Source: Chryseobacterium paludis (GTDB lineage: Bacteria > Bacteroidota > Bacteroidia > Flavobacteriales > Weeksellaceae). From it: a stretch of 64,000 nt of DNA. The translations under genes were made by a program, and so were the position numbers. Below the pieces are notes generated by a model, which saw nothing but the letters and a program-made list of their open reading frames with translations, was not told where the DNA came from and made no database searches. The stretch covers positions 1,426,001 through 1,490,000 of the forward strand of contig NZ_CP099966.1 of the NCBI RefSeq assembly GCF_025403485.1. Direction: 5' to 3'. This document shows positions 1-64,000 of this stretch, one piece after another (positions within the stretch are counted from its first letter, which is position 1; every line of letters starts with the position of its first letter).

Positions 1-407
1 AGTTCGTCGATATCTTTTTGATGTTTTAAAATCTTTCTTGCAGACTTGTATTCTGAATCAAGTTCTGATTTTTGTCTTTCAACATATTGATAATTTAATA
101 GCTTTTTTGCATCTGTATCTACAAAATTTAAAAATGCATAAATACTAAATATTGAAAGAATTCCGCCAATGAACATTGGAACGAAAGATCTTTTGAAAGC
201 TTCTCTGAAACCCATTTTATGGTTATTCCAATGAGATTTTACTGACCAGAATGCTGCAGCAGCATAAATAATAGGCAGTACGAAAGCATTGATTTTGAGA
301 GAAGTATCAAAATAATGGATTCCTGAAAAAAAGTAATACGCTATAAAAAAAACAATCATTGTAGCGATAAACAGTATAATTCCTATGGTGGATGGACTTT
401 TCGTCAT
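1..407 (-). CDS. DUF4199 family membrane protein (partial, 3' end outside window)
   Basis: The open frame starts at the ATG complementary to 405-407 and runs off the left edge, so about 135 residues are visible. The protein begins MTKSPSTIGIILFIATMIVF and has a hydrophobic helix near residues 8-28, a second near 40-55 (FVLPIIYAAAAFW) and a third near 78-95 (FVPMFIGGILSIFSIYAFL). A polar, Lys/Glu-rich stretch follows. The helix pattern and the motif around KMGFREAFKRSF match the DUF4199 family of small inner-membrane proteins in Bacteroidota, whose function is unknown. The gene is divergent from the SRP RNA gene. The family call is from memory of the motif and is fairly confident. Confidence 0.75.
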   Translation of the reverse strand, partial: MTKSPSTIGIILFIATMIVFFIAYYFFSGIHYFDTSLKINAFVLPIIYAAAAFWSVKSHWNNHKMGFREAFKRSFVPMFIGGILSIFSIYAFLNFVDTDAKKLLNYQYVERQKSELDSEYKSARKILKHQKDIDE

Positions 408-528
408 ATTCTTATTTTTAGAAAAATTTCAGAAAAATTATTGCTCTAAATTTCAGCAATTTAGCTTAGGTAAAGCATTTTTTCGTACATTTTTCTGTAA
501 TATTATTTTCAAATTTATAATTAATTCC

Positions 529-536
529 TATCTTTG
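529..536 (+). promoter_or_regulatory. Bacteroidota -7 element for the SRP RNA gene
   Basis: TATCTTTG matches the TAnnTTTG consensus of the primary sigma factor in Bacteroidota. It lies 5 nt before the first base-paired nucleotide of the SRP RNA, which is the expected distance to the transcription start. No clear TTG -33 element is visible upstream. Confidence 0.7.
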
Positions 537-540
537 CACC

Positions 541-633
541 GGCAAGTCCTACACAACCAGCTCCTGAGAATCCTCCAGGGTGGGAACACAGCAAAGGTAA
601 TTGGTCGTAGCGGTGTGATGTAGATAGCTTGCC
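541..633 (+). ncRNA. ffs: Signal recognition particle RNA, small bacterial type (4.5S-like)
   Basis: The termini are complementary: GGCAAG at 541-546 pairs with CTTGCC at 628-633. The apical part, at 571-598, has CCAGG, then a GGGA (GNRA-type) tetraloop closed by GU/AC, then ACAGCAAAGG. This resembles the conserved helix-8 core of SRP RNA that binds the Ffh M domain. The transcript would be about 93 nt, the size of the small SRP RNA, and is followed by a T-run at 635-640. With Ffh it targets nascent membrane and secreted proteins to the translocon. The ffh gene lies at the right end of this window. A covariance-model search would confirm it. Confidence 0.88.
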
Positions 634-652
634 ATTTTTTATTTCCCTTAGT

Positions 653-1339
653 TTAAAATTCAAACTTCTCTCCCAATTTCGGTAAAACAAGTTCAACATT
701 TTTATCAGCGAAATGCTTTAAAGCACTTTCATGATTAATTTCAATAGCAGGGAAAGTATCAAAATGACATCCAATAACTTTAGGCGTTTTCAATAATTCT
801 GCTGCTGCAAAAGCTGCTTTTCTTGGACACATTGTATAATGACTTCCGATAGGTAAAATAGATAAATCAATATTTCCGTATAATCTTGGGAATAATTCCA
901 TATCGGCCATTACTCCGGTATCCCCTGCCAAATAAAGATTCTTACCTTCAGGTAATCTGAAAATATAGCCCACAGGAACACCTCCGTAGCTTCCATCTGG
1001 GAAAGAACTCGTATGATGAGCCGGAACCATGGAAATTTTAAGATCGTCGATTTTTGCCGATCCTCCTAAGTTCACATCATCTTTATTTTTGGCCATCTTA
1101 AAATAACCACAAACTTCAGGTACTCCAATTATAGTAGCATCCGGGTGATACTCTAAAACTTCTGCTACATCAGCAATATGATCACCATGAGCATGAGTTA
1201 ATAAAATGTAATCTATTTTTTGTGCTGAAATATCAAACCCCGATTCAGCTTTTTTGTAGTTATAAAACGGATCACTTAAAATCGTTTTATCTTTGTAAGT
1301 GAACAAAAAACAATTTTGCCCTAAATATTGTATTTTCAT
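653..1339 (-). CDS. UPF0173-type metal-dependent hydrolase (metallo-beta-lactamase fold)
   Basis: The protein is 228 aa. The metal-binding signature HAHGDH is at residues 49-54 (His49, His51, Asp53, His54). Further metal-ligand candidates are the His pair in the AHHTSS segment, the Asp in LAGDTGV and the late His in GCHFDTF. This matches short UPF0173/YtkL-like hydrolases of the metallo-beta-lactamase superfamily, which are cytoplasmic enzymes of unknown substrate. There is no signal peptide. It is convergent with the SRP RNA gene, leaving only about 20 nt between the two 3' ends. It may be read from the upstream SRPBCC gene, but a 169-nt AT-rich gap separates them. Confidence 0.88.
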   Translation of the reverse strand: MKIQYLGQNCFLFTYKDKTILSDPFYNYKKAESGFDISAQKIDYILLTHAHGDHIADVAEVLEYHPDATIIGVPEVCGYFKMAKNKDDVNLGGSAKIDDLKISMVPAHHTSSFPDGSYGGVPVGYIFRLPEGKNLYLAGDTGVMADMELFPRLYGNIDLSILPIGSHYTMCPRKAAFAAAELLKTPKVIGCHFDTFPAIEINHESALKHFADKNVELVLPKLGEKFEF

Positions 1340-1508
1340 TTTTAATTTATTTTTTTAATTATTTTTAAACACAAATAGCATTAATATCTCGTCACTAATC
1401 ACAGCAAAAATATTGTGAAATTTGTGAAAGTATTTGTGTATTTAGTTTTTTAAAAGCAATAGAATGCTAATATTTCTCTGTGGGAGATTTTATTAAGATG
1501 ATGAAACC

Positions 1509-1958
1509 TTATTTCTGTGGAAACTTATCTTCGATCAATCTTAAATTAATTCCATGTTCCAGATACGCCTTACAGCCATCCAAGACAGTGGTAAAACCGC
1601 CAGTATTATCATTAACGGTTTTTAAAAGATCTTCTCCAGTCTGAGTGAATCCATAGCTTTTAATCACCACAAAGGTTCCTTTTTCCATTTCTTTGAATTC
1701 ATAATCCACCTTACTTGCAGGATCACCCCACTCTGTTTTTATCAGATGATTATGAATTATTTCAAGAACGGTAACATTATTTTTCACCCCATACATTTCC
1801 CATTCCCAGGTAACCGTCTTACCTTTTTCTAACTTTCCAGTCGATTTTGTAAACCAAAACTGGGTCGTGATCTCAGGATTAACAAATGCTTCGAATACCT
1901 CTTGAATAGGCTTTCTGATAAGCATTTGAGCTTCAACGTAGATAGGAGAATTACTCAT
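1509..1958 (-). CDS. SRPBCC (AHSA1-like) domain protein
   Basis: The protein is 149 aa. It opens with a strand and the phrase IRKPIQEVFEAFVNPEITTQFWF, typical of activator-of-Hsp90/START-like SRPBCC domains: a helix-grip fold in which a helix after the first strand covers a hydrophobic pocket. The middle strands (VTWEWEMYGV, VDYEF) and the C-terminal helix (TTVLDGCKAYLEHGINLRLI) complete the domain. These proteins bind hydrophobic ligands or act as co-chaperone-like factors; no specific ligand can be assigned. The gene starts 13 nt after menA ends and is probably cotranscribed with it. Confidence 0.8.
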   Translation of the reverse strand: MSNSPIYVEAQMLIRKPIQEVFEAFVNPEITTQFWFTKSTGKLEKGKTVTWEWEMYGVKNNVTVLEIIHNHLIKTEWGDPASKVDYEFKEMEKGTFVVIKSYGFTQTGEDLLKTVNDNTGGFTTVLDGCKAYLEHGINLRLIEDKFPQK

Positions 1959-1971
1959 AATGAAATTTTAT

Positions 1972-2901
1972 TTAGTTAAAGAAATTGAGTCCAATTGCTG
2001 TAAGAACAGCCATAGTAAAAGTAAGAATTCCGACCTGTTTCAAATACTGATCCAATTCTTTAGGTTCTTTTACAGACATTATTTTTCTTCTCAGCTTAGC
2101 AAATGGGATCAATAGGATCATCACAATGAAAACATAGTAATTTTTTGATTCTATAAAACCATTTATCCCTAAAAAGACAAGAATCAAAATAAGAGGAAGC
2201 TGCAACAGAATCATTTCATAGATCATTGCATTTTTAAAGCCTAATCTCAAAGCAAAACTGTGTTTGCCCGATAGTCTGTCACTTTCAATGTCTCTCATAT
2301 TATTTAGGTTCAAAACAGCCATACTCATCAATCCAACTGCTGTTCCTGGCAATAAAATATCCCAGCTGAAAGTTTTAGTGAAAAGAAAATAACTCCCACA
2401 AACTGAAACCAAACCAAAAAAGATAAATACAAAAAGGTCTCCCAATCCCATATATCCATAAGGTTTTTTTCCAACTGTATATCCAATAGCTGCTAAAATA
2501 CTTGCTACTCCTAATCCTATGAAAATGTAGAATTCATTCATATATTTAGGAATAAAAGCAACATACAATAAGACTACTGTAGCTATAAAAGATAGTATTG
2601 AAAGTAAGATCACAGCATTCTTCATTTGCTGAGCTGTAATTCTTCCTGAAGCTACGGCTCTTGATTCTGCCTCGTTAATTCTTTTAGCATCCGTTCCTTT
2701 TACTCCATCACCATAATCATTGGCATAGTTTGATAAAACCTGATACAGTAAAGTCACTAAAAGAGCCAGTGCAAAAATCTTCCAGTCCCAAGTTCCACCA
2801 GCACCATATAATTTCCACTTAGCGATGAAGCTCCCCATAATAATTCCGCTCAAAGAAAGCGGTAAAGTTCTTAGCCTTGCGGCTTTTATCCAGTCTTTCA
2901 T
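1972..2901 (-). CDS. menA: 1,4-dihydroxy-2-naphthoate prenyltransferase
   Basis: This UbiA-superfamily integral membrane enzyme attaches the polyprenyl tail to 1,4-dihydroxy-2-naphthoate to give demethylmenaquinone. It is 309 aa with about eight or nine hydrophobic segments. The first Asp-rich motif, NDYGDGVKGTD, is at residues 61-71, and the second, NMRDIESD, is at 201-208; these bind Mg-diphosphate. The N-terminal KAARLRTLPLSLSGIIMGS is typical of MenA. It follows menB on the same strand, so two steps of menaquinone synthesis are adjacent. Menaquinone is the main respiratory quinone in this phylum. Confidence 0.93.
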   Translation of the reverse strand: MKDWIKAARLRTLPLSLSGIIMGSFIAKWKLYGAGGTWDWKIFALALLVTLLYQVLSNYANDYGDGVKGTDAKRINEAESRAVASGRITAQQMKNAVILLSILSFIATVVLLYVAFIPKYMNEFYIFIGLGVASILAAIGYTVGKKPYGYMGLGDLFVFIFFGLVSVCGSYFLFTKTFSWDILLPGTAVGLMSMAVLNLNNMRDIESDRLSGKHSFALRLGFKNAMIYEMILLQLPLILILVFLGINGFIESKNYYVFIVMILLIPFAKLRRKIMSVKEPKELDQYLKQVGILTFTMAVLTAIGLNFFN

Positions 2902-2926
2902 TTTATATAAATGTTAGAAATCAGAA

Positions 2927-2984
2927 GTTAGAAGTTAGATTTTATAAACATTTTTCTTGTAATATCCGACATCTAACCTCTAAT
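2927..2984. repeat. Imperfect inverted repeat in the menB-menA spacer
   Basis: GTTAGAAGTTAGAT at 927-940 within kilobase 2 (2927-2940) is complementary, 12 of 14 positions, to ATCTAACCTCTAAT at 2971-2984, with a 30-nt loop. A direct repetition AGAAGTTAGAAGTTAG precedes it. It lies between two cotranscribed genes and has no T-run, so it looks like an intergenic repeat unit or an mRNA-processing hairpin rather than a terminator. Confidence 0.55.
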
Positions 2985-2991
2985 ATCTTAT

Positions 2992-3828
2992 TTAAGATAT
3001 CCATTGATTTTCTCCGAAGTCCGGCTTTCTCTTTTCCAGGAATGCATTTCTACCTTCCTGAGCTTCTTCAGTCATATAGGCCAAACGAGTTGCTTCTCCT
3101 GCAAAAACCTGCTGCCCTACCATTCCGTCGTCAGTTAAGTTCATTGCAAATTTCAGCATTCTGATTGAAGTCGGAGATTTTGCTAAAATTTCCTGCGCCC
3201 ATTCGTAAGCTGTATCTTCTAGTTCAGCGTGAGGAATTACAGCATTAACCATTCCCATTTCCAATGCTTCCTGAGCTGAATAGTTTCTTCCTAAAAAGAA
3301 GATTTCCCGAGCTTTTTTCTGACCCACCATTTTTGCTAAGTATGCAGAACCGTATCCACCATCAAAACTTGTAACATCAGCATCAGTCTGCTTAAAAATA
3401 GCATGTTCTTTACTTGCTAAAGTAAGATCGCAAACCACATGAAGTGAATGTCCACCACCTACCGCCCATCCTGGAACGACAGCAATAACCACCTTAGGCA
3501 TAAAACGGATCAAACGCTGAACTTCTAAAATATTCAGACGATGTCTTCCATCCTCACCAACATATCCCTGATGTCCTCTTGCTTTTTGATCACCTCCACT
3601 GCAGAAAGCCCATCCGCCATCTTTAGGACTTGGACCTTCTCCGGAAAGTAAAACAACGCCTATAGAAGAGTCTTCATAAGCATCATAAAAAGCATCGTAC
3701 AATTCTGAGGTAGTTTTAGGTCTGAAAGCATTACGAACTTCTGGTCTGTTAAAAGCAATTCTCGCAACACCATTACATTTTTTATAGGTAATATCTTCGT
3801 ATTCTTTGACGGTTTTCCACTCAATCAT
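2992..3828 (-). CDS. menB: 1,4-dihydroxy-2-naphthoyl-CoA synthase
   Basis: This crotonase-fold enzyme cyclises o-succinylbenzoyl-CoA to 1,4-dihydroxy-2-naphthoyl-CoA in menaquinone synthesis. It is 278 aa, the usual length. The CoA-binding and oxyanion segment FCSGGDQKARG is at about residues 75-85. The family-typical WAVGGGHSLH is at 121-130, and SFDGGYG at 154-160 carries the Asp of the MenB active site. The C-terminal tail KRKPDFGENQWIS is typical for MenB. A TAnnTTTG element sits 17 nt before the ATG, so menB probably heads the transcription unit menB-menA-SRPBCC-hydrolase. Confidence 0.96.
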   Translation of the reverse strand: MIEWKTVKEYEDITYKKCNGVARIAFNRPEVRNAFRPKTTSELYDAFYDAYEDSSIGVVLLSGEGPSPKDGGWAFCSGGDQKARGHQGYVGEDGRHRLNILEVQRLIRFMPKVVIAVVPGWAVGGGHSLHVVCDLTLASKEHAIFKQTDADVTSFDGGYGSAYLAKMVGQKKAREIFFLGRNYSAQEALEMGMVNAVIPHAELEDTAYEWAQEILAKSPTSIRMLKFAMNLTDDGMVGQQVFAGEATRLAYMTEEAQEGRNAFLEKRKPDFGENQWIS

Positions 3829-3844
3829 TTTGTAAAAATTTTCC

Positions 3845-3852
3845 CAAAGATA
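3845..3852 (-). promoter_or_regulatory. -7 element upstream of menB
   Basis: On the minus strand this reads TATCTTTG, a full match to TAnnTTTG, 17 nt from the menB ATG. A TTG at the usual -33 spacing is not evident. Confidence 0.6.
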
Positions 3853-3944
3853 CGGAATTGCAAAGAATTTTAACGTTCAAAAATAAGGATTATCATGTAA
3901 AAAAATACTGGAATTTTATCTCTTAATTTCATATCAAAAAAATA

Positions 3945-3974
3945 AAAAACCGAAACAAAATTGTTTCGGTTTTT
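3945..3974 (-). terminator. Rho-independent terminator after the gyrA-TPR unit
   Basis: AACCGAAAC and GTTTCGGTT form a perfect stem around a 5-6 nt loop with A-runs on one side and T-runs on the other. It lies about 28 nt past the stop of the TPR gene and before the menB promoter. Confidence 0.85.
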
Positions 3975-4002
3975 ATTATCTATAAATTCTTTTAAAAGAA
4001 TA

Positions 4003-5028
4003 CTATTTAGGTTTTCCCTGAAGTTCAGCTTCTTTAGCTTTCATTTCAGCCATTTTAGCCTGATTTTTAGTAATGCTATAAATCTCTTTTAGCATTGTAA
4101 CAGCATTTACGTCATTAGGAAGAGCTTTATACCAACTCTCTGCAAAAGGCAAAGCTTTGTTAAACCTTTCTTTTCTTGCTTCAATTAATTTAGTAGCATC
4201 ATCCGGCTTAGTTTTCCTAAGTGTATTGATTTCACTTACCGCTTTTTCATCTTCTCCAATTACGGAATAAATTAAATTCTGATAAGCATTAGCAAAGTCA
4301 GGTTTCAATTCTATTGCTTTCTTAAAAGAAGCTTCAGCATCAGCTGCACTTGCAGGATTTTTAGACTGCATTACTCCTAAATTATACCAATTGGTAGCAT
4401 CATTAGGATTTTTTGCTAATTGCTCTTTTAAAGTAGCAACAAATTTATCTGTATTTCCTGACTGATAGTAAGCAGTACTTTGGAAATCCTTCAACTTTGC
4501 ATTATTAGGAAATTTAGCTAATCCTTTTTCAATAACTGCAACAGCTTCATCGTTCTTCTTAGCATTTAATAGCAAAGTAGATAAAGTTTCATACAAATCA
4601 GGTTCAACACTTGGTGTTTGCTCAGTTTTAAAGTCAGAATAATCTGCAGACTTTTTCAGCATATCCCAAGTTCCTTTATCATAAGTAGCAACCTGGCCTG
4701 TCTTTTTTTCCTTTGCAGTATAGTTAGTCTGAACTCCAGTATATCCTGAATTAATTAACTCAGTATATATTTTAATAGCTTCGTCTACGTTGTTAGCTAA
4801 AGCATAATTAAGACCTGCATAATACATATACACTTTATCATCCTGGCCACTGGTTTTCAACAAATTATATACTTCTAAAAACTTTGGAGCCGCAACAGCA
4901 TAGTTTTTCGCATTATATGCATCCATAGCTGCTTTATTAGCTTCTTGTAGCTGAGCATTTGTATCCTTCTTCTGTCCGAAAACAAAAGCTGAAGAAATAA
5001 TCGCTATACTTAAAATTAGCTTTTTCAT
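4003..5028 (-). CDS. TPR-repeat periplasmic protein
   Basis: The protein is 341 aa with a signal peptide (MKKLILSIAIISSAFVFGQ, cleavage likely after the FGQ region). It contains several tetratricopeptide-like units: AMDAYNAKNYAVAAPKFLEV near residue 35, NNVDEAIKIYTELINSG near 79, NPNDATNWYNLGVMQSKNP near 208 and KPDFANAYQNLIYSV near 243. TPR proteins are scaffolds for protein contacts; the partner is not known. It begins 24 nt after gyrA and shares its terminator, so it is probably cotranscribed with gyrA. Confidence 0.8.
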   Translation of the reverse strand: MKKLILSIAIISSAFVFGQKKDTNAQLQEANKAAMDAYNAKNYAVAAPKFLEVYNLLKTSGQDDKVYMYYAGLNYALANNVDEAIKIYTELINSGYTGVQTNYTAKEKKTGQVATYDKGTWDMLKKSADYSDFKTEQTPSVEPDLYETLSTLLLNAKKNDEAVAVIEKGLAKFPNNAKLKDFQSTAYYQSGNTDKFVATLKEQLAKNPNDATNWYNLGVMQSKNPASAADAEASFKKAIELKPDFANAYQNLIYSVIGEDEKAVSEINTLRKTKPDDATKLIEARKERFNKALPFAESWYKALPNDVNAVTMLKEIYSITKNQAKMAEMKAKEAELQGKPK

Positions 5029-5052
5029 AATCAGAATTTATTTTATTTACAT

Positions 5053-7653
5053 TTATTCTTCAGAATCAGAATTTTCAGCGTCTTCTGCTGGTTTATCATT
5101 TTCTGAATTATTCTCTAATTGTGGTGTTACATTTGCTTCTGTACCGCTATCTTGCGTAGTTTCCGCTCCTTCTAAATTTTCCTCTAATTCTTCCTCTACA
5201 TCTTTATCCATAGCTACTTTTGCAATTGCTGCAATTTCATCATTTTTCTTAAGATTGATCATTCTCACTCCCTGAGTATTTCTACCCATTACTCTCATTT
5301 CATCCATATTCATACGGATTGCAACACCAGATTTATTGATAATCATTAATCCATCTTCATCTGTTACGTTCTGAATTGCGATAAGATTTCCGGTTTTTTC
5401 AGTAATATTCAGCGTGATAACTCCTTTTCCACCTCTGTTGGTAATTCTATAATCTTCAACGGCAGTTCTCTTACCGTATCCTTTTTCAGAAACTACTAAA
5501 ACGGTTTCATTTTCTACATCGTTCACAACAATCATACCAATTACCTCATCACTATCCTCCATAGTAATACCACGAACCCCAATAGAACCCCTTCCTACTT
5601 CTCTTACTTTTTCTTCTGGGAAACGGATACATTTACCATTTTTAGTAGCAATCATAATCTGTGAAGTACCATTCGTTAACCATGCGCCTAACAACTGGTC
5701 ATTATCTCTGATCTCAATAGCATTGATACCATTTACTCTTGGTCTTGAATATGCTTCGAGAGACGTTTTTTTGATGGTACCATTTTTAGTAATCATCACA
5801 ACGCTCATTTGATTTATATACTCAGTATCTTTAAGATCGTTAGTACGGATGTATGCTTTAATCTTATCATCCGGCTCAATATTGATCAAATTCTGAACTG
5901 CTCTGCCTTTTGCTGTTTTAGAACCTTCAGGAATTTCAAATACCCTTAACCAATAACATTTTCCTTTTTCCGTAAAGAATAACATATACTGGTGATTGGT
6001 TGCAGAAACAATATACTCTAAGAAATCTTCATCTCTTGTCGTAGCTGCTCTGTTTCCTACACCACCTCTACTTTGAATTTTATATTCCGAAAGAGAAGTT
6101 CTTTTGATATATCCAGCATGAGAAATAGTAAGAACCACAGCATCATTCGGAATAATATCTTCAATTGACATTTCTCCTCCTGAATAATCTATTTCAGTTC
6201 TTCTTTCGTCACCGTATTTCTCTTTTACTTCAAGTAATTCTTCTTTAATAATTTCGAATCTTCTGCTTTCGTTTGCTAAAATATCTTCTAAATTCTGAAT
6301 TTCTTTCATGATAGCATCGTACTCATCGCGGATCTTATCAAGTTCCATTCCCGTTAAACGAGCCAAACGAAGATCAAGAATTGCCTGAGCCTGAATTTCA
6401 GAAAGATCAAACTCCTGAATTAAGCCTTCTTTAGCAGCTTGGGGATTTGCACTGTGACGGATAATTGAGATAGCTTTATCCAATGAATCCTGAGTTCCTA
6501 TCACTTTCATGAAGCCCTCTAAGATATGTGCTCTTTCCTTAGCTTTCTTAAGCTCATACTGAGTTCTTCTGATAACCACCTCATGTCTGTGTTCTACAAA
6601 ATGATGGATAATATCTTTTAAGTTCAACTGCTCAGGTCTACCATGTACCAAAGCAATATTATTAACACTAAAAGAGGTCTGAAGTGAAGTATATTTATAT
6701 AATAAGTTCAATACTACATTAGGAATCGCATCATTCTTTAATTCATAAACGATACGAAGACCTTTTCTGTCGGATTCATCTCTTATCTCATAAATTCCGG
6801 GAATTTTCTCATCTTTAACCAGTTCAGCTGTTCTGGCGATCATTTCTGCTTTATTTACCTGATAAGGAATTTCAGTAACGATAATAGCATTTCTGTTTCC
6901 TATTTCTTCGAAATTAACTTTCGCTCTAAGAACAACCCTTCCTCTTCCTGTGTGGAACGCATCTCTCACCCCATCGTACCCATAAATAATCCCACCTGTT
7001 GGAAAATCAGGAGCAATGATATGCTGCATCAATTCATCAATGGTAATTTCCTTATTATCAATGTATGCCGTGATTGCATCTACAGCTTCCGATAAGTTAT
7101 GCGGCGCCATATTCGTTGCCATCCCAACAGCGATACCAGAAGTTCCATTAACTAAAAGATTTGGAATTTTTGTAGGCATCACGGTAGGTTCCGTCATGCT
7201 ATCATCAAAATTATTCTGAAAATCAACAGTTTCTTTGTCCAAGTCTGAAAGTATATCATCAGAAATTTTCTTTAGTCTGGCTTCAGTATAACGCATTGCC
7301 GCCGGTGGGTCACCATCCATAGATCCAAAGTTACCCTGACCATCAACCTGAGGATATCGTAAACTCCAAGGCTGTGCCATTCTAACCATTGCATCATATA
7401 CAGAAGAGTCTCCATGTGGATGATATTTACCTAAAACATCTCCAACAATTCTCGCAGATTTTAAGTATTTTCTATTAGAAAAAACCCCCAATCCATACAT
7501 ACCATAAAGTACTCTTCTATGAACGGGTTTTAAGCCATCTCTTACGTCAGGTAACGCTCTTGAAACGATAACTGACATCGAATAATCGATATAAGATGAC
7601 TTCATTTCATCAACAATGTTGATAGGAATTAGTCTTTCTCCTTCTTTTTGCAT
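5053..7653 (-). CDS. gyrA: DNA gyrase subunit A
   Basis: This is the breakage-reunion subunit of gyrase, which introduces negative supercoils with GyrB. I place the start at the ATG at 7653 (866 aa), rather than two codons earlier at a TTG. With that start the numbering coincides with Escherichia coli: the active-site Tyr is 122 ([10 protein letters not shown]), and the quinolone-determining positions are Ser83 and Asp87 ([11 protein letters not shown]). Both are the susceptible-type residues. The N-terminal domain is followed by the C-terminal beta-pinwheel repeats, with a GyrA-box-like segment QSRGGVGNR. The last 50 or so residues are a Glu/Asp/Asn-rich acidic tail. A TPR gene follows in the same unit. 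Confidence 0.97.
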
Positions 7654-7801
7654 AAACAAATTTTATTATAATGACAGTCAGACTTTTAGCTGTGAGTCTG
7701 AAAATTATTTATTTTGGTTTTTTATTAACGGGCTAATTTACGAAATTTTTACCGATTTTTGTAGTAGAATTTATCCACAAAATCTTAAAAATTCTTAAAA
7801 T

Positions 7802-8116
7802 ATGAGCGTATTAAGTATAACTTTCCACTGCACGAAAAACAATCTGGAAGAATGGGAAAATTATATGGACGAGACATTGGTTTTAATGACTGAAAATCTG
7901 ATGGATGTCAGCAAATATATTCTTTCCGAAGTAGACAGTGATTATATTGAGGATGGAAAAAACTACAACCTTCTTTTAATATTTGACAATGATGAATTGC
8001 GAACAGATTTTATTGAGAGTGAGCTCTTAAACATCTCTGAGAGAATAGAGAAACAATTTGGACAGGAAGTTATGATCTTCAACACTTTTTTAAATCCAAA
8101 GAAAACCAGACTTTAA
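7802..8116 (+). CDS. DUF4286 family protein
   Basis: The protein is 104 aa with no signal peptide. It starts MSVLSITFHCTKNNLEEWENYM and has a ferredoxin-like alternation of strands and helices, with a final strand EVMIFNTFLNP. It matches the small DUF4286 family found next to DNA-related genes in Bacteroidota; the function is unknown. It is divergent from gyrA and ends at its own strong terminator. The family assignment rests on length and the opening motif. Confidence 0.72.
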   Translation: MSVLSITFHCTKNNLEEWENYMDETLVLMTENLMDVSKYILSEVDSDYIEDGKNYNLLLIFDNDELRTDFIESELLNISERIEKQFGQEVMIFNTFLNPKKTRL

Positions 8117-8120
8117 TAAA

Positions 8121-8156
8121 AAAGGCCCTGAAATTTCAGGGCCTTTCATTTTTTTG
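8121..8156 (+). terminator. Rho-independent terminator after the DUF4286 gene
   Basis: AGGCCCTGAAA and TTTCAGGGCCT form a perfect 11-bp stem immediately after the stop codon, followed by a T-rich run. It could also act from the opposite side for the small minus-strand lipoprotein gene. Confidence 0.92.
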
Positions 8157-8182
8157 ATTTTTAAATCAAAATAAGTTTCTTT

Positions 8183-8293
8183 TTATCTTGTTGGATGATG
8201 CGGTGGTTTTGGAGGCGCAGGAGGGTGAGGTAAACATGAAGCCAACACACCAACCAAAGCCAATACTCCGATAATTTTAGTTAAGGTTTTCAT
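8183..8293 (-). CDS. Mini-lipoprotein, 36 aa, Pro/His-rich
   Basis: A short frame starts at the ATG at 8293 and ends at the TAA at 8183. It encodes a lipoprotein signal (MKTLTKIIGVLALVGVLASC) with a lipobox LASC at residues 17-20, followed by only 16 residues after the Cys, made of Pro, His and basic residues (LPHPPAPPKPPHHPTR). It is probably lipidated and anchored in a membrane. No family is recognised. It lies next to another His-rich small lipoprotein gene on the same strand, separated by that gene's terminator hairpin. The clean lipobox and codon use support a real gene. Confidence 0.68.
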   Translation of the reverse strand: MKTLTKIIGVLALVGVLASCLPHPPAPPKPPHHPTR

Positions 8294-8379
8294 ATTTTTA
8301 TTCTTTATGATTCAAACTAATACAAACAATCCGAGTGCCAAAAAGTTAAATTAAAATATAGCTTTTAACTGCCAACGAA

Positions 8380-8402
8380 AAAAGCCCCGTAAAATCAGGG
8401 CT
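8380..8402 (-). terminator. Terminator after the 80-aa lipoprotein gene
   Basis: AGCCCTGATTTTACGGGGCT on the minus strand forms a GC-rich stem (AGCCC/GGGCT) followed by TTTTTTC. It lies about 12 nt after the stop. Confidence 0.82.
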
Positions 8403-8413
8403 ATTATAAGATA

Positions 8414-8656
8414 TTAATCTCTGTGATGTTTTTTATGTCCTCTATGTTTGTTATGACCTCTATCATCATATTCATAGTAGTATACCCTCTTCTTAACCTG
8501 GCCTGGCGCATAATATCTGGCACTTCCGCCATACACCTTTTTTGCCTGCCCTGGTGGCAATCCTCTCCTACCATGATAGTGTTGCTCCTGCACGGTACAG
8601 CTAGACAGCATAAAACCCAGAGAAACCACTCCCACTACTTTTATTAAACCTTTCAT
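8414..8656 (-). CDS. Small His/Tyr/Arg-rich lipoprotein, 80 aa
   Basis: The lipoprotein signal is MKGLIKVVGVVSLGFMLSSC with lipobox LSSC at residues 17-20. The mature part is basic and rich in His, Tyr, Gly and Arg. It contains two copies of a PPGQAKK/APGQVKK motif (about residues 34-40 and 51-57) and a tail of alternating His, Lys, Arg and Gly. Similar PGQxKK-containing quinoprotein-like small proteins occur in Chryseobacterium, but no function is known. His clusters may bind metal; this is inference. It has its own terminator. Confidence 0.75.
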   Translation of the reverse strand: MKGLIKVVGVVSLGFMLSSCTVQEQHYHGRRGLPPGQAKKVYGGSARYYAPGQVKKRVYYYEYDDRGHNKHRGHKKHHRD

Positions 8657-8760
8657 ATTTTCATTGTTTCAAATTTCGTATGAAAATAAACAAGGTTGAT
8701 GCCAAAGATCGAATTCACATAGCAGAGATAAGATATTAAGAGAATATTAATATCTTAATT

Positions 8761-9261
8761 TTAGTCAAAACCTACTGTCTCGCTTCTTTTTTCAAGCATA
8801 ACAAGATCTTTCCATTCTCCATTTAGTTTTCCAACTTTTTTACGAATTCCTACTGTTCTGAATCCATTTTTCTGATGGAATTTTATGGATGCTTCATTTT
8901 CAGGAAATATATTAGACTGTAAGGTCCAGAAACCATGGCTTTCGCTGTCTAAAATCATCTTTTTAAGTAATACTGACCCTAAACCCTTTCCCTGGTAATT
9001 AACGTCAAAATAAATGCTTACTTCTGCAACTCCTTTAAAACATTCTCTTTTACTTACTGGTTTTAAGGCTGCCCAACCAACTACCTCATTATTTTCATTT
9101 TCCAAAATCCATCTGCAGTCGTTAAAAAATTCTGTGTTCCAAACTTCTCTATTGGGAGCCTCGGTTTCAAAAGTAGCAATTCCGCCATCTATTCCTTGCT
9201 GAAATATTTCTAAAACACGTACTTCGTCACTGGGAAGCATTTCTCTGATTTCGTAGTTCAT
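8761..9261 (-). CDS. GNAT family N-acetyltransferase (phosphinothricin acetyltransferase-like)
   Basis: The protein is 166 aa. The acetyl-CoA binding motif A, QGKGLG, is at residues 90-95 after the beta-4 strand VAEVSIYFDVNY. The N-terminus IREMLPSDEVRVLEIFQQGIDGGIATFET and the NIFPENEASIKFHQKNGFRTVG segment are characteristic of the Pat/YncA subgroup, which acetylates small amines such as phosphinothricin or methionine sulfone/sulfoximine. The true substrate is not deducible. It starts 5 nt after the DUF421 gene ends, so the two are cotranscribed. Confidence 0.88.
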   Translation of the reverse strand: MNYEIREMLPSDEVRVLEIFQQGIDGGIATFETEAPNREVWNTEFFNDCRWILENENNEVVGWAALKPVSKRECFKGVAEVSIYFDVNYQGKGLGSVLLKKMILDSESHGFWTLQSNIFPENEASIKFHQKNGFRTVGIRKKVGKLNGEWKDLVMLEKRSETVGFD

Positions 9262-9266
9262 TTTAT

Positions 9267-9779
9267 TTAAAGATATTTTCTTTTATTTTTTCGTTTTATT
9301 CTTGAATAATGAGTTTGTTTTGTTTGACCATCTTCTGAGACAACACTTATATTTCCATCAACTTCAAGAACGGATAGCTTTACATTTTCTATCTTTTCCA
9401 CACCATGCTCTCTTATTGCCTCTTCTAATTCTCCCTTAGTAATTTTCACTTTATCAAGCGCTTTTTGATCTACTTCACCATCCCTTATTAAAATCACCGG
9501 ATCTTCCTCCATAAAAGTTTCGAAGGACGGGTTTGCAAACATTAATCTTTTTAAGATAAAATTAGCTGCGAAAAGCACAAGTGCAGCGATAAGCCCTCCC
9601 TGGAGAGATGTATCAGGTCCCACCATGGCATTTTGTACTGCATTGGAAATAAGAAGTAATAACACAACATCTCCTGCATTAAGCTGAGAAAGTTGATTTT
9701 TACCAAATAAACGGATTGCAATTACCATGAAAAGGTAAACGCAAAGGGAACGAACAACAACATTAAGAATAGGATCCAC
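9267..9779 (-). CDS. DUF421 (YetF-like) membrane protein
   Basis: The protein is 170 aa. Three N-terminal hydrophobic helices (about residues 5-22, 38-52 and 60-78) are followed by a soluble domain with the family phrases EEDPVILIRDGEVDQKALDKVKIT and EEAIREHGVEKIENVKLSVLEVDGNISVV. This matches DUF421/YetF-like proteins, at the short end of their usual length. Their function is unclear; Bacillus members are linked to spore or envelope physiology. A TAnnTTTG promoter element lies just upstream, and the acetyltransferase gene follows. Confidence 0.85.
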   Translation of the reverse strand: MDPILNVVVRSLCVYLFMVIAIRLFGKNQLSQLNAGDVVLLLLISNAVQNAMVGPDTSLQGGLIAALVLFAANFILKRLMFANPSFETFMEEDPVILIRDGEVDQKALDKVKITKGELEEAIREHGVEKIENVKLSVLEVDGNISVVSEDGQTKQTHYSRIKRKNKRKYL

Positions 9780-9797
9780 AGATATTTTTTATCTATT

Positions 9798-9805
9798 CAA
9801 ATGTA
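9798..9805 (-). promoter_or_regulatory. -7 element for the DUF421-acetyltransferase unit
   Basis: The minus strand reads TACATTTG, matching TAnnTTTG, about 19 nt before the DUF421 start codon. Confidence 0.55.
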
Positions 9806-9923
9806 GTAAAGAAATCTTAAAATATCGAAGTAAATTTTCAATCATCTTCTTTTTGACCATCTATAAATTGGTACAAACTTTGATACTCAATTTCAGGACC
9901 TTATATCCTTAAAAAACACAATA

Positions 9924-10487
9924 ATGAAAGCGCTATTCTTCTATCTAAGTATTTTCTTAGTATTACTCAGCTGTAAAAATCATCAGGATTATAAAAAAGA
10001 ATCTGCAGAACCCGAAATCAGAGAAAAAGTAAATAAACTATACACTTTGTATAGTCGTTCTAATGAAACCCTTTATGATCGCCCGCTTCAAAAGGATCTA
10101 TTTTCTTCTGATCTGGAAGATGTAATAAAAAAAGCAATTAGTGTTTCAAAAGCAGATATTGAAAAAGTAAAAAGCAGTGCTCATCCAACGGATAAGCCTT
10201 TAATATTAGAAGGGGAAGTTTTCTCAAGTTTATATGAAGGATATACGACTTACAAAATAAAATCGGTTGATATCATTGCTAATAGAGCAAATGTTTCTGT
10301 TGATTTTGAGTATGATAAGGTATCCCCTCAAATTATATGGACTGATACTATACATTTAATTAATACAGATGACAAGCATTGGAAAATTGACAATATAACA
10401 TTTAATAATTCTATCAGTACCGCTACAGATCTTAAAAATAGTTTGGAGGGATTTATTTCTTATGCTGAAGAAGATTTAGAACAATAA
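9924..10487 (+). CDS. Putative lipoprotein with a DUF3828-like domain
   Basis: The protein is 187 aa. Its lipoprotein signal (MKALFFYLSIFLVLLSC) has a lipobox LLSC near residues 14-17. The mature domain begins with a helix (IREKVNKLYTLYSR), then LFSSDLEDVIKKAISVSKADIEKVKSS. Later strands (IKSVDIIANRANVSVDFEYD, DKHWKIDNITF) resemble the NTF2-like DUF3828 fold, in which a final strand reads W.I.DI. The fold match is by pattern only, and the role is unknown. It stands alone between divergent and convergent neighbours. Confidence 0.65.
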   Translation: MKALFFYLSIFLVLLSCKNHQDYKKESAEPEIREKVNKLYTLYSRSNETLYDRPLQKDLFSSDLEDVIKKAISVSKADIEKVKSSAHPTDKPLILEGEVFSSLYEGYTTYKIKSVDIIANRANVSVDFEYDKVSPQIIWTDTIHLINTDDKHWKIDNITFNNSISTATDLKNSLEGFISYAEEDLEQ

Positions 10488-10490
10488 AAA

Positions 10491-10520
10491 AGCTGCTATT
10501 TCTAGCAGCTTAAGTTTTTT
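10491..10520. terminator. Bidirectional terminator shared by convergent genes
   Basis: AGCTGCTA and TAGCAGCT form a stem with a 4-nt loop. A T-rich run follows on the plus strand (TAAGTTTTTT), and six T follow on the minus strand. It terminates the plus-strand lipoprotein gene and the minus-strand GG-leader peptide gene, whose stop codon lies within the run. Confidence 0.88.
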
Positions 10521-10653
10521 AAGGACACTGAGCGATTGGAACTTCGCTACAAACTGTCTTATTTAATCTTTCACAGTATACACAGTATTTTTTAGGCTCT
10601 CCTCCATACACTGATTTTAATTCTTGCTTGTTAAGTTTCTTTAAATTTTTCAT
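10519..10653 (-). CDS. GG-leader bacteriocin-like peptide, 44 aa, four Cys
   Basis: A 44-codon frame starts at the ATG at 10653. The leader MKNLKKLNKQELKSVYGG is a double-glycine leader: hydrophobic and charged spacing followed by GG at residues 17-18. The core after GG is 26 residues, with Cys at 23, 26, 35 and 43, including a CVYC pair. Short peptides with a KNLKKLxRxELKxIxGG leader are abundant in Chryseobacterium and are usually annotated as bacteriocin-like proteins. They are presumed to be cleaved and exported by C39-peptidase ABC transporters. No such transporter or modifying enzyme is next to it. Activity and disulfide state are unknown. Confidence 0.82.
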   Translation of the reverse strand: MKNLKKLNKQELKSVYGGEPKKYCVYCERLNKTVCSEVPIAQCP

Positions 10654-10798
10654 ATTGTTTTAATTTAATAGTTGGCTAAATTTAAAACGAAAAACCAATT
10701 AGTTTATTACAAATTTTTGTGGAAAATTTTCACTATTCGCATCTTAAAAACAAAAATTATAGAGAATTTGCCAAATCTATATAAATGTTTTATGAATT

Positions 10799-11194
10799 TT
10801 ACCTATTATCTATCTCAACCGTTACTGGCATCACATAGGTATAAGCCATCATATTTTCATTAAAATTTTTGCGATTTATTTTAAGGTTAGTTAAAACATT
10901 TTCAATTTCTTTACTTACATTTTTGCAATCACCTGTAGAGTGAACGTTCACGATCTTTCCATTTTCTGTAATATCGAATTTTACCTCTGAATTTACAACT
11001 CCTTGTTTATATTCGTAATTCGTAAAATCGAAGTTATCTAATAATTCATTTCTTATGTCACTGAACGTATCATTCTTATTCAATTGAATCTCCTGAATTA
11101 CATTAGTATTGTTAGTCTGTGCTTTAAAAGTATTCATTGAAACAAATCCCAAAACGAAAAGTGAAGCTATAAATATTTGAATTTTATTTTTCAT
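10799..11194 (-). CDS. Secreted protein with a TonB-C-terminus-like domain
   Basis: The protein is 131 aa with a signal peptide in about the first 25 residues (MKNKIQIFIASLFVLGFVSMNTFKAQ). The rest contains VVNSEVKFDITENGKIVNVHSTGDCKNVSKEIENVLTNLKIN. Its strand-helix-strand order and wording (V.F.I..NG.I..V....C) resemble the C-terminal domain of TonB-like proteins found in many small Bacteroidota proteins. No transmembrane anchor other than the signal is present, so it is unlikely to be a complete energy transducer. The function is unknown. Confidence 0.6.
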   Translation of the reverse strand: MKNKIQIFIASLFVLGFVSMNTFKAQTNNTNVIQEIQLNKNDTFSDIRNELLDNFDFTNYEYKQGVVNSEVKFDITENGKIVNVHSTGDCKNVSKEIENVLTNLKINRKNFNENMMAYTYVMPVTVEIDNR

Positions 11195-11479
11195 AACTGT
11201 ATGGTTTTAAATATTATAATTACATTAGTTTGTATTTCTTACCCGAAGTTATTAAAAATAATTCATATTAAATTCACATCTAGTTAACATTGAGTTAATA
11301 TTAGAACACAAATAACTGATATACAGTATATTAAATTTTTAAAATAATTGAAAAATTAATATTGAACTTCAAATTAGATTATAAAAAAAGACCAAACTTT
11401 ATCGGTTCAGCCTTTTTTAGTCATTATTGTAATACTTTTAAATCACACATTTAACTTTTTTCAATACGAAGTATAGGTA

Positions 11480-14308
11480 TTAGAATTCTTTCTTCAAAAA
11501 CTTCCCTGTCAAACTTTTCTTAGACTTGATAATTTCCTCGGGAGTTCCCTGAGCAACAATTTGTCCACCATGTTTCCCTCCTTCCGGACCAACATCAATA
11601 ATATGATCAGCCAGTTTAATCACATCCATATTATGTTCAATAATAATAAACGAATTTCCAAGCTCAACCAGTTGGTTGATCGCATCCATTAATATTTTAA
11701 CGTCTTCAAAATGTAATCCCGTTGTAGGTTCATCCAGAATGTAAAGTGTATTTCCTGTTTGTCTCTTCGCCAGTTCTGTGGCAAGTTTAATACGCTGAGC
11801 CTCTCCTCCGGAAAGGGTTGTTGACTGTTGCCCCATTGTGATATAGCCCAAACCAACATCTTGCAGTGTTTTAACTCTGCTAAAAATTTTAGGAATTGGC
11901 TGGAAGAAATCTACTGCTTCATCAATTGTCATATCCAATACATCAGAAATAGATTTTCCTTTATAACGAACTTCAAGGGTTTCCCTGTTGAAGCGTTTTC
12001 CGTTGCAGGTTTCACAATGAACATAAACATCCGGTAAGAAGTTCATCTCAATTACCTTCAGTCCACCACCTTGACAGGTTTCACATCTTCCACCTTTTAC
12101 ATTAAAAGAAAATCTCCCTGGCTTATAACCACGAATTTTACTTTCCGGTAATTCAGCGAAAAGATTTCTGATATCAGTGAACATTCCCGTATAGGTTGCA
12201 GGATTTGATCGAGGTGTTCTTCCGATCGGAGCTTGGTCTACATCTACTATTTTGTCGATATTTTCCAGACCCTCAATTTTTTTATATGGTAAAGGCTCCT
12301 GAACTGCTCTGTAAAAATGTTTGTTAAGGATTGGATATAAGGTACCATTAATCAAGGAAGATTTTCCACTTCCTGAAATTCCTGTTACAACCACTAATTT
12401 CCCTAAAGGAATATCAAGAGTTACATTTTTAAGGTTATTTCCAGTAGCCCCTTTTAATAAAATATTTTTTCCGTTTCCTACTCTCCTTTGTTCTGGAATT
12501 TCAATTTTTCTTTTTCCATTGATATAATCAGCTGTTATAGTATCAGCCTTCAACAGGTCTTTCGGTTTTCCCTGCCAAAGAATTTCACCTCCAAATTTTC
12601 CAGCTCTTGGCCCGATATCCAATACCTCATCAGCTTCAAGGATCATATCTTTGTCATGCTCTACAACCAAAACAGAATTACCAATATCTCTAAGATTCTT
12701 TAATGATTTGATAAGTCTTTCATTGTCTCTCTGATGGAGACCGATACTTGGTTCATCCAGAATATACAAGACATTAACCAGTTGCGAACCAATTTGTGTT
12801 GCCAGGCGGATCCTTTGAGATTCACCTCCAGAAAGCGTTTTGGAACTCCTGCTTAAACTTAAATAATCTAATCCTACATCCAGCAAGAACTGAAGTCTGG
12901 TTTCAATTTCCTTTAAAATTTCGTACGCAATAATTTTATTTTTTTCTGAGAATTTGTCTTTAATATCATGCAGCCAGTCTTTCAAATCCGATAAACTTAA
13001 ACCATTGACCTCAGCAATATTTTTTCCATCAATTTTAAAACTTAAACTTGAAGGCTGTAAACGGGTTCCGTTACATTCAGGACAAGTCTCTTCAGTAGTA
13101 AAATGTCTTTCCAGCAAAACACCTTCATAAGATTCTTTCTCATCAATAATTTCTTCCATAAAAGGAATTAACCCATCAAAATTGATTTTTATTTTCTTGG
13201 TAATTCCTGCATATTTAAGGTCTTTATTAAATTCTTTATGACAGCCGTGATAAATATATTCCAACGCCTCTTCAGGAATATCCTTCATTGCAGTCGTTAA
13301 ACCCAAACCGAAGATCTCAAGAATATTCTTGATCTGTGCTAAAATCCATTTATTAGATTTAATATCTTCTAAAGGCAATAAAGCTCCCTGATTGATCGAC
13401 AACTTTGGATTATCAACAAAATAGTCTGTATTGATCTTTTTAATAGTTCCCAATCCTTTGCAATCCGGACAGCTTCCTTTAGGGGAATTGAATGAAAAGG
13501 TATTAGGTTCCGGTAATGCTAATGAATGTCCTGTTTCCGCATCCATTAGATTCTTTGAGAAATATTCAATATCCGTACTTCCCAGTTTTTGAATTCCAAT
13601 AATTCCTTCCCCCATCTCCATCGCTGTTCTCAGGGATTTCTCCATTCTGGTTTCGGAGGCACTTTCACCAATAATCCAGCGGTCAATAACGATATCGATA
13701 TCATGGGTTTTATAACGGTCGAGCTTTAGATCATATTCGATATCCTGCAGCTCACCATCAATTCTTGCCTGTCCATAGCCTTTTTTTGCCATCTGTACGA
13801 AAAGCTCATGGTAATGTCCTTTTCTCGAGCGAACAACAGGAGCCATCAGCATGATCTTTTCACCTTTATAATTTTCCTTAATTGTATCAAGGATCTGATC
13901 TTCCGTATAGCTTACCAATCTTTTTCCACTAGCCATTGAATAAGCATCCGACACCCTTGCATACAGTAAACGCAGATAATCATAAAGCTCAGTAACTGTT
14001 CCTACAGTGGAACGTGGATTTTTATTAGTGGTCTTCTGCTCTATTGCAATTACAGGAGAAAGCCCTTCGATCTTATCGACATCAGGACGCTCCAAACCTC
14101 CTAAAAATTGACGCGCATATGCTGAAAATGTTTCAATATAACGACGCTGACCTTCTGCGAAAATAGTATCAAAAGCTAATGATGATTTTCCACTGCCGGA
14201 AAGCCCGGTAATTACTACCAATTCATTGCGTGGAATTTTTACGTTTATATTTTTTAAATTATGCTCTCGAGCACCGTAAATTTCTATATATTCTGTTGAT
14301 TTACTCAT
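11480..14308 (-). CDS. uvrA: Excinuclease ABC subunit A
   Basis: UvrA is the damage-recognition ATPase of nucleotide excision repair and loads UvrB on DNA. It is 942 aa, full length. The first Walker A, GLSGSGKS, is at residues 35-42. A zinc module lies in CPDCKGLG (with the later CPECNG), then an ABC signature LSGGESQR and Walker [13 protein letters not shown]. The second half repeats Walker A (GISGSGKSS), the CETCQGGG zinc finger, LSGGEAQR and [12 protein letters not shown]. It is a single-gene unit with a TAnnTTTG element upstream. The 285 nt downstream hold no gene and no convincing terminator. Confidence 0.97.
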
Positions 14309-14343
14309 AATTCAGTGTGATCCTACCTGAAAATCACGCTGTG

Positions 14344-14351
14344 CAAAATTA
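14344..14351 (-). promoter_or_regulatory. -7 element upstream of uvrA
   Basis: The minus strand reads TAATTTTG, a match to TAnnTTTG, 36 nt before the uvrA ATG. No LexA-like box is recognised. Confidence 0.55.
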
Positions 14352-14550
14352 CGGAATTTTATGGAATTTTTTGTGTTAAAAAGTGTTAGTTTATTCGCAG
14401 TAAATGAATCAAAAGTTTTTATTTTAATTTAAATTTTAAATGAGATAACGGTTATATGAAATTACATTGATCGGGAAAATATATTAAAGCTGTCCTACCC
14501 GCTTTACTTAATCAATTTTATTTAAATTTACATTTCATTAATTCACCACT

Positions 14551-15126
14551 ATGAACAGATTACGCGAGCATATTGAAGAAGTAATTCCTCTTACAGATGA
14601 GGAATTTGATCGTATTCAAACCTTCTTTACGTTGAAAAATGTTCGTAAAAATCAATTTTTGGTTAATGAAGCTGACGAAGTGAAGTTTGAATTTTTAGCT
14701 TTGAATGGTATCTATAAAGTATTTTACATTGATGAAAACGGTAAGGAGCATATCCTGCAATTTGCTAAAAAAAATTGGTGGATGACAGATTACGTAGGAT
14801 TTTTCAAACAAAAAAATGCTACTATGTTCGTAGAATGCCTGAAAGATGGCCAGGTTTTATGTCTCACTCTAGAAGGAAGAGAAAAACTTGCTTTAGAATT
14901 TCACAAAATGGAACATTTCTTTAGGGTAAAATTAACAAACGGCTACATCGCTCTGCAACAAAGAATAACCCTTCTATTATCAAGTACTCCTCAACAGCGA
15001 TATGAAGAGTTCTCAAAATTATATCCCGATCTCATCCTTGAAATTCCAAAAAAATATGTAGCAGAATATTTGGGTGTAAGCAGGGAAACATTGAGTAGAT
15101 TATATGTGAACAGTAATAAAATGTAA
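14551..15126 (+). CDS. Crp/Fnr family transcriptional regulator (first copy)
   Basis: The protein is 191 aa. The N-terminal cyclic-nucleotide-binding-fold domain spans about residues 10-120 (KNQFLVNEADEVKFEFLALNG, GKEHILQFAKKNWW). The C-terminal helix-turn-helix reads KYVAEYLGVSRETLSRLY at residues 170-187. The cAMP-binding Arg/Ser signature of CRP is not evident, so the ligand is unknown. It belongs to the short Crp group widespread in Bacteroidota. It is followed by its own terminator and then the DJ-1-like gene, a plausible target. A paralogue is encoded at 32642-33220. Confidence 0.88.
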   Translation: MNRLREHIEEVIPLTDEEFDRIQTFFTLKNVRKNQFLVNEADEVKFEFLALNGIYKVFYIDENGKEHILQFAKKNWWMTDYVGFFKQKNATMFVECLKDGQVLCLTLEGREKLALEFHKMEHFFRVKLTNGYIALQQRITLLLSSTPQQRYEEFSKLYPDLILEIPKKYVAEYLGVSRETLSRLYVNSNKM

Positions 15127-15151
15127 GTGTGATTTCAATCACACTTTTTTT
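15125..15151 (+). terminator. Terminator after the first Crp gene
   Basis: AAGTGTGATT and AATCACACTT form a perfect stem that begins inside the stop codon region and is followed by seven T. Confidence 0.9.
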
Positions 15152-15242
15152 GTGACTTTATTCCTTCATTTTCGGATAAGTTCCGTGGTAATTTTACATC
15201 AGAAAAAAATAACAATATTATTAATCTGAAAAATTTTAAGTC

Positions 15243-15923
15243 ATGAAACAAAAAGTATTAATCATTGTATCCAATGCAAACTCAATCGGACCTAACAATA
15301 GAAGAACAGGTACATTCCTACCTGAAGTAGCCCATCCTTATGCAGAATTTAAAAAAGCAGATTATCAAATTGATTTTGCGAGCTTAACAGGAGACTCTCC
15401 TTATCTTGATGCTTTAAATTTAGCGGATGATCCTGATAATTTAGCCTTCCTAACGGGTAAAGGCTGGGAAGATATGCATAATGCGGTAAAATTATCAACC
15501 GTAGATGTAAATACCTATGATGCAATTTTTATTCCTGGAGGTCTTGCTCCTATGGTAGATATGCCCGAAGCTCCAGAACTTAAAAGAATTATTGCCGAAA
15601 CTTACGAGCGTAACGCAGTAGTTGGAGCAGTATGTCATGGTCCGGTATCTTTACTGAATGTAAAATTAAGCGATGGATCTTATCTGATCAATGGTAAAAA
15701 TATTGCTTCTTTCACAACAGAAGAAGAGGATAATTATGCAAGAGCTGAGGTTCCTTTTGATCTGCAAACTGCATTAACTGAACAGGGCGCAATTTTTCAC
15801 GCTGCAGAACCCTGGTCTGCGAATAGCATTGCTGATGGAAATATTGTAACCGGACAGAACCCAGCTTCTGCAAAAGGTGTTGGTGAAAAAATAGTTGCAA
15901 TTTTAGAATCAAAAAAGAAATAA
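15243..15923 (+). CDS. DJ-1/PfpI family (type 1 glutamine amidotransferase-like) protein
   Basis: The protein is 226 aa. The nucleophile elbow GAVCHGPVSLL carries Cys131-His132. The preceding strand is DAIFIPGGLAPM (residues 93-104). This matches the Hsp31/YhbO-like side of the DJ-1 superfamily, whose members act as glyoxalases/deglycases or stress chaperones. The cysteine is present, so it is probably catalytically competent. It starts 92 nt after the Crp terminator and is followed within 23 nt by a small monooxygenase gene, giving a stress-response-like pair. Confidence 0.87.
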   Translation: MKQKVLIIVSNANSIGPNNRRTGTFLPEVAHPYAEFKKADYQIDFASLTGDSPYLDALNLADDPDNLAFLTGKGWEDMHNAVKLSTVDVNTYDAIFIPGGLAPMVDMPEAPELKRIIAETYERNAVVGAVCHGPVSLLNVKLSDGSYLINGKNIASFTTEEEDNYARAEVPFDLQTALTEQGAIFHAAEPWSANSIADGNIVTGQNPASAKGVGEKIVAILESKKK

Positions 15924-15946
15924 CCTTTAACATTAAATTCAAGAAA

Positions 15947-16246
15947 ATGAGTCAAAAAGCTGTTTATATATACGCCAAATGGCAAGTAAAAGAAGGGAAA
16001 CTAGACACCGTATTGTATCTCATGAAAGAAGTCGCTGAGAAAAGCTCTAAGGAAGAAGGAAATTTGTTCTATAATCTTCATCAAAGTCAACAAGATGAAA
16101 ATACATTAATCTTATTTGAAGGTTATACAGATAAAGATGCTGTAGAAATACATCGTAATTCTGAATATTTCAAAAATTTAGTTCTGGAAAAAATCGTTCC
16201 ATTGCTGGAAAGTAGAGAAGTAATTGTTATGGATAAAATTTTATAG
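15947..16246 (+). CDS. Antibiotic biosynthesis monooxygenase (ABM) domain protein, putative quinol monooxygenase
   Basis: The protein is 99 aa, the size of a single ABM/dimeric alpha-beta barrel domain. The order is strand (AVYIYAKWQVKEGK), helix (VLYLMKEVAEKSSKEEGNLFYNLHQS), strand (NTLILFEGYTDKDAVEIHRNSEYF) and a final helix and strand. This matches the YgiN-like family, including putative quinol monooxygenases acting on electron-rich aromatics. It sits 23 nt downstream of the DJ-1-like gene and ends at a shared terminator. Confidence 0.85.
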   Translation: MSQKAVYIYAKWQVKEGKLDTVLYLMKEVAEKSSKEEGNLFYNLHQSQQDENTLILFEGYTDKDAVEIHRNSEYFKNLVLEKIVPLLESREVIVMDKIL

Positions 16247-16263
16247 CAATCTTTTCTAAAAAC

Positions 16264-16300
16264 AAAAATTCCGGAAACTATTGGTAGTCCGGAATTTTTA
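16264..16300. terminator. Bidirectional terminator between ABM gene and tssF
   Basis: AAAAATTCCGGA and TCCGGAATTTTT form a long AT-flanked stem around a loop of about 13 nt. It serves two convergent genes; the tssF stop is at 16304. Confidence 0.85.
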
Positions 16301-16303
16301 ATT

Positions 16304-18187
16304 TTAATTTTCAAAGAAATCAACATCTTCATTACTTATTTTCACGAGATATTCTATTCCGTCTATTGCTTTTGAGATAATCTGGTTTCGAAGCATATTT
16401 GACATATTTTCCCAATAGGCTCTTCCATAAAAAGAGTAGTTCTGGGGAATAATTTCAATCTCAACAGTACGTACAAAACCTTCTTTTGGTTTATTACTGA
16501 TCATGGTACCTCTTTTTACCCTTACTTCCTTTACCTCATCTTTTAAAATCATCCTGCAATAGTTCTTGACATCTTCCAGGGATATAATTTTATCTCTAGT
16601 TGTCAGAGCATATTTATAAGCTTGAATGCTGTCTGTCCCTTTCTGCTCTTCAGCCCCACCAATAGTTTCAGTAAGAAGCACTAAAGACTGTGATTTCAAC
16701 TGATTTGAAAGCTCTGTTCCAGGACGCATATGATTAGCAAGAGTACAATGTGTGATCCAGAAAGAAGCATACGTATGGTCTGTCTTTTCAACAGGCTCCA
16801 TTATCACATAATTAAGTTCTTGTTTGATACTTCTTTTGGCATTATTTACTTTTTGTACCATAGACTTCATTTTGTCTGACATTTCACTCAATACTCCTTT
16901 TACATTATCCCTGTTTAATAAAGAAAATGCTGCAATTTCATCTCTTGTCAGTTCTAGAACATTAGCAATCATATCAACTGCATTTCTATTGGTAAAACGT
17001 TCCATTCCTCCTTTTCTGACTGTATAAAGACCTTTCTTTAAATCATCAGCTGGTGTAAAAGGAATTTCCGTATATCTTCTACCTTCTCCATCCTGAACTT
17101 CGTCTACATATAAAAAATGCTCCCCTTCGTCGGTTACCAGCGGAATATTATTTCCCATAATATCCAAACTATATTCAGTTTTTTTCCACCCTCTGTTATA
17201 AATTGGAAAAGCATTAAATACGAATGAAAAATTATCTAAAATTTCAGCAGAAAACTGTGGTGGAAACTCAAAGGTCAGCCATAAATAACGCTTTCCTTCA
17301 AGGTATTTTTCAATTTCCTCTCTACCTTCAAGAAAGTCCAGATTCTCAGGGAGTTTTCCGGGTTCCGAAAACAAACTATCTGATAAGCCTGTTATTTCGA
17401 TAAATTTATGATGATAAATACTTTTAATATCTTCTATCGTTTTTGTTTTGATAGATTGCTCACGGAACATTTGTTCATACCCTTCTGCCTGAGTATTTTT
17501 CAAATAGGATAATCCTTCTCTTATAAACAAAGGATTTCCATCACTTGTAACCGTTATGTAAGGTAAAAGTTTATATACAAAATCAAGATGTTCAAAAGCC
17601 GGGTTTGAACAAAATATACTAAGGTATTTAGGAAAGTTCTCACTTACATATTTAGAGACATTTACACCAATAGTAACCTTGCGATAATCTTCCGGTTTAC
17701 CTTGGAATCTAGCAATAGGAATCTTGTTCAATCTTTCATCAATACTGTAGCAGGTATTCCCTACAAACATGATTGAGGTCTGTACTTTATTGATCCTTAC
17801 ATTTCCAATCGGAGTGAAAGGAATATTAACCTGTTTATCTGATTCTGATTTTACAGTGGAAGTCATCTGCTTTCTGAAGAAAAACTCTGTATGTTCCAGC
17901 AATACTTCAGAAGATTCTGAAGGCTGGGTAAATGCGATAGAATGAGAAGGAATAGGGTGAGTATAAATAGATGGCGTAAGTAATTTTGCCAGCTTTTCTA
18001 ATATGCGGGCATTTACGGTCTGTATCTCATTATTCGCTTTGAAAATCTCAGTACTGAATGCATCTATCAATAATTTCACAAATGGATCCAAAGATTGTGG
18101 GCTCTTTAATCCCCAGACTTTAGTTGCATTTTGAAGCATTCTTGCTTTTACGGATTCTTTAGAATATATATTCTGATCTAAATTCAT
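16304..18187 (-). CDS. tssF: Type VI secretion baseplate protein TssF (T6SSiii type)
   Basis: The protein is 627 aa. The N-terminal region SVKARMLQNATKVWGLKSPQSLDPFVKLLIDAFSTEIFKANNEIQ and the following LAKLLTPSIYTHPIPSHSIAF resemble the T6SS baseplate protein TssF (VasA/ImpG), in the divergent form seen in Bacteroidota T6SS subtype iii. TssF forms the wedge with TssE, TssG and TssK. The gene directly upstream encodes a gp25-like TssE, which supports the call. No tssG, tssK, sheath, Hcp or VgrG gene is in the window. The identification is from motif memory and context. Confidence 0.8.
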   Translation of the reverse strand: MNLDQNIYSKESVKARMLQNATKVWGLKSPQSLDPFVKLLIDAFSTEIFKANNEIQTVNARILEKLAKLLTPSIYTHPIPSHSIAFTQPSESSEVLLEHTEFFFRKQMTSTVKSESDKQVNIPFTPIGNVRINKVQTSIMFVGNTCYSIDERLNKIPIARFQGKPEDYRKVTIGVNVSKYVSENFPKYLSIFCSNPAFEHLDFVYKLLPYITVTSDGNPLFIREGLSYLKNTQAEGYEQMFREQSIKTKTIEDIKSIYHHKFIEITGLSDSLFSEPGKLPENLDFLEGREEIEKYLEGKRYLWLTFEFPPQFSAEILDNFSFVFNAFPIYNRGWKKTEYSLDIMGNNIPLVTDEGEHFLYVDEVQDGEGRRYTEIPFTPADDLKKGLYTVRKGGMERFTNRNAVDMIANVLELTRDEIAAFSLLNRDNVKGVLSEMSDKMKSMVQKVNNAKRSIKQELNYVIMEPVEKTDHTYASFWITHCTLANHMRPGTELSNQLKSQSLVLLTETIGGAEEQKGTDSIQAYKYALTTRDKIISLEDVKNYCRMILKDEVKEVRVKRGTMISNKPKEGFVRTVEIEIIPQNYSFYGRAYWENMSNMLRNQIISKAIDGIEYLVKISNEDVDFFEN

Positions 18188-18209
18188 AAATTTTAATTAC
18201 AATAAATAT

Positions 18210-18650
18210 TTAATCAATAGACATCGGGCTCAGAAATAATTCTGTAGAAAAACTGAATCGGTCACCTGTCGCCTCCATTTTGGCATTAATGGCGATTCGT
18301 ACTTTTTTCTTTATCTCTGTATGTTCCTTGGTGTCATAATTATGTTCTACGATTTGCACATGAGCGTCAACTTGTGGCTGAACAATTCTTGGTTCGTATT
18401 CCTGTATCTGTCTTTTTAGACTCTTAATAAAAATATTCTCCCAAACAGCACTTGTAACTCCGTTATCGAATTCAAGATTCCATACATCATTTCCGTAATT
18501 TTCATCATATCTATTTTCTCCTTTTTTAGTTGTTATCAACAACATAATGTTATGGGCGATACTCTCCCCCATGTCGCAGGTATCTATACTTCCTCCTTCG
18601 GACATTAATGTTGACGGAACAAAAGGCATTCTGTAATTTGGTGTGTCCAT
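18210..18650 (-). CDS. tssE: GPW/gp25 family baseplate protein (TssE-like)
   Basis: The protein is 146 aa. The gp25 lysozyme-like baseplate domain is recognisable in ESIAHNIMLLITTKKGENRYDENYGNDVWNLEFDNGV (about residues 29-65). It includes the conserved pattern I..n...LL.T..Ge...d..YG...... Proteins of this family form baseplate wedges of contractile injection systems. It lies 22 nt upstream of tssF, so the two are cotranscribed. Origin from an extracellular contractile system cannot be excluded from the sequence alone. Confidence 0.85.
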   Translation of the reverse strand: MDTPNYRMPFVPSTLMSEGGSIDTCDMGESIAHNIMLLITTKKGENRYDENYGNDVWNLEFDNGVTSAVWENIFIKSLKRQIQEYEPRIVQPQVDAHVQIVEHNYDTKEHTEIKKKVRIAINAKMEATGDRFSFSTELFLSPMSID

Positions 18651-18763
18651 ATATCAACTTTTCTTGCTTTTTCTTTATTTTTTCATTCGCATAAAACAAA
18701 ATACCAATTTAAACATTTTTCAATAAATAATATATGATACAGAAATAAAAATATTCCTTAAAA

Positions 18764-18797
18764 TTTACGGCTTTCAAACCTGTTTGAAAGCCGTAAA
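18764..18797 (-). terminator. Long perfect hairpin downstream of the amino-acid permease gene
   Basis: TTTACGGCTTTCAAAC and GTTTGAAAGCCGTAAA form a perfect 16-bp stem with only two nucleotides between the arms. It lies about 70 nt past the permease stop and is followed on the minus strand by TTTTAAG. It probably terminates the permease transcript and insulates tssE. Confidence 0.8.
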
Positions 18798-18867
18798 TGA
18801 AGTTATTTCGAAATGAATATTGAATATTTTAAAGCAAAAGGAATTACCATATTCCCTGGTTAGCAAG

Positions 18868-20283
18868 TTATTTGCTATCTCTTTTATTTCTGTTAATAAA
18901 GTAGTAAACCGGAAGTCCGAGTAAAACCATTACAAAACCTGGCCATGTATACTGTTGTTTATAGATCAGTAATAAAATACAGAAACCAGCTCCTATCAAC
19001 AGATAAATGATAGGTGTAATCGGGTATAACCATGTTTTATAAGGCCTCTCAAGGTTAGGCTGTTTAAACCTTAGGTAAATCACTCCAAAAACTGTTATCA
19101 TGTAAAATAAAACAATAACAAAAGAGATCATATCCAGTAAATTTCCATATTGTCCACTCAGACACAATATGGAAGCCCAGATTCCCTGCATCCAAAGTGC
19201 ATTTCCGGGAACCTCATTTTTATTATTTTTTTCTGCTGATTGAAAAAACATTCCGTCCTTAGCCATCGTTTGAAAAACCCTTGCTCCAGCTAAGATTAAT
19301 CCGTTATTACATCCGAAAGTAGAAATCATTACCAGTAAAGCAATAATAACCGTTCCCGCACTTCCAAATATATTGTGTGAAGCTGCAACAGCTACCCTGT
19401 CATTTGCTGCAAAAGCAATTGAATCCCGATCGAGAGCATTTAAATAAACATAATTTACTGCTATATAAAGAATCATTACAGCAGAAGTTCCGAAAATCAT
19501 TGACTTCACAACATTCTTCTTTGGGTTTTCAATTTCACCTGATACAAAGGTGACACTTTCCCAAGCCACAGAACTGAAAACAGAACCAACCATCGCTGCT
19601 GCTATACCTCCTAGCAAAGTCATTCCTCCAATAGGCTCCCAGCCTTGTTTAAGAAAATTTCCACTCAGATCCTTTTTAAGATTACTGAAAGCGTCATAAC
19701 CAGAGCTGAAGTTTTCGGAAAGATGAGAAACATCTATCAAAATAAAACCTGCGGCAATTAGTCCCAACAGAGCAACAATTTTAGATCCTGTAAAAATATT
19801 CTGTAATATCTTACCACTCTCTACACCTCTAGTGTTGATATAAGTAAGCAGAACAATAATAGCAATTGCTAATATCTGAATCCATGTAATTTTAAATTCT
19901 CCACTTTGAAAAATAGCTTCTGCATCATTAAGAGCTGGAATCAGGTAAGCAGTAAATTTACCAAAAGCCATTGCTACAGCAGCAATAGTACCCGTCTGGA
20001 TTACCGTAAAAAGTCCCCATCCATACAAGAAACCCATCCTCTTACCGAAGATCTCTTTAAGATAGGTATACTGTCCTCCTGCCTTAGGAAATAATGCAGA
20101 AAGTTCCCCATAGCTAATTGCCGCAGCTACCGTCATTATTCCTGTGATAACCCATACAATGATCAGCCAGTAACCAGAACCCAGATTCCGCATCATGTCT
20201 GCACTTACAATAAAGATTCCACTTCCGATCATTGAACCCATTACTAACATAATGGCATCCCAAAGTTTTAATTTTTTATGCAT
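18868..20283 (-). CDS. APC family amino-acid permease
   Basis: The protein is 471 aa with about 12 hydrophobic segments. The first helix contains GSMIGSGIFIVSADM (residues 16-30), the substrate-backbone binding motif of amino acid/polyamine/organocation transporters. A later helix carries FSSVAWESVTFVSGEIENPKKNVVKS, typical of the LAT/SteT-like subgroup. The likely role is cytoplasmic-membrane amino-acid uptake or exchange; the substrate cannot be assigned. It is a single-gene unit with a TAnnTTTG element upstream and the long hairpin downstream. Confidence 0.9.
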   Translation of the reverse strand: MHKKLKLWDAIMLVMGSMIGSGIFIVSADMMRNLGSGYWLIIVWVITGIMTVAAAISYGELSALFPKAGGQYTYLKEIFGKRMGFLYGWGLFTVIQTGTIAAVAMAFGKFTAYLIPALNDAEAIFQSGEFKITWIQILAIAIIVLLTYINTRGVESGKILQNIFTGSKIVALLGLIAAGFILIDVSHLSENFSSGYDAFSNLKKDLSGNFLKQGWEPIGGMTLLGGIAAAMVGSVFSSVAWESVTFVSGEIENPKKNVVKSMIFGTSAVMILYIAVNYVYLNALDRDSIAFAANDRVAVAASHNIFGSAGTVIIALLVMISTFGCNNGLILAGARVFQTMAKDGMFFQSAEKNNKNEVPGNALWMQGIWASILCLSGQYGNLLDMISFVIVLFYMITVFGVIYLRFKQPNLERPYKTWLYPITPIIYLLIGAGFCILLLIYKQQYTWPGFVMVLLGLPVYYFINRNKRDSK

Positions 20284-20300
20284 AAATTATTTAGAATTCC

Positions 20301-20308
20301 CAAATATA
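20301..20308 (-). promoter_or_regulatory. -7 element upstream of the amino-acid permease gene
   Basis: The minus strand reads TATATTTG, matching TAnnTTTG, 18 nt before the start codon. Confidence 0.6.
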
Positions 20309-20404
20309 AACAAATATGCACTTGATTTTGAATTTTGTGTAAAATTTAGTGATACGCCTATTTTTTATCAAGTATATCACACTTATTAATTCAATTTTTA
20401 TTGT

Positions 20405-20412
20405 TATTTTTG
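20405..20412 (+). promoter_or_regulatory. -7 element upstream of the DUF4920 gene
   Basis: TATTTTTG matches TAnnTTTG, 15 nt before the ATG at 20428. It lies downstream of the alternative TTG start at 20401, which argues against that start. Confidence 0.6.
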
Positions 20413-20427
20413 AAAAAAATATTAAAA

Positions 20428-20943
20428 ATGAAATTCAAAGCCATACTATTTGCTGTAGCGATCAGTGCTTCTACTGTAGCTTTTGCACAAGAAACAGTAC
20501 AAAAGAAATTTTCTCCACCGGCAGGAAATGCTATTGTAGGTGATACCTACGGAGCTGGCGTTGGTTCATCTGTTGAATCAAAGGCTATCAGCGTTGAAAA
20601 ATTAGGTAAGAAACTTAAGAAAGAAAATAAAAAGGTTGAAAATGTAGCGATTAAAGGAAAAGTAACCGATGTTTGTGAGAAAAAAGGATGTTGGTTAACA
20701 ATCCAGACAGAAGATAATTCTCAATTTTTCGTAAAAATGAAAGATTATGCATTCTTTGTTCCTACCGCTTTAAAAGGGAAAAACGTAGTTTTAGAGGGTG
20801 ACGCTGAAAGAAAGATAATTTCTATTGACGAGCAGAAACACTATGCAGAGGACGCTAAAAAACCACAATCAGAGATTGATGCGATCACTACACCGAAAGA
20901 AGAGATCAGATTTGTAGCAAATGGAATTAAGGTGGTAAATTAA
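20428..20943 (+). CDS. DUF4920 domain periplasmic protein
   Basis: The protein is 171 aa from the ATG at 20428. That start gives a clean signal peptide, MKFKAILFAVAISASTVAFA, cleaved before QETVQ. The domain carries IKGKVTDVCEKKGCWLTIQTED, with a C-(x4)-C motif followed by Trp, then FFVKMKDYAFFVPTALKGKNVVLEGDAE. This OB-like arrangement is the DUF4920 signature. The two Cys may bind metal or form a disulfide; the function is unknown. It is followed by a terminator shared with the convergent carboxypeptidase gene. Confidence 0.85.
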   Translation: MKFKAILFAVAISASTVAFAQETVQKKFSPPAGNAIVGDTYGAGVGSSVESKAISVEKLGKKLKKENKKVENVAIKGKVTDVCEKKGCWLTIQTEDNSQFFVKMKDYAFFVPTALKGKNVVLEGDAERKIISIDEQKHYAEDAKKPQSEIDAITTPKEEIRFVANGIKVVN

Positions 20944-20966
20944 TCCAAATTAAAAGAGTATCTATA

Positions 20967-20999
20967 AAACAAAAGCGGAACCAATTGTTCCGCTTTTTT
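20967..20999. terminator. Bidirectional terminator between DUF4920 and carboxypeptidase genes
   Basis: AAAAGCGGAAC and GTTCCGCTTTT form a perfect stem around CAATT, with T-runs on both strands. The carboxypeptidase stop codon is within the run. Confidence 0.9.
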
Positions 21000-22107
21000 A
21001 ATCTTCAATAGTAAAATCTACTTTCTCATCCAGTTTTGGATATTTAGTAGAGCAAACAAATTTCTTTCCTGTACAGTCTATTTCCAACCATCCTTTTCTT
21101 TTTTTAACATCTCCCACTTCCATTACAAAAGGTATAAAAGACAGATCATCCTTTTCCTCCTCCTTTACTTCTCGATATTGTACTGCTATATCCAGGACAC
21201 AATGATGATCCGTATTGAGCTTTACATTTCTATAAACAATATCATAATGGCTTTCTTTATTTTCAGGGATATCTAAATAGGTCTCCCAACCAGTAATACC
21301 AGAGTTTAGCTCAGTGATTGCTTTTAAAGCATAGTATAATGCTATTGTATAATATTTTCTGGTTCCCTTTCTGGTGTAATCATCTATAAAATGTCCTCCT
21401 TCAAATAGAATAGTAGGCATTCCGGCTTTTATGAAATTATCCCCCGTAGATGTAGGATAAAACTCATCTGAGTATCTTCCGATCTGATTAGGGATCAACT
21501 CCTGTAGATGATTATAAATATTTGCAATCACTGCCATGCATTTCTTTCGATTATCTGTAACCGTCCGTTCTTCATTTTCAGATGGAGCTAAAAATGAAAG
21601 TGTAGCGGGATGAATTCCATCTGTTGTAAAGATGGTTCTCTGCTCATGAAGATTCAGTGCATAATCATATCTATTTTGAGAAACAATATTCTTAAGGAGC
21701 TTAATCTCTTTACTGGCTTCATTATGGAAATCCCGATTGAGATCAATATCTACGGCATTTAATCTGGTCCATTTTTCAGAACCATCAGGATTTAGCATAA
21801 AGATAAAATCCAGTTTAATCCTGCTAAAGAGTTCCTGCTTCATAAAGTGATCTTTATCCAAGCTAACTAATAAATCTAACATGGCATGAGTAGCGTTTGA
21901 TTCATTTCCATGCATTTGTGACCAAGCCAGAACATTAATATCTCCTGTTCCAATGCTTAGTTTAAAAATAGGTTTATCTAAATAAGATTTTCCAATCTCC
22001 TGAATATAATCGCTGAGATTCGTCTGTAAGTAAGAAAATAATTTTTCAGGGGAAATATAGCGATTAGGAAATGTAGGGTTTTGAAGGTAGAGCTGTTCAA
22101 AGTTCAT
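20998..22107 (-). CDS. M14-type zinc carboxypeptidase / succinylglutamate desuccinylase-like protein
   Basis: The protein is 369 aa with no signal peptide. The zinc-binding H-x-x-E signature is in WSQMHGNESNATHAML near residues 63-78. A third His candidate is in NLHEQRTIF near 156-160. DLNRDFHNEA (about 122-131) supplies the substrate-binding Asn-Arg of M14 enzymes. The catalytic Glu may lie in TILFEGGHFIDD. Such proteins remove C-terminal or side-chain-linked residues; the substrate is unknown. A TAnnTTTG element lies upstream. Confidence 0.85.
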   Translation of the reverse strand: MNFEQLYLQNPTFPNRYISPEKLFSYLQTNLSDYIQEIGKSYLDKPIFKLSIGTGDINVLAWSQMHGNESNATHAMLDLLVSLDKDHFMKQELFSRIKLDFIFMLNPDGSEKWTRLNAVDIDLNRDFHNEASKEIKLLKNIVSQNRYDYALNLHEQRTIFTTDGIHPATLSFLAPSENEERTVTDNRKKCMAVIANIYNHLQELIPNQIGRYSDEFYPTSTGDNFIKAGMPTILFEGGHFIDDYTRKGTRKYYTIALYYALKAITELNSGITGWETYLDIPENKESHYDIVYRNVKLNTDHHCVLDIAVQYREVKEEEKDDLSFIPFVMEVGDVKKRKGWLEIDCTGKKFVCSTKYPKLDEKVDFTIED

Positions 22108-22129
22108 CTGACTAATAATTTACATGAGT

Positions 22130-22137
22130 CAAAAATA
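22130..22137 (-). promoter_or_regulatory. -7 element upstream of the carboxypeptidase gene
   Basis: The minus strand reads TATTTTTG, matching TAnnTTTG, 22 nt before the start codon. Confidence 0.55.
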
Positions 22138-22827
22138 ACCATTTTTAGGTGAAAAATGAAATTAACATTTGTAATATAGTTAAACGATGTAAATTGCCAT
22201 TATGTCTGTGGATAAAATTGTGGATTACATATAATTAAATGTAATATATTTAAATATTTAAAAGTCAGTTATTTATGAGATTTATCTATATTATACAATT
22301 AACTTTACTTTAAGTGAATAATATTCTGATTATCAACAATTGAGTGTAATTCTTTTAAACAAGAAAAAGTGTGGAAAACATTGCATTTATCTATCGTATA
22401 CAAATGTAAATTGTGGATTATTTTTTAATTTCAACTCCATTTTTCGTCAAATTTAATCTGAGTTTAATTAGGTAAATAAGCTTTAAAGAAAGTCTATAAT
22501 ACCAAATAACGTATATTAAAAATAAATGTTAAAATTGAATTATAGAGGGTGTTTATGCCCCAAAATGTATCATATCACAAGCATTGCGATAGTCATTTAT
22601 CTATATAATCAGATTATTAGCTTATCTCTCACTCTTTAGCTATAACAAAGCGTATAAATACAACCATAATAGCTTATACCAGGAGATTTAATAGAAATAT
22701 TTACATAGAATTTTATCAATAACTCATTTACCTCATCCATTACTTTAAGTTATTTATCAAAAAACAGATTTTGAGGATAAATTGTTGAATAAAAATCAAT
22801 GATTAATTTTATCAACATTATAAATAG

Positions 22828-22860
22828 TTGTTTATCAGACGAATATGTAGTTTACTTTTG
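22828..22860 (+). promoter_or_regulatory. Promoter of the XRE regulator gene
   Basis: A TTG at 22828-22830 is spaced 22 nt from TACTTTTG at 22853-22860, which fits the TTG...TAnnTTTG promoter of Bacteroidota. A second -7-like word, TAACTTTG, is at 22870-22877. Confidence 0.6.
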
Positions 22861-22883
22861 TATACTTGATAACTTTGTAATTG

Positions 22884-22931
22884 TTTACATTTGTATTTTG
22901 CATTTGTAAATCTTATCTTTACATTTGTAAA
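22884..22931 (+). promoter_or_regulatory. Triple operator-like repeat between promoter and XRE start codon
   Basis: Three 14-mers lie in 48 nt: TTTACATTTGTATT (22884), TTTGCATTTGTAAA (22897) and TTTACATTTGTAAA (22918). The last is a dyad TTTACA-TT-TGTAAA. All lie downstream of the promoter and before the ATG, where repressor binding would block transcription. Autoregulation by the XRE protein is inferred. Confidence 0.5.
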
Positions 22932-22950
22932 ATGATTAAAAGCTTATTTT

Positions 22951-23490
22951 ATGAGTTTAAATGAAAGAATTTCCAAAGTTATAGAGTACTCCAAACTTAC
23001 ACCTTCAGAGTTCGCTGATGAAATTGATGTACAACGTTCTTCTATTTCTCATATCACTTCGGGAAGGAATAAACCTTCCTTAGAGTTTATCATAAAAATA
23101 AAGTCTCACTTCCCCGAGATCCTTTGGGACTGGTTAGTAAATGGTGACGGTGAGATGTTGAAGTCTGCTCTACCTGAAACTTCTGAACAGATAGCAGAAG
23201 AAACAGATGAAGACAAATTAAAGCCAACCTCACTTCCGGATCTATTTACTATGATGAATAATGATGAAGATTTTGGAATTGAAGAAACAGAAGTAATCCC
23301 TCAAAAACAAGCTATCCGAGAATCTCCTATATCATACAAGATCCAATCTCATGAAAAAATAATCGATTCTCAGCGATTAGAAAAACCTAATGACGAAATG
23401 ATCAACCAAGTAATTGAAAATCAGAGTCATAAAATAAAAAGAATTGTTTTGTTTTATGAAAATGGAAAATTCGAAAGTTTTGAGCCATAA
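22951..23490 (+). CDS. XRE-family helix-turn-helix regulator
   Basis: The protein is 179 aa. The N-terminal HTH domain (about residues 4-60) contains LTPSEFADEIDVQRSSISHITSGRNKPSLEFIIKI, a canonical Cro/CI-type helix-turn-helix, then the phrase FPEILWDWLVNGDGEML. The remaining 110 residues are acidic, low-complexity and probably disordered, ending with a short hydrophobic strand (KIKRIVLFYENGKFESFEP). The same architecture recurs in Bacteroidota, with targets unknown. It is preceded by a repeat-rich control region and convergent with proline dehydrogenase. Confidence 0.85.
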   Translation: MSLNERISKVIEYSKLTPSEFADEIDVQRSSISHITSGRNKPSLEFIIKIKSHFPEILWDWLVNGDGEMLKSALPETSEQIAEETDEDKLKPTSLPDLFTMMNNDEDFGIEETEVIPQKQAIRESPISYKIQSHEKIIDSQRLEKPNDEMINQVIENQSHKIKRIVLFYENGKFESFEP

Positions 23491-23611
23491 AAACCTTATT
23501 AAAATAAGAATATCTTAAAAAGGAAAATCCTAGTCTTTTAAATTTAAGACAATATATAAAATATAAAGAATTTATAAGATTGATGAAGAATTTTATGATG
23601 AAAATAGAATA

Positions 23612-23642
23612 AAATAAGCCTCACAAATTGTGAGGCTTATTT
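23612..23642. terminator. Bidirectional terminator between XRE and proline dehydrogenase genes
   Basis: AAATAAGCCTCACAA and TTGTGAGGCTTATTT form a perfect stem with a one-base centre, ending in T-rich DNA on both strands. Confidence 0.88.
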
Positions 23643-23672
23643 ATTTATATACAGAATAGAATATTACTATTA

Positions 23673-24845
23673 TTATCTGTTATTTTTTCTTCTATCTAAT
23701 TCTTTCTTTAAAAGTCCCAATTCTCTTCCTGTCTGCCCGGCTACAGAAGTATTTTCCTGAGCTCTTCTTGTAAGATATGGAACAACATCTTTTACAGGCC
23801 CATAAGGAAGATATTTAGCCACATTATAGCCTTTATCTGATAATGAGAATGTAATATTATCACTCATCCCATAAAGCTGTCCAAAATAAACATGTGGATT
23901 TCCAGTTTCAAGAGATTTTGCTTTCATTTTATCCATTACCAGTTCAGAAGAGATCTCATTATGGGTTCCAAAGAATGCAGACACCTTATCCAAATGATTC
24001 ATTACGAAATCAATTCCTGCATTGTAATTCTGATCAGTAGCTTCTTTATTCGGCTGAATTGGATCAGCATATCCTTTTTGTTCAGCTCTTGCTCTTTCTT
24101 TTTCCATATATGCACCACGAACTATTTTGTAGCCAATAAAATAATTCTTTTCTCTGGCTCTTTGCAAATGCTCTTCCATATATTCCAGTCTTCCGGTTCT
24201 GTACATCTGAATAGTATTCCAAACAATAGGCTTCTCCTGATTGTACTTTTCCATCATTTCTTCACAAAGATGGTCTGCTGCATCCTGCATCCATGTTTCT
24301 TCAGCATCTACCATTACTTTTTTATCATTTTCATGGCAAAGCTTACAAACCTCATCAAATCTTTTTACAACTCTTTCCCATTCTTCTTTTTGACTCGTAG
24401 TCAATTCAGCATTCTTGCCAACAGCTTCGTAGAGATCAATTCTACCAAAAGCCGTAGGTTTAAAAACAATAAATGGAATTGCTGGATTTCCCACTGAAAA
24501 TCTTACAATATCTTTAATTTCTTTACATACTGCATCAAAGGTCTCTTCATCTTCTTTCCCTTCAATAGAATAATCGAAAATACTTCCGACTCCTCGCTTG
24601 AAAAGTTGCTTTACAACTTTCATACTTTCTTCGCGTGTTTCACCACCACAGAACTGTTCGAATAAGGTATTCTTCACAATTCCTGTAACGAACGGAAAAT
24701 TATTATGAACTGTAAAATTAAGAATAGAAGTTCCAACACTTGTCAAAGCTGGTTGTTCAATCATTTTAAACATCCAATAAGCTTTTCTTAATTGGGCATC
24801 TGTTTTGTCTGCAAATGCAACTTTAGTATCGTTAAAAATGGGCAT
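23673..24845 (-). CDS. Proline dehydrogenase
   Basis: This monofunctional PRODH (TIM barrel, FAD) oxidises proline to pyrroline-5-carboxylate and passes electrons to the quinone pool. It is 390 aa. Typical segments are FKPTAFGRIDLYEAVG, VMVDAEETWMQDAADHLCEEMM, IGYKIVRGAYMEKERARAEQKGY (residues about 232-255, substrate and FAD binding) and YLPYGPVKDVVPYLTRRAQENTSV near the C-terminus with the substrate-binding Arg pair. No PutA DNA-binding or P5C dehydrogenase domain is fused. A TAnnTTTG element is upstream. Confidence 0.95.
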   Translation of the reverse strand: MPIFNDTKVAFADKTDAQLRKAYWMFKMIEQPALTSVGTSILNFTVHNNFPFVTGIVKNTLFEQFCGGETREESMKVVKQLFKRGVGSIFDYSIEGKEDEETFDAVCKEIKDIVRFSVGNPAIPFIVFKPTAFGRIDLYEAVGKNAELTTSQKEEWERVVKRFDEVCKLCHENDKKVMVDAEETWMQDAADHLCEEMMEKYNQEKPIVWNTIQMYRTGRLEYMEEHLQRAREKNYFIGYKIVRGAYMEKERARAEQKGYADPIQPNKEATDQNYNAGIDFVMNHLDKVSAFFGTHNEISSELVMDKMKAKSLETGNPHVYFGQLYGMSDNITFSLSDKGYNVAKYLPYGPVKDVVPYLTRRAQENTSVAGQTGRELGLLKKELDRRKNNR

Positions 24846-24869
24846 TCCTTTTTATTAAATTTAATTTGG

Positions 24870-24877
24870 CAAAGGTA
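24870..24877 (-). promoter_or_regulatory. -7 element upstream of proline dehydrogenase
   Basis: The minus strand reads TACCTTTG, matching TAnnTTTG, about 25 nt before the start codon. Confidence 0.55.
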
Positions 24878-24909
24878 ATAATAACCTTAGTCTTTTTAAA
24901 GAATATTTT

Positions 24910-25839
24910 CTATAATTTACTTTCGATTCCATTTAAAAGCATGGCAATGATTCCTACAAAAACCCAAAGCCTTAATATATTTAAGGTAATGAATTTACTT
25001 TTCCTTGAGTAATTCAACAATAAATAGATGCATACAATCATGATAAACATCCCTCCGGTAAAATAATAGGCCATAAATCCGGAAATTCCCGTTTTTACAA
25101 TAAGCTTCATGGACACAGCCATTGTGATCACAAGTAGAGAAATGATAATGATCTTTGTCTTTTTATTGTCGAAAAAATTGGGAATTGTAGTATATCCAAA
25201 TGCTTTATCCACACTTTTCGTTAAGGTATCTTTTACAATATCAATACACAAAAGAATGAGAAAAAGAAAGATAGCCATTAAAAGAACTTTTTTCGAAAAA
25301 GTTTCATAATACACCATCATTCCAAAGAAAGGATAGAGTGTAAGACTTACAAAAGTAAGGTTATTGAGTATTAGGATACGACTTAATTTATGGCTGTAAA
25401 ACCACATAAAAAACTGATAGATCAGAAAAAATATAAAGACATTATGTGAAATAAACCATGCCACTCCCAAGGATATAACACTTAATACCAAATAGGCATA
25501 GAGAAAATATTTCTGAGCAATAAAGCTCTGTAATCTCGTCCGGAAAGGTTTTACGATATGATCTTTTTCAAAATCATAGAATTGGTTGATAATACCGCCA
25601 GCAAGAATTGTTAAAACAGTACAGAAGATAATTCCGTGAACTTTAAAATCAAATACAAAATTCCTGAAACTTTCTTCTTGATTAAATAAAAAAAAGGTAG
25701 ATACATAAAGGGCAAAAGTAAGCAAACCTGCTACAAAGAACCTGGCACCCAAAAGAAAGCCCACGAATTGTGAGAATCTATAAAATAAAGATTTGGATAT
25801 AAAATTTTGTGATTGGAAAGTTTCTTTTTCAGAATTCAT
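24910..25839 (-). CDS. UbiA-family prenyltransferase
   Basis: I use the ATG at 25839 (309 aa), not the TTG two codons upstream. The protein has about eight hydrophobic segments. The first Asp motif, NQFYDFEKDHIVKPFRTRL, is at about residues 84-102, and the second, LCIDIVKDTLTKSVDKAFGY, is at about 197-216. These are the diphosphate-Mg sites of UbiA enzymes. The order of motifs resembles the (S)-2,3-di-O-geranylgeranylglyceryl phosphate/GGGP-type prenyltransferase branch rather than MenA, but the acceptor is unknown. It starts 11 nt after the GHMP kinase gene and is cotranscribed with it, linking isoprenoid synthesis to prenyl transfer. Confidence 0.85.
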   Translation of the reverse strand: MNSEKETFQSQNFISKSLFYRFSQFVGFLLGARFFVAGLLTFALYVSTFFLFNQEESFRNFVFDFKVHGIIFCTVLTILAGGIINQFYDFEKDHIVKPFRTRLQSFIAQKYFLYAYLVLSVISLGVAWFISHNVFIFFLIYQFFMWFYSHKLSRILILNNLTFVSLTLYPFFGMMVYYETFSKKVLLMAIFLFLILLCIDIVKDTLTKSVDKAFGYTTIPNFFDNKKTKIIIISLLVITMAVSMKLIVKTGISGFMAYYFTGGMFIMIVCIYLLLNYSRKSKFITLNILRLWVFVGIIAMLLNGIESKL

Positions 25840-25850
25840 TCCCAACCTAT

Positions 25851-26777
25851 TTAGAATCTGTAAATTACTTCTTTGCTAAAACCATCAAGCATTTTTTCAG
25901 CTTTTTCATAGTCTTTTGTGAAGCCTAAAATATAACCTCCACCTCCGCTTCCACAGAGTTTAAGATAGTATGCATTAGAGTCCAATCCTTTTTTCCAGAT
26001 ATTAAAAATACTTTCAGGAATCATTGGACGGAAATGTTCATAAGCCCAATGTGAAAGCTTTTTTAAATTTCTAAAGAAAGGGTTCATATCTTTTTTTAGG
26101 AAAGACTCAATACAAGCATTATTATAACGTATAAATTCTTCTTTCAAAGTTTTACGGAAACCTTCGGTTTTCATTTTTTCAAAGAAAATCTGAATCATTG
26201 GTCCTGTTTCACCGCTCATTCCAGAATCAATAAGGAAGATGGCTCCTTTTCCTTTCTCGCCATCAGGAATAGAAACTCTATCAAGGTTTTCTTTATTTTC
26301 AATAAGAATAGGTAAATTCATATAACAGATCAAAGGATCCATACCTGAGCTTTTACCATGGAAATAACTTTCCATTTCACCAAAAACGGCTTTTAATTTT
26401 TTAAGATTATCTTTAGAAATGCTTTCAGGATTCAGTTTATTCAATGAATATCTTTCAAAAACTGCTGCTACTAAAGCTCCGGAACTTCCAACCCCATATC
26501 CCTGTGGAATATTAGAATCAAAGAAAAGTCCTTTTGAAATATCTTTTTTAAAGTCTTCAATATTAAGCTTGAAATCATCAGAAAGGTTTAACTCACCAAG
26601 AAAATTAGCATATTTCTGCAGATGTTGATTTGATTTTGACTCAAATTCAGAATTCAAATCAGAAAATTTTAGAGCTCCTTTGTAAAAGCTATAAGGTACG
26701 ACAAGACCCTGAGAGTCTTCTATCATCCCATATTCTCCAAACAGAATTATTTTTGCGTAAAATAGAGGGTTCGTCAT
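25851..26777 (-). CDS. GHMP kinase, probable mevalonate kinase
   Basis: The protein is 308 aa. It starts with NPLFYAKIILFGEYGMIEDSQGLVVP, the substrate strand typical of mevalonate kinases. The ATP-binding motif PQGYGVGSSGAL is at residues 91-102, and motif 3, LCGSGGGGYILGF, is near 277-289. It phosphorylates mevalonate, or a related alcohol, in the mevalonate route to isoprenoids used by Flavobacteriia. A promoter with TTG and TAnnTTTG elements precedes it, and the UbiA-family gene follows. Other mevalonate-pathway genes are not in the window. Confidence 0.87.
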   Translation of the reverse strand: MTNPLFYAKIILFGEYGMIEDSQGLVVPYSFYKGALKFSDLNSEFESKSNQHLQKYANFLGELNLSDDFKLNIEDFKKDISKGLFFDSNIPQGYGVGSSGALVAAVFERYSLNKLNPESISKDNLKKLKAVFGEMESYFHGKSSGMDPLICYMNLPILIENKENLDRVSIPDGEKGKGAIFLIDSGMSGETGPMIQIFFEKMKTEGFRKTLKEEFIRYNNACIESFLKKDMNPFFRNLKKLSHWAYEHFRPMIPESIFNIWKKGLDSNAYYLKLCGSGGGGYILGFTKDYEKAEKMLDGFSKEVIYRF

Positions 26778-26797
26778 CTTGACAATAAATCTTTTTG

Positions 26798-26830
26798 CAA
26801 ATTTATAATTATTCTGCTGAATATAAGCAA
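26798..26830 (-). promoter_or_regulatory. Promoter of the GHMP kinase-UbiA unit
   Basis: The -7 element TAAATTTG (minus strand, 26798-26805) is preceded by TTG at 26828-26830 with a 22-nt spacer, fitting the Bacteroidota promoter. Confidence 0.6.
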
Positions 26831-26920
26831 AATCCAGGCCGAATTACAATTTTTTTTTGAATAATAAGGACTCAACGGTTATAATCCAACTAACTTTAAA
26901 ACGATTAGGAATTAATAGAA

Positions 26921-26946
26921 AAAAGCCTGAGATAATCAGGCTTTTT
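26921..26946 (-). terminator. Terminator after the secreted metalloprotease gene
   Basis: AAAAGCCTGA and TCAGGCTTTTT form a perfect stem around GATAA, 18 nt past the stop codon. Confidence 0.88.
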
Positions 26947-26963
26947 AAATAAGGTATATATTT

Positions 26964-29129
26964 TTATTGTTTTATTAATTTCTTAGTAACCGTTTGTTTC
27001 TCCGTTTCTACCGAAACTACATAATTTCCGGTTTGAATTGAAGAGAGATTGACTTCAAGTTTATTGCCTTTTAATGAAGAAGAAGATAATACTAATCTTC
27101 CTGCTTCATCATACATTTTATATGATTTCAGGTTTTCTTTAGAAGAAATGACGATTAAATTTTTTGCGGGATTCGGATAGATACTGACAGTGTTATCTTT
27201 AGTACCAACCTCTTCTATTCCTAAAACTGCACATGAAAAATTAGCTTTCCATCCATTTTCAGTAACTCCAGGGTCTGATTCAAATTTTACCGTAATCGCT
27301 CCTGTTGAATGGGTAGAAGTAAACGATCCAGGTAGGGTATTTCCAGTTAAAGTCCCGTTAGTAAATAATGGTGAAGCAGTGGATGGTCCGTTATAAATAT
27401 ACAAATAATCATAATCTTGTTCAAGCGCAAGCTCAGTAAAATTCAGTGTAAGTGCTGAACCTGCATTAGGATAAAATGTCTTAACGATGGTTTCATTGTT
27501 TCCGTAAGCAGCAGTTGCCCCTCCGGTGTCTGTAAACAAGGCACCACCACACCAATTGGCATCTGTTAAAAATACTTGCGACCTCTGATAAGCATTGGAT
27601 CCGGAACAACTTGAACCTACAAACAGCTTATAATAAGTTGCGGGTTGAAGATTAGTTAAATTAAGGTTTTGAGTAGTTGTATTTCCAGAGGTAACAAGAG
27701 TTCCATCCATTGTTGTCAATTTATATTTCCAGGATGTAGAAGTAGCATCTGTAATGGTAGCACTTGCTGTATTGGTTGTAACATTAGAAATATTCATTGC
27801 TGTAACTGTAAGATTACAGGCGGTTGTACAATTGGTACCAAGACAAGGTTTAGAATCTACTGTATTTCTAATTAATGCTGCAGGCTGAGGACCAAATCCA
27901 TTACTAAAACTAATTCCTACTCCAGAAACTAGATGGCAGTAACTCATGATCGTTCCTTTAACTGTAGTCGCTGGAATAGGTCCTGTGCAGCCTTCACTAT
28001 AACCAGCTTGTGCCCCACATCCGTCGATCGGAGTTCCATTTCCATTCCATGCGCATGCATGAGTATGTGGTGACCCTAAGCTATGCCCCATTTCATGAGT
28101 CATTGCCTGAATAGTCCATGAATATATAGGTACATTTGAATATGTTTGAGAGATTCCAGAATAAGCATATTTATTTCCTGTACAAAGCGAATTCAGAAAA
28201 GCTATACTTGTTGTTGCTGGTGCATTAACAAGGTGAGCCAGATCACCATTAAAAGTGGGTCTGTTTGTTTTGAAACTGTTTAAATTACCACTTGGAGTTC
28301 CTGTATATGGATCTACAGTTGTCCAGATAAATATTTCATTTAAGGCTACTCTTACATCATCATTGCTATAAAGAGTAGCTATATTATTGTGAACCGCAGT
28401 AAGCCAGTTAGTCACGGTAGTCGTGTTTGAACCATTATTCTGATAAGGTGCAAAACAAACTTCATAATAAATTCTAACACAATTTTCTGTTACCGCTTTT
28501 TTACTAGTATTAGGATCAAAAGCTATTTTTTGAGTTTGATTTTCTTTTAATTCATCTACTCCACAAACAAATGGATTAGCTCCAGTTAGTTTCGATTCAG
28601 AGTAACTGACAAAATCTTCAGAGTTTTTCACTTTTCCTACAACAACATTTCCAAGATCTGAAGTAGAAGCTACTCCTACTACATCATTATCAAAGAAACT
28701 AAAAGCGACCACAGAGCTATTATCTCCTTTAATAATACCTCGGTAATAAACCCCAGGAGTATACTGTACAATCTCCCCTTTATTAGTGGTTACTTTAAAA
28801 TTATCTGTAAAAATCTGACTTTTATATAATTCTATGGTTATTTTTTTGTCTCCCTCAAAAGGAAATGACATTTCAAGAAATTCGGGCTTATCTTTTACAA
28901 GTTTTTTTAGCTCAACAGAATTAATAGACATTGCTGTAATATCCGTTGCAGCTCTTTTGTATTCAGCCATTTTTGATGAAGCTTTGTTGACTTCAAACAA
29001 ATCATATTTCACAAAACTTTTACTTTGATTATGATATTCTGTTATTTTTTGAGCAATGGGTCTTAAATTTTGAGAAAAACTTAAGATAAAGCACATTGAA
29101 ATACCAAGAAGTAGAATTTTCTTTATCAT
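26964..29129 (-). CDS. Secreted zinc metalloprotease (reprolysin-like) with CUB and T9SS sorting domain
   Basis: I start at the ATG at 29129 (721 aa), because it gives a clean signal peptide, MIKKILLLGISMCFILSFSQ. A propeptide-like region runs to about residue 190. The catalytic motif HEMGHSLGSPH has His345, Glu346, His349 and His355 and is followed by a Met-turn candidate, GTIMSYCH. This matches metzincins of the adamalysin/reprolysin type. A fibronectin-III-like segment comes next. A CUB-like domain (CGGALFTDTGG...YDYLYIYNGPS) follows at about 530-640. The C-terminal T9SS type A domain (VSIYPNPAKNLIVISSKENL to VTKKLIKQ) directs export through the type IX system. It is a single-gene unit. 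Confidence 0.9.
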   Translation of the reverse strand: MIKKILLLGISMCFILSFSQNLRPIAQKITEYHNQSKSFVKYDLFEVNKASSKMAEYKRAATDITAMSINSVELKKLVKDKPEFLEMSFPFEGDKKITIELYKSQIFTDNFKVTTNKGEIVQYTPGVYYRGIIKGDNSSVVAFSFFDNDVVGVASTSDLGNVVVGKVKNSEDFVSYSESKLTGANPFVCGVDELKENQTQKIAFDPNTSKKAVTENCVRIYYEVCFAPYQNNGSNTTTVTNWLTAVHNNIATLYSNDDVRVALNEIFIWTTVDPYTGTPSGNLNSFKTNRPTFNGDLAHLVNAPATTSIAFLNSLCTGNKYAYSGISQTYSNVPIYSWTIQAMTHEMGHSLGSPHTHACAWNGNGTPIDGCGAQAGYSEGCTGPIPATTVKGTIMSYCHLVSGVGISFSNGFGPQPAALIRNTVDSKPCLGTNCTTACNLTVTAMNISNVTTNTASATITDATSTSWKYKLTTMDGTLVTSGNTTTQNLNLTNLQPATYYKLFVGSSCSGSNAYQRSQVFLTDANWCGGALFTDTGGATAAYGNNETIVKTFYPNAGSALTLNFTELALEQDYDYLYIYNGPSTASPLFTNGTLTGNTLPGSFTSTHSTGAITVKFESDPGVTENGWKANFSCAVLGIEEVGTKDNTVSIYPNPAKNLIVISSKENLKSYKMYDEAGRLVLSSSSLKGNKLEVNLSSIQTGNYVVSVETEKQTVTKKLIKQ

Positions 29130-29303
29130 TATTATTAATTTATTAATGCAAATAAACAAAAAAATTCCACATTAAGTGATTAATAATCATAATTTATCTT
29201 AATTTACTAATTAATGAACAACTAAAAGAGAATTAAATTAAAATAATTCATTAAAAAACATACTTTATTTGATATTAACCACAAAACATCAAGATTAAAA
29301 TAA

Positions 29304-29330
29304 AAAAAGACGTTAAAATAACGTCTTTTT
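29304..29330 (-). terminator. Terminator after the UMF1-family transporter gene
   Basis: AAAAAGACGTTA and TAACGTCTTTTT form a perfect stem around AAA, about 22 nt past the stop. Confidence 0.88.
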
Positions 29331-29352
29331 CATTTTGTATATATACTATTTT

Positions 29353-30843
29353 TTACAAAGTATCTCGTTCTTTCAACGTATTTACTTTTAGGAATCGAAT
29401 CAATATTAGCCCAACACCAAAGAATAATGTCATAGAAAGCGCTGCAATACGCATATTATTAAAGTGCTCTATTAATGTCGCAAAAATAAATGTTCCTATA
29501 ATGATCGCTATTTTTTCTAACACATCATAAAAACTGAAGAAAGTTGTATTTTCCATGGAATCTTCCGGTAATAGTTTTGAATAGGTAGATCTTGACATTG
29601 CCTGGAGTCCACCCATAACTAAACCAACTACTGCAGCAACCCCATAGAACTGATATTCTACTGTAGGATTTTCTTTATTTAAGAAATATGCCCATAAACA
29701 AGCTACGATCCATAAAACAATAGCAATAGAGATTACATTTTTATTACCTATTTTTCTTGATAATCTCGAGAAAATAACAGCACCTATAATAGCTTCAATC
29801 TGAATCACTAAAAGTGTTCCTATAAGCTTATCCTGTGCCAGATTGATTTCACTTTTCCCAAACAATGTTGCCATTAAAAAGATCGTTTGCATTCCTACAC
29901 TGTAGAAAAAGAAACTCGATAAGAAAAACTTAAGGTTTTTATCTTTAAACAGTTCATTCCCAACTTTAAAAAGCTCATGAAAACTTTCTTTGGCAATATC
30001 TTTATAAAAACTCATATTATCCTTTAAAACCTCAAAGAAACCTCCTTGCTCTTCATGTTTTTTAAATATGTTCTTATAGTTCAATAATACCAAATCTTTA
30101 GGAAGATTGTCTTTTACATTACCAAACTGTGGCAAATGCTTAAATGTATATTGAGAGAATCCAAACCACCATGCCCCTGTTAAAAGAAAGCTTATTCTTG
30201 TAAATAGCAATTGCTGAGCTGCTCCTTTTGCAAAGACCTGAATCAAAACCAAACAAATCACCACCAGAACTACAGATCCTATATACCCATAAACATAGCC
30301 TTTTGCTGAAAGTGCATCCTGTTTATCCCGAGTCGCAATATCTGGTAAAAATGAGTTATAAAATACCAAACTCCCCCAGAATCCCACACTCGCCGTAATA
30401 CTGAAGAGTAGCCCTAAAAAAACATTATGCATTCCTGTAAACATAGCCAATCCCATACAAGAAGTAGCACCTAAATAACAGAAAAACTGTAAAAATGATT
30501 TCTTATTTCCAATTGTATCTGCTAAAGAAGATAAAAATGGAGAAAGTAAAACCACAATGAAAAAAGAGATTGTCAATGAATAGCCATATACAGCATCCGG
30601 TTGATATTCTTTTCCAAAGACTTTTATTAAATGCCTTACAGGGACATCAATCCATTGTTTGGTTTCTACTACATATTCCTTCTTTTCATACGCGGTAGTA
30701 AGAATAGAATAGTAAATAGGAAAAATAGTAGAAGTAATAACCAGGGAGTATACAGAGTTGGCCCAGTCATAAACGGCCCAAGCCTTCATAATCTTCGGGT
30801 TATTCTTTATATTTTTTGGTTGTTGATTCTCTGTTTCAGACAT
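29353..30843 (-). CDS. UMF1-family MFS transporter
   Basis: I start at the ATG at 30843 (496 aa); longer versions would begin upstream of the promoter -7 element. The family hallmark KAWAVYDWANSVYSLVITSTIFPIYYS opens the first transmembrane helix. About 12 helices are visible, with an insert of roughly 60 polar residues in the middle (LPKDLVLLNYKNIFKKHEE...). UMF1 proteins are related to fungal Atg22 vacuolar effluxers; substrates in bacteria are unknown. The gene has its own promoter embedded in the preceding terminator region. Confidence 0.88.
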   Translation of the reverse strand: MSETENQQPKNIKNNPKIMKAWAVYDWANSVYSLVITSTIFPIYYSILTTAYEKKEYVVETKQWIDVPVRHLIKVFGKEYQPDAVYGYSLTISFFIVVLLSPFLSSLADTIGNKKSFLQFFCYLGATSCMGLAMFTGMHNVFLGLLFSITASVGFWGSLVFYNSFLPDIATRDKQDALSAKGYVYGYIGSVVLVVICLVLIQVFAKGAAQQLLFTRISFLLTGAWWFGFSQYTFKHLPQFGNVKDNLPKDLVLLNYKNIFKKHEEQGGFFEVLKDNMSFYKDIAKESFHELFKVGNELFKDKNLKFFLSSFFFYSVGMQTIFLMATLFGKSEINLAQDKLIGTLLVIQIEAIIGAVIFSRLSRKIGNKNVISIAIVLWIVACLWAYFLNKENPTVEYQFYGVAAVVGLVMGGLQAMSRSTYSKLLPEDSMENTTFFSFYDVLEKIAIIIGTFIFATLIEHFNNMRIAALSMTLFFGVGLILIRFLKVNTLKERDTL

Positions 30844-30862
30844 TTCAAATATATTAGATGCA

Positions 30863-30891
30863 CAAAAATAGAAAAACCGCTGAATATTCAA
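30863..30891 (-). promoter_or_regulatory. Promoter of the UMF1-family transporter gene
   Basis: The -7 element TATTTTTG (minus strand, 30863-30870) has a TTG at 30889-30891, an 18-nt spacer. The -33 half lies inside the hairpin that ends the upstream unit. Confidence 0.6.
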
Positions 30892-30898
30892 CGGTTTT
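30872..30898 (-). terminator. Hairpin terminator of the nitroreductase unit, overlapping a promoter
   Basis: AACCG/TGAA and TTCA/CGGTT pair around TA with one C-A mismatch, with T-runs on both strands. It is about 135 nt past the nitroreductase stop. Confidence 0.65.
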
Positions 30899-31034
30899 TT
30901 TTATTAATTAGATTATTGTGAAAGATTATAAATTATTAAACAGCTTTTTATATTTATAATTTCTGCTGGCTCTATCTTACAAAACCTCATATAAAGACTA
31001 AAAGACATTGCTAGAATATTTTTAACAAAATTTA

Positions 31035-31667
31035 TTAATTTACTTTCTTTACAAATTCATCCAAGGGTTTCCGCACTTTTTTTAATGGCAGGTTCCAGTC
31101 GTTTGTTTCATCTCTATAACCTAATGCAAGAAGCATAGAGCTACGCAATCCTTTCTCACGTAAATCTAAAACCTCATCTAACATTACAGGATCGAATCCC
31201 TCCATTGGCGAAGCATCAATTTTGTTTAAAGCAGCGGTTGCAAGTGCAAGTCCCAAAGCAATATTAGCCTGTTTTGCTGCATGATGAAAGTTTTCTTCTT
31301 TAGACATTTTGCCAAAAAATTGTTTAGCAAAATTTCGTTGCCTACCCGAAATTGTAGTATCTGCATTTCGTATTAGGTTTAAATGATCAAATACCTTATC
31401 TATTCTTTCCGGTGTATAATTATCCCAGGCTGCAAATACCAATACATGAGATGCCTCCACAATTTGTGGTTGATTCATCGTAATCGGCAAAAGTTTTTCT
31501 TTCCATAATTTATCGGAAATAATAAAGATTTCGTAAGGTTGTAATCCAATACCTGATGGTGCCAGATGAGCAGCTTTAATGATTGCATCGAGAATATCAT
31601 GTGGAATGGACTCTCCTGTCATTCTTTTTGTTGCATACCTCCATTCTAAGGCTTTTATAATATCCAT
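31035..31667 (-). CDS. NAD(P)H nitroreductase family protein
   Basis: This 210-aa FMN-dependent enzyme belongs to the NfsB/FRase I-like family. The N-terminus ALEWRYATKRMTGESIPHDILDAIIKAAHLAPSGIGLQPYEIFII has the FMN-phosphate-binding RYATKR and the SGxGLQP motif. LALGYRDETNDWNLPLKKVRKPLDEFV near the end is also typical. It reduces nitro compounds or quinones using NAD(P)H; the physiological substrate is unknown. The SDR gene lies 16 nt upstream in the same unit. Confidence 0.9.
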   Translation of the reverse strand: MDIIKALEWRYATKRMTGESIPHDILDAIIKAAHLAPSGIGLQPYEIFIISDKLWKEKLLPITMNQPQIVEASHVLVFAAWDNYTPERIDKVFDHLNLIRNADTTISGRQRNFAKQFFGKMSKEENFHHAAKQANIALGLALATAALNKIDASPMEGFDPVMLDEVLDLREKGLRSSMLLALGYRDETNDWNLPLKKVRKPLDEFVKKVN

Positions 31668-31683
31668 TTCTCTTTACTAAATA

Positions 31684-32538
31684 TTAACTGTACTTTTCTA
31701 CCCATTTTGCTTTAAGCTCGGCTCTCGCATTGATAAATTCTATATCTGTTCCTTGGGCTATAGCATCCAGAGGATAACGTAAAGGACGTGTTCCTTTCTC
31801 CATATTAATAAGGTTTAATACGCCATCTGCAATGACTTGGGGATCCATATTGAATTCAGCCATTTTACCAAATAATCCAGCTCCGATATTGTTAAACATT
31901 TCTGTAGCAACAGGATCATATTCCTTGGTAATTTCTGGCTTATCAGCTTGTACTCCTGCTTTACTCCCGGAATTCATTTCTGTTGGATACACTCCTGGCT
32001 GGATGGTTACATTTTCTATATTGAATTGAGATAGCTCATCCTGAATAGCTTCTGTAATTGCTTCAACACTAAATTTAGAGGCAAGGTAAGGTCCCATAAA
32101 AGGCATTGCATGTCCACTAGCTCCGGAAGTAATATTAATAATAAGCCCTGACTTCACCTTCCGCATGCCTGGTAAAACAGCTTGATAGGTACGAATAACA
32201 CCATAGAAATTGACTTCAAAAAACTTTTTAATCTGATCGATAGAATATGCCTCTACCAATCCAAAACCTGCCAGACCCGCATTGTTCACCAGTACATCTA
32301 TTTTTCCATGTTTAGCCAGTGTATTTTCAAAAGCTTCTTTTACTGATGCATCATTAGTAACATCTATATCTACCACATCTACATTTGGAAGTGCCGAAAG
32401 TTCTGTAGCTACTGCTTCATTTTTGTCTTTTGTTCCACGCATCCCTGCAATAACAGTATGCCCTGCTTGTGACAATGTAATTGTCATTAATTTTCCGAAT
32501 CCGGTACTTGTCCCTGTAATGAAAATTGTTTTGCTCAT
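31684..32538 (-). CDS. SDR family oxidoreductase
   Basis: The protein is 284 aa. The nucleotide-binding TGTSTGFG is at residues 8-15 (GxxxGxG form), followed by NNAGLAGFG near 85-93. The catalytic Ser is in INITSGASGHAMPF, and the YxxxK motif is in MGPYLASKFSVEAITEA (Tyr and Lys four apart). This is a classical short-chain dehydrogenase with an NADP-type loop; the substrate is unknown. It is the first gene of the SDR-nitroreductase unit and follows a Crp-type regulator gene separated by a terminator. Confidence 0.9.
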   Translation of the reverse strand: MSKTIFITGTSTGFGKLMTITLSQAGHTVIAGMRGTKDKNEAVATELSALPNVDVVDIDVTNDASVKEAFENTLAKHGKIDVLVNNAGLAGFGLVEAYSIDQIKKFFEVNFYGVIRTYQAVLPGMRKVKSGLIINITSGASGHAMPFMGPYLASKFSVEAITEAIQDELSQFNIENVTIQPGVYPTEMNSGSKAGVQADKPEITKEYDPVATEMFNNIGAGLFGKMAEFNMDPQVIADGVLNLINMEKGTRPLRYPLDAIAQGTDIEFINARAELKAKWVEKYS

Positions 32539-32568
32539 ATCTTTTAAATTTTTTATTTAATATTGAGG

Positions 32569-32576
32569 CAAAATTA
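32569..32576 (-). promoter_or_regulatory. -7 element upstream of the SDR-nitroreductase unit
   Basis: The minus strand reads TAATTTTG, matching TAnnTTTG, 30 nt before the SDR start codon. Confidence 0.55.
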
Positions 32577-32615
32577 GTATCAGAAACCGTCGTGATCCAT
32601 TGATATTTAAAGGAA

Positions 32616-32643
32616 AAAACCATTGACAATTATCAATGGTTTT
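32616..32643 (-). terminator. Terminator overlapping the stop of the second Crp gene
   Basis: AAAACCATTGA and TCAATGGTTTT form a stem around a loop of about 6 nt (CAATTA). It starts within the stop codon and ends in T-rich sequence on the minus strand. Confidence 0.82.
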
Positions 32644-33220
32644 ACTTTTTTGTTGATTGTGTTCGTATGCGACTAAGCGTTTCAGGTGAAACACCCAGAT
32701 ATGAGGCAATCATGTGCTGAGGAATTCGATTCACTATTAATGGATTCTTTTGAATAAAATCCTGGTATTTTTCTTCTGCAGATAAACTTATATTTGCGTG
32801 TATTCTTTTTTGTGAAACCAGGAAACTTCTTTGTAGAATTTCATTAACCAGGTTATTTAATTGTGGTATTTTCTGACATATACTTATAAAATCATCTTTC
32901 GTAATAAGGATAATTTCTGAATTTTCCAATGCAACGATATTAAACTCTGAGGGGTTTCCAGATGTTAAGCTTTCCCGATCACCTGTCCAATAGTTTTCTG
33001 CCGAAAAATTCATGATATGTTCCTGACCTTTGGAATCTACAGAAAAAGTCTTCACCAATCCACCTGAAACAAAAGCATTATATTTCCACACGTCACCTTC
33101 CTGGAGTAAATACTGGCGCTTTTGGAGTCTTTTTAATATCGCTACACTTTTTATTAACTCAATCTCGTGCTCAGAGAGAGTGATTTTTTCTTTTAAATAA
33201 TTTATAAAATAATCAAGCAT
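32642..33220 (-). CDS. Crp/Fnr family transcriptional regulator (second copy)
   Basis: The protein is 192 aa and a paralogue of the regulator at 14551-15126. The sensor domain is KRQYLLQEGDVWKYNAFVSGGLVKTF...GQEHIMNFSAENYWTGD, and the C-terminal HTH is QHMIASYLGVSPETLSRIRTQ. No residues diagnostic of cAMP or an iron-sulfur cluster are seen. The downstream SDR-nitroreductase unit on the same strand is its likely target, by analogy with similar regulator-oxidoreductase pairs in Bacteroidota. This is inference. Confidence 0.88.
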   Translation of the reverse strand: MLDYFINYLKEKITLSEHEIELIKSVAILKRLQKRQYLLQEGDVWKYNAFVSGGLVKTFSVDSKGQEHIMNFSAENYWTGDRESLTSGNPSEFNIVALENSEIILITKDDFISICQKIPQLNNLVNEILQRSFLVSQKRIHANISLSAEEKYQDFIQKNPLIVNRIPQHMIASYLGVSPETLSRIRTQSTKK

Positions 33221-33354
33221 TGGATAATGATAAATGATAATTTAAAGGTAGTTATTTAATGCTAAACTTAGTTTTACAATCTATTGATTTAAGCTTTACC
33301 ACAAAGTTAAATAAAGGCTTTCATAATCAGCGTATCTATTCATGTATCTACAAT

Positions 33355-33385
33355 AAAAAAGTTGGAGCTATCTGCTCCAACTTTT
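33355..33385 (-). terminator. Terminator after the thiolase gene
   Basis: AAAAAGTTGGAGC and GCTCCAACTTTTT form a perfect stem around TATCT, 25 nt past the stop. Confidence 0.9.
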
Positions 33386-33410
33386 TGCATTCTAAATCCT
33401 ATTTGAAGGA

Positions 33411-34589
33411 TTACATATTTTCAATAACAATGGCAGAAGCACCACCACCTCCATTACAGATCGCAGCAGCACCATATTTAGCATTGTTTTGTTTTAACAC
33501 GTTAATTAAAGTAACTATAATTCTTGAACCAGAACTTCCCAGTGGATGTCCTAAAGCGACAGCACCACCATTTACATTTACTTTAGCAGCATCCAATCCT
33601 AAGATCTTATTATTTGCCAAACCAACTACAGAGAAAGCCTCATTAAATTCAAAGAAATCAATATCACTAATTTCTAAACCAGCTTTTTTAAGAGCGATAG
33701 GTAGAGCTTTAGCAGGTGCTGTTGTGAAATTTTCAGGCTCCTGAGCCGCATCAGCATAAGATACTATTCTTGCTAAAGGTTTAAGACCTAATTCTTCCAT
33801 TTTTTCTTTAGAAACAAGGATTAACGCAGAAGCTCCATCATTTAAAGTAGATGCATTAGCTGCTGTTACTGTTCCGCCCTCTTTTTTAAATACTGTTGGA
33901 AGTGTTGGAAGTCTGTCAAAATTAACAGCCTTATATTCTTCATCTTCAGCAAAAATTACAGGCTCTCCTTTTCTCTGAGGGATCTCAACAGATACTACCT
34001 CATCATTGAATTTCCCTTCACCCCATGCCTTAGCTGATCTTTTATAAGATTCAATAGCAAATTGATCCTGATCTTCTCTAGAAAAAGAATAGTCAGTTGC
34101 ACATTTTTCTGCACAAACTCCCATATGAACTTTATTATAAACGTCTGTAAGACCATCTAAAACCATTCCGTCCTGCATTTTTACATCACCTAGTTTTGTT
34201 GCAAGTCTAGCATTATAATAATGTGGAACTGAAGACATATTTTCCATTCCTCCGGCAACGATTACATCTACATCACCTGCTTTAATTGCCTGTGCTGCCA
34301 TAGTTACTGCTTTCATTCCTGAAGCACAAACTTTATTTACTGTAGTAGAAGGAGTTTCAATAGAAAGTCCTGCTCCTAATGCTACCTGACGAGCAGGTGC
34401 CTGTCCTTCTCCTGCCTGTAAAACGTTCCCCATGTAAATTTCCTGAACCATTTTAGGATCAAGACCAATCTTGTCTAATGCTCCTTTTACAGCAACAGTC
34501 CCCAACTTAGTAGCCGGAACAGTTGATAAACTTCCCATAAAACTACCCATTGGTGTTCTTACTGCGGAAACGATGAATACTTCTTTCAT
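33411..34589 (-). CDS. Acetyl-CoA C-acetyltransferase (thiolase)
   Basis: The protein is 392 aa, the standard thiolase length. The acylated nucleophile Cys88 is in VNKVCASGMKAV. The catalytic His348 is in GGAVALGHPLGSSG, and the second Cys378 is in AAICNGGGGASA. It condenses two acetyl-CoA to acetoacetyl-CoA or performs the reverse; either fatty-acid breakdown or entry into the mevalonate pathway would fit. It stands alone, with a terminator behind and small secreted-protein genes upstream. Confidence 0.95.
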   Translation of the reverse strand: MKEVFIVSAVRTPMGSFMGSLSTVPATKLGTVAVKGALDKIGLDPKMVQEIYMGNVLQAGEGQAPARQVALGAGLSIETPSTTVNKVCASGMKAVTMAAQAIKAGDVDVIVAGGMENMSSVPHYYNARLATKLGDVKMQDGMVLDGLTDVYNKVHMGVCAEKCATDYSFSREDQDQFAIESYKRSAKAWGEGKFNDEVVSVEIPQRKGEPVIFAEDEEYKAVNFDRLPTLPTVFKKEGGTVTAANASTLNDGASALILVSKEKMEELGLKPLARIVSYADAAQEPENFTTAPAKALPIALKKAGLEISDIDFFEFNEAFSVVGLANNKILGLDAAKVNVNGGAVALGHPLGSSGSRIIVTLINVLKQNNAKYGAAAICNGGGGASAIVIENM

Positions 34590-34659
34590 GTGTATGATAT
34601 ATTTTTTTTATTGATATATTTAACCTTACGGTTTCATTTTACTAATAATTTGTTATACT

Positions 34660-35079
34660 TTAGTTAATATCTTCTACTTTACTAAGTATAAATTCTGAGG
34701 TCTTATTATTATATTCTGAGGTTAATTTCAGAAAATTGCGATCTGTTTCTATGATTCTATTAACCATCACTTCACCTAATTTTACAGGATAATTTTCATC
34801 GGATTTTCCAATTATCGTAACTTTATAACTACAATTATCAACAAAATCCAGGCGTGACCTCACATAATCTTTACCATCATTATAATATTCTGTCTGGATA
34901 TTATCCTGAACAGTCATTACCCATTTATCAATAGGCATATCAACACGTAGAAATTTTCCGGCCTTTATGATTTGACAATTAGTTGGGTTATCAGATGTTA
35001 AGAACATATTTTGTTGAGACTTCAATTTAGAAAATCCCATACAAAAAAATACAATTAATAAAGTGTTAAGATGTTTCAT
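34660..35079 (-). CDS. Secreted protein of unknown function, 139 aa
   Basis: A signal peptide (MKHLNTLLIVFFCMGFSKLKSQ) precedes about 115 residues predicted to be mostly beta strands (FLRVDMPIDKWVMTVQDNIQTEYYND, CSYKVTIIGKSDENYPVKLGEVMVNRI). I recognise no family. Its start overlaps the end of the upstream membrane-protein gene by 14 nt, so the two are translationally coupled. Confidence 0.65.
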   Translation of the reverse strand: MKHLNTLLIVFFCMGFSKLKSQQNMFLTSDNPTNCQIIKAGKFLRVDMPIDKWVMTVQDNIQTEYYNDGKDYVRSRLDFVDNCSYKVTIIGKSDENYPVKLGEVMVNRIIETDRNFLKLTSEYNNKTSEFILSKVEDIN

Positions 35080-35461
35080 ATTTCTGTTGCGTTTTTTTAA
35101 TTAGCAATAAAAAAGCTCCCAAAAACTCAACGATCCAACCCCATTTTAGCTTTACTACACCTGCAAAGGTTTCCCGCCAGGATTTAAAGGGTAAAAAACT
35201 GAAATAATCCAAAGATTGAAGCTTAACAGCAATCAAGGTAAAAATGAATAATAGGATTAACAAAACTCCAAAAATCTGTGCTATTTTTGGTTTATTATTA
35301 ACTACTCCAAAAAGCGCGCATGCTGTAAGGATCCAGCAGGCAACAGCTAAATAATGATCTAATTTCCAGTAATTCCAATTTCCTATAATGGGAACGTGAA
35401 CCAGTGGTAAAAAGCTCCCTACTATTATCAGTAGTACTCCTATTAACTGAATATTTTTCAT
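35066..35461 (-). CDS. Small integral membrane protein, 131 aa
   Basis: I start at the ATG at 35461 (MKNIQLIGVLLIIVGSFLPLV). Four hydrophobic segments are visible, at about residues 4-24, 37-55, 63-80 and 105-122, with a short loop SLDYFSFLPFKSWRET before the last. Its pattern resembles small flavobacterial four-helix proteins of unknown function. It overlaps the following secreted-protein gene by 14 nt. Confidence 0.65.
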   Translation of the reverse strand: MKNIQLIGVLLIIVGSFLPLVHVPIIGNWNYWKLDHYLAVACWILTACALFGVVNNKPKIAQIFGVLLILLFIFTLIAVKLQSLDYFSFLPFKSWRETFAGVVKLKWGWIVEFLGAFLLLIKKTQQKYETS

Positions 35462-35609
35462 ATTTCTTAAAGTGCCAAAATACAAAAAAAAACACACTTT
35501 AAATCAGTGTGTTTTAAAAACAAATTTTTCAAATTTAAACATTGACGGCTATAAAAAATCTAATGAAAAACTAATAATTTAATAAGAAAAAATAAGTTTC
35601 TTTGTTTAA

Positions 35610-36704
35610 TTAAAAATTGATATTGGCAATCTCAATTCCGATTTGCAATCCATATTTATTCCTTAGCTTAGCATCATTGTTGAAAGCCGGAGTAAAATCT
35701 TTTTGTATAAATATGTTGATACCCTCATAGCTGACTCCAAATTTTCCACCAAAAATAAAGTTATTAACGCCATGCATTGCTCTTTCTCTTTCCACAATTC
35801 TTTTGGTATTCTCCGTTGAAAATCTGTTATATATAACACTTCCAACTTTCACACCTCCATAAATACCTGCTATAATGCTGAATTGTTTTTTCCTGTTATC
35901 AAGATATTTTACACCATCATATTCTATATATTTAGGATTTAAAACAAATTTAAAATCAACAGGAACAAAAAGATAAGAATTGGTAAGATAGGTATCTTTT
36001 AAATTTCCCCGTGTAAAATCCTCTGTGAACAAAGTCTTGCTATCCTGTGCAAACGCCTTACCATATTTTGGAACAAATCTATCCATCCTTACTCCAAGTC
36101 CTACTCTATAAAAAACAGAACTTGTAAAACCTCCAATCTGATCTTCATATCTTAATGTATAACTTGAAGAATTGATAACCGTATTTTTCACATCAGAATC
36201 CTTATCATAAAGTTTAAACGGTTTATCCTTTGTGGTAAGCATGGCACCCGTTAAGCTTATTGAAAACTCCAATGTATGTAGATAGTCCTTAGGTGTCTTT
36301 TTATTTTTGTTGAGCTTTACCCTAATACCATTGAATCCGAACTGCATTTCATTTTTATCTCTATTTAAAGTATCCGGTTTCTGTAAAACCGAGTTTTTCA
36401 CCATTTCTTTTGTTGCATTTTCCAGCTCGGACTGCTGTGCATCTACTTTTTCATTGATAATCTGTTCATACTTTGAAGCTATGTCTGTTCTCATTTTCTT
36501 CTTTTCATCAGATGTAATTTTATTTTCTTTAAAACTTTTATCAATAACATCCAATTCTGTATTCATATTTGATTTTTCAGAAACTACAATGCTGTCGATT
36601 TTTTTAGAATAAATCTTTATCTGGGATTCCATTTGTGGGCTTTCCTGCGCAAAATTGTAAGAAAAAGCCATTACGGCAGCCAATAGAGTAATTTTATTTT
36701 TCAT
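35610..36704 (-). CDS. Outer-membrane beta-barrel protein with an N-terminal coiled-coil region
   Basis: The protein is 364 aa. After a signal peptide (MKNKITLLAAVMAFSYNFAQ), about 90 residues are Lys/Glu-rich and helical (KIDSIVVSEKSNMNTELDVI...EQIINEKVDAQQSELENATKEMV). Alternating strands follow (LHTLEFSISLTGAML, SSYTLRYEDQIGGFTSSVFYRVGLGVRMDRF, KQFSIIAGIYGGVKVG, NFIFGGKFGVSYEGINIFIQKD) to a terminal aromatic residue, Phe, as in outer-membrane barrels. It is the last gene of an ECF sigma/anti-sigma-like/barrel cassette and is probably a target or partner in envelope sensing. Confidence 0.7.
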   Translation of the reverse strand: MKNKITLLAAVMAFSYNFAQESPQMESQIKIYSKKIDSIVVSEKSNMNTELDVIDKSFKENKITSDEKKKMRTDIASKYEQIINEKVDAQQSELENATKEMVKNSVLQKPDTLNRDKNEMQFGFNGIRVKLNKNKKTPKDYLHTLEFSISLTGAMLTTKDKPFKLYDKDSDVKNTVINSSSYTLRYEDQIGGFTSSVFYRVGLGVRMDRFVPKYGKAFAQDSKTLFTEDFTRGNLKDTYLTNSYLFVPVDFKFVLNPKYIEYDGVKYLDNRKKQFSIIAGIYGGVKVGSVIYNRFSTENTKRIVERERAMHGVNNFIFGGKFGVSYEGINIFIQKDFTPAFNNDAKLRNKYGLQIGIEIANINF

Positions 36705-36786
36705 AGTTTAAATGTTATTTTTGAGACCATATTTTACCTCTGCTCCATTTTCAGAACAGTATATTTTGTATTAAAAAGTTTAAAGA

Positions 36787-37503
36787 TTATTTGGTACCAG
36801 AAGAATCGGAAAACACGGTCAGTCCGAGGATTTTAAAAGAATTAGGGCCTTTAATTTTAATTTTATCCATATCTACCACTCCCATTTTTTTATGTTCATT
36901 ATGATTCTCTTCACGGGTTTTATCAAATTCTCTTCCTAGCAGTAATTCATCAGCATTGATATAATTTGCTTTTTTCTTTTGAGCAATTACAATTGGCTTT
37001 TCAACAATCTGATCGTGGGCTTTCTCCTTCACAGTAGGGATATTGACGAGGGTTTCTGTATTTTTTTCTTCTTTAGCTTTAACTAAAATCGGATTATAAG
37101 ATTTAAACTCTTCTGGATAAGTTTTAATTATGGCTTTTTCAGATTTAATTTCAGCTGCATTTCTTTTATCTGAAATCGCTACGTTTTTATGCTTTACTTC
37201 TTCAGCTTCTAAGCGATTAAATTTATCATCCTCTTTTTCTACTGTTGAAGTTTTGTCAGGCTTATCAGATTTTGTAACTAATACAGTATTTTCAACTTGT
37301 TTTGAATCAAAATAAAAATATATTCCACAAGAAATCAAAAGCAATACGACAGCAGCGTATTTCCACCATTGAACAGATTGTTTTAAGGGCAAATCAGAGG
37401 TTTCTCCCATTCCATGATCTATTCTATCCCAAAGATCACGAGACGGCTTTATTTCTCTGCTTTCGTAATCAGATCTTAATTGTCTCAGTGTTTCTTTTTT
37501 CAT
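36787..37503 (-). CDS. Membrane-anchored anti-sigma-like protein
   Basis: I start at the ATG at 37503 (238 aa). The cytoplasmic N-terminus KKETLRQLRSDYESREIKPSRDLWDRIDHGM is typical of small anti-sigma factors next to ECF sigma genes. A single transmembrane helix (WWKYAAVVLLLISCGIYFYF) is at about residues 50-69. The periplasmic part is Lys/Glu-rich and low-complexity. It overlaps the sigma factor gene by 35 nt, so translation is coupled. Function as an anti-sigma factor is inferred from position and architecture; no zinc-binding ZAS motif is seen. Confidence 0.7.
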   Translation of the reverse strand: MKKETLRQLRSDYESREIKPSRDLWDRIDHGMGETSDLPLKQSVQWWKYAAVVLLLISCGIYFYFDSKQVENTVLVTKSDKPDKTSTVEKEDDKFNRLEAEEVKHKNVAISDKRNAAEIKSEKAIIKTYPEEFKSYNPILVKAKEEKNTETLVNIPTVKEKAHDQIVEKPIVIAQKKKANYINADELLLGREFDKTREENHNEHKKMGVVDMDKIKIKGPNSFKILGLTVFSDSSGTK

Positions 37504-38023
37504 TTTCTTTTGTTTTAAAAAATTCAACAAGCCATTTTTTAGCTTTATTCAGCTGACTCTTGCTTGTTCCTTCGGAGATATTAAGAATTTCAGCTATTTC
37601 CTGATGTTTTTTCTCTTCAAAAACATATAGATTAAAAATTATCCTATATCCTGCCGGCATCTTAGAGAATACTTCTTCAAGATTAATTTCCTCTAGTTGT
37701 TCTTCAAAGTTTTCATCAGAAAAATCATCTGCAACATCAATGTCTACATAAAGTATATTTTTAGACTTCCGTACAAAACTTATAGAGTCATTAACTACAA
37801 TTTTTCTCAACCAAAAAGGAAAGCTTTTATAATCTCTGCACTCATTTAATTTTGTGAAACACTTTAGAAATGCATTTAATAATACATCTTCTGCATCATG
37901 AATATTATTAGTATATGAATTTGCAATAGCCAACATTCTACACGAGAAAGCTTCATAAAGAGCCTTCTGAGCTCTCCGATCTTGTTTTTTAGCAAGTATA
38001 AAGTTTTCCTCTAAGTTCTTCAT
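37469..38023 (-). CDS. ECF RNA polymerase sigma factor
   Basis: The protein is 184 aa. Region 2 (residues about 12-80) has ALYEAFSCRMLAIANSYTNNIHDAEDVLLNAFLKCFTKL, the core-binding and -10-recognition helices. Region 4 (about 118-170) has MPAGYRIIFNLYVFEEKKHQEIAEILNISEGTSKSQLNKAKKWL with the -35-binding HTH. It directs transcription of a regulon, likely including the two downstream genes. A TAnnTTTG element precedes it. Confidence 0.93.
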   Translation of the reverse strand: MKNLEENFILAKKQDRRAQKALYEAFSCRMLAIANSYTNNIHDAEDVLLNAFLKCFTKLNECRDYKSFPFWLRKIVVNDSISFVRKSKNILYVDIDVADDFSDENFEEQLEEINLEEVFSKMPAGYRIIFNLYVFEEKKHQEIAEILNISEGTSKSQLNKAKKWLVEFFKTKENEKRNTETIKI

Positions 38024-38070
38024 GTATGAGTTTCTATCTATAAGACGATGGAAATGATAAAAGGTTGCCT

Positions 38071-38078
38071 CAAAAATA
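38071..38078 (-). promoter_or_regulatory. -7 element upstream of the ECF sigma gene
   Basis: The minus strand reads TATTTTTG, matching TAnnTTTG. It directly abuts the terminator hairpin of the nucleoside transporter gene. Confidence 0.55.
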
Positions 38079-38082
38079 AAAA

Positions 38083-38110
38083 AAATGCACTTTATTTTTA
38101 AAGTGCATTT
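38083..38110 (-). terminator. Terminator after the nucleoside transporter gene
   Basis: AAATGCACTTT and AAAGTGCATTT form a perfect stem around ATTTTT, 30 nt past the stop. Confidence 0.85.
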
Positions 38111-38139
38111 TAATATATTGATAATTAACTTAATAAAAT

Positions 38140-39522
38140 TTAGTGATTTACATTAGCTACCTCTTTAGGATCATGCTTATGTTTAAATAAGAGAGCAAAA
38201 AGTATGGCAAGTACCAAGGCATATGCTGCAAAAGATAGCCAGATCTGATGCCAGTCTTTTACCAAAACAATTGAAGATAAAGTTCCGTCATTATTTACCG
38301 CAGCATTAAAAGAATTTTTAAGAATCTCTAAAAACGTAGGGTTATCCGGTGTTGTTTCTAGGTAAGATGATAAATCGGAAACATTAGTAAATCTATGTGT
38401 AAAGAATTTATCAATAGCCCAACCTGCCATATAGCTTCCAAAAACAGCTCCAAAACCATTGGTCATCATCATAAACAAACCCTGTGCAGAAGAACGGATC
38501 TTTTTATCAGTTGTAGTTTCTACAAAAAGGGAACCTGAGATATTAAAGAAATCAAAAGCCATCCCGTAAACAATACAAGAAAGCACAATTAAAGCCAAGC
38601 CATATCCATCGGGAATTCCGTAAGCAAAAAATCCAAATCTTAAAACCCATGCAAACATTGACATCAACATTACTTTTTTAATTCCGAACTTTTTCAAAAA
38701 GAAAGGGATAGCAAGTATAAATAAAGTTTCAGAAACCTGAGAAATGGACATAATAATTGTTGATCGCTGTACTACAAAAGAATTTGCATATTTTGGAAAA
38801 TGTGCAAATTCACTTAGGAAAACATCTCCATAAGCATTAGTCAACTGTAATGCAGCCCCTAAAAGCATGGAAAACAAGAAAAATAATGCCATTTTATAGT
38901 TTCCGAAAAGCTTGAATGCATTTAAACCAAGCTGTTCTGATAAAGGTGCACTTTTATCAATCAATTTCTGTGGTGGACATTTTGGTAGGGTAAGTGCATA
39001 GATTCCAAGTAAAATTGCAACAACTCCACCAATATAAAACTGTCCTTCTGTTGCTTTATTTCCTGTAAGATTTGTAATCCACATTGCTACAATAAACCCA
39101 ATTGTCCCCCAAACACGAATGGGAGGAAAATCTTTTACAACATCCAAATTACTATTCTTTAGTATCGTGTAAGAAATAGAGTTCGCAAGTGCAATTGTTG
39201 GCATATAAAAACACATGGCAGCAAGCATTACGTAAAAGAACGAATTAGGATCTCCTGTATGTGGTAAGATAAATAGAACAATCCCATAAAGAATTTGTAG
39301 AGCCGAAAAAATTCGCTCCGCATTTACCCAGCGGTCTGCAATAATTCCGGTGATGGTAGGCATAAAGATAGAAGCTATCCCCATTGTTCCGAAAACAGCT
39401 CCAAACTGTGTCCCGTCCCAATGTTTTGTACCGAACCAAAAATTAGCCATCGTAATCAGCCATGCTCCCCAAACAAAAAACTGCAGAAAGCTGAGGATGG
39501 TAAGTCGTAATTTTAAATTCAT
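38140..39522 (-). CDS. Nucleoside permease (NHS/NupG-type MFS transporter)
   Basis: The protein is 460 aa with about 12 transmembrane helices. The N-terminus MNLKLRLTILSFLQFFVWGAWLITMANFWF and the loop GIASIFMPTITGIIADRW are characteristic of the nucleoside:H+ symporter family. Further family phrases are DVVKDFPPIRVWGTIGFIVAMW and FFNISGSLFVETTTDKKIRSSAQGLFMMMTNGFGA. It would import nucleosides across the inner membrane. It starts 22 nt after the bifunctional nuclease gene and is cotranscribed with it. Confidence 0.9.
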   Translation of the reverse strand: MNLKLRLTILSFLQFFVWGAWLITMANFWFGTKHWDGTQFGAVFGTMGIASIFMPTITGIIADRWVNAERIFSALQILYGIVLFILPHTGDPNSFFYVMLAAMCFYMPTIALANSISYTILKNSNLDVVKDFPPIRVWGTIGFIVAMWITNLTGNKATEGQFYIGGVVAILLGIYALTLPKCPPQKLIDKSAPLSEQLGLNAFKLFGNYKMALFFLFSMLLGAALQLTNAYGDVFLSEFAHFPKYANSFVVQRSTIIMSISQVSETLFILAIPFFLKKFGIKKVMLMSMFAWVLRFGFFAYGIPDGYGLALIVLSCIVYGMAFDFFNISGSLFVETTTDKKIRSSAQGLFMMMTNGFGAVFGSYMAGWAIDKFFTHRFTNVSDLSSYLETTPDNPTFLEILKNSFNAAVNNDGTLSSIVLVKDWHQIWLSFAAYALVLAILFALLFKHKHDPKEVANVNH

Positions 39523-39544
39523 AGTTTAGTTATAAATATCTCTT

Positions 39545-40144
39545 TTAATCAATTTTCTTTTTCCTTCTTTTGATTTCTTCCTGAATTTCTAAGGCAGTAT
39601 CATAATCTTCTTCTTTTACTGCATCTTCTAATAATTTTTGAAGTTCTTCCATTGAAAGAGATTTTAAATTATCCTCAGACTGAACGGTTTCAGAGAATGA
39701 TTGTTCTTCTTTCGAAACATCTTCTAATTCCAAAAGAATTCCTGCTTCATTTAAAACTTGTTGGGTGGTGAAAATTGGTGCGTCAAAACGTACCGCCATA
39801 GCAACAGCATCAGAAGTTCGGGCATCTAAGATAAGCTCTTCTTCTGTTACTTTGTTTTTAAAGTTAATATTAGAAAAGAAAACTCCATCTACAATCTGAT
39901 AAATAATGACTGAGACCAATTCGTAATTCGCCGAAACTATAAATTTTGTAAATAAATCGTGTGTAAGAGGACGTGGTGGATGAATATCTTTCTCCAGACC
40001 GAGAGAAATGGATTGTGCTTCGAAATTTCCTATAACAACAGGTAATTTTATATGTGTTTCTTCATGTTCCAATAACAAAGCGTACGCCCCTGATTGGGTC
40101 TGGCTGTACGATATTCCTCGAATAATTAGCTGTTTATAATCCAT
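39545..40144 (-). CDS. Bifunctional nuclease (BFN, DUF151) family protein
   Basis: The protein is 199 aa. The BFN domain covers residues 1-130 (LIIRGISYSQTQSGAYALLLEHEETHIKLPVVIGNFEAQSISLGLE..., then SDAVAMAVRFDAPIFTTQQVLNEAG). A UvrB/UvrC-like helix pair follows at the C-terminus (SMEELQKLLEDAVKEEDYDTALEIQEEIKRRKK, UVR motif). This two-part architecture is standard in Bacteroidota. Plant homologues have RNase and DNase activity; the bacterial role is uncertain. The nucleoside permease gene follows 22 nt downstream. Confidence 0.9.
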   Translation of the reverse strand: MDYKQLIIRGISYSQTQSGAYALLLEHEETHIKLPVVIGNFEAQSISLGLEKDIHPPRPLTHDLFTKFIVSANYELVSVIIYQIVDGVFFSNINFKNKVTEEELILDARTSDAVAMAVRFDAPIFTTQQVLNEAGILLELEDVSKEEQSFSETVQSEDNLKSLSMEELQKLLEDAVKEEDYDTALEIQEEIKRRKKKID

Positions 40145-40149
40145 AACTA

Positions 40150-40157
40150 CAAAGATA
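40150..40157 (-). promoter_or_regulatory. -7 element upstream of the bifunctional nuclease gene
   Basis: The minus strand reads TATCTTTG, matching TAnnTTTG, only 6 nt before the ATG, so the leader would be extremely short or absent. Confidence 0.5.
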
Positions 40158-40193
40158 AATTAATTTTTTATTGTAGGTTTTACTTTTTAGACA

Positions 40194-40230
40194 AAAATAA
40201 AAGCTCGGAGTGCCCGAACTTTTATTTTTT
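40194..40230 (-). terminator. Terminator after the etfB-etfA unit
   Basis: AAAAG-TCGG and CCGA-CTTTT form a stem with small bulges around AGTGC, flanked by A- and T-runs, about 22 nt past the etfA stop. Confidence 0.75.
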
Positions 40231-40251
40231 TTATTTATTATAAGCTAAATT

Positions 40252-41199
40252 TTATCCTTTGATTGCTTTAATCTTTTCAGTTAATGCAGGAATAATCTGG
40301 AAAGCATCACCTACTACTCCATAGTCAGCAGACTTAAAAAACGGAGCTTCAGGATCACTGTTAATGACTACGATAGTTTTAGAAGAATTCACTCCAGCTA
40401 AATGCTGAATTGCTCCAGAAATACCTACAGCAATATAAAGATTTGGAGAGATCGCTTTACCTGTTTGTCCTACGTGTTCTGTGTGAGGTCTCCAACCTAT
40501 ATCAGAAACAGGCTTAGAACAAGCTGTAGCAGCGCCTAAAACATTTGCTAAATCTTCAATCATCCCCCAGTTTTCAGGACCTTTCATCCCTCTACCTGCA
40601 GAAACCACTACTTCAGCTTCTTTAAGATCCAGTTTTCCAGAACTCTGTTCATGAGAAACTACTTTAGTATCTTCATTGGCTACAGATAAATTTTTCACTT
40701 CTTCAGAACCGGAAGCTGCATTTTCCTTAACCCCGAAAGCATTTTGAGAAACCGTAACGATCACTCCTGTACCTTCAGCTTTAGCATGCATAAATCCTTT
40801 TCCTGAGAAAGCTCTTCTTTTCACCTGGAATGGCGAAAGACTTTCTGGCGCTTCCAGAACGTTAGTAATTAAAGAATAATTCTTCATTATAGCTAACATT
40901 GGTGCTACAGAAGAAGCATCTGTAGTATGCGGGAAAATGATAATATTTCCATCAGCTACTTCACTTACTGCCTGAGCAAAAGCTTTTGCTGAAAAACTTT
41001 TAAGACCTTCGTCTTTAATATTGATAACATTTGATGCTCCATATTTATATAATAAATCTGAAGAATCAGTAGGGTTTACAGAAATCGCTGTAACGGTATC
41101 TCCAGCCTGATCTGCAACAGCTTTAGCATAAGAAACTGCCTCGAAAGCTGCTTTTTTGTAAACTCCATTTATATTTTCTGCGTATACGAATACTGCCAT
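40252..41199 (-). CDS. etfA: Electron transfer flavoprotein alpha subunit
   Basis: The protein is 315 aa, of the FixB type. The N-terminal domain VFVYAENINGVYKKAAFEAVSYAKAVADQAGD leads to the C-terminal FAD domain, with VVSAGRGMKGPENWGMIEDLANVLGAATACSKPVSDIGWRPHTEHVGQTGKAISPNLYIAVGISGAIQHLAG. This includes the FAD-binding SRPxxD-like and GQTG motifs. With EtfB it carries electrons from acyl-CoA dehydrogenases to the quinone pool. It lies 99 nt after etfB; the spacer holds an AT-rich repeated AAAGATTAAA-like run and a small GGAT...ATCC dyad. Confidence 0.95.
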   Translation of the reverse strand: MAVFVYAENINGVYKKAAFEAVSYAKAVADQAGDTVTAISVNPTDSSDLLYKYGASNVINIKDEGLKSFSAKAFAQAVSEVADGNIIIFPHTTDASSVAPMLAIMKNYSLITNVLEAPESLSPFQVKRRAFSGKGFMHAKAEGTGVIVTVSQNAFGVKENAASGSEEVKNLSVANEDTKVVSHEQSSGKLDLKEAEVVVSAGRGMKGPENWGMIEDLANVLGAATACSKPVSDIGWRPHTEHVGQTGKAISPNLYIAVGISGAIQHLAGVNSSKTIVVINSDPEAPFFKSADYGVVGDAFQIIPALTEKIKAIKG

Positions 41200-41298
41200 T
41201 TTTTTAAAATTTAAAGATTAAAAAATTAAAGGATTAAAGAAATGGATTTAGAACAGGATCTTTAAATATCCTTGCTTCTGACATCCAGTTTCTAATTT

Positions 41299-42045
41299 TT
41301 ATATCACTTTAGCTTCCTCATGAAGAAGTCTTACCAACTCATCCAAATTATCAGGAGAAACCATTTTCACAGCAGCCCTAGGTGGAACGCTGTCATAAGA
41401 AACTCCCTGAACTTTTACTTCTGAAGAAGTAGGCTCAACAACCTGTAAAGGTTTTGTTCTCGCAGACATAATTCCTCTCATATTAGGAATAATAAGATCT
41501 TTCTCATCCACTAATCCCTTCTGACCTGCAATTACAGCAGGAAGTTTTACAGAAATAGTTTCTTTACCGCCTTCAATTTCTCTTACAGCAGTTGCCTCAC
41601 TTCCATTTACATCTAAACCTACAGATGCGTTCACGAAAGGTTGGTTTAATAACTGAGCTACCATTCCTGGAACAGAGCCTCCATTATAGTCAATCGATTC
41701 TTTACCACAAAGGATAAGATCATAACCTCCATTTTGAGCAACAGCAGCAATTTCTTTAGCTGTTGAATAACTATCTTTCGGATCAAGATTTACTCTAACT
41801 GCATCATTTGCACCAATTGCCAATGCTTTTCTTATTACAGGTTCTGTAGCAATGTCTCCTACATTTATTACTGTAACCGTAGCTCCTTGAGATTCCTGAA
41901 GTTTAACCGCCTTTGTCAATGCAAATTCATCTAAAGGATTAATAACCCACTGAATTCCATTTTTGTCGAAAGCAGATTTATCTGCTGTAAAGTTAATTTT
42001 GGAAGTAGTATCCGGAACACTACTAATACAAACTAATATTTTCAT
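41299..42045 (-). CDS. etfB: Electron transfer flavoprotein beta subunit
   Basis: The protein is 248 aa, of the FixA type. It begins MKILVCISSVPDTTSKINF, with the AMP-binding segment INPLDEFALTKAVKLQES and the signature VEPTSSEVKVQGVSYDSVPPRAAVKMV near the C-terminus. The conserved AIGANDAVRV and CGKESIDYNGGSVPGMVAQLL are also present. It binds AMP and pairs with EtfA, encoded next. The 150-nt region upstream holds no clear TAnnTTTG element. Confidence 0.95.
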   Translation of the reverse strand: MKILVCISSVPDTTSKINFTADKSAFDKNGIQWVINPLDEFALTKAVKLQESQGATVTVINVGDIATEPVIRKALAIGANDAVRVNLDPKDSYSTAKEIAAVAQNGGYDLILCGKESIDYNGGSVPGMVAQLLNQPFVNASVGLDVNGSEATAVREIEGGKETISVKLPAVIAGQKGLVDEKDLIIPNMRGIMSARTKPLQVVEPTSSEVKVQGVSYDSVPPRAAVKMVSPDNLDELVRLLHEEAKVI

Positions 42046-42195
42046 GTGTACTATTTTATTTTTCTCTTTTTATCGCATAAAAGTTCTGTACCGTTATGCA
42101 GAGATTTTGTTTGATTAATTTCTGTAAATATAAATAAAAAATATATTATGCATGCATAATACTTATGATTTTATTATTCAATACATTAAATGTAA

Positions 42196-42903
42196 TTACT
42201 TACCTGGTTTTGTTGCCCTAAACTCTATCTTACTAGGCAAAACCCGTGGGTTCATTTTTAAAATATCCAATACCAAATTCCCCATATCTTCGGGTTGGAT
42301 TTTCCATTCATCCTTTTCAGAAACTACATTTCCATTGAAATTTGTTGCTACAGAACCTGGCATGATCACCGTTGTTTTAATATTGTATTTTCTAAGGTCT
42401 ATCATAGCAGCTTGTGTAAATCCTACAACTCCAAATTTTGAAGCATTATACCCGGTACCATTTTCAAAAAAATTAGCTCCAGCCAAACTTGAAATTGTGA
42501 TATAATATCCTTCTGACTTTTTCAACTCTTCTACTGATGCTTTTAATGTGTAAAAAGCACCTGTTAAATTAGTTTCTATCATAGAATTCCATTCCTCAGA
42601 AGTTAATTCATCTACAGGTTTAAATATCCCTAATCCAGCGTTAGCAATAACAAAATCCAATTTTCCGAATTTATCTATGGTATATCTGATAGCTTCTTCT
42701 TCACTTTCCAAGCTTCTCACATCAGAAACAATTCCTAATACCTGACTGGAATATTTTTGTAATTCTTTTTCCGCTTCCATTACATCTTCCCGTTTTCTTC
42801 CTGAGAACGCAATAGATACTCCATTCTCAAGCAAAATTTTAGCTATTCCAAAACCTATACCTTTGGTTCCACCTGTTATATAGGCTACTTTATTCTCGAT
42901 CAT
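42196..42903 (-). CDS. SDR family oxidoreductase, 235 aa
   Basis: I start at the ATG at 42903, since the longer reading frame upstream runs through the terminator of the preceding gene. MIENKVAYITGGTKGIGFGIA carries the NAD(P)-binding TGGTKGIG at residues 10-17. NAGLG is near residue 86, the catalytic Ser in TISSLAG is near 134, and Tyr-x3-Lys is in TGYNASKFGVVG. The length and motifs fit 3-ketoacyl-ACP reductase-like classical SDRs; the substrate is unknown. The preceding gene and following etfB are each about 80-150 nt away, so it is probably monocistronic. Confidence 0.9.
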   Translation of the reverse strand: MIENKVAYITGGTKGIGFGIAKILLENGVSIAFSGRKREDVMEAEKELQKYSSQVLGIVSDVRSLESEEEAIRYTIDKFGKLDFVIANAGLGIFKPVDELTSEEWNSMIETNLTGAFYTLKASVEELKKSEGYYITISSLAGANFFENGTGYNASKFGVVGFTQAAMIDLRKYNIKTTVIMPGSVATNFNGNVVSEKDEWKIQPEDMGNLVLDILKMNPRVLPSKIEFRATKPGK

Positions 42904-42933
42904 ATATTTCACTTTAATTTCTCTAAAATAAAA

Positions 42934-42957
42934 AAAACGCTTCAATTGAAGCGTTTT
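42934..42957 (-). terminator. Terminator after the first T9SS cargo gene
   Basis: AAAACGCTTCAA and TTGAAGCGTTTT form a perfect palindromic stem followed by eight T on the minus strand, about 25 nt past the stop. Confidence 0.9.
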
Positions 42958-42982
42958 ATTGAGACTAAGATTTATCAGTAAT

Positions 42983-43999
42983 TTATTTTTTAATGAATTT
43001 TTTAGAAAATTGCTCCCCTTTGGTTTCAATAGAAAGGATATACACTCCTGGAAGAAGATTCCTTACATCTATTTTATCACCATTAAGTTTAGCGTTTATG
43101 ATTCTTCCCGCCGCATTAAAAATTTCAGCTTTAGTAATCTGTGACTTTGATTGTATAGTAATAAAATCAGTTGCAGGATTAGGATAAACTGAAATATCAT
43201 TTTCTTTCGCAACAGCCTCTTTTGTCGCTAATACTGTCGTATTTTTAGCGGTTAACATATAGTTATCAAAAGAAGTGATGTGAGCCACTGTATTTCCTGA
43301 ACCAACTACTGAAACAAAATCCATTTCATACGGATCTATGCCTGCAGCAAGCGGTATATAATTTGAAGCAGGGCTATAAACAACACCTCCAGGTCCTGTC
43401 CATGTAACCGCTCCTGTGGTTTTATTAAATGTGCACTTTAATGTGATCCATGTATTTGCAGGATAAGTATATGTGTTTGGCTCCAAATAAAAAAGAATAT
43501 TTCCCATTGCCCCACTATTAGTATTGTGATAGTTTGCTATACCAACAACTCTTTGTGTAGCAAATTCATATCCAGCTCCAAGCAGCGTTTTATGGGTTGT
43601 CTCATCATAAACTAAAACAGTTGCTCTACCCACGCCACCTGTCACACTTCCAGTGTATAAATTAAATTCCAGTTCAAGGATATTATTTCCTGGTGTTCTT
43701 GCAGCCCACGCAGCAGGTAGTCCATCTTTCCACATATACTTTGTTCCTGTTGCGGTCGAACTTCCCGTAAGCTGCAAAGATTTGTCATGAGAAGCATCGA
43801 TATTTACAATTTGTGCATCTGAATTTTGACCTCCTGCAAAATCTGTACGAAACCCACCTTGCCCCAAAGTAGTCGGGGTCACGGTTGTACCGACATTTCC
43901 TATATTATAGGAATTAAAATTATCTTCTTGTAAAGATTGGGCATTTAATGTCTGTAATAAAACAAATAAAAATGCATTAATTAGTAAAATTTTTTTCAT
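42983..43999 (-). CDS. T9SS type A sorting domain protein, lectin-like
   Basis: The protein is 338 aa. A signal peptide (MKKILLINAFLFVLLQTLNAQ) precedes a beta-rich domain of about 210 residues with phrases such as ILELEFNLYTGSVTGGVGRATVLVYD and WITLKCTFNKTTGAVTWTGPGG, resembling a concanavalin/LamG-like jelly roll. The final 75 residues are a T9SS type A domain (ISVYPNPATDFITIQSKSQI to FSKKFIKK). It is expected to be exported through the outer membrane and attached to the cell surface. The ligand is unknown. The neighbouring upstream gene is another T9SS cargo. Confidence 0.85.
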   Translation of the reverse strand: MKKILLINAFLFVLLQTLNAQSLQEDNFNSYNIGNVGTTVTPTTLGQGGFRTDFAGGQNSDAQIVNIDASHDKSLQLTGSSTATGTKYMWKDGLPAAWAARTPGNNILELEFNLYTGSVTGGVGRATVLVYDETTHKTLLGAGYEFATQRVVGIANYHNTNSGAMGNILFYLEPNTYTYPANTWITLKCTFNKTTGAVTWTGPGGVVYSPASNYIPLAAGIDPYEMDFVSVVGSGNTVAHITSFDNYMLTAKNTTVLATKEAVAKENDISVYPNPATDFITIQSKSQITKAEIFNAAGRIINAKLNGDKIDVRNLLPGVYILSIETKGEQFSKKFIKK

Positions 44000-44469
44000 A
44001 AGATTTTTTTTAATTTGATATTATTATTGAAACTATTTATAATTAGCTTCTATTGATAAGACAACAAAAGTTAAAAAAGGTTGCCTGTAAATAAAAAAAT
44101 AAACAAAATGTCTCCTATCAATGAATTTAAAAAACATAATCATTTATTAAGATGCATTTTTGACAAGTTATTTGTTTAATTTTCTGAAATTCTTTAATTC
44201 TATGATTAGCAAAATTGATCGTTACAAAGCTATTTTGGTATTAAGAGATTACCAATACTTAAAAACAAGTAATTATTTATACCTGATATTAGGTATTTTC
44301 AGTATTACAAGTTTTAAGTAGATTACAAATTAGTCTTATAATAAAAGTATTATTTACATCAAAATCTATAAAACTGTAAACATTCACACTTGTCTAATTG
44401 AATGTATATACAAAAAAAGCGCTCCAATTGGAGCGCTGTATGTTTATGTAAATTAAGATTTACCTGTAA
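44000..44469. other. 470-bp gene-free region with dyads between two T9SS cargo genes
   Basis: No coding frame is convincing. It holds a perfect dyad TTGGTA...TACCAA (44235-44255, 9-nt centre) and ATACCT...AGGTAT (44279-44296, 6-nt centre), and it ends in the terminator at 44413-44438. The two dyads share the words GGTAT/ATACC, so they could be operator sites for the downstream cargo gene, about 240-300 nt before its start. Confidence 0.4.
44413..44438 (-). terminator. Terminator after the second T9SS cargo gene
   Basis: AGCGCTCCAA and TTGGAGCGCT form a perfect palindromic stem followed by seven T on the minus strand, about 30 nt past the stop. Confidence 0.9.
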
Positions 44470-45342
44470 TTATTCTTTAATAATTTTTTGAATATATACT
44501 TTTCCATCATTAGCTTTAACTTTTAAAATATAGTTTCCTTTTGGATAGCTTGATACATTCACTTCGTTCACATTTTTGTTATTTCCGATAGAAGTAACTA
44601 CTCTACCATTCATATCAAAAATATCTATTCCTTCAGATTTCAAATTGTTTCCAAATTTAAATTTCAGGACATCTTTAACTGGATTTGGATAAACCTGTAG
44701 ATCTTTAGAATTAATTACCTCTGTAACTCCTAAAGTATTTTGTCCTGTAACTGTAATAACCCATCTTGCTGAACCAAAAGCCGCCAAGGCACCTGTTCCG
44801 GTTGCAATAGGTGTATCAATACCACAAGCCTCTGAAGACAAATATGAAGGTGCTGTTTGCGCACTTGCATTAGTTCCTAAATAAAAAGACTGTGGTGGGG
44901 TAGTACCACTACCATCATGAAATAGTTCTACTATAAATGTACCTCCTGCAGGAACAATTTGCGAAAGACCAGTTCCAGTGTTTACCATTCCTAACACGTT
45001 AGCTGGTGTTACATTAACCGTTGTTGTTCCAAGAAAAGTAGGAGTTCCTGTTGGAAATGTACCAACTAAAGTATAAAGATTGACCTCCACAGGAAGAGTT
45101 GTACTAGCAGTTTGAACTCCAAACGCTACATTAGTAATATTATAGTTATAGTTAATCCCATAATCGGATAATTTAAAAACTCTATAATATGAATTATCTG
45201 AAGTAAAGCCTCCAGCTTGATTTCCGCAGGCAACAGAACCAGTTGATACTACTGTATTCTGTGTTGCGTTTTGTGATATTACTTGTGCAAAGGTTGTACC
45301 TGCAAATATTACAACCGCTAAAGATGTAAAGATTTTTCTCAT
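44470..45342 (-). CDS. T9SS type A sorting domain protein, 290 aa
   Basis: A signal peptide (MRKIFTSLAVVIFAGTTFAQ) precedes a beta-rich domain rich in Thr, Gly, Asn and Val (about residues 25-205), with two Cys (VACGNQAGG, SEACGIDTP) that may pair. The C-terminal T9SS type A domain runs from LQVYPNPVKDVLKFKFGNNL to VYIQKIIKE. This sort of N-terminal domain is found in flavobacterial surface proteins of unknown ligand. It is a single-gene unit; a second T9SS cargo gene lies just downstream. Confidence 0.82.
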   Translation of the reverse strand: MRKIFTSLAVVIFAGTTFAQVISQNATQNTVVSTGSVACGNQAGGFTSDNSYYRVFKLSDYGINYNYNITNVAFGVQTASTTLPVEVNLYTLVGTFPTGTPTFLGTTTVNVTPANVLGMVNTGTGLSQIVPAGGTFIVELFHDGSGTTPPQSFYLGTNASAQTAPSYLSSEACGIDTPIATGTGALAAFGSARWVITVTGQNTLGVTEVINSKDLQVYPNPVKDVLKFKFGNNLKSEGIDIFDMNGRVVTSIGNNKNVNEVNVSSYPKGNYILKVKANDGKVYIQKIIKE

Positions 45343-45649
45343 GATATTATTTTTTAGTTATTTTTGTAAAGATATTTTTTTTTCTTGATTAAAAAAAATT
45401 TTAATTTAAAAAATATATAATCAAAAATAATCAGTCATATAAACAATAAAATAAACAACACAATACACTATTAAGTGAAAAATAAGTATTTTTATATTAT
45501 TTTTTATAATTAATAAAATAAACCATTAAGTATTTTTTATTTAAAATATAACCATCAAAAAAGAGAATGCCCATTACAGGCATTCTCTTTTTCGATTTTA
45601 AGCTTAGTGGTTAATTACTTTAACAATAATTATCTTTCACAAATAGCTT
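45343..45649. other. 307-bp AT-rich intergenic region
   Basis: Apart from the dipeptidase terminator at 45557-45592, I see only very AT-rich DNA with long A and T runs. It presumably contains the promoter of the T9SS cargo gene, but no full TAnnTTTG is seen on the minus strand. Confidence 0.5.
45557..45592 (-). terminator. Terminator after the dipeptidase gene
   Basis: AAAAAGAGAATGCC and GGCATTCTCTTTTT form a perfect 14-bp stem around CATTACA, about 58 nt past the stop. Confidence 0.9.
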
Positions 45650-47029
45650 TTATTTTGAATAGTTTTCGAAGAATAATGGAATACTTTCAATTCCTTTATA
45701 GAAATTGAATAAGCCATAATGTTCATTGGGAGAATGGATAGCATCGGAATCCAGACCAAAGCCCATTAAAACAGATTTCGCACCTAATACTTTTTCAAAC
45801 ATAGAGGTGATAGGAATACTTCCGCCTCCTCTGTAAGGTAATACTTCTTTTCCAAATGCTGTTTCCATTGCTTGTTTTGCAGCTGCAAATTCTTTGGTAT
45901 CAGTTGGCAAAACATAAGGCATCCCTCCATGATGTGGAGTAACTTTCACTCTAACAGTATCAGGAGCAATTTTCTCGAAATATTTTGTAAATTTTTCTGT
46001 GATCTCTTCCGGAGTTTGATAAGGAACCAAACGCATTGAAATCTTTGCAAAAGCTTTTGAAGGAATAACTGTTTTTGCTCCTTCTCCTGTGTAACCTCCC
46101 CAAATCCCATTACAGTCTAAAGTAGGACGGATAGAAGTTCTCTCCAAGGTTGTATATCCTTTTTCTCCTTCTACATTGCCAAGACCAATTGCTTTTTTAA
46201 ACTCTTCTGGATTATCTTTCAATTTATTCATTTCAGCTCTTTCTTCATCTGAAACTACATCCACATTATCGTAAAAACCATCAATCGTAATATGTCCATC
46301 TTCATCGATCAATTTTGCAATCATCCTTGAAAGAACATGAATAGGGTTTGGAACAGCTCCTCCATAAAGGCCAGAATGTAAATCTCTGTTCGGCCCTTCC
46401 ACTTCTACTTCTACATAACTTAAACCTCTTAAACCTGTAGTAACAGTAGGTTGTTCGTTGCTATAAATATGGGTGTCAGAAATTAAAATGCAATCGCAAG
46501 CTAATTTCTCTTTGTTTTCATTTACAAAATCTCCCAAGCTTACAGATCCAACTTCTTCTTCTCCTTCTAAAATAAACTTAACATTACAAGGAAGAGAATT
46601 GGTTTTCATCATTGCTTCAAAAGCTTTCAGGTGCATGAAAAATTGACCTTTATCATCTGCAGAACCTCTTGCAAAAATTGCCCCATCAGGATGAAGTTCA
46701 GTTTTTTCAATATAGGGTTCGAAAGGTGGTTTTTTCCACAGTTCTAATGGATCAGCAGGTTGAACATCATAATGTCCATAAACCAATACCGTTGGCAGGC
46801 TTTTATCTAAAATTTTCTCACCAAAAACAATAGGATAGCCTTTTGTCTGGCATACTTCAACATTATCAGCGCCAGCATTCTTAAGATGTGTTGCACATAC
46901 CTCTGCACATTTCAATACGTCACCTTTGTAAGCAGGATCTGCAGAAATAGAAGGAATTCTCAATAACTCAAATAACTCATCTACGAAACGCTGTTTGTTT
47001 TCGTTGATGTAATTTAATGTCTCTTGCAT
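45650..47029 (-). CDS. M20-family dipeptidase
   Basis: I start at the ATG at 47029 (459 aa, MQETLNYINENKQRFVDELF), which gives the usual N-terminus. The metal and catalytic site is VLVYGHYDVQPADP (His and Asp, residues about 83-96). ARGSADDKGQFFMHLKA follows (metal Asp), then ILEGEEEVGSVSL with the catalytic Glu pair. A dimerisation insert is in the middle, and the last metal His is in SDAIHSPNEHYGLF. It hydrolyses dipeptides in the cytoplasm; this is the M20A/CNDP-like branch common in Bacteroidota. Confidence 0.93.
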   Translation of the reverse strand: MQETLNYINENKQRFVDELFELLRIPSISADPAYKGDVLKCAEVCATHLKNAGADNVEVCQTKGYPIVFGEKILDKSLPTVLVYGHYDVQPADPLELWKKPPFEPYIEKTELHPDGAIFARGSADDKGQFFMHLKAFEAMMKTNSLPCNVKFILEGEEEVGSVSLGDFVNENKEKLACDCILISDTHIYSNEQPTVTTGLRGLSYVEVEVEGPNRDLHSGLYGGAVPNPIHVLSRMIAKLIDEDGHITIDGFYDNVDVVSDEERAEMNKLKDNPEEFKKAIGLGNVEGEKGYTTLERTSIRPTLDCNGIWGGYTGEGAKTVIPSKAFAKISMRLVPYQTPEEITEKFTKYFEKIAPDTVRVKVTPHHGGMPYVLPTDTKEFAAAKQAMETAFGKEVLPYRGGGSIPITSMFEKVLGAKSVLMGFGLDSDAIHSPNEHYGLFNFYKGIESIPLFFENYSK

Positions 47030-47147
47030 TGTAAAAATTTGTTTTGTTAAAATTAGAAAAAATGGTCCGCAGGAGCAAGCAAAAACAGAGAATTTTCCCA
47101 CAGACTGATATTTATTGGAAATTTAGAAACCATTACTATTTTAAAAC

Positions 47148-47180
47148 AAAAAATGCCCTGCAATTTTGCAAGACATTTTT
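47148..47180 (-). terminator. Imperfect terminator after the His/Ala-rich lipoprotein gene
   Basis: AAATG and CATTT flank an inner TTGCAA dyad with small bulges, about 18 nt past the stop, with T-rich ends. Confidence 0.55.
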
Positions 47181-47197
47181 ATATTTTCTACTAATAA

Positions 47198-47479
47198 TTA
47201 GTGTTCAGCTTTAGCTTTCTCAGCTTCTACAGGCTTTGCAGTGGTAGCGCTATCTTTTTTTGGAGCCTCAGCATCCTGTTTTTCAGTAACACCAGCTTCT
47301 TTGTGCTCTGCAGCAGCTTCATGCCCCTTACCATGAGCTTCTCCACCTCCTTGCGCATCATCAGAATATCTTTCTGCTCCTTCTTCCAGTTTTAAGGTAT
47401 TCTTATTCCCTCCAGCTTGTATTTTCTTACAGCTTACTGCTACACTTGCAATGGCTAAACATATAATTAATTTTCTCAT
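47198..47479 (-). CDS. Small low-complexity lipoprotein, 93 aa
   Basis: The lipoprotein signal MRKLIICLAIASVAVSC has a lipobox near residues 14-17. The mature part is rich in Ala, Glu, Lys, Gly and His (GGGEAHGKGHEAAAEHKEAG, then KKDSATTAKPVEAEKAKAEH) and probably disordered. No family is recognised. It is a single-gene unit with a good promoter. Confidence 0.7.
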   Translation of the reverse strand: MRKLIICLAIASVAVSCKKIQAGGNKNTLKLEEGAERYSDDAQGGGEAHGKGHEAAAEHKEAGVTEKQDAEAPKKDSATTAKPVEAEKAKAEH

Positions 47480-47498
47480 GCTTAAATTTTAGATTGCC

Positions 47499-47529
47499 CA
47501 AAATTAAGAAATCTTGCCTCTTTTGGCAA
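47499..47529 (-). promoter_or_regulatory. Promoter of the 93-aa lipoprotein gene
   Basis: The -7 element TAATTTTG (minus strand, 47499-47506) has TTG at 47527-47529 with a 20-nt spacer, a full match to the Bacteroidota promoter. It reaches to just before the stop of the upstream methyltransferase gene. Confidence 0.65.
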
Positions 47530-47534
47530 CATTT

Positions 47535-48701
47535 TTATATTGATTTTAAAATAATTTTTCCTTTTTTGGATTGGGTAAAAATAAGATATTGCTCACCACC
47601 ATCCTTTAAACCATATTTCTTCTTAATTTCATCTGGCTTCAGAGGATAGTTCTTAGAAATAATATTAAATTGCTCTTTCTTTTTAATCTTCTTACTATCA
47701 ATAACTTCCATCTCTAAAACTCTCCCAGGAAAATTACTGATCATTTTATCGGAAGTGTAAATATGGGTATTGGGATGAAGTTTCTCCAAATTAAATTTTT
47801 CTGAAATTAAATTAAAGATTCCACATTTTAATATTGAATTATTGGGTAAATAAATAAATCTTTCAGGCTCAGTATATTCAGAGTGAGCATTTTCTTCTTC
47901 ACCAAATTGAAATGTAAAAGGTGATTCATTAACCTCCAGGTTCACACAATGGCAAATAATATTTCCTGAATTTTTATTTGACAAAGATATAACAACCTCC
48001 TTTACATCATTTCTGACAGCAATAATATCAATTCTTGAAATTTGCTTTACTACAGATATCAGATACTTCAAATCAATTAATGGTGATAGTTTTATAATAA
48101 CTTCATTTGAGATAGATAGTAAATGATCCTGAATTTCTAAAATATCGGGAGACAAGTCTTCTAAAAGAAAAACTTTATTCTTGTTGCTATCCCTTCTTGC
48201 GGGATCTAAATATATAACATCAAAAAAATCTTTATTTTCACTTAAAAAATCTTCCAGATTTGTGTTGATGAATTTTGCTTTTTTTCCTAAAACAGTCCAA
48301 TTATGTTCAACAATCTTTAAGAGCTCTGTATTCTGTTCTATTAAGGTAACATCTTTAAAATTTTGGGATAGGTAATAAGCATCTATTCCAAAGCCACTTG
48401 TAAGATCAATAAACTTATTCCCATGTAAAGATTCTGATTTATAAAGGGCTGTTTTTTCTGAAGATGCTTGCTCTAAATTAAGCTGTGGTGGAAAAACAAT
48501 TTCATTGTGCAGTAAAAAGGGGAATTTTTTCAATGCCACTTGTTTTCCTTTTATTTGCTGAACAATTTCCTGCATCGTCACTTCAGGAAATGGAGATTTT
48601 TTCAATAATAAAGAATGCAAATCTGAATTTGTATTTGCATTAATGAATTCTTGAACCTTTTGGTCTAGTATTTTGTTTCCCACAGATTTCACAAATATCA
48701 C
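47535..48701 (-). CDS. Class I SAM-dependent methyltransferase with THUMP-like C-terminal domain
   Basis: The protein is 388 aa if read from the GTG at 48701. The SAM-binding motif FIDLTSGFGIDAYYLS (about residues 95-110) is followed by the acidic LIEQN and the catalytic-type YLDPARRDSN (about 165-175). The last 80 residues (LEKLHPNTHIYTSDKMISNFPGRVLEMEVI...KKYGLKDGGEQYLIF) match the THUMP-like domain of Bacteroidota RNA methyltransferase-like proteins. The start is uncertain: the first nine codons lie inside an inverted repeat flanking a decayed GxxExxY gene, so insertion may have replaced the native start. GTG at 48683 is an alternative. Confidence 0.83.
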   Translation of the reverse strand: MIFVKSVGNKILDQKVQEFINANTNSDLHSLLLKKSPFPEVTMQEIVQQIKGKQVALKKFPFLLHNEIVFPPQLNLEQASSEKTALYKSESLHGNKFIDLTSGFGIDAYYLSQNFKDVTLIEQNTELLKIVEHNWTVLGKKAKFINTNLEDFLSENKDFFDVIYLDPARRDSNKNKVFLLEDLSPDILEIQDHLLSISNEVIIKLSPLIDLKYLISVVKQISRIDIIAVRNDVKEVVISLSNKNSGNIICHCVNLEVNESPFTFQFGEEENAHSEYTEPERFIYLPNNSILKCGIFNLISEKFNLEKLHPNTHIYTSDKMISNFPGRVLEMEVIDSKKIKKKEQFNIISKNYPLKPDEIKKKYGLKDGGEQYLIFTQSKKGKIILKSI

Positions 48702-48923
48702 AGATTAAAAAACCATTAATCAATAGTTCCATTTATTTTTCTAATTATACTTTTAGCAATAAAGTCTGTATTAAAATTAATTAATATGCCCAACTTAAAA
48801 CCAGTTAATTTAAAATAAGTTAATAATTGTTTGTGATGCACTTTTCATTTTCATTCATTTGTGTAGTTTTATTTGAAGTAATTTACAAATCAGTGTGATT
48901 TGTGAAATCTGTGGGAACAAAAA
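48671..48923. mobile_element. Remnant element: inverted repeats around a decayed GxxExxY gene
   Basis: The 18-mer CCCACAGATTTCACAAAT at 48679-48696 recurs as its exact complement at 48898-48915. Similarity extends on both sides (TTTTGTT outside; CACA...ATT inside), giving imperfect inverted repeats of about 34 bp at 48671-48705 and 48889-48923. Between them lies the C-terminal end of a GxxExxY family gene. No target-site duplication was established. I infer a small mobile or formerly mobilised cassette. Confidence 0.6.
48716..48841 (-). pseudogene. C-terminal fragment of a GxxExxY family protein gene
   Basis: On the minus strand, 41 codons and a stop read VHHKQLLTYFKLTGFKLGIL followed by INFNTDFIAKSIIRKINGTI and D. 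This corresponds to the conserved end of GxxExxY proteins (H..QLLTYL+L...K.GLLINFN....... I.R..NG), a PD-(D/E)xK-like family. An in-frame TGA precedes it two codons upstream of the Val, and no N-terminal half is found, so it is a truncated relic. It lies between the inverted repeats. Confidence 0.8.
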
Positions 48924-48940
48924 TTTACTCCAATAAATAT

Positions 48941-49381
48941 TTATCTTTTGTAAAAGATATAATCCGTTAATAATGGCTCAACCCCACTTTGCTTTAATAA
49001 AGAGTTGATCTGACCTCTATGATAAGTTGAATGATTAATAGCATGAAAAAGCATCTCAAACACACTATTTTCAAATTTGGTGCCTCTTGAATTTTGATAA
49101 CCTATTCTGTTATCTAAATTAAAATTTTGAACAATCTGAATACTTTTTAAAAAATTCTGATGGTTGATTTCTTCCAGATCTTCAAGTGGATTTATCTGCC
49201 AAACCCCAAACGGTTGTTCTCCCAATATTCTTGCATTCCAGATTTGTTGAGCGTCAAGCGTATGGTTTATCAATGCAATGGTTTTTTCATCAATTTTCGA
49301 GATTTCTTCTTTAATAAGTTTTATAATTTCTCGATTATAATGATGAGTATATTCAAATAAATCAATTAACTTTTCATTCAT
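48941..49381 (-). CDS. DinB family protein
   Basis: The protein is 146 aa, a four-helix DinB-like bundle. The metal-binding His pattern is visible: a first His in LINHTLDAQQIWNARILG (about residue 40), and the later pair in LFHAINHSTYHRGQINSLLKQSG (about 113-136). Members include thiol-dependent metalloenzymes; the substrate is unknown. Its ATG overlaps the stop codon of the upstream mutA-like gene by one base, so it is translationally coupled to it, an unusual partner. Confidence 0.88.
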   Translation of the reverse strand: MNEKLIDLFEYTHHYNREIIKLIKEEISKIDEKTIALINHTLDAQQIWNARILGEQPFGVWQINPLEDLEEINHQNFLKSIQIVQNFNLDNRIGYQNSRGTKFENSVFEMLFHAINHSTYHRGQINSLLKQSGVEPLLTDYIFYKR

Positions 49382-50544
49382 TACTCAAACATTTCTGCCC
49401 AACGGACCGGTTTTATTTCTTTCTCGTTGTAAAGCTCTTTAATTGACCTTTTAACTTCTAGTTTTGGATAAAGATTCACTCCGATCAGCTTTATTTTACC
49501 TTCTTCAACCCATTTTTGTTCTTCAATGGCTTGATCATAGATCTTCTTCTGTACAATTCCTTGTTTAATTAATTCCAAATACCCTCCTGCATCTTCTATT
49601 TCCAGGAATAAGTCCCATGATTTATCTGCAATCTGTTGAGTTAGATCCTCAACATAATAACTACCATTAGAAGCGTCTTCAAATACATTAATTATACTTT
49701 CATAAGCTAATACAATCTGCTGCTTGAAAGAGATCTCTTGTGAGTTTTCAGAGCTTTTTTCAATCTTATAATCGTTACTATAAACAGCATCAGCCCCACC
49801 TATCATAGCAGCTGCAAGCTCTAATGTGGAACGGATAAGGTTATTTTCACTATCTGAAAACGCTTTATTTCTCAGAGAAGTTTCTGCAAAAATATATGGA
49901 ATCAGATCTAAATTATATTCTTTTGAAAGTTGATTAAAAATCAATTTGAAAGCTCTTATTTTGGCCATTTCAAAGAAGTAATTGCTTCCAACTGCTATCC
50001 TGAAAATTAGTTTGTTTAAAATTTCAGTTCCAAAGACTTCAACAAGTTCTTTAGATTTTGCCAGACCAATACCTAACTGCTGAAAGATCGCAGCTCCTGA
50101 ATTTTGATGAAGAGAAATATCTACGCAAATATTCCTTCTAAAGTCTTTAGCAAGTAATTCTTTGACAAGTTGTTCATTAATTATCCCTTCTTTTTCATCG
50201 AACACATCGATTAATGAGAAATACTGATCTTCATCTTTTGGACTGATATGTTCGGCAAGGTCTTTATTATTAACAAAAATTGTTTTTTGCTCAAGGTTTT
50301 CTACATTCTGATCCAAAAGGAAAGCAAAAACGTCATCTTCTAAACTTTCATGGTAATTAGATACTAAATGTGTACTTTCTTCAACTTTTGGCAGATTTAC
50401 TAAAGGTTTTTGTACTGCACTATAAAAAGGCTTTACAACAATTCCTTCTAAATTTTCTTTTTTCAGAATGGTATAAATATCTTCTGTTTTAAGTTGCTTT
50501 TTTACTAAATTTTCCCAGTCGGGAAATGTATTTATATTTGACAT
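49381..50544 (-). CDS. mutA: Methylmalonyl-CoA mutase small (beta) subunit-like protein
   Basis: The protein is 387 aa. WENLVKKQLKTEDIYTILKKENLEGIVVKPFYS is the N-terminal linker typical of mutase small subunits. A partial TIM-barrel follows, with LDLIPYIFAETSLRNKAFSDSENNLIRSTLELAAAMIGGADAVYSND and FEDASNGSYYVEDLTQQIADKSWDLFLEIEDAGGY. There is no cobalamin-binding domain. In heterodimeric mutases this subunit is non-catalytic and pairs with a B12-binding large subunit, normally encoded next. Here DinB follows instead and no large-subunit gene is in the window. Upstream are ftsB-like and udk, as in other Flavobacteriia. Confidence 0.85.
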   Translation of the reverse strand: MSNINTFPDWENLVKKQLKTEDIYTILKKENLEGIVVKPFYSAVQKPLVNLPKVEESTHLVSNYHESLEDDVFAFLLDQNVENLEQKTIFVNNKDLAEHISPKDEDQYFSLIDVFDEKEGIINEQLVKELLAKDFRRNICVDISLHQNSGAAIFQQLGIGLAKSKELVEVFGTEILNKLIFRIAVGSNYFFEMAKIRAFKLIFNQLSKEYNLDLIPYIFAETSLRNKAFSDSENNLIRSTLELAAAMIGGADAVYSNDYKIEKSSENSQEISFKQQIVLAYESIINVFEDASNGSYYVEDLTQQIADKSWDLFLEIEDAGGYLELIKQGIVQKKIYDQAIEEQKWVEEGKIKLIGVNLYPKLEVKRSIKELYNEKEIKPVRWAEMFE

Positions 50545-50584
50545 TTAGTTGAAAGTTATGAGTTAAGAGAATAATTTATGAATC

Positions 50585-50938
50585 CTATTTTTTAGGAATA
50601 TTTGTACTGTCTACCACCAGAATAAAGATCTCTTCATCTGGTTTTTTCATAAAATAATTTTCTCTTGCGTATTTTTCTTTTTCAGATTTATTGTTCATCA
50701 GTTTTTTATAAAACGTATCGTTCTTTTCATACTCGGTTTTATAATACTGTAATTGTTCCTGGTATTTATTAATCTCACCATTAAGTTCATTAATTACCAA
50801 GAACGAAGTTTTATCAAAAAAAACCATCCAAACCAAAAATAAACAGATAGTGATAAAATACCTGTTTACAATGTATTTTTGAAGAAGCTTTAATACTTCT
50901 GATTTTGGTTGTATGTCTTTAATTAATTTATTTGCCAT
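50585..50938 (-). CDS. FtsB/DivIC family septum formation initiator
   Basis: The protein is 117 aa. A short cytoplasmic N-terminus leads to one transmembrane helix (FITICLFLVWMVFF, about residues 28-42). A coiled coil follows (LVINELNGEINKYQEQLQYYKTEYEKNDTFYKKL), then KYARENYFMKKPDEEIFILV, the conserved box of FtsB/DivIC proteins. It would stabilise the FtsL/FtsQ-type divisome complex. Its start is 1 nt from the udk stop, and the mutA-like gene follows after 40 nt. Confidence 0.9.
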   Translation of the reverse strand: MANKLIKDIQPKSEVLKLLQKYIVNRYFITICLFLVWMVFFDKTSFLVINELNGEINKYQEQLQYYKTEYEKNDTFYKKLMNNKSEKEKYARENYFMKKPDEEIFILVVDSTNIPKK

Positions 50939-50939
50939 T

Positions 50940-51554
50940 TTAGTGTTTTCTCAACGAGTTTTTTATAACAGTAGTTAAAAAATCAATCGCTACGGAATTT
51001 TGTTTCATATTAGGGATAATAAGATCGGCTTCATTTTTTGAAGGCTCGATAAATTCCTGATGCATTGGTTTCAAAGTGGTTTGATAGCGATGTAAAACTT
51101 CACTTAAATCTCTTCCTCTTTCCTGAGTATCTCTTCTAATCCTCCTAATTAGTCTTTCATCTGAATCTGCATGAACAAAAACTTTCAAATCAAATTCTTT
51201 CAATAACTCCTTATTAGTAAGTACCAAAATTCCCTCCACAACCAAAACATTTTTAGGTTCTACAGTAACATGATCTCCGGTTCTGGAATGAGTAACAAAG
51301 CTGTAAATCGGCTGTTCAATAGGTTCATTATTTTTTAAAGCTTTTACATGTTTTAACATCAGTTCAAAATCTATTGACTTCGGGTGGTCATAATTTAAAG
51401 CTTCCCTTTCAGTCAGTGTAAGATTATGGTTATCATGATAATAATTATCCTGAGAAAGGATGTTCATTCCTTCGATATCAAGCTGTTGGAGTATTTTATC
51501 AACAACTGTAGTTTTGCCGGATCCTGTTCCTCCTGCAATTCCTATTACAAGCAT
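50940..51554 (-). CDS. udk: Uridine kinase
   Basis: The protein is 204 aa. The Walker A, GIAGGTGSGKTT, is at residues 5-16. LSQDNYYHDNHNLTLTEREALNYDHPKSIDF carries the uridine-binding Asp and Tyr. RRDTQERGRDL (about 140-150) is the lid region. It phosphorylates uridine and cytidine for pyrimidine salvage. It heads the transcription unit udk-ftsB-mutA-dinB, with a TAnnTTTG element upstream. Confidence 0.95.
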   Translation of the reverse strand: MLVIGIAGGTGSGKTTVVDKILQQLDIEGMNILSQDNYYHDNHNLTLTEREALNYDHPKSIDFELMLKHVKALKNNEPIEQPIYSFVTHSRTGDHVTVEPKNVLVVEGILVLTNKELLKEFDLKVFVHADSDERLIRRIRRDTQERGRDLSEVLHRYQTTLKPMHQEFIEPSKNEADLIIPNMKQNSVAIDFLTTVIKNSLRKH

Positions 51555-51582
51555 TCTTTTTGAGTTTCTATATAGTTGGGTA

Positions 51583-51590
51583 CAAATATA
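51583..51590 (-). promoter_or_regulatory. -7 element upstream of udk
   Basis: The minus strand reads TATATTTG, matching TAnnTTTG, 29 nt before the ATG. A TTG at 51607-51609 is 16 nt away, slightly short of usual spacing. Confidence 0.55.
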
Positions 51591-51640
51591 CTATTTTAGT
51601 TGAATGCAAGTAAAGTAATGCCTCTGTAATTCTTGAATAA

Positions 51641-51668
51641 AAAAAAGCCGGCATAAAATGCCGGCTTT
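51641..51668 (-). terminator. Terminator after the M36-like protease gene
   Basis: AAAGCCGGCAT and ATGCCGGCTTT form a perfect GC-rich stem around AAA, with A- and T-runs, 11 nt past the stop. Confidence 0.92.
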
Positions 51669-51678
51669 CATTAGAGTT

Positions 51679-53520
51679 TTATTTTTTGATAAATTTAGTA
51701 GATAAATTTATGCCTTTCATATTCAATAAGTAGTCACCTGTTTGAAGATTAGAAACATCAACTTTATTTTTACCGTTTCCAATGGTGGTTTCTAAAACTT
51801 TTCGGCCTTCCATGTTGTAGATCTCCACTTTTTCTTCTTTAGTTATTTTTAAAGAAATGTTCAATACATCATGTACCGGATTGGGATAAACAGCAATAAT
51901 TTCTTTTTTAGAAACATCATCAACACTCAGCTGACAGCTGTAAGCTGGTAAAACATATCCTGCAGCAGTAAATTCCTGTGTCATAATAGCAATATCCCCA
52001 CAAGTGAATCCAAATTGCCCAAGCATATCAATCGCCGCCTGTCTCACTGCAATTGCTGCCTGTTGCTGATTAGTGCTCGATCCTGTCATAGATATTCCCT
52101 CCAAAAATGCCCGGTCAGTTTTCGCTCTTCCTATTTGATCATAAATCCTCATAAGAGCAGAAGCCCATATTTGTCCTCTGATGTGAATAGCTCCACTCCC
52201 TGGATATAAAGCTGTATAGTTTGTAATTCTTCCTGCCCAGCATTCATTATGTCCATCCCAGCTGAACATCCAATTATATTGTGGAGCAGATGAAGGCCAT
52301 TGATTAAGGCTTCTGCTATACGACTGAGCCCAATAGTCTCCACATCCCTCGCTCAATCCCTGAACCTGAGACAAATTTCCATTCGTTAACCAATCATGTA
52401 CTCCATGACCTAACTCATGTAAAATAACATCGGCATCTTCAGCATCATCTACACAGCCTTCGCCAAAAACCAATCTGCCATTACTGTAATAAGAATTATC
52501 ATCACCATCCACTCCGTGTGGGTCATACCACAATATCCCTTCGTTAGTTAATGGTTTACATACGATATTCAAGGTTTCATTAATGTATCTTAAGCTATTA
52601 TCTATATGCCAGTAAGCGTTTACCGCCTCAAAACCCTGTTCATTTCTGTTAAACAGGAATTGATTTGTTGCTTGAGTAAACAGCCCTGTTGCCGGTGTTT
52701 CTAATTCTTTAATTTCTGCATAAGAACCTTTTAATTTATACACTCCCCCAGCAAAATCTACTTCGGGAATGGTAACCAGAGTTCTTGCAGCATCCAAACT
52801 AGCATTAGTTGCATCATCATTATCTATATACTGTCCCCCATAAGTAACCTGCATTTTAGAGAGAGGATCAGGATTGAAAATATAACCCGAGCCGGGTACA
52901 AAAGCTTTTTTTGTATTTATTTCTTTATTTGTGCTTTTTTTTCTGGGCTTTTTGATTTCATTTTTATCATGATGATAAAGTGCAATATCCTCTACACTGA
53001 TTATGTTACCATTTTGTGCATCTACTATTGTTTCCCAGCTTCCGGGATTATCATGAGAATTTGTAAGTACTCTGTAGACAAGTTTTGTTTCACCACTTTT
53101 TGTGGCATAAACAAACAGTTTAGTTTCTTCAAAAGTAACTTTCCCTTTTGTTTTTGAAACAGTATGGGCTTTTTGAAGCGCTTCAGAGGCTTTAAGCGAA
53201 GGAACTGTATTTACTTCTTCAATATTCTTTTTTAAATTTTCAGTGGAGGTATAAGTGATTTTACCTTCCTTATTGAAGTGTACCAGGATCTCAGATTGAA
53301 AAACAGGTACATCTTTCACATATTGTTGAAAGCGCAATGTTTCTCCAGAGGTTCCTTTTTTCACAAAGTTTAGAGTCAGTTGACTACTTTGAATTCCTAG
53401 ATTCCTAGAATTTTCACTAATCCATTTTTTCGCAGGTGCTTCAAAAGAAGATTCTTGGGCTAATAGGCTGGAAGATGCCAGTACACACCCAAGGAGTAAA
53501 GAATTAATTTTTAATCTCAT
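51679..53520 (-). CDS. Secreted M36 (fungalysin)-like metalloprotease with T9SS sorting domain
   Basis: I start at the ATG at 53520 (613 aa), because upstream codons encode a spurious extension and this start gives a signal peptide, MRLKINSLLLGCVLASSSLLA. An FTP/PepSY-like propeptide (about residues 35-185) is followed by the catalytic domain. That domain has HELGH (His368, Glu369, His372) in DADVILHELGHGVHDWL and a third-ligand Glu in GLSEGCGDYWAQS. The T9SS type A domain is at the end (IAVYPNPVHDVLNISLKITK to NLSTKFIKK). It is a gluzincin-type protease exported by T9SS for protein degradation outside the cell. Confidence 0.9.
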   Translation of the reverse strand: MRLKINSLLLGCVLASSSLLAQESSFEAPAKKWISENSRNLGIQSSQLTLNFVKKGTSGETLRFQQYVKDVPVFQSEILVHFNKEGKITYTSTENLKKNIEEVNTVPSLKASEALQKAHTVSKTKGKVTFEETKLFVYATKSGETKLVYRVLTNSHDNPGSWETIVDAQNGNIISVEDIALYHHDKNEIKKPRKKSTNKEINTKKAFVPGSGYIFNPDPLSKMQVTYGGQYIDNDDATNASLDAARTLVTIPEVDFAGGVYKLKGSYAEIKELETPATGLFTQATNQFLFNRNEQGFEAVNAYWHIDNSLRYINETLNIVCKPLTNEGILWYDPHGVDGDDNSYYSNGRLVFGEGCVDDAEDADVILHELGHGVHDWLTNGNLSQVQGLSEGCGDYWAQSYSRSLNQWPSSAPQYNWMFSWDGHNECWAGRITNYTALYPGSGAIHIRGQIWASALMRIYDQIGRAKTDRAFLEGISMTGSSTNQQQAAIAVRQAAIDMLGQFGFTCGDIAIMTQEFTAAGYVLPAYSCQLSVDDVSKKEIIAVYPNPVHDVLNISLKITKEEKVEIYNMEGRKVLETTIGNGKNKVDVSNLQTGDYLLNMKGINLSTKFIKK

Positions 53521-53623
53521 ATAATATTTTTTAAGTTGTTTTACTAAAATAGCAAAGATTATTGAGATAAGACCTTCTATTTTAAAATATCTTAATAAAA
53601 TATTAAATAATTGTAAATAGATC

Positions 53624-53652
53624 AAAAAAAGCCCCGACATCATGTCAGGGCT
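53624..53652 (-). terminator. Terminator after clpS
   Basis: AGCCC-GACAT and ATGTC-GGGCT form a stem with one internal mismatch, right after the clpS stop, followed by seven T on the minus strand. Confidence 0.85.
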
Positions 53653-53655
53653 ATA

Positions 53656-53961
53656 TTATACTATTTCACTTGTTAATTCTCTTGAAATTAATTTTTCGTG
53701 CATCGGCTTCAAAACTTCCATTGAGCCTGTTTTTACTGTACATTTACCTTTATAATGTATTAATATGGTACATTGTTCAGCTTGCTCTAAGGTATGTTTG
53801 CAGATTTCCACCAAACTATCAATTACATAATCAAAAGTATGAATGTCATCATTGTGTAAAATTAATTTGTAAACATCATCCGTTTCTTCCAACACAAGAA
53901 CTTCTTCTTCATACTGACGTTTTGGATTTTCGTAATCCCTTATTCCGTTATAAAAAATCAT
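53656..53961 (-). CDS. clpS: ClpAP protease adaptor ClpS
   Basis: The protein is 101 aa. The core LILHNDDIHTFDYVIDSLVEIC (about residues 32-54) is the ClpS motif that binds N-degron residues: Asn-Asp-Asp and a Thr-Phe, plus the later HYKGKCTVKTG. The flexible N-terminus (NPKRQYEEEVLVLEE) would engage ClpA/ClpC. It delivers N-end-rule substrates to the Clp protease. It begins 11 nt after the CNNM/CorC gene, with which it is cotranscribed. Confidence 0.93.
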   Translation of the reverse strand: MIFYNGIRDYENPKRQYEEEVLVLEETDDVYKLILHNDDIHTFDYVIDSLVEICKHTLEQAEQCTILIHYKGKCTVKTGSMEVLKPMHEKLISRELTSEIV

Positions 53962-53972
53962 TTTAGAATTAT

Positions 53973-55331
53973 TTAAACTTCTCCTAATCTATCTGCGATA
54001 TCATTTAAAATATTTGGTCCTTCATAAACCAATTCAACAAGCTCAACGCTCTTATTATTCATTTTTAAGATCTTAAAATGATAATTCTCAAGGTCAAATT
54101 CCTGATTTTCAACTGGAATATCTTCCAAAGCATGAAGGATAAAACCTGCTAATGTATTGTATTCACTTTCTTCTGAAGGCGCTAATTTCTTAGGTAAAAA
54201 TTCATTAATTTCTTCTAAAGGCTGCGTAGCCTGTACCCAATAAATATTGTCTCCAATTTTATCCACCACCTTATCTTCATCATCCTCTTCATCCTGAATC
54301 TCACCCACTAATTCTTCAAGTATATCTTCTAGTGTGATAATACCTTCGGTACCACCAAATTCGTCAATCACAATAGCTAAATGTTGCTTTTTCTGTTGGA
54401 AAATCTTTAGTAGATCAGAGATCTTTTTACTTCCAACCACAAAGAATGCATCTCGCATCAAGATTTTTAAATCATCATGATTCAGTTCTCCCTTTCTCTT
54501 AACAAATTCCCGGATAATCTCTTTTGTATAAAGAATACCTATTACATTATCAATAGAGTCTATATATACAGGAATTCTGGAATAACCACTATCCATAATT
54601 TTGTTAATAATATCACTGATATCTTCTTCAAAATCAATTGATGTAATATTTTGCCTCGGAACCATGATTTGTTTCGCAGAATGATCTGTAAAATCAAACG
54701 CATTTTTAATGATCTCATAGTTCTCCTCTTCAATTTCTCCACTATCTGCACTTTGTTTTACCAAAAGCTGAAGCTCTTCAGTGGAGTGAATCTCCTGTTC
54801 TGAAGCAGGGTGAATTTTCATTAATCTTAAAACCCCATTAGACATGGAATTCATTAACCAAATAAAAGGTTTAAAGATGGTATAGAAAACCCTTAAAGGA
54901 ACAGCAGTTGCCATTGTCGTAGCCTCTGATTTCCTTATAGCAATTGACTTTGGAATAAGCTCTCCAAAAACAATATGCATAATCGTAATGATAACAAAAC
55001 TGATTATTAACGATATTGAAGTAACAGAAGCTGGGCTCAATTCAAAATTAATTGATATAAAAAGATTTTCGATAACATGATGCAATGCGCTTTCTCCCAC
55101 CCAACCAAGGGCAAGTGAAGCCAATGTAATTCCTAATTGTGTTGCAGATAAATATTCATCAAGATGTTTTATGATGTGCTCTGCCTGTTTAGCCATAGAA
55201 TCACCTTCTGCAGCTTTTATCTGAATTTGCGAGTAACGAACTTTAACAATTGAAAATTCTGCGGCTACGAAAAAGCCATTAAGTAATACAAGAAACAAGG
55301 CTAACAAAAGCCTGACTATGTCCGAGTCCAT
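53973..55331 (-). CDS. CNNM/CorC (hemolysin-family) membrane protein
   Basis: The protein is 452 aa. The DUF21/CNNM transmembrane domain covers about residues 1-190 (LLLALFLVLLNGFFVAAEFSIVKVR..., ATQLGITLASLALGWVGESAL). Two CBS domains follow at about 205-330 (IMVPRQNITSIDFEEDISDIINKIMDSGYSRIPVY; HLAIVIDEFGGTEGIITLEDILEELVGEIQDE). The CorC_HlyC transporter-associated domain is at about 350-430. This family includes Mg2+/Co2+ efflux and transport proteins; the hemolysin label is historical. clpS follows in the same unit. Confidence 0.92.
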   Translation of the reverse strand: MDSDIVRLLLALFLVLLNGFFVAAEFSIVKVRYSQIQIKAAEGDSMAKQAEHIIKHLDEYLSATQLGITLASLALGWVGESALHHVIENLFISINFELSPASVTSISLIISFVIITIMHIVFGELIPKSIAIRKSEATTMATAVPLRVFYTIFKPFIWLMNSMSNGVLRLMKIHPASEQEIHSTEELQLLVKQSADSGEIEEENYEIIKNAFDFTDHSAKQIMVPRQNITSIDFEEDISDIINKIMDSGYSRIPVYIDSIDNVIGILYTKEIIREFVKRKGELNHDDLKILMRDAFFVVGSKKISDLLKIFQQKKQHLAIVIDEFGGTEGIITLEDILEELVGEIQDEEDDEDKVVDKIGDNIYWVQATQPLEEINEFLPKKLAPSEESEYNTLAGFILHALEDIPVENQEFDLENYHFKILKMNNKSVELVELVYEGPNILNDIADRLGEV

Positions 55332-55359
55332 TTAGAAAATTATATAAAATTAATTTTTA

Positions 55360-55367
55360 CAAAGATA
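55360..55367 (-). promoter_or_regulatory. -7 element upstream of the CNNM/CorC-clpS unit
   Basis: The minus strand reads TATCTTTG, matching TAnnTTTG, 28 nt before the start codon, with a TTG 16 nt further upstream. Confidence 0.6.
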
Positions 55368-55383
55368 TATAAAATAAAAGTAA

Positions 55384-55411
55384 CAAAAAAAGCATCAATA
55401 TACTCGATGCT
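55384..55411 (-). terminator. Hairpin downstream of the carboxylesterase gene
   Basis: AGCATCGAG...TTGATGCT on the minus strand (stem AGCATC/GATGCT) is followed by TTTTTTTG. It lies about 170 nt past the carboxylesterase stop and just upstream of the CNNM promoter. Confidence 0.75.
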
Positions 55412-55579
55412 TTAATATTCTGTTAAAAATATTTCTTACGAATTTTCAGATCTCTGCTTCAGAAATACTACTTAGATATTTTTACAAAAAAAAGTAAAAG
55501 TAAAATATCCTTCTAAATTTCATATAGATACTTACGAGCTTTAAAAATAACTTAAGCCATTTATTCTGGAAATTATTGT

Positions 55580-57070
55580 CTAATTATTTTCCCAAGCCTT
55601 ACGTACTTCAGCTTCTATATCATTTTCTACTACAACTTCTTTGTCAAAAACTAAAGATGCCCGTGTTTTCTTGTTATAAAGAGGCCAATTATTTATCTCA
55701 CTTTTGTTTGGATTGCCCGTGTGAGCAAAGTTGAGCCAAGCTTGTTGCATTGTCTGCGAAAGATTTTGTATTTCCTTTTCATCCGAACCTTTCAGCGTTT
55801 CTACCACATCGTCTGATTGAAGATTACCAAATGCAAACGGAATTTCTAATGAATGAAAACTACAAAGTCCTGATGTTCTTAAATAATCGCTTGCCCACCT
55901 AAAACGGTACATAAAAACAGGATTGCTATCCAACATTGCTGTTGCAATAGTAACAGCAGGCATCCAAATGCTTGCATCACCTCCCATTTTAATGGGTCTT
56001 AAATCTGCCGGGATTTCTCTATAAGCTTCTTTAATTTCAGAAGCTGTATTGGGATAATTTTGCTCCAAATAAATATTTATCAGTGTATCATTAACCGGCA
56101 TAATTTTAGGCACAGGCAACAAAGCAAACATAGTCCCTTCATCTTCATTTGAGCCAACTATTAAAGGTACCTGACTTCCCAAACCTTCCACGACAGACTG
56201 CTCTGGACGAAGAGGTAGCATATCATCACCAACTATGGGTTGAAATACGATATTACCCGGAACAAGTTCTGTCATTTCTTCTATGAGTTGTGTAGATGCT
56301 TTTAATAAAGTATCAACTGGTATATGAATCAGTTTAGTAAGCTCTGATGGACCGAGTCCTAAGATTTTTAAAAAACGGATTGTCCATTGGGTAGCCGTTT
56401 TGGTATCTGTGTAAATACAAGATGAACAAGGACTCTGGGCAATGGCCTTATGAAATAACCCTTTTGACAAAGGTGATCCTAGCTGATTAACAACACTCGC
56501 TCCCCCTGCTGATTCGCCAAAAATGGTAATATTTTCAGGATCTCCACCAAAAGCAGCAATATTTTCTTTTACCCACTCAAGTGCTGCTAACTGATCCCGT
56601 AAACCATTATTAGAGTCAAAGAGATCATTATCTACTAAATCTTTAGTGTACAAAAAGCCAAATGGACCTAATCTATAATTAATGGTTACTACAACTACAT
56701 TTCCTGTTTTCGCAAAACTAGCGCCATTATAAGCTGGTGTAGAACCTGAGCCTGTTACAAAAGCTCCCCCGTGTATCCAAAAAAGTACGGGCCGTTTGCT
56801 ATTATCAGCGGCAGGCGACCAAATGTTAAGGAAAAGACAATCTTCACTGGTCTGCTCTTTGAGTGCTTCGGGGCTAATTTGTGGTGCAATTGCACTAAAT
56901 GCAGTTGTATCTTTTATTCCGCTCCAACTTTGCGGTGGTTTTGGAGCCTTAAATCTTAATTGATTAATAGGCGCTTGGGCGTAAGGTATTCCTTTCCATA
57001 CAGCAATACCATTTTCTACTGCACCATGTACTTTACCATACTGAGTAGAAACTAATGTAGGGATATTCAT
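55580..57070 (-). CDS. Type B carboxylesterase/lipase
   Basis: The protein is 496 aa, an alpha/beta hydrolase. The oxyanion-hole motif RPVLFWIHGGAFVTGSG is at about residues 93-109. The nucleophile Ser187 is in the elbow GESAGGAS, and a catalytic His lies in SFHSLEIPFAFGN near the C-terminus. It has no signal peptide. It would hydrolyse ester substrates such as para-nitrobenzyl or related esters; the natural substrate is unknown. It is a single-gene unit between the CNNM gene and the ATP synthase operon, ending with a 248-nt gap to the next gene. Confidence 0.92.
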   Translation of the reverse strand: MNIPTLVSTQYGKVHGAVENGIAVWKGIPYAQAPINQLRFKAPKPPQSWSGIKDTTAFSAIAPQISPEALKEQTSEDCLFLNIWSPAADNSKRPVLFWIHGGAFVTGSGSTPAYNGASFAKTGNVVVVTINYRLGPFGFLYTKDLVDNDLFDSNNGLRDQLAALEWVKENIAAFGGDPENITIFGESAGGASVVNQLGSPLSKGLFHKAIAQSPCSSCIYTDTKTATQWTIRFLKILGLGPSELTKLIHIPVDTLLKASTQLIEEMTELVPGNIVFQPIVGDDMLPLRPEQSVVEGLGSQVPLIVGSNEDEGTMFALLPVPKIMPVNDTLINIYLEQNYPNTASEIKEAYREIPADLRPIKMGGDASIWMPAVTIATAMLDSNPVFMYRFRWASDYLRTSGLCSFHSLEIPFAFGNLQSDDVVETLKGSDEKEIQNLSQTMQQAWLNFAHTGNPNKSEINNWPLYNKKTRASLVFDKEVVVENDIEAEVRKAWENN

Positions 57071-57115
57071 ATTTGTGTTTTATATCGTCGCGAATATATA
57101 CATAATACAAATAAC

Positions 57116-57150
57116 AAAAAAAAGCATCGATAAAATCGATGCTTTTTTTT
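57116..57150 (-). terminator. Terminator of the ATP synthase operon
   Basis: AAAGCATCGAT and ATCGATGCTTT form a perfect stem around AAA, with runs of eight or so A and T, 18 nt past the atpG stop. It can act in both directions. Confidence 0.93.
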
Positions 57151-57167
57151 GTTATTTTAATAATTTT

Positions 57168-58031
57168 TTAAGAATTTTTCAAAGCTTCTGCTCCGGAAAC
57201 GATTTCCAAGATCTCGTTTGTAATAGCAGCCTGTCTTGCTTTGTTATAGAAGATTACTAAATCATTCTTTAAAGATTGAGCATTATCTGTTGCTTTATGC
57301 ATTGCAGTCATTCTCGCTCCATGTTCAGATGCTACTGAATCTAAAACAGCTTTGAAAACCTGTGTTTTAATTGACTTTGGAATCAAATTATCCAAAATCT
57401 CATTTTTATTAGGTTCAAAAATATAATCTGTTTCTACCTGAGGTTCTGTAGTTTCGGGCATCAAAATCGGAAGAAGCTGTTCTTTAGTAACTTCCTGAGT
57501 TGCAGCATTAACAAATTTATTATAAATTAAATAAACTTCGTCAAACTTCCCTTCCTTGAAACTATTCATTACTCCTTCAGTAAGGTTGGAAACAGCATCA
57601 AAGTTCAAATTATCAAAAACAGCGCTTTCATTTGAATATACAGTACGGCTTCTTCTTACAGCATCATATGCTTTTTTACCAATTGTAAGAACTTCGATCT
57701 CATATTGAGCGTTATTCTGAAACTGAATATTAAGCTCTTTTACAATAGATGAGTTAAAAGCTCCCGCAAGACCTCTATTTGAAGTAACAGCAATAAAAAG
57801 AACTCTTTTAACTTCTCTTTTCTGAGCATAAATAGAAACCTGATCAGGATCTGAACTAGAATTTACATTCTGGATGATTTCTTGTAATTTTTCAGAATAA
57901 GGTCTTAACATTACGATTGCATCTTGCGCTTTTTTAAGTTTCGCTGCAGAAACCATTTTCATAGCACGTGTAATCTGCATCGTAGATGAAATTGAACTGA
58001 TTCTTCCTCGTATTTCTTTTAAGTTTGCCAT
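57168..58031 (-). CDS. atpG: ATP synthase gamma subunit
   Basis: The protein is 287 aa, full length. The N-terminal coiled-coil helix MANLKEIRGRISSISSTMQITRAMKMVSAAKLKKAQ and the C-terminal helix ASEHGARMTAMHKATDNAQSLKNDLVIFYNKARQAAITNEILEIVSGAEAL form the rotor shaft. VTSNRGLAGAFNSSIVKEL is the Rossmann-like middle part. It couples proton flow through Fo to catalysis in F1. It is the last gene of the operon, separated from atpA by 66 nt containing a hairpin. Confidence 0.96.
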   Translation of the reverse strand: MANLKEIRGRISSISSTMQITRAMKMVSAAKLKKAQDAIVMLRPYSEKLQEIIQNVNSSSDPDQVSIYAQKREVKRVLFIAVTSNRGLAGAFNSSIVKELNIQFQNNAQYEIEVLTIGKKAYDAVRRSRTVYSNESAVFDNLNFDAVSNLTEGVMNSFKEGKFDEVYLIYNKFVNAATQEVTKEQLLPILMPETTEPQVETDYIFEPNKNEILDNLIPKSIKTQVFKAVLDSVASEHGARMTAMHKATDNAQSLKNDLVIFYNKARQAAITNEILEIVSGAEALKNS

Positions 58032-58052
58032 TTTATGTTTTCAATGTATAAA

Positions 58053-58087
58053 GTTTAAGGTTCAAAGACTTGCTTCAAACCTTAAAC
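58053..58087. repeat. Inverted repeat in the atpA-atpG spacer
   Basis: GTTTAAGGTT at 58053-58062 pairs perfectly with AACCTTAAAC at 58078-58087 around a 15-nt loop. Flanking CAATGT/ACATTG words extend the symmetry. No T-run follows, so an mRNA-stability or processing hairpin is likelier than a terminator. Confidence 0.65.
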
Positions 58088-58097
58088 ATTGAATTTT

Positions 58098-59675
58098 TTA
58101 ATTATATTTTGAAGCTAAATCGTTAGCAGCTTGCTTAAGAACGTCTGTAATTTCATTATCGATTTTCCCAGCTTTAATAGCAGCCATAGTTTCAGGGTGC
58201 TTAGATCTTAGGAAAGCGATATATTCAATTTGGAATTCTTTTACTTTTCTGATAGGAACGTTTCTCAACAAGTTCTCAGTACCTGCATATATCATAGCTA
58301 CCTGGCTATCTACAGGAAGTGGAGAGTTAACTGGTTGCTTAAGAAGTTCCACGTTTCTTTCTCCTTTAGAGATTACTGCTAAAGTAGAAGCATCAAGGTC
58401 AGAACCGAATTTAGCAAATGCTTCAAGTTCTTTATATTGAGCCTGGTCAAGTTTTAATGTACCAGAAACTTTTTTCATTGATTTGATCTGTGCATTACCT
58501 CCTACTCTCGATACAGAGATACCTACGTTAATTGCAGGACGAACTCCGGAGTTGAATAAATCAGATTCCAAGAAGATCTGTCCATCTGTAATCGAAATTA
58601 CGTTAGTAGGAATATATGCAGAAACGTCACCAGCTTGAGTTTCAATAATTGGAAGTGCAGTTAATGAACCACCACCTTTTACTAAAGGTCTTAAAGACTC
58701 AGGTAAGTCATTCATTTGGCTTGCGATAGTATCATCAGCAATTACTTTTGCAGCTCTTTCCAATAATCTTGAGTGAAGATAGAAAACGTCTCCAGGGTAA
58801 GCTTCACGTCCCGGTGGTCTTCTTAATAGTAGAGAAAGCTCACGGTAAGCAACAGCTTGTTTAGATAAATCATCATAAACAATAAGAGCTGGTCTACCAG
58901 TGTCTCTGAAGAACTCTCCGATAGAAGCACCTGCCATAGCAGAATACACCTGCATTGGAACCGGATCTGATGCATTAGCTGCAACAATAACCGTATACTC
59001 TAAAGCTCCTTTATCAGAAAGCGTTTTAACGATTTGAGCTACTGTAGAAGCTTTCTGTCCGATTGCAACATATATACAATATACAGGCTTTCCTGCATCA
59101 AAAAATTCTTTTTGATTGATGATCGTATCAATAGCAACAGTAGTTTTACCTGTTTGTCTGTCACCAATGATAAGCTCTCTTTGTCCTCTTCCTACAGGAA
59201 TCATAGAGTCGATAGCAACGATACCTGTCTGTAACGGTTCAGTTACCGGTTGTCTAAAGATAACTCCAGGAGCTTTTCTTTCCAATGGCATTTCATATAA
59301 ATCCCCAGTAATAGGACCTTTACCATCGATAGGGTTACCAAGAGTATCTACTACTCTTCCTAACATTCCTTCTCCTACTTTAATAGAAGAAATTCTTTTT
59401 GTTCTTCTTACTGTATCTCCTTCTCTAACTAATTTACTTTCTCCCAAAAGAGCAACACCTACGTTGTCTTCTTCAAGGTTAAGTACAATACCTTCTACAT
59501 CACTAGAAAATTTAACCAACTCTCCGTATTGTACGTTTTCTAACCCGTATACACGAGCAATTCCATCACCGATGGTTAAAACTGTACCTACTTCCTCAAC
59601 GTTTGATTGAGTATCGAAGTTGGCCAATTGCTGTTTTAAGATCGCAGATACTTCTGCCGGATTTATTTCTGCCAT
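58098..59675 (-). CDS. atpA: ATP synthase alpha subunit
   Basis: The protein is 525 aa. The P-loop GDRQTGKT is at residues 171-178, and the arginine finger region is in [22 protein letters not shown]. The N-terminal stator-binding helix [17 protein letters not shown] and the beta-barrel [17 protein letters not shown] are intact. It forms the F1 head with beta, whose gene (atpD) is not in this window. It lies 18 nt after atpH. Confidence 0.97.
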
Positions 59676-59693
59676 TGTATGGTTGTTTTTATC

Positions 59694-60233
59694 TTAATTT
59701 AATTGAAAATCTTTTTTAACCTGATTCAGTTTGTTTTTCACAGATGCATCGATCTGCTGGTCTCCCACTCTTAAAATATAACCTCCTAAAATTTTAGGAT
59801 TCACATTTACTTTCAAATCGAAATTTGAAGTATTACTAACCAAATTGGTAGATTTCAAAATTTGATCTATATTCTCTTTTGAAAGCTCAGTAGCCGTAGT
59901 AAGCGTTATTCTTAATACACCATTGATATCTTCCACTTTGTTGATAAATTCCTGAGCGATATTCTTAAGTTGATTTTCACGTCCTTGTTTAATAACCAAT
60001 CTGATTAAATTCTGAGAAGAAAGTGATAAACCTTTAAAAATCTCATTTGCTACTTCTGTTTTCTTTTTAGCATCAATGTAAGGGGTAAGGAAGAATTTGT
60101 TTAAATCCACGGATTCAGACATTAACTTCACTACATCTTTCATTTCAGAAAACACAGTAGCTGTCTGTCCGGATTCATTTGTGAAATCCAGCAAACCTTG
60201 TGCATATCTTTTAGCTACTTTAGATGTAAGCAT
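59694..60233 (-). CDS. atpH: ATP synthase delta subunit
   Basis: The protein is 179 aa. The N-terminal helical domain is SKVAKRYAQGLLDFTNESGQ...FLTPYIDAKKKTEVANEIFKGLS. The C-terminal domain ends GGYILRVGDQQIDASVKNKLNQVKKDF, the OSCP signature. It joins F1 to the peripheral stalk. It lies 2 nt after atpF. Confidence 0.95.
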   Translation of the reverse strand: MLTSKVAKRYAQGLLDFTNESGQTATVFSEMKDVVKLMSESVDLNKFFLTPYIDAKKKTEVANEIFKGLSLSSQNLIRLVIKQGRENQLKNIAQEFINKVEDINGVLRITLTTATELSKENIDQILKSTNLVSNTSNFDLKVNVNPKILGGYILRVGDQQIDASVKNKLNQVKKDFQLN

Positions 60234-60235
60234 TA

Positions 60236-60730
60236 TTAGTTAAGATTAGATTTGTTTAAATAATTTTGAACCAACTCGTTTTGAGCTTCGTTGTTGTCTA
60301 GTTTTTGTTTAAGGATAGACTCAGCGATATTTACAGATAAAGCACCAATTTGAGTTTTGATATCTGCCATAGCAGCATTTTTCTCAGTTTCAATAGTCTG
60401 TTTAGCCGCTGCGATCAATTTATCGCCTTCAGATTTAGCAACATCTTTAGCTTCTCCTACAATTCTATCTTTAATTTCTCTTGCTTCTTTAAGGATAGCA
60501 TCTCTTTCAATTTTAGCTTCACGAATGATTCTTTCGTTATCAGCTTTAAGATCTTCCATTTCTTTTTTAGCCAATTTAGCTTGATTTAATGCATCAACAA
60601 TAGAAGTTTCTCTGTCGTTTACTGCATTAACAATTGGTTTCCAAGCGAATTTTGCTAAAAGAAACAACAGGATAACAAAAGTAAGCGTCATCCAAAACAA
60701 AAGTCCAATTCCAGGTTCAATAATTCCCAT
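60236..60730 (-). CDS. atpF: ATP synthase b subunit
   Basis: The protein is 164 aa. One N-terminal membrane helix (GLLFWMTLTFVILLFLLAKF, about residues 9-28) is followed by W-K-P-I and a long charged coiled coil (VNAVNDRETSIVDALNQAKLAKKEMEDLKADNERII...). It forms the peripheral stalk. It is 103 nt downstream of atpE; that spacer holds a strong hairpin. Confidence 0.95.
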   Translation of the reverse strand: MGIIEPGIGLLFWMTLTFVILLFLLAKFAWKPIVNAVNDRETSIVDALNQAKLAKKEMEDLKADNERIIREAKIERDAILKEAREIKDRIVGEAKDVAKSEGDKLIAAAKQTIETEKNAAMADIKTQIGALSVNIAESILKQKLDNNEAQNELVQNYLNKSNLN

Positions 60731-60780
60731 ATCTGTAAATTCTTTTTTTAATGTGATAATTTTATGGATATCTTTTTAAA

Positions 60781-60817
60781 ATTCTTAGCAGCAGCCAACC
60801 GCTTCACTGCTAAGAAT
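60781..60817 (-). promoter_or_regulatory. Stable hairpin in the atpE-atpF spacer
   Basis: ATTCTTAGCAG and CTGCTAAGAAT form a perfect 11-bp stem, 16 nt past the atpE stop, around a 15-nt loop. On the minus strand it is followed by TTTTAAAAAG, a weak T-run. It could cause partial termination or protect the atpE mRNA 3' end. Confidence 0.7.
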
Positions 60818-60833
60818 ATTTCTTTGAGGATAA

Positions 60834-61052
60834 TTACTTGATGAAAGCACCAAAGATGATCGCGATAAGACCAGCACCTTCAATAAGACCAGCAGCAATA
60901 AGCATTGCTCCTTGAATCTTACCAGCTTGTTCTGGTTGTCTAGCGATAGCATCCATTGCGTGACCTCCGATTTTACCAATACCAAGACCTACTCCTAATA
61001 CTGCTAAACCAATTCCTACGTAAATTAATCCTGCTCCAGTTGATAAATCCAT
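60834..61052 (-). CDS. atpE: ATP synthase c subunit
   Basis: The protein is 72 aa and forms a two-helix hairpin. Helix 1 has the glycine-rich GLAVLGVGLGIGKIGG (residues 15-30), the polar loop is ARQPEQ (37-42), and helix 2 has the ion-carrying Glu58 in AGLIEGAGLIAIIFG. Several copies form the rotor ring. The stop is followed by a hairpin before atpF, suggesting differential expression of this high-copy subunit. Confidence 0.95.
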   Translation of the reverse strand: MDLSTGAGLIYVGIGLAVLGVGLGIGKIGGHAMDAIARQPEQAGKIQGAMLIAAGLIEGAGLIAIIFGAFIK

Positions 61053-61099
61053 AATAAATAAATATTTAGTTAAAAATTATTTTAAAATTAAAAGCTCTT

Positions 61100-62227
61100 T
61101 TAGTGAGCGTGTTCTTCATGTCCATGCTCGTGTTCGTGCTCTGCAACAGCGATACCAATAAACAATGCTGACAATACTGTGAATATATAAGCTTGTAACG
61201 CAGCAACTAATAGTTCCAATACAGAAACGAATAATGCTAATGGTACAGATGCAAATCCTAAGAATGGAGATTTAAAAATAAAGATCAAAGATATAATCGC
61301 TAAGATCATAATGTGACCTGCAGTAATGTTAGCAAAAAGTCGCATCATTAAAGCGAAAGGCTTTGTAAAGATCCCGATGATTTCAATTGGAACCATAATT
61401 GGGTACAATAATAGAGGAACTGGTGGCATAAAAATATGCTTCCAATAGTCTTTATTAGCACTGAACAAAGTAATTAATAAAGTAATAACAGCTAAAACTG
61501 CAGTAATTGCGATGTTACCTGTAAGGTTCGATCCACCTGGAAAGAATGGAACTAATCCAAAAAGGTTATTAAACCAGATAAAGAAAAATGCGGTTAATAG
61601 GTAAGGCATATATCTTTTATATTTCACTGATCCAATATTTGGTATCGCTACTTCATCTCTGATAAATACGATTACAGGCTCCATTATTTTCCCAAAACCT
61701 TTTGGAAGCTGAGATTTTTTATAATTTCTCGCCATGCTGATAAATACAACCAACATAAAGATCACTGACAAGAACATTGATGCGGCATTCTTTGTAATTG
61801 ACAGATCGAAATAAACATCGCTTGATTTTTGTTTTCCACTTATTAAAGCAAACAAAGTTGCTTTTTGAATTCCTTTAGTAGAAACAACCTGTCCTTCTTC
61901 TAATGTATACCCATCGTGTTCATGACCATGAGCAATATTGCTTGAAAGGAAAGTATGCCATCCTTCATTATCCTTAATAATTATTGGCAATGGAACAGAA
62001 ACATGATGCTCTTCTCCATTATCATCTTTGGTAGTCCATAAATGCCATTCGTTAGAATCACCAATGTGTTCCATGATCATTTTGGTAGCATTAAAGCCCT
62101 TTTCTGCTTCTGTATGCTCTACTTTTTCAGCTGCCTTCTCACCTTCAGATTCATGTTGTGCATTAGCTAAACCACTAATAAACACAAATAAAAATGCGAA
62201 AAATAATGAAGAAATTTTTCTGTTCAT
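61100..62227 (-). CDS. atpB: ATP synthase a subunit
   Basis: The protein is 375 aa, longer than the roughly 270 aa of many bacteria, because of an N-terminal extension with a signal-peptide-like start (MNRKISSLFFAFLFVFISGLANA) and a Glu/His-rich periplasmic stretch, as in other Bacteroidota. The proton-channel Arg296 is in FALMMRLFANITAGH. The protein ends in a His/Glu-rich tail (EHEHEHGHEEHAH). It forms the two half-channels against the c ring. A good promoter lies directly upstream. Confidence 0.95.
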   Translation of the reverse strand: MNRKISSLFFAFLFVFISGLANAQHESEGEKAAEKVEHTEAEKGFNATKMIMEHIGDSNEWHLWTTKDDNGEEHHVSVPLPIIIKDNEGWHTFLSSNIAHGHEHDGYTLEEGQVVSTKGIQKATLFALISGKQKSSDVYFDLSITKNAASMFLSVIFMLVVFISMARNYKKSQLPKGFGKIMEPVIVFIRDEVAIPNIGSVKYKRYMPYLLTAFFFIWFNNLFGLVPFFPGGSNLTGNIAITAVLAVITLLITLFSANKDYWKHIFMPPVPLLLYPIMVPIEIIGIFTKPFALMMRLFANITAGHIMILAIISLIFIFKSPFLGFASVPLALFVSVLELLVAALQAYIFTVLSALFIGIAVAEHEHEHGHEEHAH

Positions 62228-62247
62228 ATCTCTTTTTTAATCGTGTG

Positions 62248-62278
62248 CAAATATATCGATTTTATTAAACTTTACCAA
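62248..62278 (-). promoter_or_regulatory. Promoter directly upstream of atpB
   Basis: The -7 element TATATTTG (minus strand, 62248-62255) has TTG at 62276-62278 with a 20-nt spacer, a full Bacteroidota promoter match, about 20 nt before atpB. Confidence 0.68.
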
Positions 62279-62309
62279 TATTAAAAATTGATTTTTATCA
62301 TCAAAAAAG

Positions 62310-62579
62310 TCAAGATTTGTTAATCAGTTTTATTATAGATAAATATATAAGGAAAGAAGCGATGATAAAGCAAATCACAATAAACAAAAAATCGGCTTTT
62401 GTTTTATCAATTATTAGTAAAGAAATAATAAGCCATACAACATCTTTGGAAAGGTTAACCACAAGAAATTTCATTCCTGCATCCGGTTTACCATACAAAT
62501 ATCTTTTAAACAGTATGTAGACTATACTGTTAAGGACTATTATTAAAAGTACAATAATGAGGCTATTCCAAATATTCAT
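62310..62579 (-). CDS. Small membrane protein at the head of the ATP synthase operon
   Basis: The protein is 89 aa with three hydrophobic segments, at about residues 5-24 (SLIIVLLIIVLNSIVYILF), 44-58 (VVWLIISLLII) and 65-84 (FLFIVICFIIASFLIYLSII). A KxYLYGKPDAGMK loop lies between the first two. Its place before atpB is that of AtpI-like or DUF6168-like proteins, but the sequence is not clearly either. A role in ATP synthase assembly is inferred from position only. Confidence 0.65.
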   Translation of the reverse strand: MNIWNSLIIVLLIIVLNSIVYILFKRYLYGKPDAGMKFLVVNLSKDVVWLIISLLIIDKTKADFLFIVICFIIASFLIYLSIIKLINKS

Positions 62580-62583
62580 TTTG

Positions 62584-62612
62584 CAAAAATATAATTATAA
62601 TTTATTAAGCAA
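62584..62612 (-). promoter_or_regulatory. Promoter of the 89-aa membrane-protein gene
   Basis: The -7 element TATTTTTG (minus strand, 62584-62591) has TTG at 62610-62612 with an 18-nt spacer. The -7 element ends 4 nt before the ATG, so transcripts would be nearly leaderless. Confidence 0.6.
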
Positions 62613-62657
62613 AATAAATCTCTGTCCTCTATATAATATATATTATTAAAAATTCCT

Positions 62658-62665
62658 TATTTTTG
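62658..62665 (+). promoter_or_regulatory. -7 element upstream of ffh
   Basis: TATTTTTG matches TAnnTTTG, 22 nt before the ATG at 62688. No TTG at proper spacing is evident. Confidence 0.6.
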
Positions 62666-62687
62666 CAGACTATAATTTACAATCAAT

Positions 62688-64000
62688 ATGTTTAATAGTT
62701 TACAGGATAAATTAGACAAAGCGCTTCATAATCTTTCCGGACGTGGAAAAATTACAGAAATCAATGTCGCGGAAACCGTAAAAGAAATTCGTAGAGCATT
62801 GGTAGATGCCGATGTTAATTATAAAGTAGCAAAAGATCTTACTAAAAGAGTTCAGGATAAAGCTTTAGGAGAGAATGTTCTTACTTCTCTTACCCCGGGG
62901 CAGTTGATGACTAAAATTGTTCATGACGAATTAGTCGACTTGATGGGTGGATCTCAGGAAGGCATTAATCTTTCTGGGAAACCTTCAGTAATTCTTATTG
63001 CGGGTCTTCAGGGTTCTGGTAAAACTACGTTTTCCGGGAAACTAGCTAATTATTTAAATACTAAAAAGAATAAAAAACCTTTATTGGTAGCATGTGACGT
63101 TTATCGTCCGGCTGCGATCGATCAGCTTAAAGTTTTAGGGGGTCAGATCGGAGTTCCTGTTTTCACAGAAGAAGGTTCTACAAACCCTTCTACAATTGCT
63201 GAAAATGCGATCAATTTTGCAAAAGCAAACGGCCACGATGTTGTAATCGTGGATACAGCAGGACGTTTGGCTATTGATGAGCAGATGATGAATGAGATCA
63301 AGTCTGTTCATTATTTCATCAAGCCTCAGGAAACATTATTTGTTGTTGACTCCATGACCGGTCAGGATGCCGTAAATACAGCAAAAGCATTTAATGAGGC
63401 TCTGAATTTTGATGGTGTTGTCCTTACCAAATTAGATGGTGATACAAGAGGGGGTGCTGCTTTAACGATCCGTTCTGTGGTTGAAAAACCAATCAAATTT
63501 ATTTCTACAGGAGAGAAAATGGAGGCTTTAGATCTTTTCTACCCGGAAAGGATGGCTGACAGAATCTTAGGAATGGGAGATGTTGTTTCCCTAGTTGAAA
63601 GAGCTCAGGAGCAATTTGATGAAGAAGAAGCTAAAAAACTTCATAAAAAAATTGCTAAAAATGAATTTGGTTTTGATGACTTCTTGAAGCAAATTAACCA
63701 GATCAAGAAGATGGGTAATATGAAAGATTTAATGGGGATGATTCCAGGAGTTGGAAAGGCAATTAAAGATGTTGAGATCAGCGACGATGCATTCAAACAT
63801 ATTGAGGCGATCATCTACTCTATGACTCCGGATGAAAGAAGAAGACCTTCTATTATTAATACACAGAGAAAACAAAGAATTGCCAGAGGTGCGGGAAGAA
63901 AGATTGAGGATGTAAACCAATTGATGAAGCAATTTGATCAAATGGGTAAAATGATGAAGATGATGCAAGGCCCTCAAGGAAAGCAGATGATGCAGATGAT
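62688..64000 (+). CDS. ffh: Signal recognition particle protein Ffh (3' end outside window)
   Basis: The frame opens with ATG at 62688 (MFNSLQDKLDKALHNLSGRG) and stays open to the end, 437 codons, nearly the full usual length. The N domain is followed by the G domain, with P-loop GLQGSGKTT at residues 106-114, VDTAGRL and TKLDGDTRGG. The M domain is Met-rich (GKMMKMMQGPQGKQMMQMM at the edge). This GTPase binds SRP RNA and signal sequences. It is divergent from the ATP synthase operon. Confidence 0.96.
   Translation, partial: MFNSLQDKLDKALHNLSGRGKITEINVAETVKEIRRALVDADVNYKVAKDLTKRVQDKALGENVLTSLTPGQLMTKIVHDELVDLMGGSQEGINLSGKPSVILIAGLQGSGKTTFSGKLANYLNTKKNKKPLLVACDVYRPAAIDQLKVLGGQIGVPVFTEEGSTNPSTIAENAINFAKANGHDVVIVDTAGRLAIDEQMMNEIKSVHYFIKPQETLFVVDSMTGQDAVNTAKAFNEALNFDGVVLTKLDGDTRGGAALTIRSVVEKPIKFISTGEKMEALDLFYPERMADRILGMGDVVSLVERAQEQFDEEEAKKLHKKIAKNEFGFDDFLKQINQIKKMGNMKDLMGMIPGVGKAIKDVEISDDAFKHIEAIIYSMTPDERRRPSIINTQRKQRIARGAGRKIEDVNQLMKQFDQMGKMMKMMQGPQGKQMMQM

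Follow-up and report, generated by a model that had tools for sequence, protein, structure and literature searches.

The window, a stretch of 64,000 nucleotides of Chryseobacterium paludis DNA, contains a pair of inverted arms that lie between two protein genes. The left neighbour, which served as the anchor of the site, encodes a methyltransferase/THUMP-like protein (47535..48701, minus strand; PF22013 and PF18096), and the right neighbour a DinB-family protein (48941..49381, minus strand; PF05163). The left arm (48670..48706, plus strand) is composed of the units CACAGATTT, CACAAATAT and CACAGATTA at a spacing of 9 bp, with TTTCCC at its outer end, and is mirrored by the right arm (48888..48924, minus strand). 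Each arm is 37 nt long, the two are 86% complementary and separated by 181 nt, and a 20-mer, TTCCCACAGATTTCACAAAT, is common to both with no mismatch (48677-48696, plus strand; 48898-48917, minus strand). A preliminary description of this DNA had given the identical core as 18 bp and the extended similarity as about 34 bp; both were borne out, the core being slightly longer. In a search of the entire 5.05-Mb genome the arm-to-arm match had an E value of 3.3e-5. The left arm also covers the opening codons of ORF 47535-48701 (at 48670-48701) and may provide its GTG start.

Between the arms, the ORF list and profile matches located a relic of 41 codons (48716..48841, minus strand). The 41-residue ORF scored 31.9 bits against PF13366 (gathering score 22) and 31.5 bits against the C-terminus of TIGR04256, below the cut-off of 35, and a whole-genome search found the relic again at the same place (E 1.9e-6). 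The earlier match of this ORF to the C-terminus of GxxExxY proteins was confirmed, and TIGR04256 (GxxExxY) and PF13366 (PDDEXK_3) define the family of the relic and of all loci compared below. The Pfam search returned no family for the relic other than PF13366, and no transposase family was matched. The 5' end of the gene also appears to survive. When compared by eye with intact orthologues, ATGAATGAAAATGAA (about 48844..48858, minus strand) resembles their N-terminus, MNENE, and is out of frame with the C-terminal part. Read from the sequence, the relic would thus consist of the first codons, a deletion corresponding approximately to residues 6-86 of the intact 127-residue orthologue, and the C-terminus in another frame. 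The GxxExxY motif and the D..ExK core (D67, E77 and K79), which are invariant among the 58 intact proteins compared, are missing. The fold of the intact orthologue is predicted to be PD-(D/E)XK-like by alignment-based structure prediction, while single-sequence prediction gave a pLDDT of 44.

All of the 118 genomes of the genus that were searched match some portion of the 1.6-kb stretch of neighbours. The left neighbour was present in each of the 66 site stretches examined and DinB in 46, and in three others that were inspected closely DinB was not beside the gene. The empty-site comparison proposed in the preliminary description was run as a survey of the distance that separates DinB from the methyltransferase/THUMP-like gene in 29 of the 30 first-read loci (L089 was left out). 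This gap was 3-30 bp in nine loci and 95-287 bp in 14 (the window locus, two more relics, six loci with another palindrome, and others). In six loci it was 470-657 bp, and all of these have an intact GxxExxY gene. Arms of the CACAGATT type enclose four of these six intact genes, and in the remaining two (L083 and L091) the repeats form a hairpin that adjoins the gene without enclosing it. In a second set at the orthologous site, 10 of 12 intact genes lay within arms. One intact same-site orthologue, that of the same-genus genome G073, scored above the TIGR04256 cut-off; its protein is identical to a named one, and same-site orthologues carry the name Chryseobacterium. Of the 118 genomes, 28 have a gene of the site lineage (full length, at least 70% identity), and at least 12, counting the window copy, have a decayed one. 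Gene and repeats thus form a defined unit, as had been proposed: the arms surround other GxxExxY genes, intact orthologues included, and the orthologous sites are not uniform, differing by insertion or deletion.

Two further observations concern the same site. The other palindrome, which is of a GCTTCGAC..CAGCATGACA type (GCTTCGAC..TCAGCATGACA), occupies the intergenic site in L071, L072, L074, L078, L084 and L086. In three genomes (L416, L419 and L431) the GxxExxY gene is on the opposite side of DinB, and arm remnants persist at its former place in the first two; either a hop of the gene or a move of DinB could account for this change of side.

The history of the gene was followed by comparison with its neighbours. 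At 13 loci, L431 among them, the distances of the gene correlated with those of the two neighbours (r 0.524 and 0.505) much as the neighbours did with each other (r 0.472), and the mean distance was 0.226 for the gene and 0.238 and 0.234 for the neighbours. An earlier gene-neighbour run on 12 loci, with neighbours that were partly truncated, gave r 0.19 (p 0.06). The median dN/dS of 0.09 across 55 pairs indicates purifying selection. A left-neighbour tree was built from 60 genomes, and the intact, decayed and absent states required 24 changes on it versus a shuffled mean of 25.7; L431, which is internally gapped, was scored intact by query span. Since the distances of the gene track those of its neighbours and the three states are spread throughout the flank tree, we read the gene at the window site as an old resident that has been lost repeatedly. 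The window copy is a local decay product and not a fresh insertion.

The best 130 loci of the genus, which are the highest-scoring among the matches listed and hence a score-biased, non-random sample, group by their flanks into 13 shared sites, none of which holds a single locus (L041, L042, L044 and L046 count as site 0). There were 84 pairs with similar units and differing flanks; the four loci inspected from the top pairs were all at orthologous places, as were two further pairs picked from the tree. The sole other GxxExxY copy in the C. paludis genome (C1:4935736-4936091; L004 and L005) is frame-broken and located at site 0. This copy has AAACGCAAAG..CTTTGCGTT upstream. Matches occurred in 8 of 72,556 plasmid records, and a different query gave none in 50,697 phage records. 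The comparisons yielded no clear instance of transposition of the gene, the nearest case being the change of side across DinB.

An ordinary mobile element, a MITE- or insertion sequence-like cassette with the arms as its terminal inverted repeats, would explain the inverted ends, the gene-less derivatives, the presence of both filled and empty sites, and a possible hop across DinB that left an arm remnant behind. MITEs are gene-less remnants with inverted ends, and gene-less GxxExxY remnants with inverted ends resemble them. However, the GxxExxY unit differs in the 9-10-bp units of its arms, in a gene that rarely moves, and in the lack of a visible target-site duplication when filled sites were compared by eye with empty ones, the two having diverged. 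The confinement of the best 130 genus loci to shared sites, the equality of gene and neighbour distances and the lack of any transposase-family match in the relic also argue against such an element, which we regard as quite unlikely. Of the "mobile cassette" in the preliminary description, the repeat-bounded unit is real, but the mobility fits poorly with a gene that tracks its neighbours, is under purifying selection and resides at 13 shared sites. The claim that the window copy is a mobile, non-autonomous insertion is not supported, given the neighbour-like distances, the scattered losses and the absence of a target-site duplication by eye.

TIGR04256 matches were found in 111 of 118 genomes of the genus, 65 of 120 of the family and 152 of 296 of the phylum. 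Arms were considered to enclose a gene when the arm score was at least 15. Gap costs were raised for this scoring; before that, the mismatched pairs had a 99th percentile of 62 and a maximum of 163.5. Enclosing arms were present at 68 of the best 130 genus loci, at 47 of 68 family loci, five of which belong to the genus itself, some counted already, and at 24 of 30 phylum loci. The genus loci were split by site, with none of 47 enclosed at site 0 and 68 of 83 at the other sites, and the 30 best-scoring genus loci, nearly all of them at site 0, had nearly no arms. Since genes persist at site 0, where the other copy of the C. paludis genome is also found, the arms are not required for persistence of the gene. 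Among 80 named loci, which according to record titles include Verrucomicrobia, Lentisphaerae, Cyanobacteria, Chloroflexi, Geobacter and Acidobacteria, 58 had enclosing arms compared with 7.5% of mismatched pairs, and 26 outscored every mismatched partner; many of these genomes are MAGs, contamination may lie behind some of the titles, and some may repeat genomes of the other sets. Three of the named loci (L338, L346 and L363) lack the motif in the frame that was called. As a control, 4 of 60 mechanically defined window ORFs of at least 100 residues attained an arm score of 15.

The arms are tandem arrays of units spaced about 8-11 bp apart. The autocorrelation peaked at lags of 9-10 in 181 of the 308 loci with arms, and the best lag per arm was mostly 8-10. 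The commonest outer ends were TTTAAA, TTAAAC and TTAACC. Of 181 cases, the units were oriented toward the gene in 147, away from it in seven and tied in 27, as judged by a unit pattern that was picked after the units had been viewed.

The sequence of the units follows the protein. From 174 loci, 29 with other arm types and three mixed ones were dropped and at most three per genus site were retained, leaving 120 proteins. On the resulting tree, which has few columns relative to its rows and 30 open forks, the unit types GAT, RAG and TTAAG required six changes versus a shuffled mean of 38.3. The main GAT clade comprises Chryseobacterium sites 2, 7, 9, 12 and 13 together with proteins of other taxa and is separate from the Chryseobacterium sites with other unit types; three GAT loci fall elsewhere. 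Host lineage alone is therefore insufficient to explain the distribution, since this clade unites sites of the genus with other taxa, apart from sites of other types. When pairs that share flanks were excluded, protein identity and arm similarity were still correlated (r 0.149, null maximum 0.084). Arm unit sequence and protein clade are co-inherited, also between sites of one genus, and these clade-matched repeats hint at what GxxExxY proteins act on. Units of this kind are common in these genomes, and abundant intergenic repeats might flank GxxExxY genes by chance, but the low frequency of arms around control ORFs and in mismatched pairs, and an arm type that follows the protein tree, make coincidence hardly credible.

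A second family, TIGR02436, which we take to be the S23-type four-helix protein family known from the intervening sequences of 23S rRNA, was analysed as a control. Enclosing arms were found at 20 of 30 loci (L445-L474), compared with 3.2% of mismatched pairs, and these arms are strictly periodic at 7 bp (0.56 at lag 7 and 0.60 at lags 14 and 21; shuffled, about 0.29). Enclosing arms are thus not exclusive to GxxExxY, and the unit length follows the protein family. The 23S rRNA intervening sequences are described as holding an S23-type ORF, likewise a small gene, within a long inverted repeat (PMC4990558).

This likeness raises the possibility of an RNA-level element, in which the arms are the stem of a transcript and the gene lies in the loop. 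The position of the gene within a long inverted repeat and the same design of the TIGR02436 genes are in accord with it. The window locus, in contrast to the intervening sequences, lies between two protein genes and encodes another protein. The units are 7 bp long at the TIGR02436 loci that were analysed in the phylum, and no Rfam family reached its gathering score within 48400-49200. Moreover, the within-locus arm match was 20.3 versus 18.1 when arms were swapped between same-site orthologues (n=79, p 0.015), an advantage that was clear at site 2 (11 of 12) and absent at most other sites. The fact that swapped arms pair nearly as well favours recognition of the units over strict pairing of a stem, and an RNA-level element is very unlikely.

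Gene-less copies of the repeats are dispersed in the genomes. The site-2 motif gave 843 matches in 118 genomes (12 for the reversed control), with a median of eight, own arms subtracted, in genomes with an intact gene versus four in the 78 without (p 0.0012). For the TTAAG motif the median was 17 in the 12 genomes with a site-6 gene versus two in the 106 others (p 9.5e-8, uncorrected for kinship); the reversed control had a median of one, a background of about one match per genome. Seven genomes that lack the site-6 gene have at least seven TTAAG matches. The TTAAG load was not raised in the 24 genomes that carry the related gene of site 3 (median 2), and neither the site-2 nor the site-6 gene predicts the motif of the other. 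Kinship-independent pairs, of which there were only three and seven, gave no significant relation between gene and repeat load. Among gene-less copies, 2 of 11 in the C. paludis genome and, across the genus, 4 of 21 had an inward partner within 250 bp (outward, zero and two), and the gene-less copies examined are mostly single arms. Regularly spaced triplets of the repeat are present in three places, at intervals of about 104-109 bp (G017:C1:318881-319111), 231-232 bp (G032:C1:261687-262167) and 219 bp (G068:C13:123613-124068), arrays that recall BIMEs.

These copies bear on the proposal that GxxExxY is a domesticated DNA-processing protein with a host function or autoregulation, for which the flanking units serve as operator or processing sites of its own and the scattered copies as further sites of action, nothing having spread. 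Such a role would fit 1) the stable sites, the neighbour-tracking gene and purifying selection, and 2) arms that are matched to the protein clade and units that point toward the gene. Against it, decay and loss are frequent at one site, the scattered copies occur as solitary arms or as hairpins in the spaces between other genes, and genomes that keep the cognate gene have far more TTAAG repeats (uncorrected for kinship), so that we consider it rather improbable.

The closest known parallel is the RAYT/REP system. The published account (PMC2817692) describes RAYT genes with two flanking repeats in inverted orientation and dispersed gene-less repeats, a repeat type that goes with the protein clade, orthologous genes that hold their position, and a faster divergence of RAYTs than of their neighbours. 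GxxExxY genes are similar in their flanking inverted repeats (except at genus site 0, 0/47), in the co-evolution of protein and repeat, in their stable position and in the dispersed repeats. They differ in that 1) the protein is PD-(D/E)XK (PF13366) while RAYT is an IS200/IS605-type HUH tyrosine transposase, 2) the arms are arrays of units of about 8-11 bp while RAYT repeats have a GT(A/G)G head, and 3) the gene diverges like its neighbours while RAYTs diverge faster. In the open-licence literature, the mentions of GxxExxY that were found did not concern flanking repeats, and no paper was found on the role of GxxExxY proteins or on the intergenic repeat strings.

On balance, we think it probable, with considerable reservation, that these loci represent a system of the RAYT/REP kind that relies on an unrelated PD-(D/E)XK protein, and that an old resident unit survives in the window as a decayed copy. 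The GxxExxY protein would bind the arrays of units in the arms around its gene and may cut DNA at the arms or at hairpins that they can form; repair after cutting would keep the arm sequences and occasionally copy them to new places, while the gene itself would seldom move and often be lost. Several results count against this explanation: the unenclosed genes of site 0, the lack of a clear transposition, the non-significant gene-to-repeat relation in kinship-independent pairs, the TTAAG matches in genomes that lack the site-6 gene and their background level, the modest within-locus advantage in arm pairing, the single arms that make up most gene-less copies, the low r of the earlier neighbour run, and the similar arms of TIGR02436, since the design is not unique to GxxExxY. 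A more general proposal is offered tentatively: GxxExxY proteins may be the dedicated nucleases of cross-phylum repeat systems, each clade reading its own 9-10-bp unit and keeping or multiplying scattered arrays (CGCAAAG, CACAGAG, CACAGATT, CATTAAG), with TIGR02436 as a parallel class with 7-bp units, so that arrays of short units with a cognate small protein might be a general design.

The repeat-bounded GxxExxY unit is much wider than first supposed, and the family itself is widespread, occurring in 152 of the 296 phylum genomes sampled. With a DNA target matched to each clade, the function of GxxExxY becomes directly testable. If the favoured explanation is true, it would supply an origin for common intergenic repeats, and the REP/RAYT way of life would also have arisen with an unrelated nuclease.
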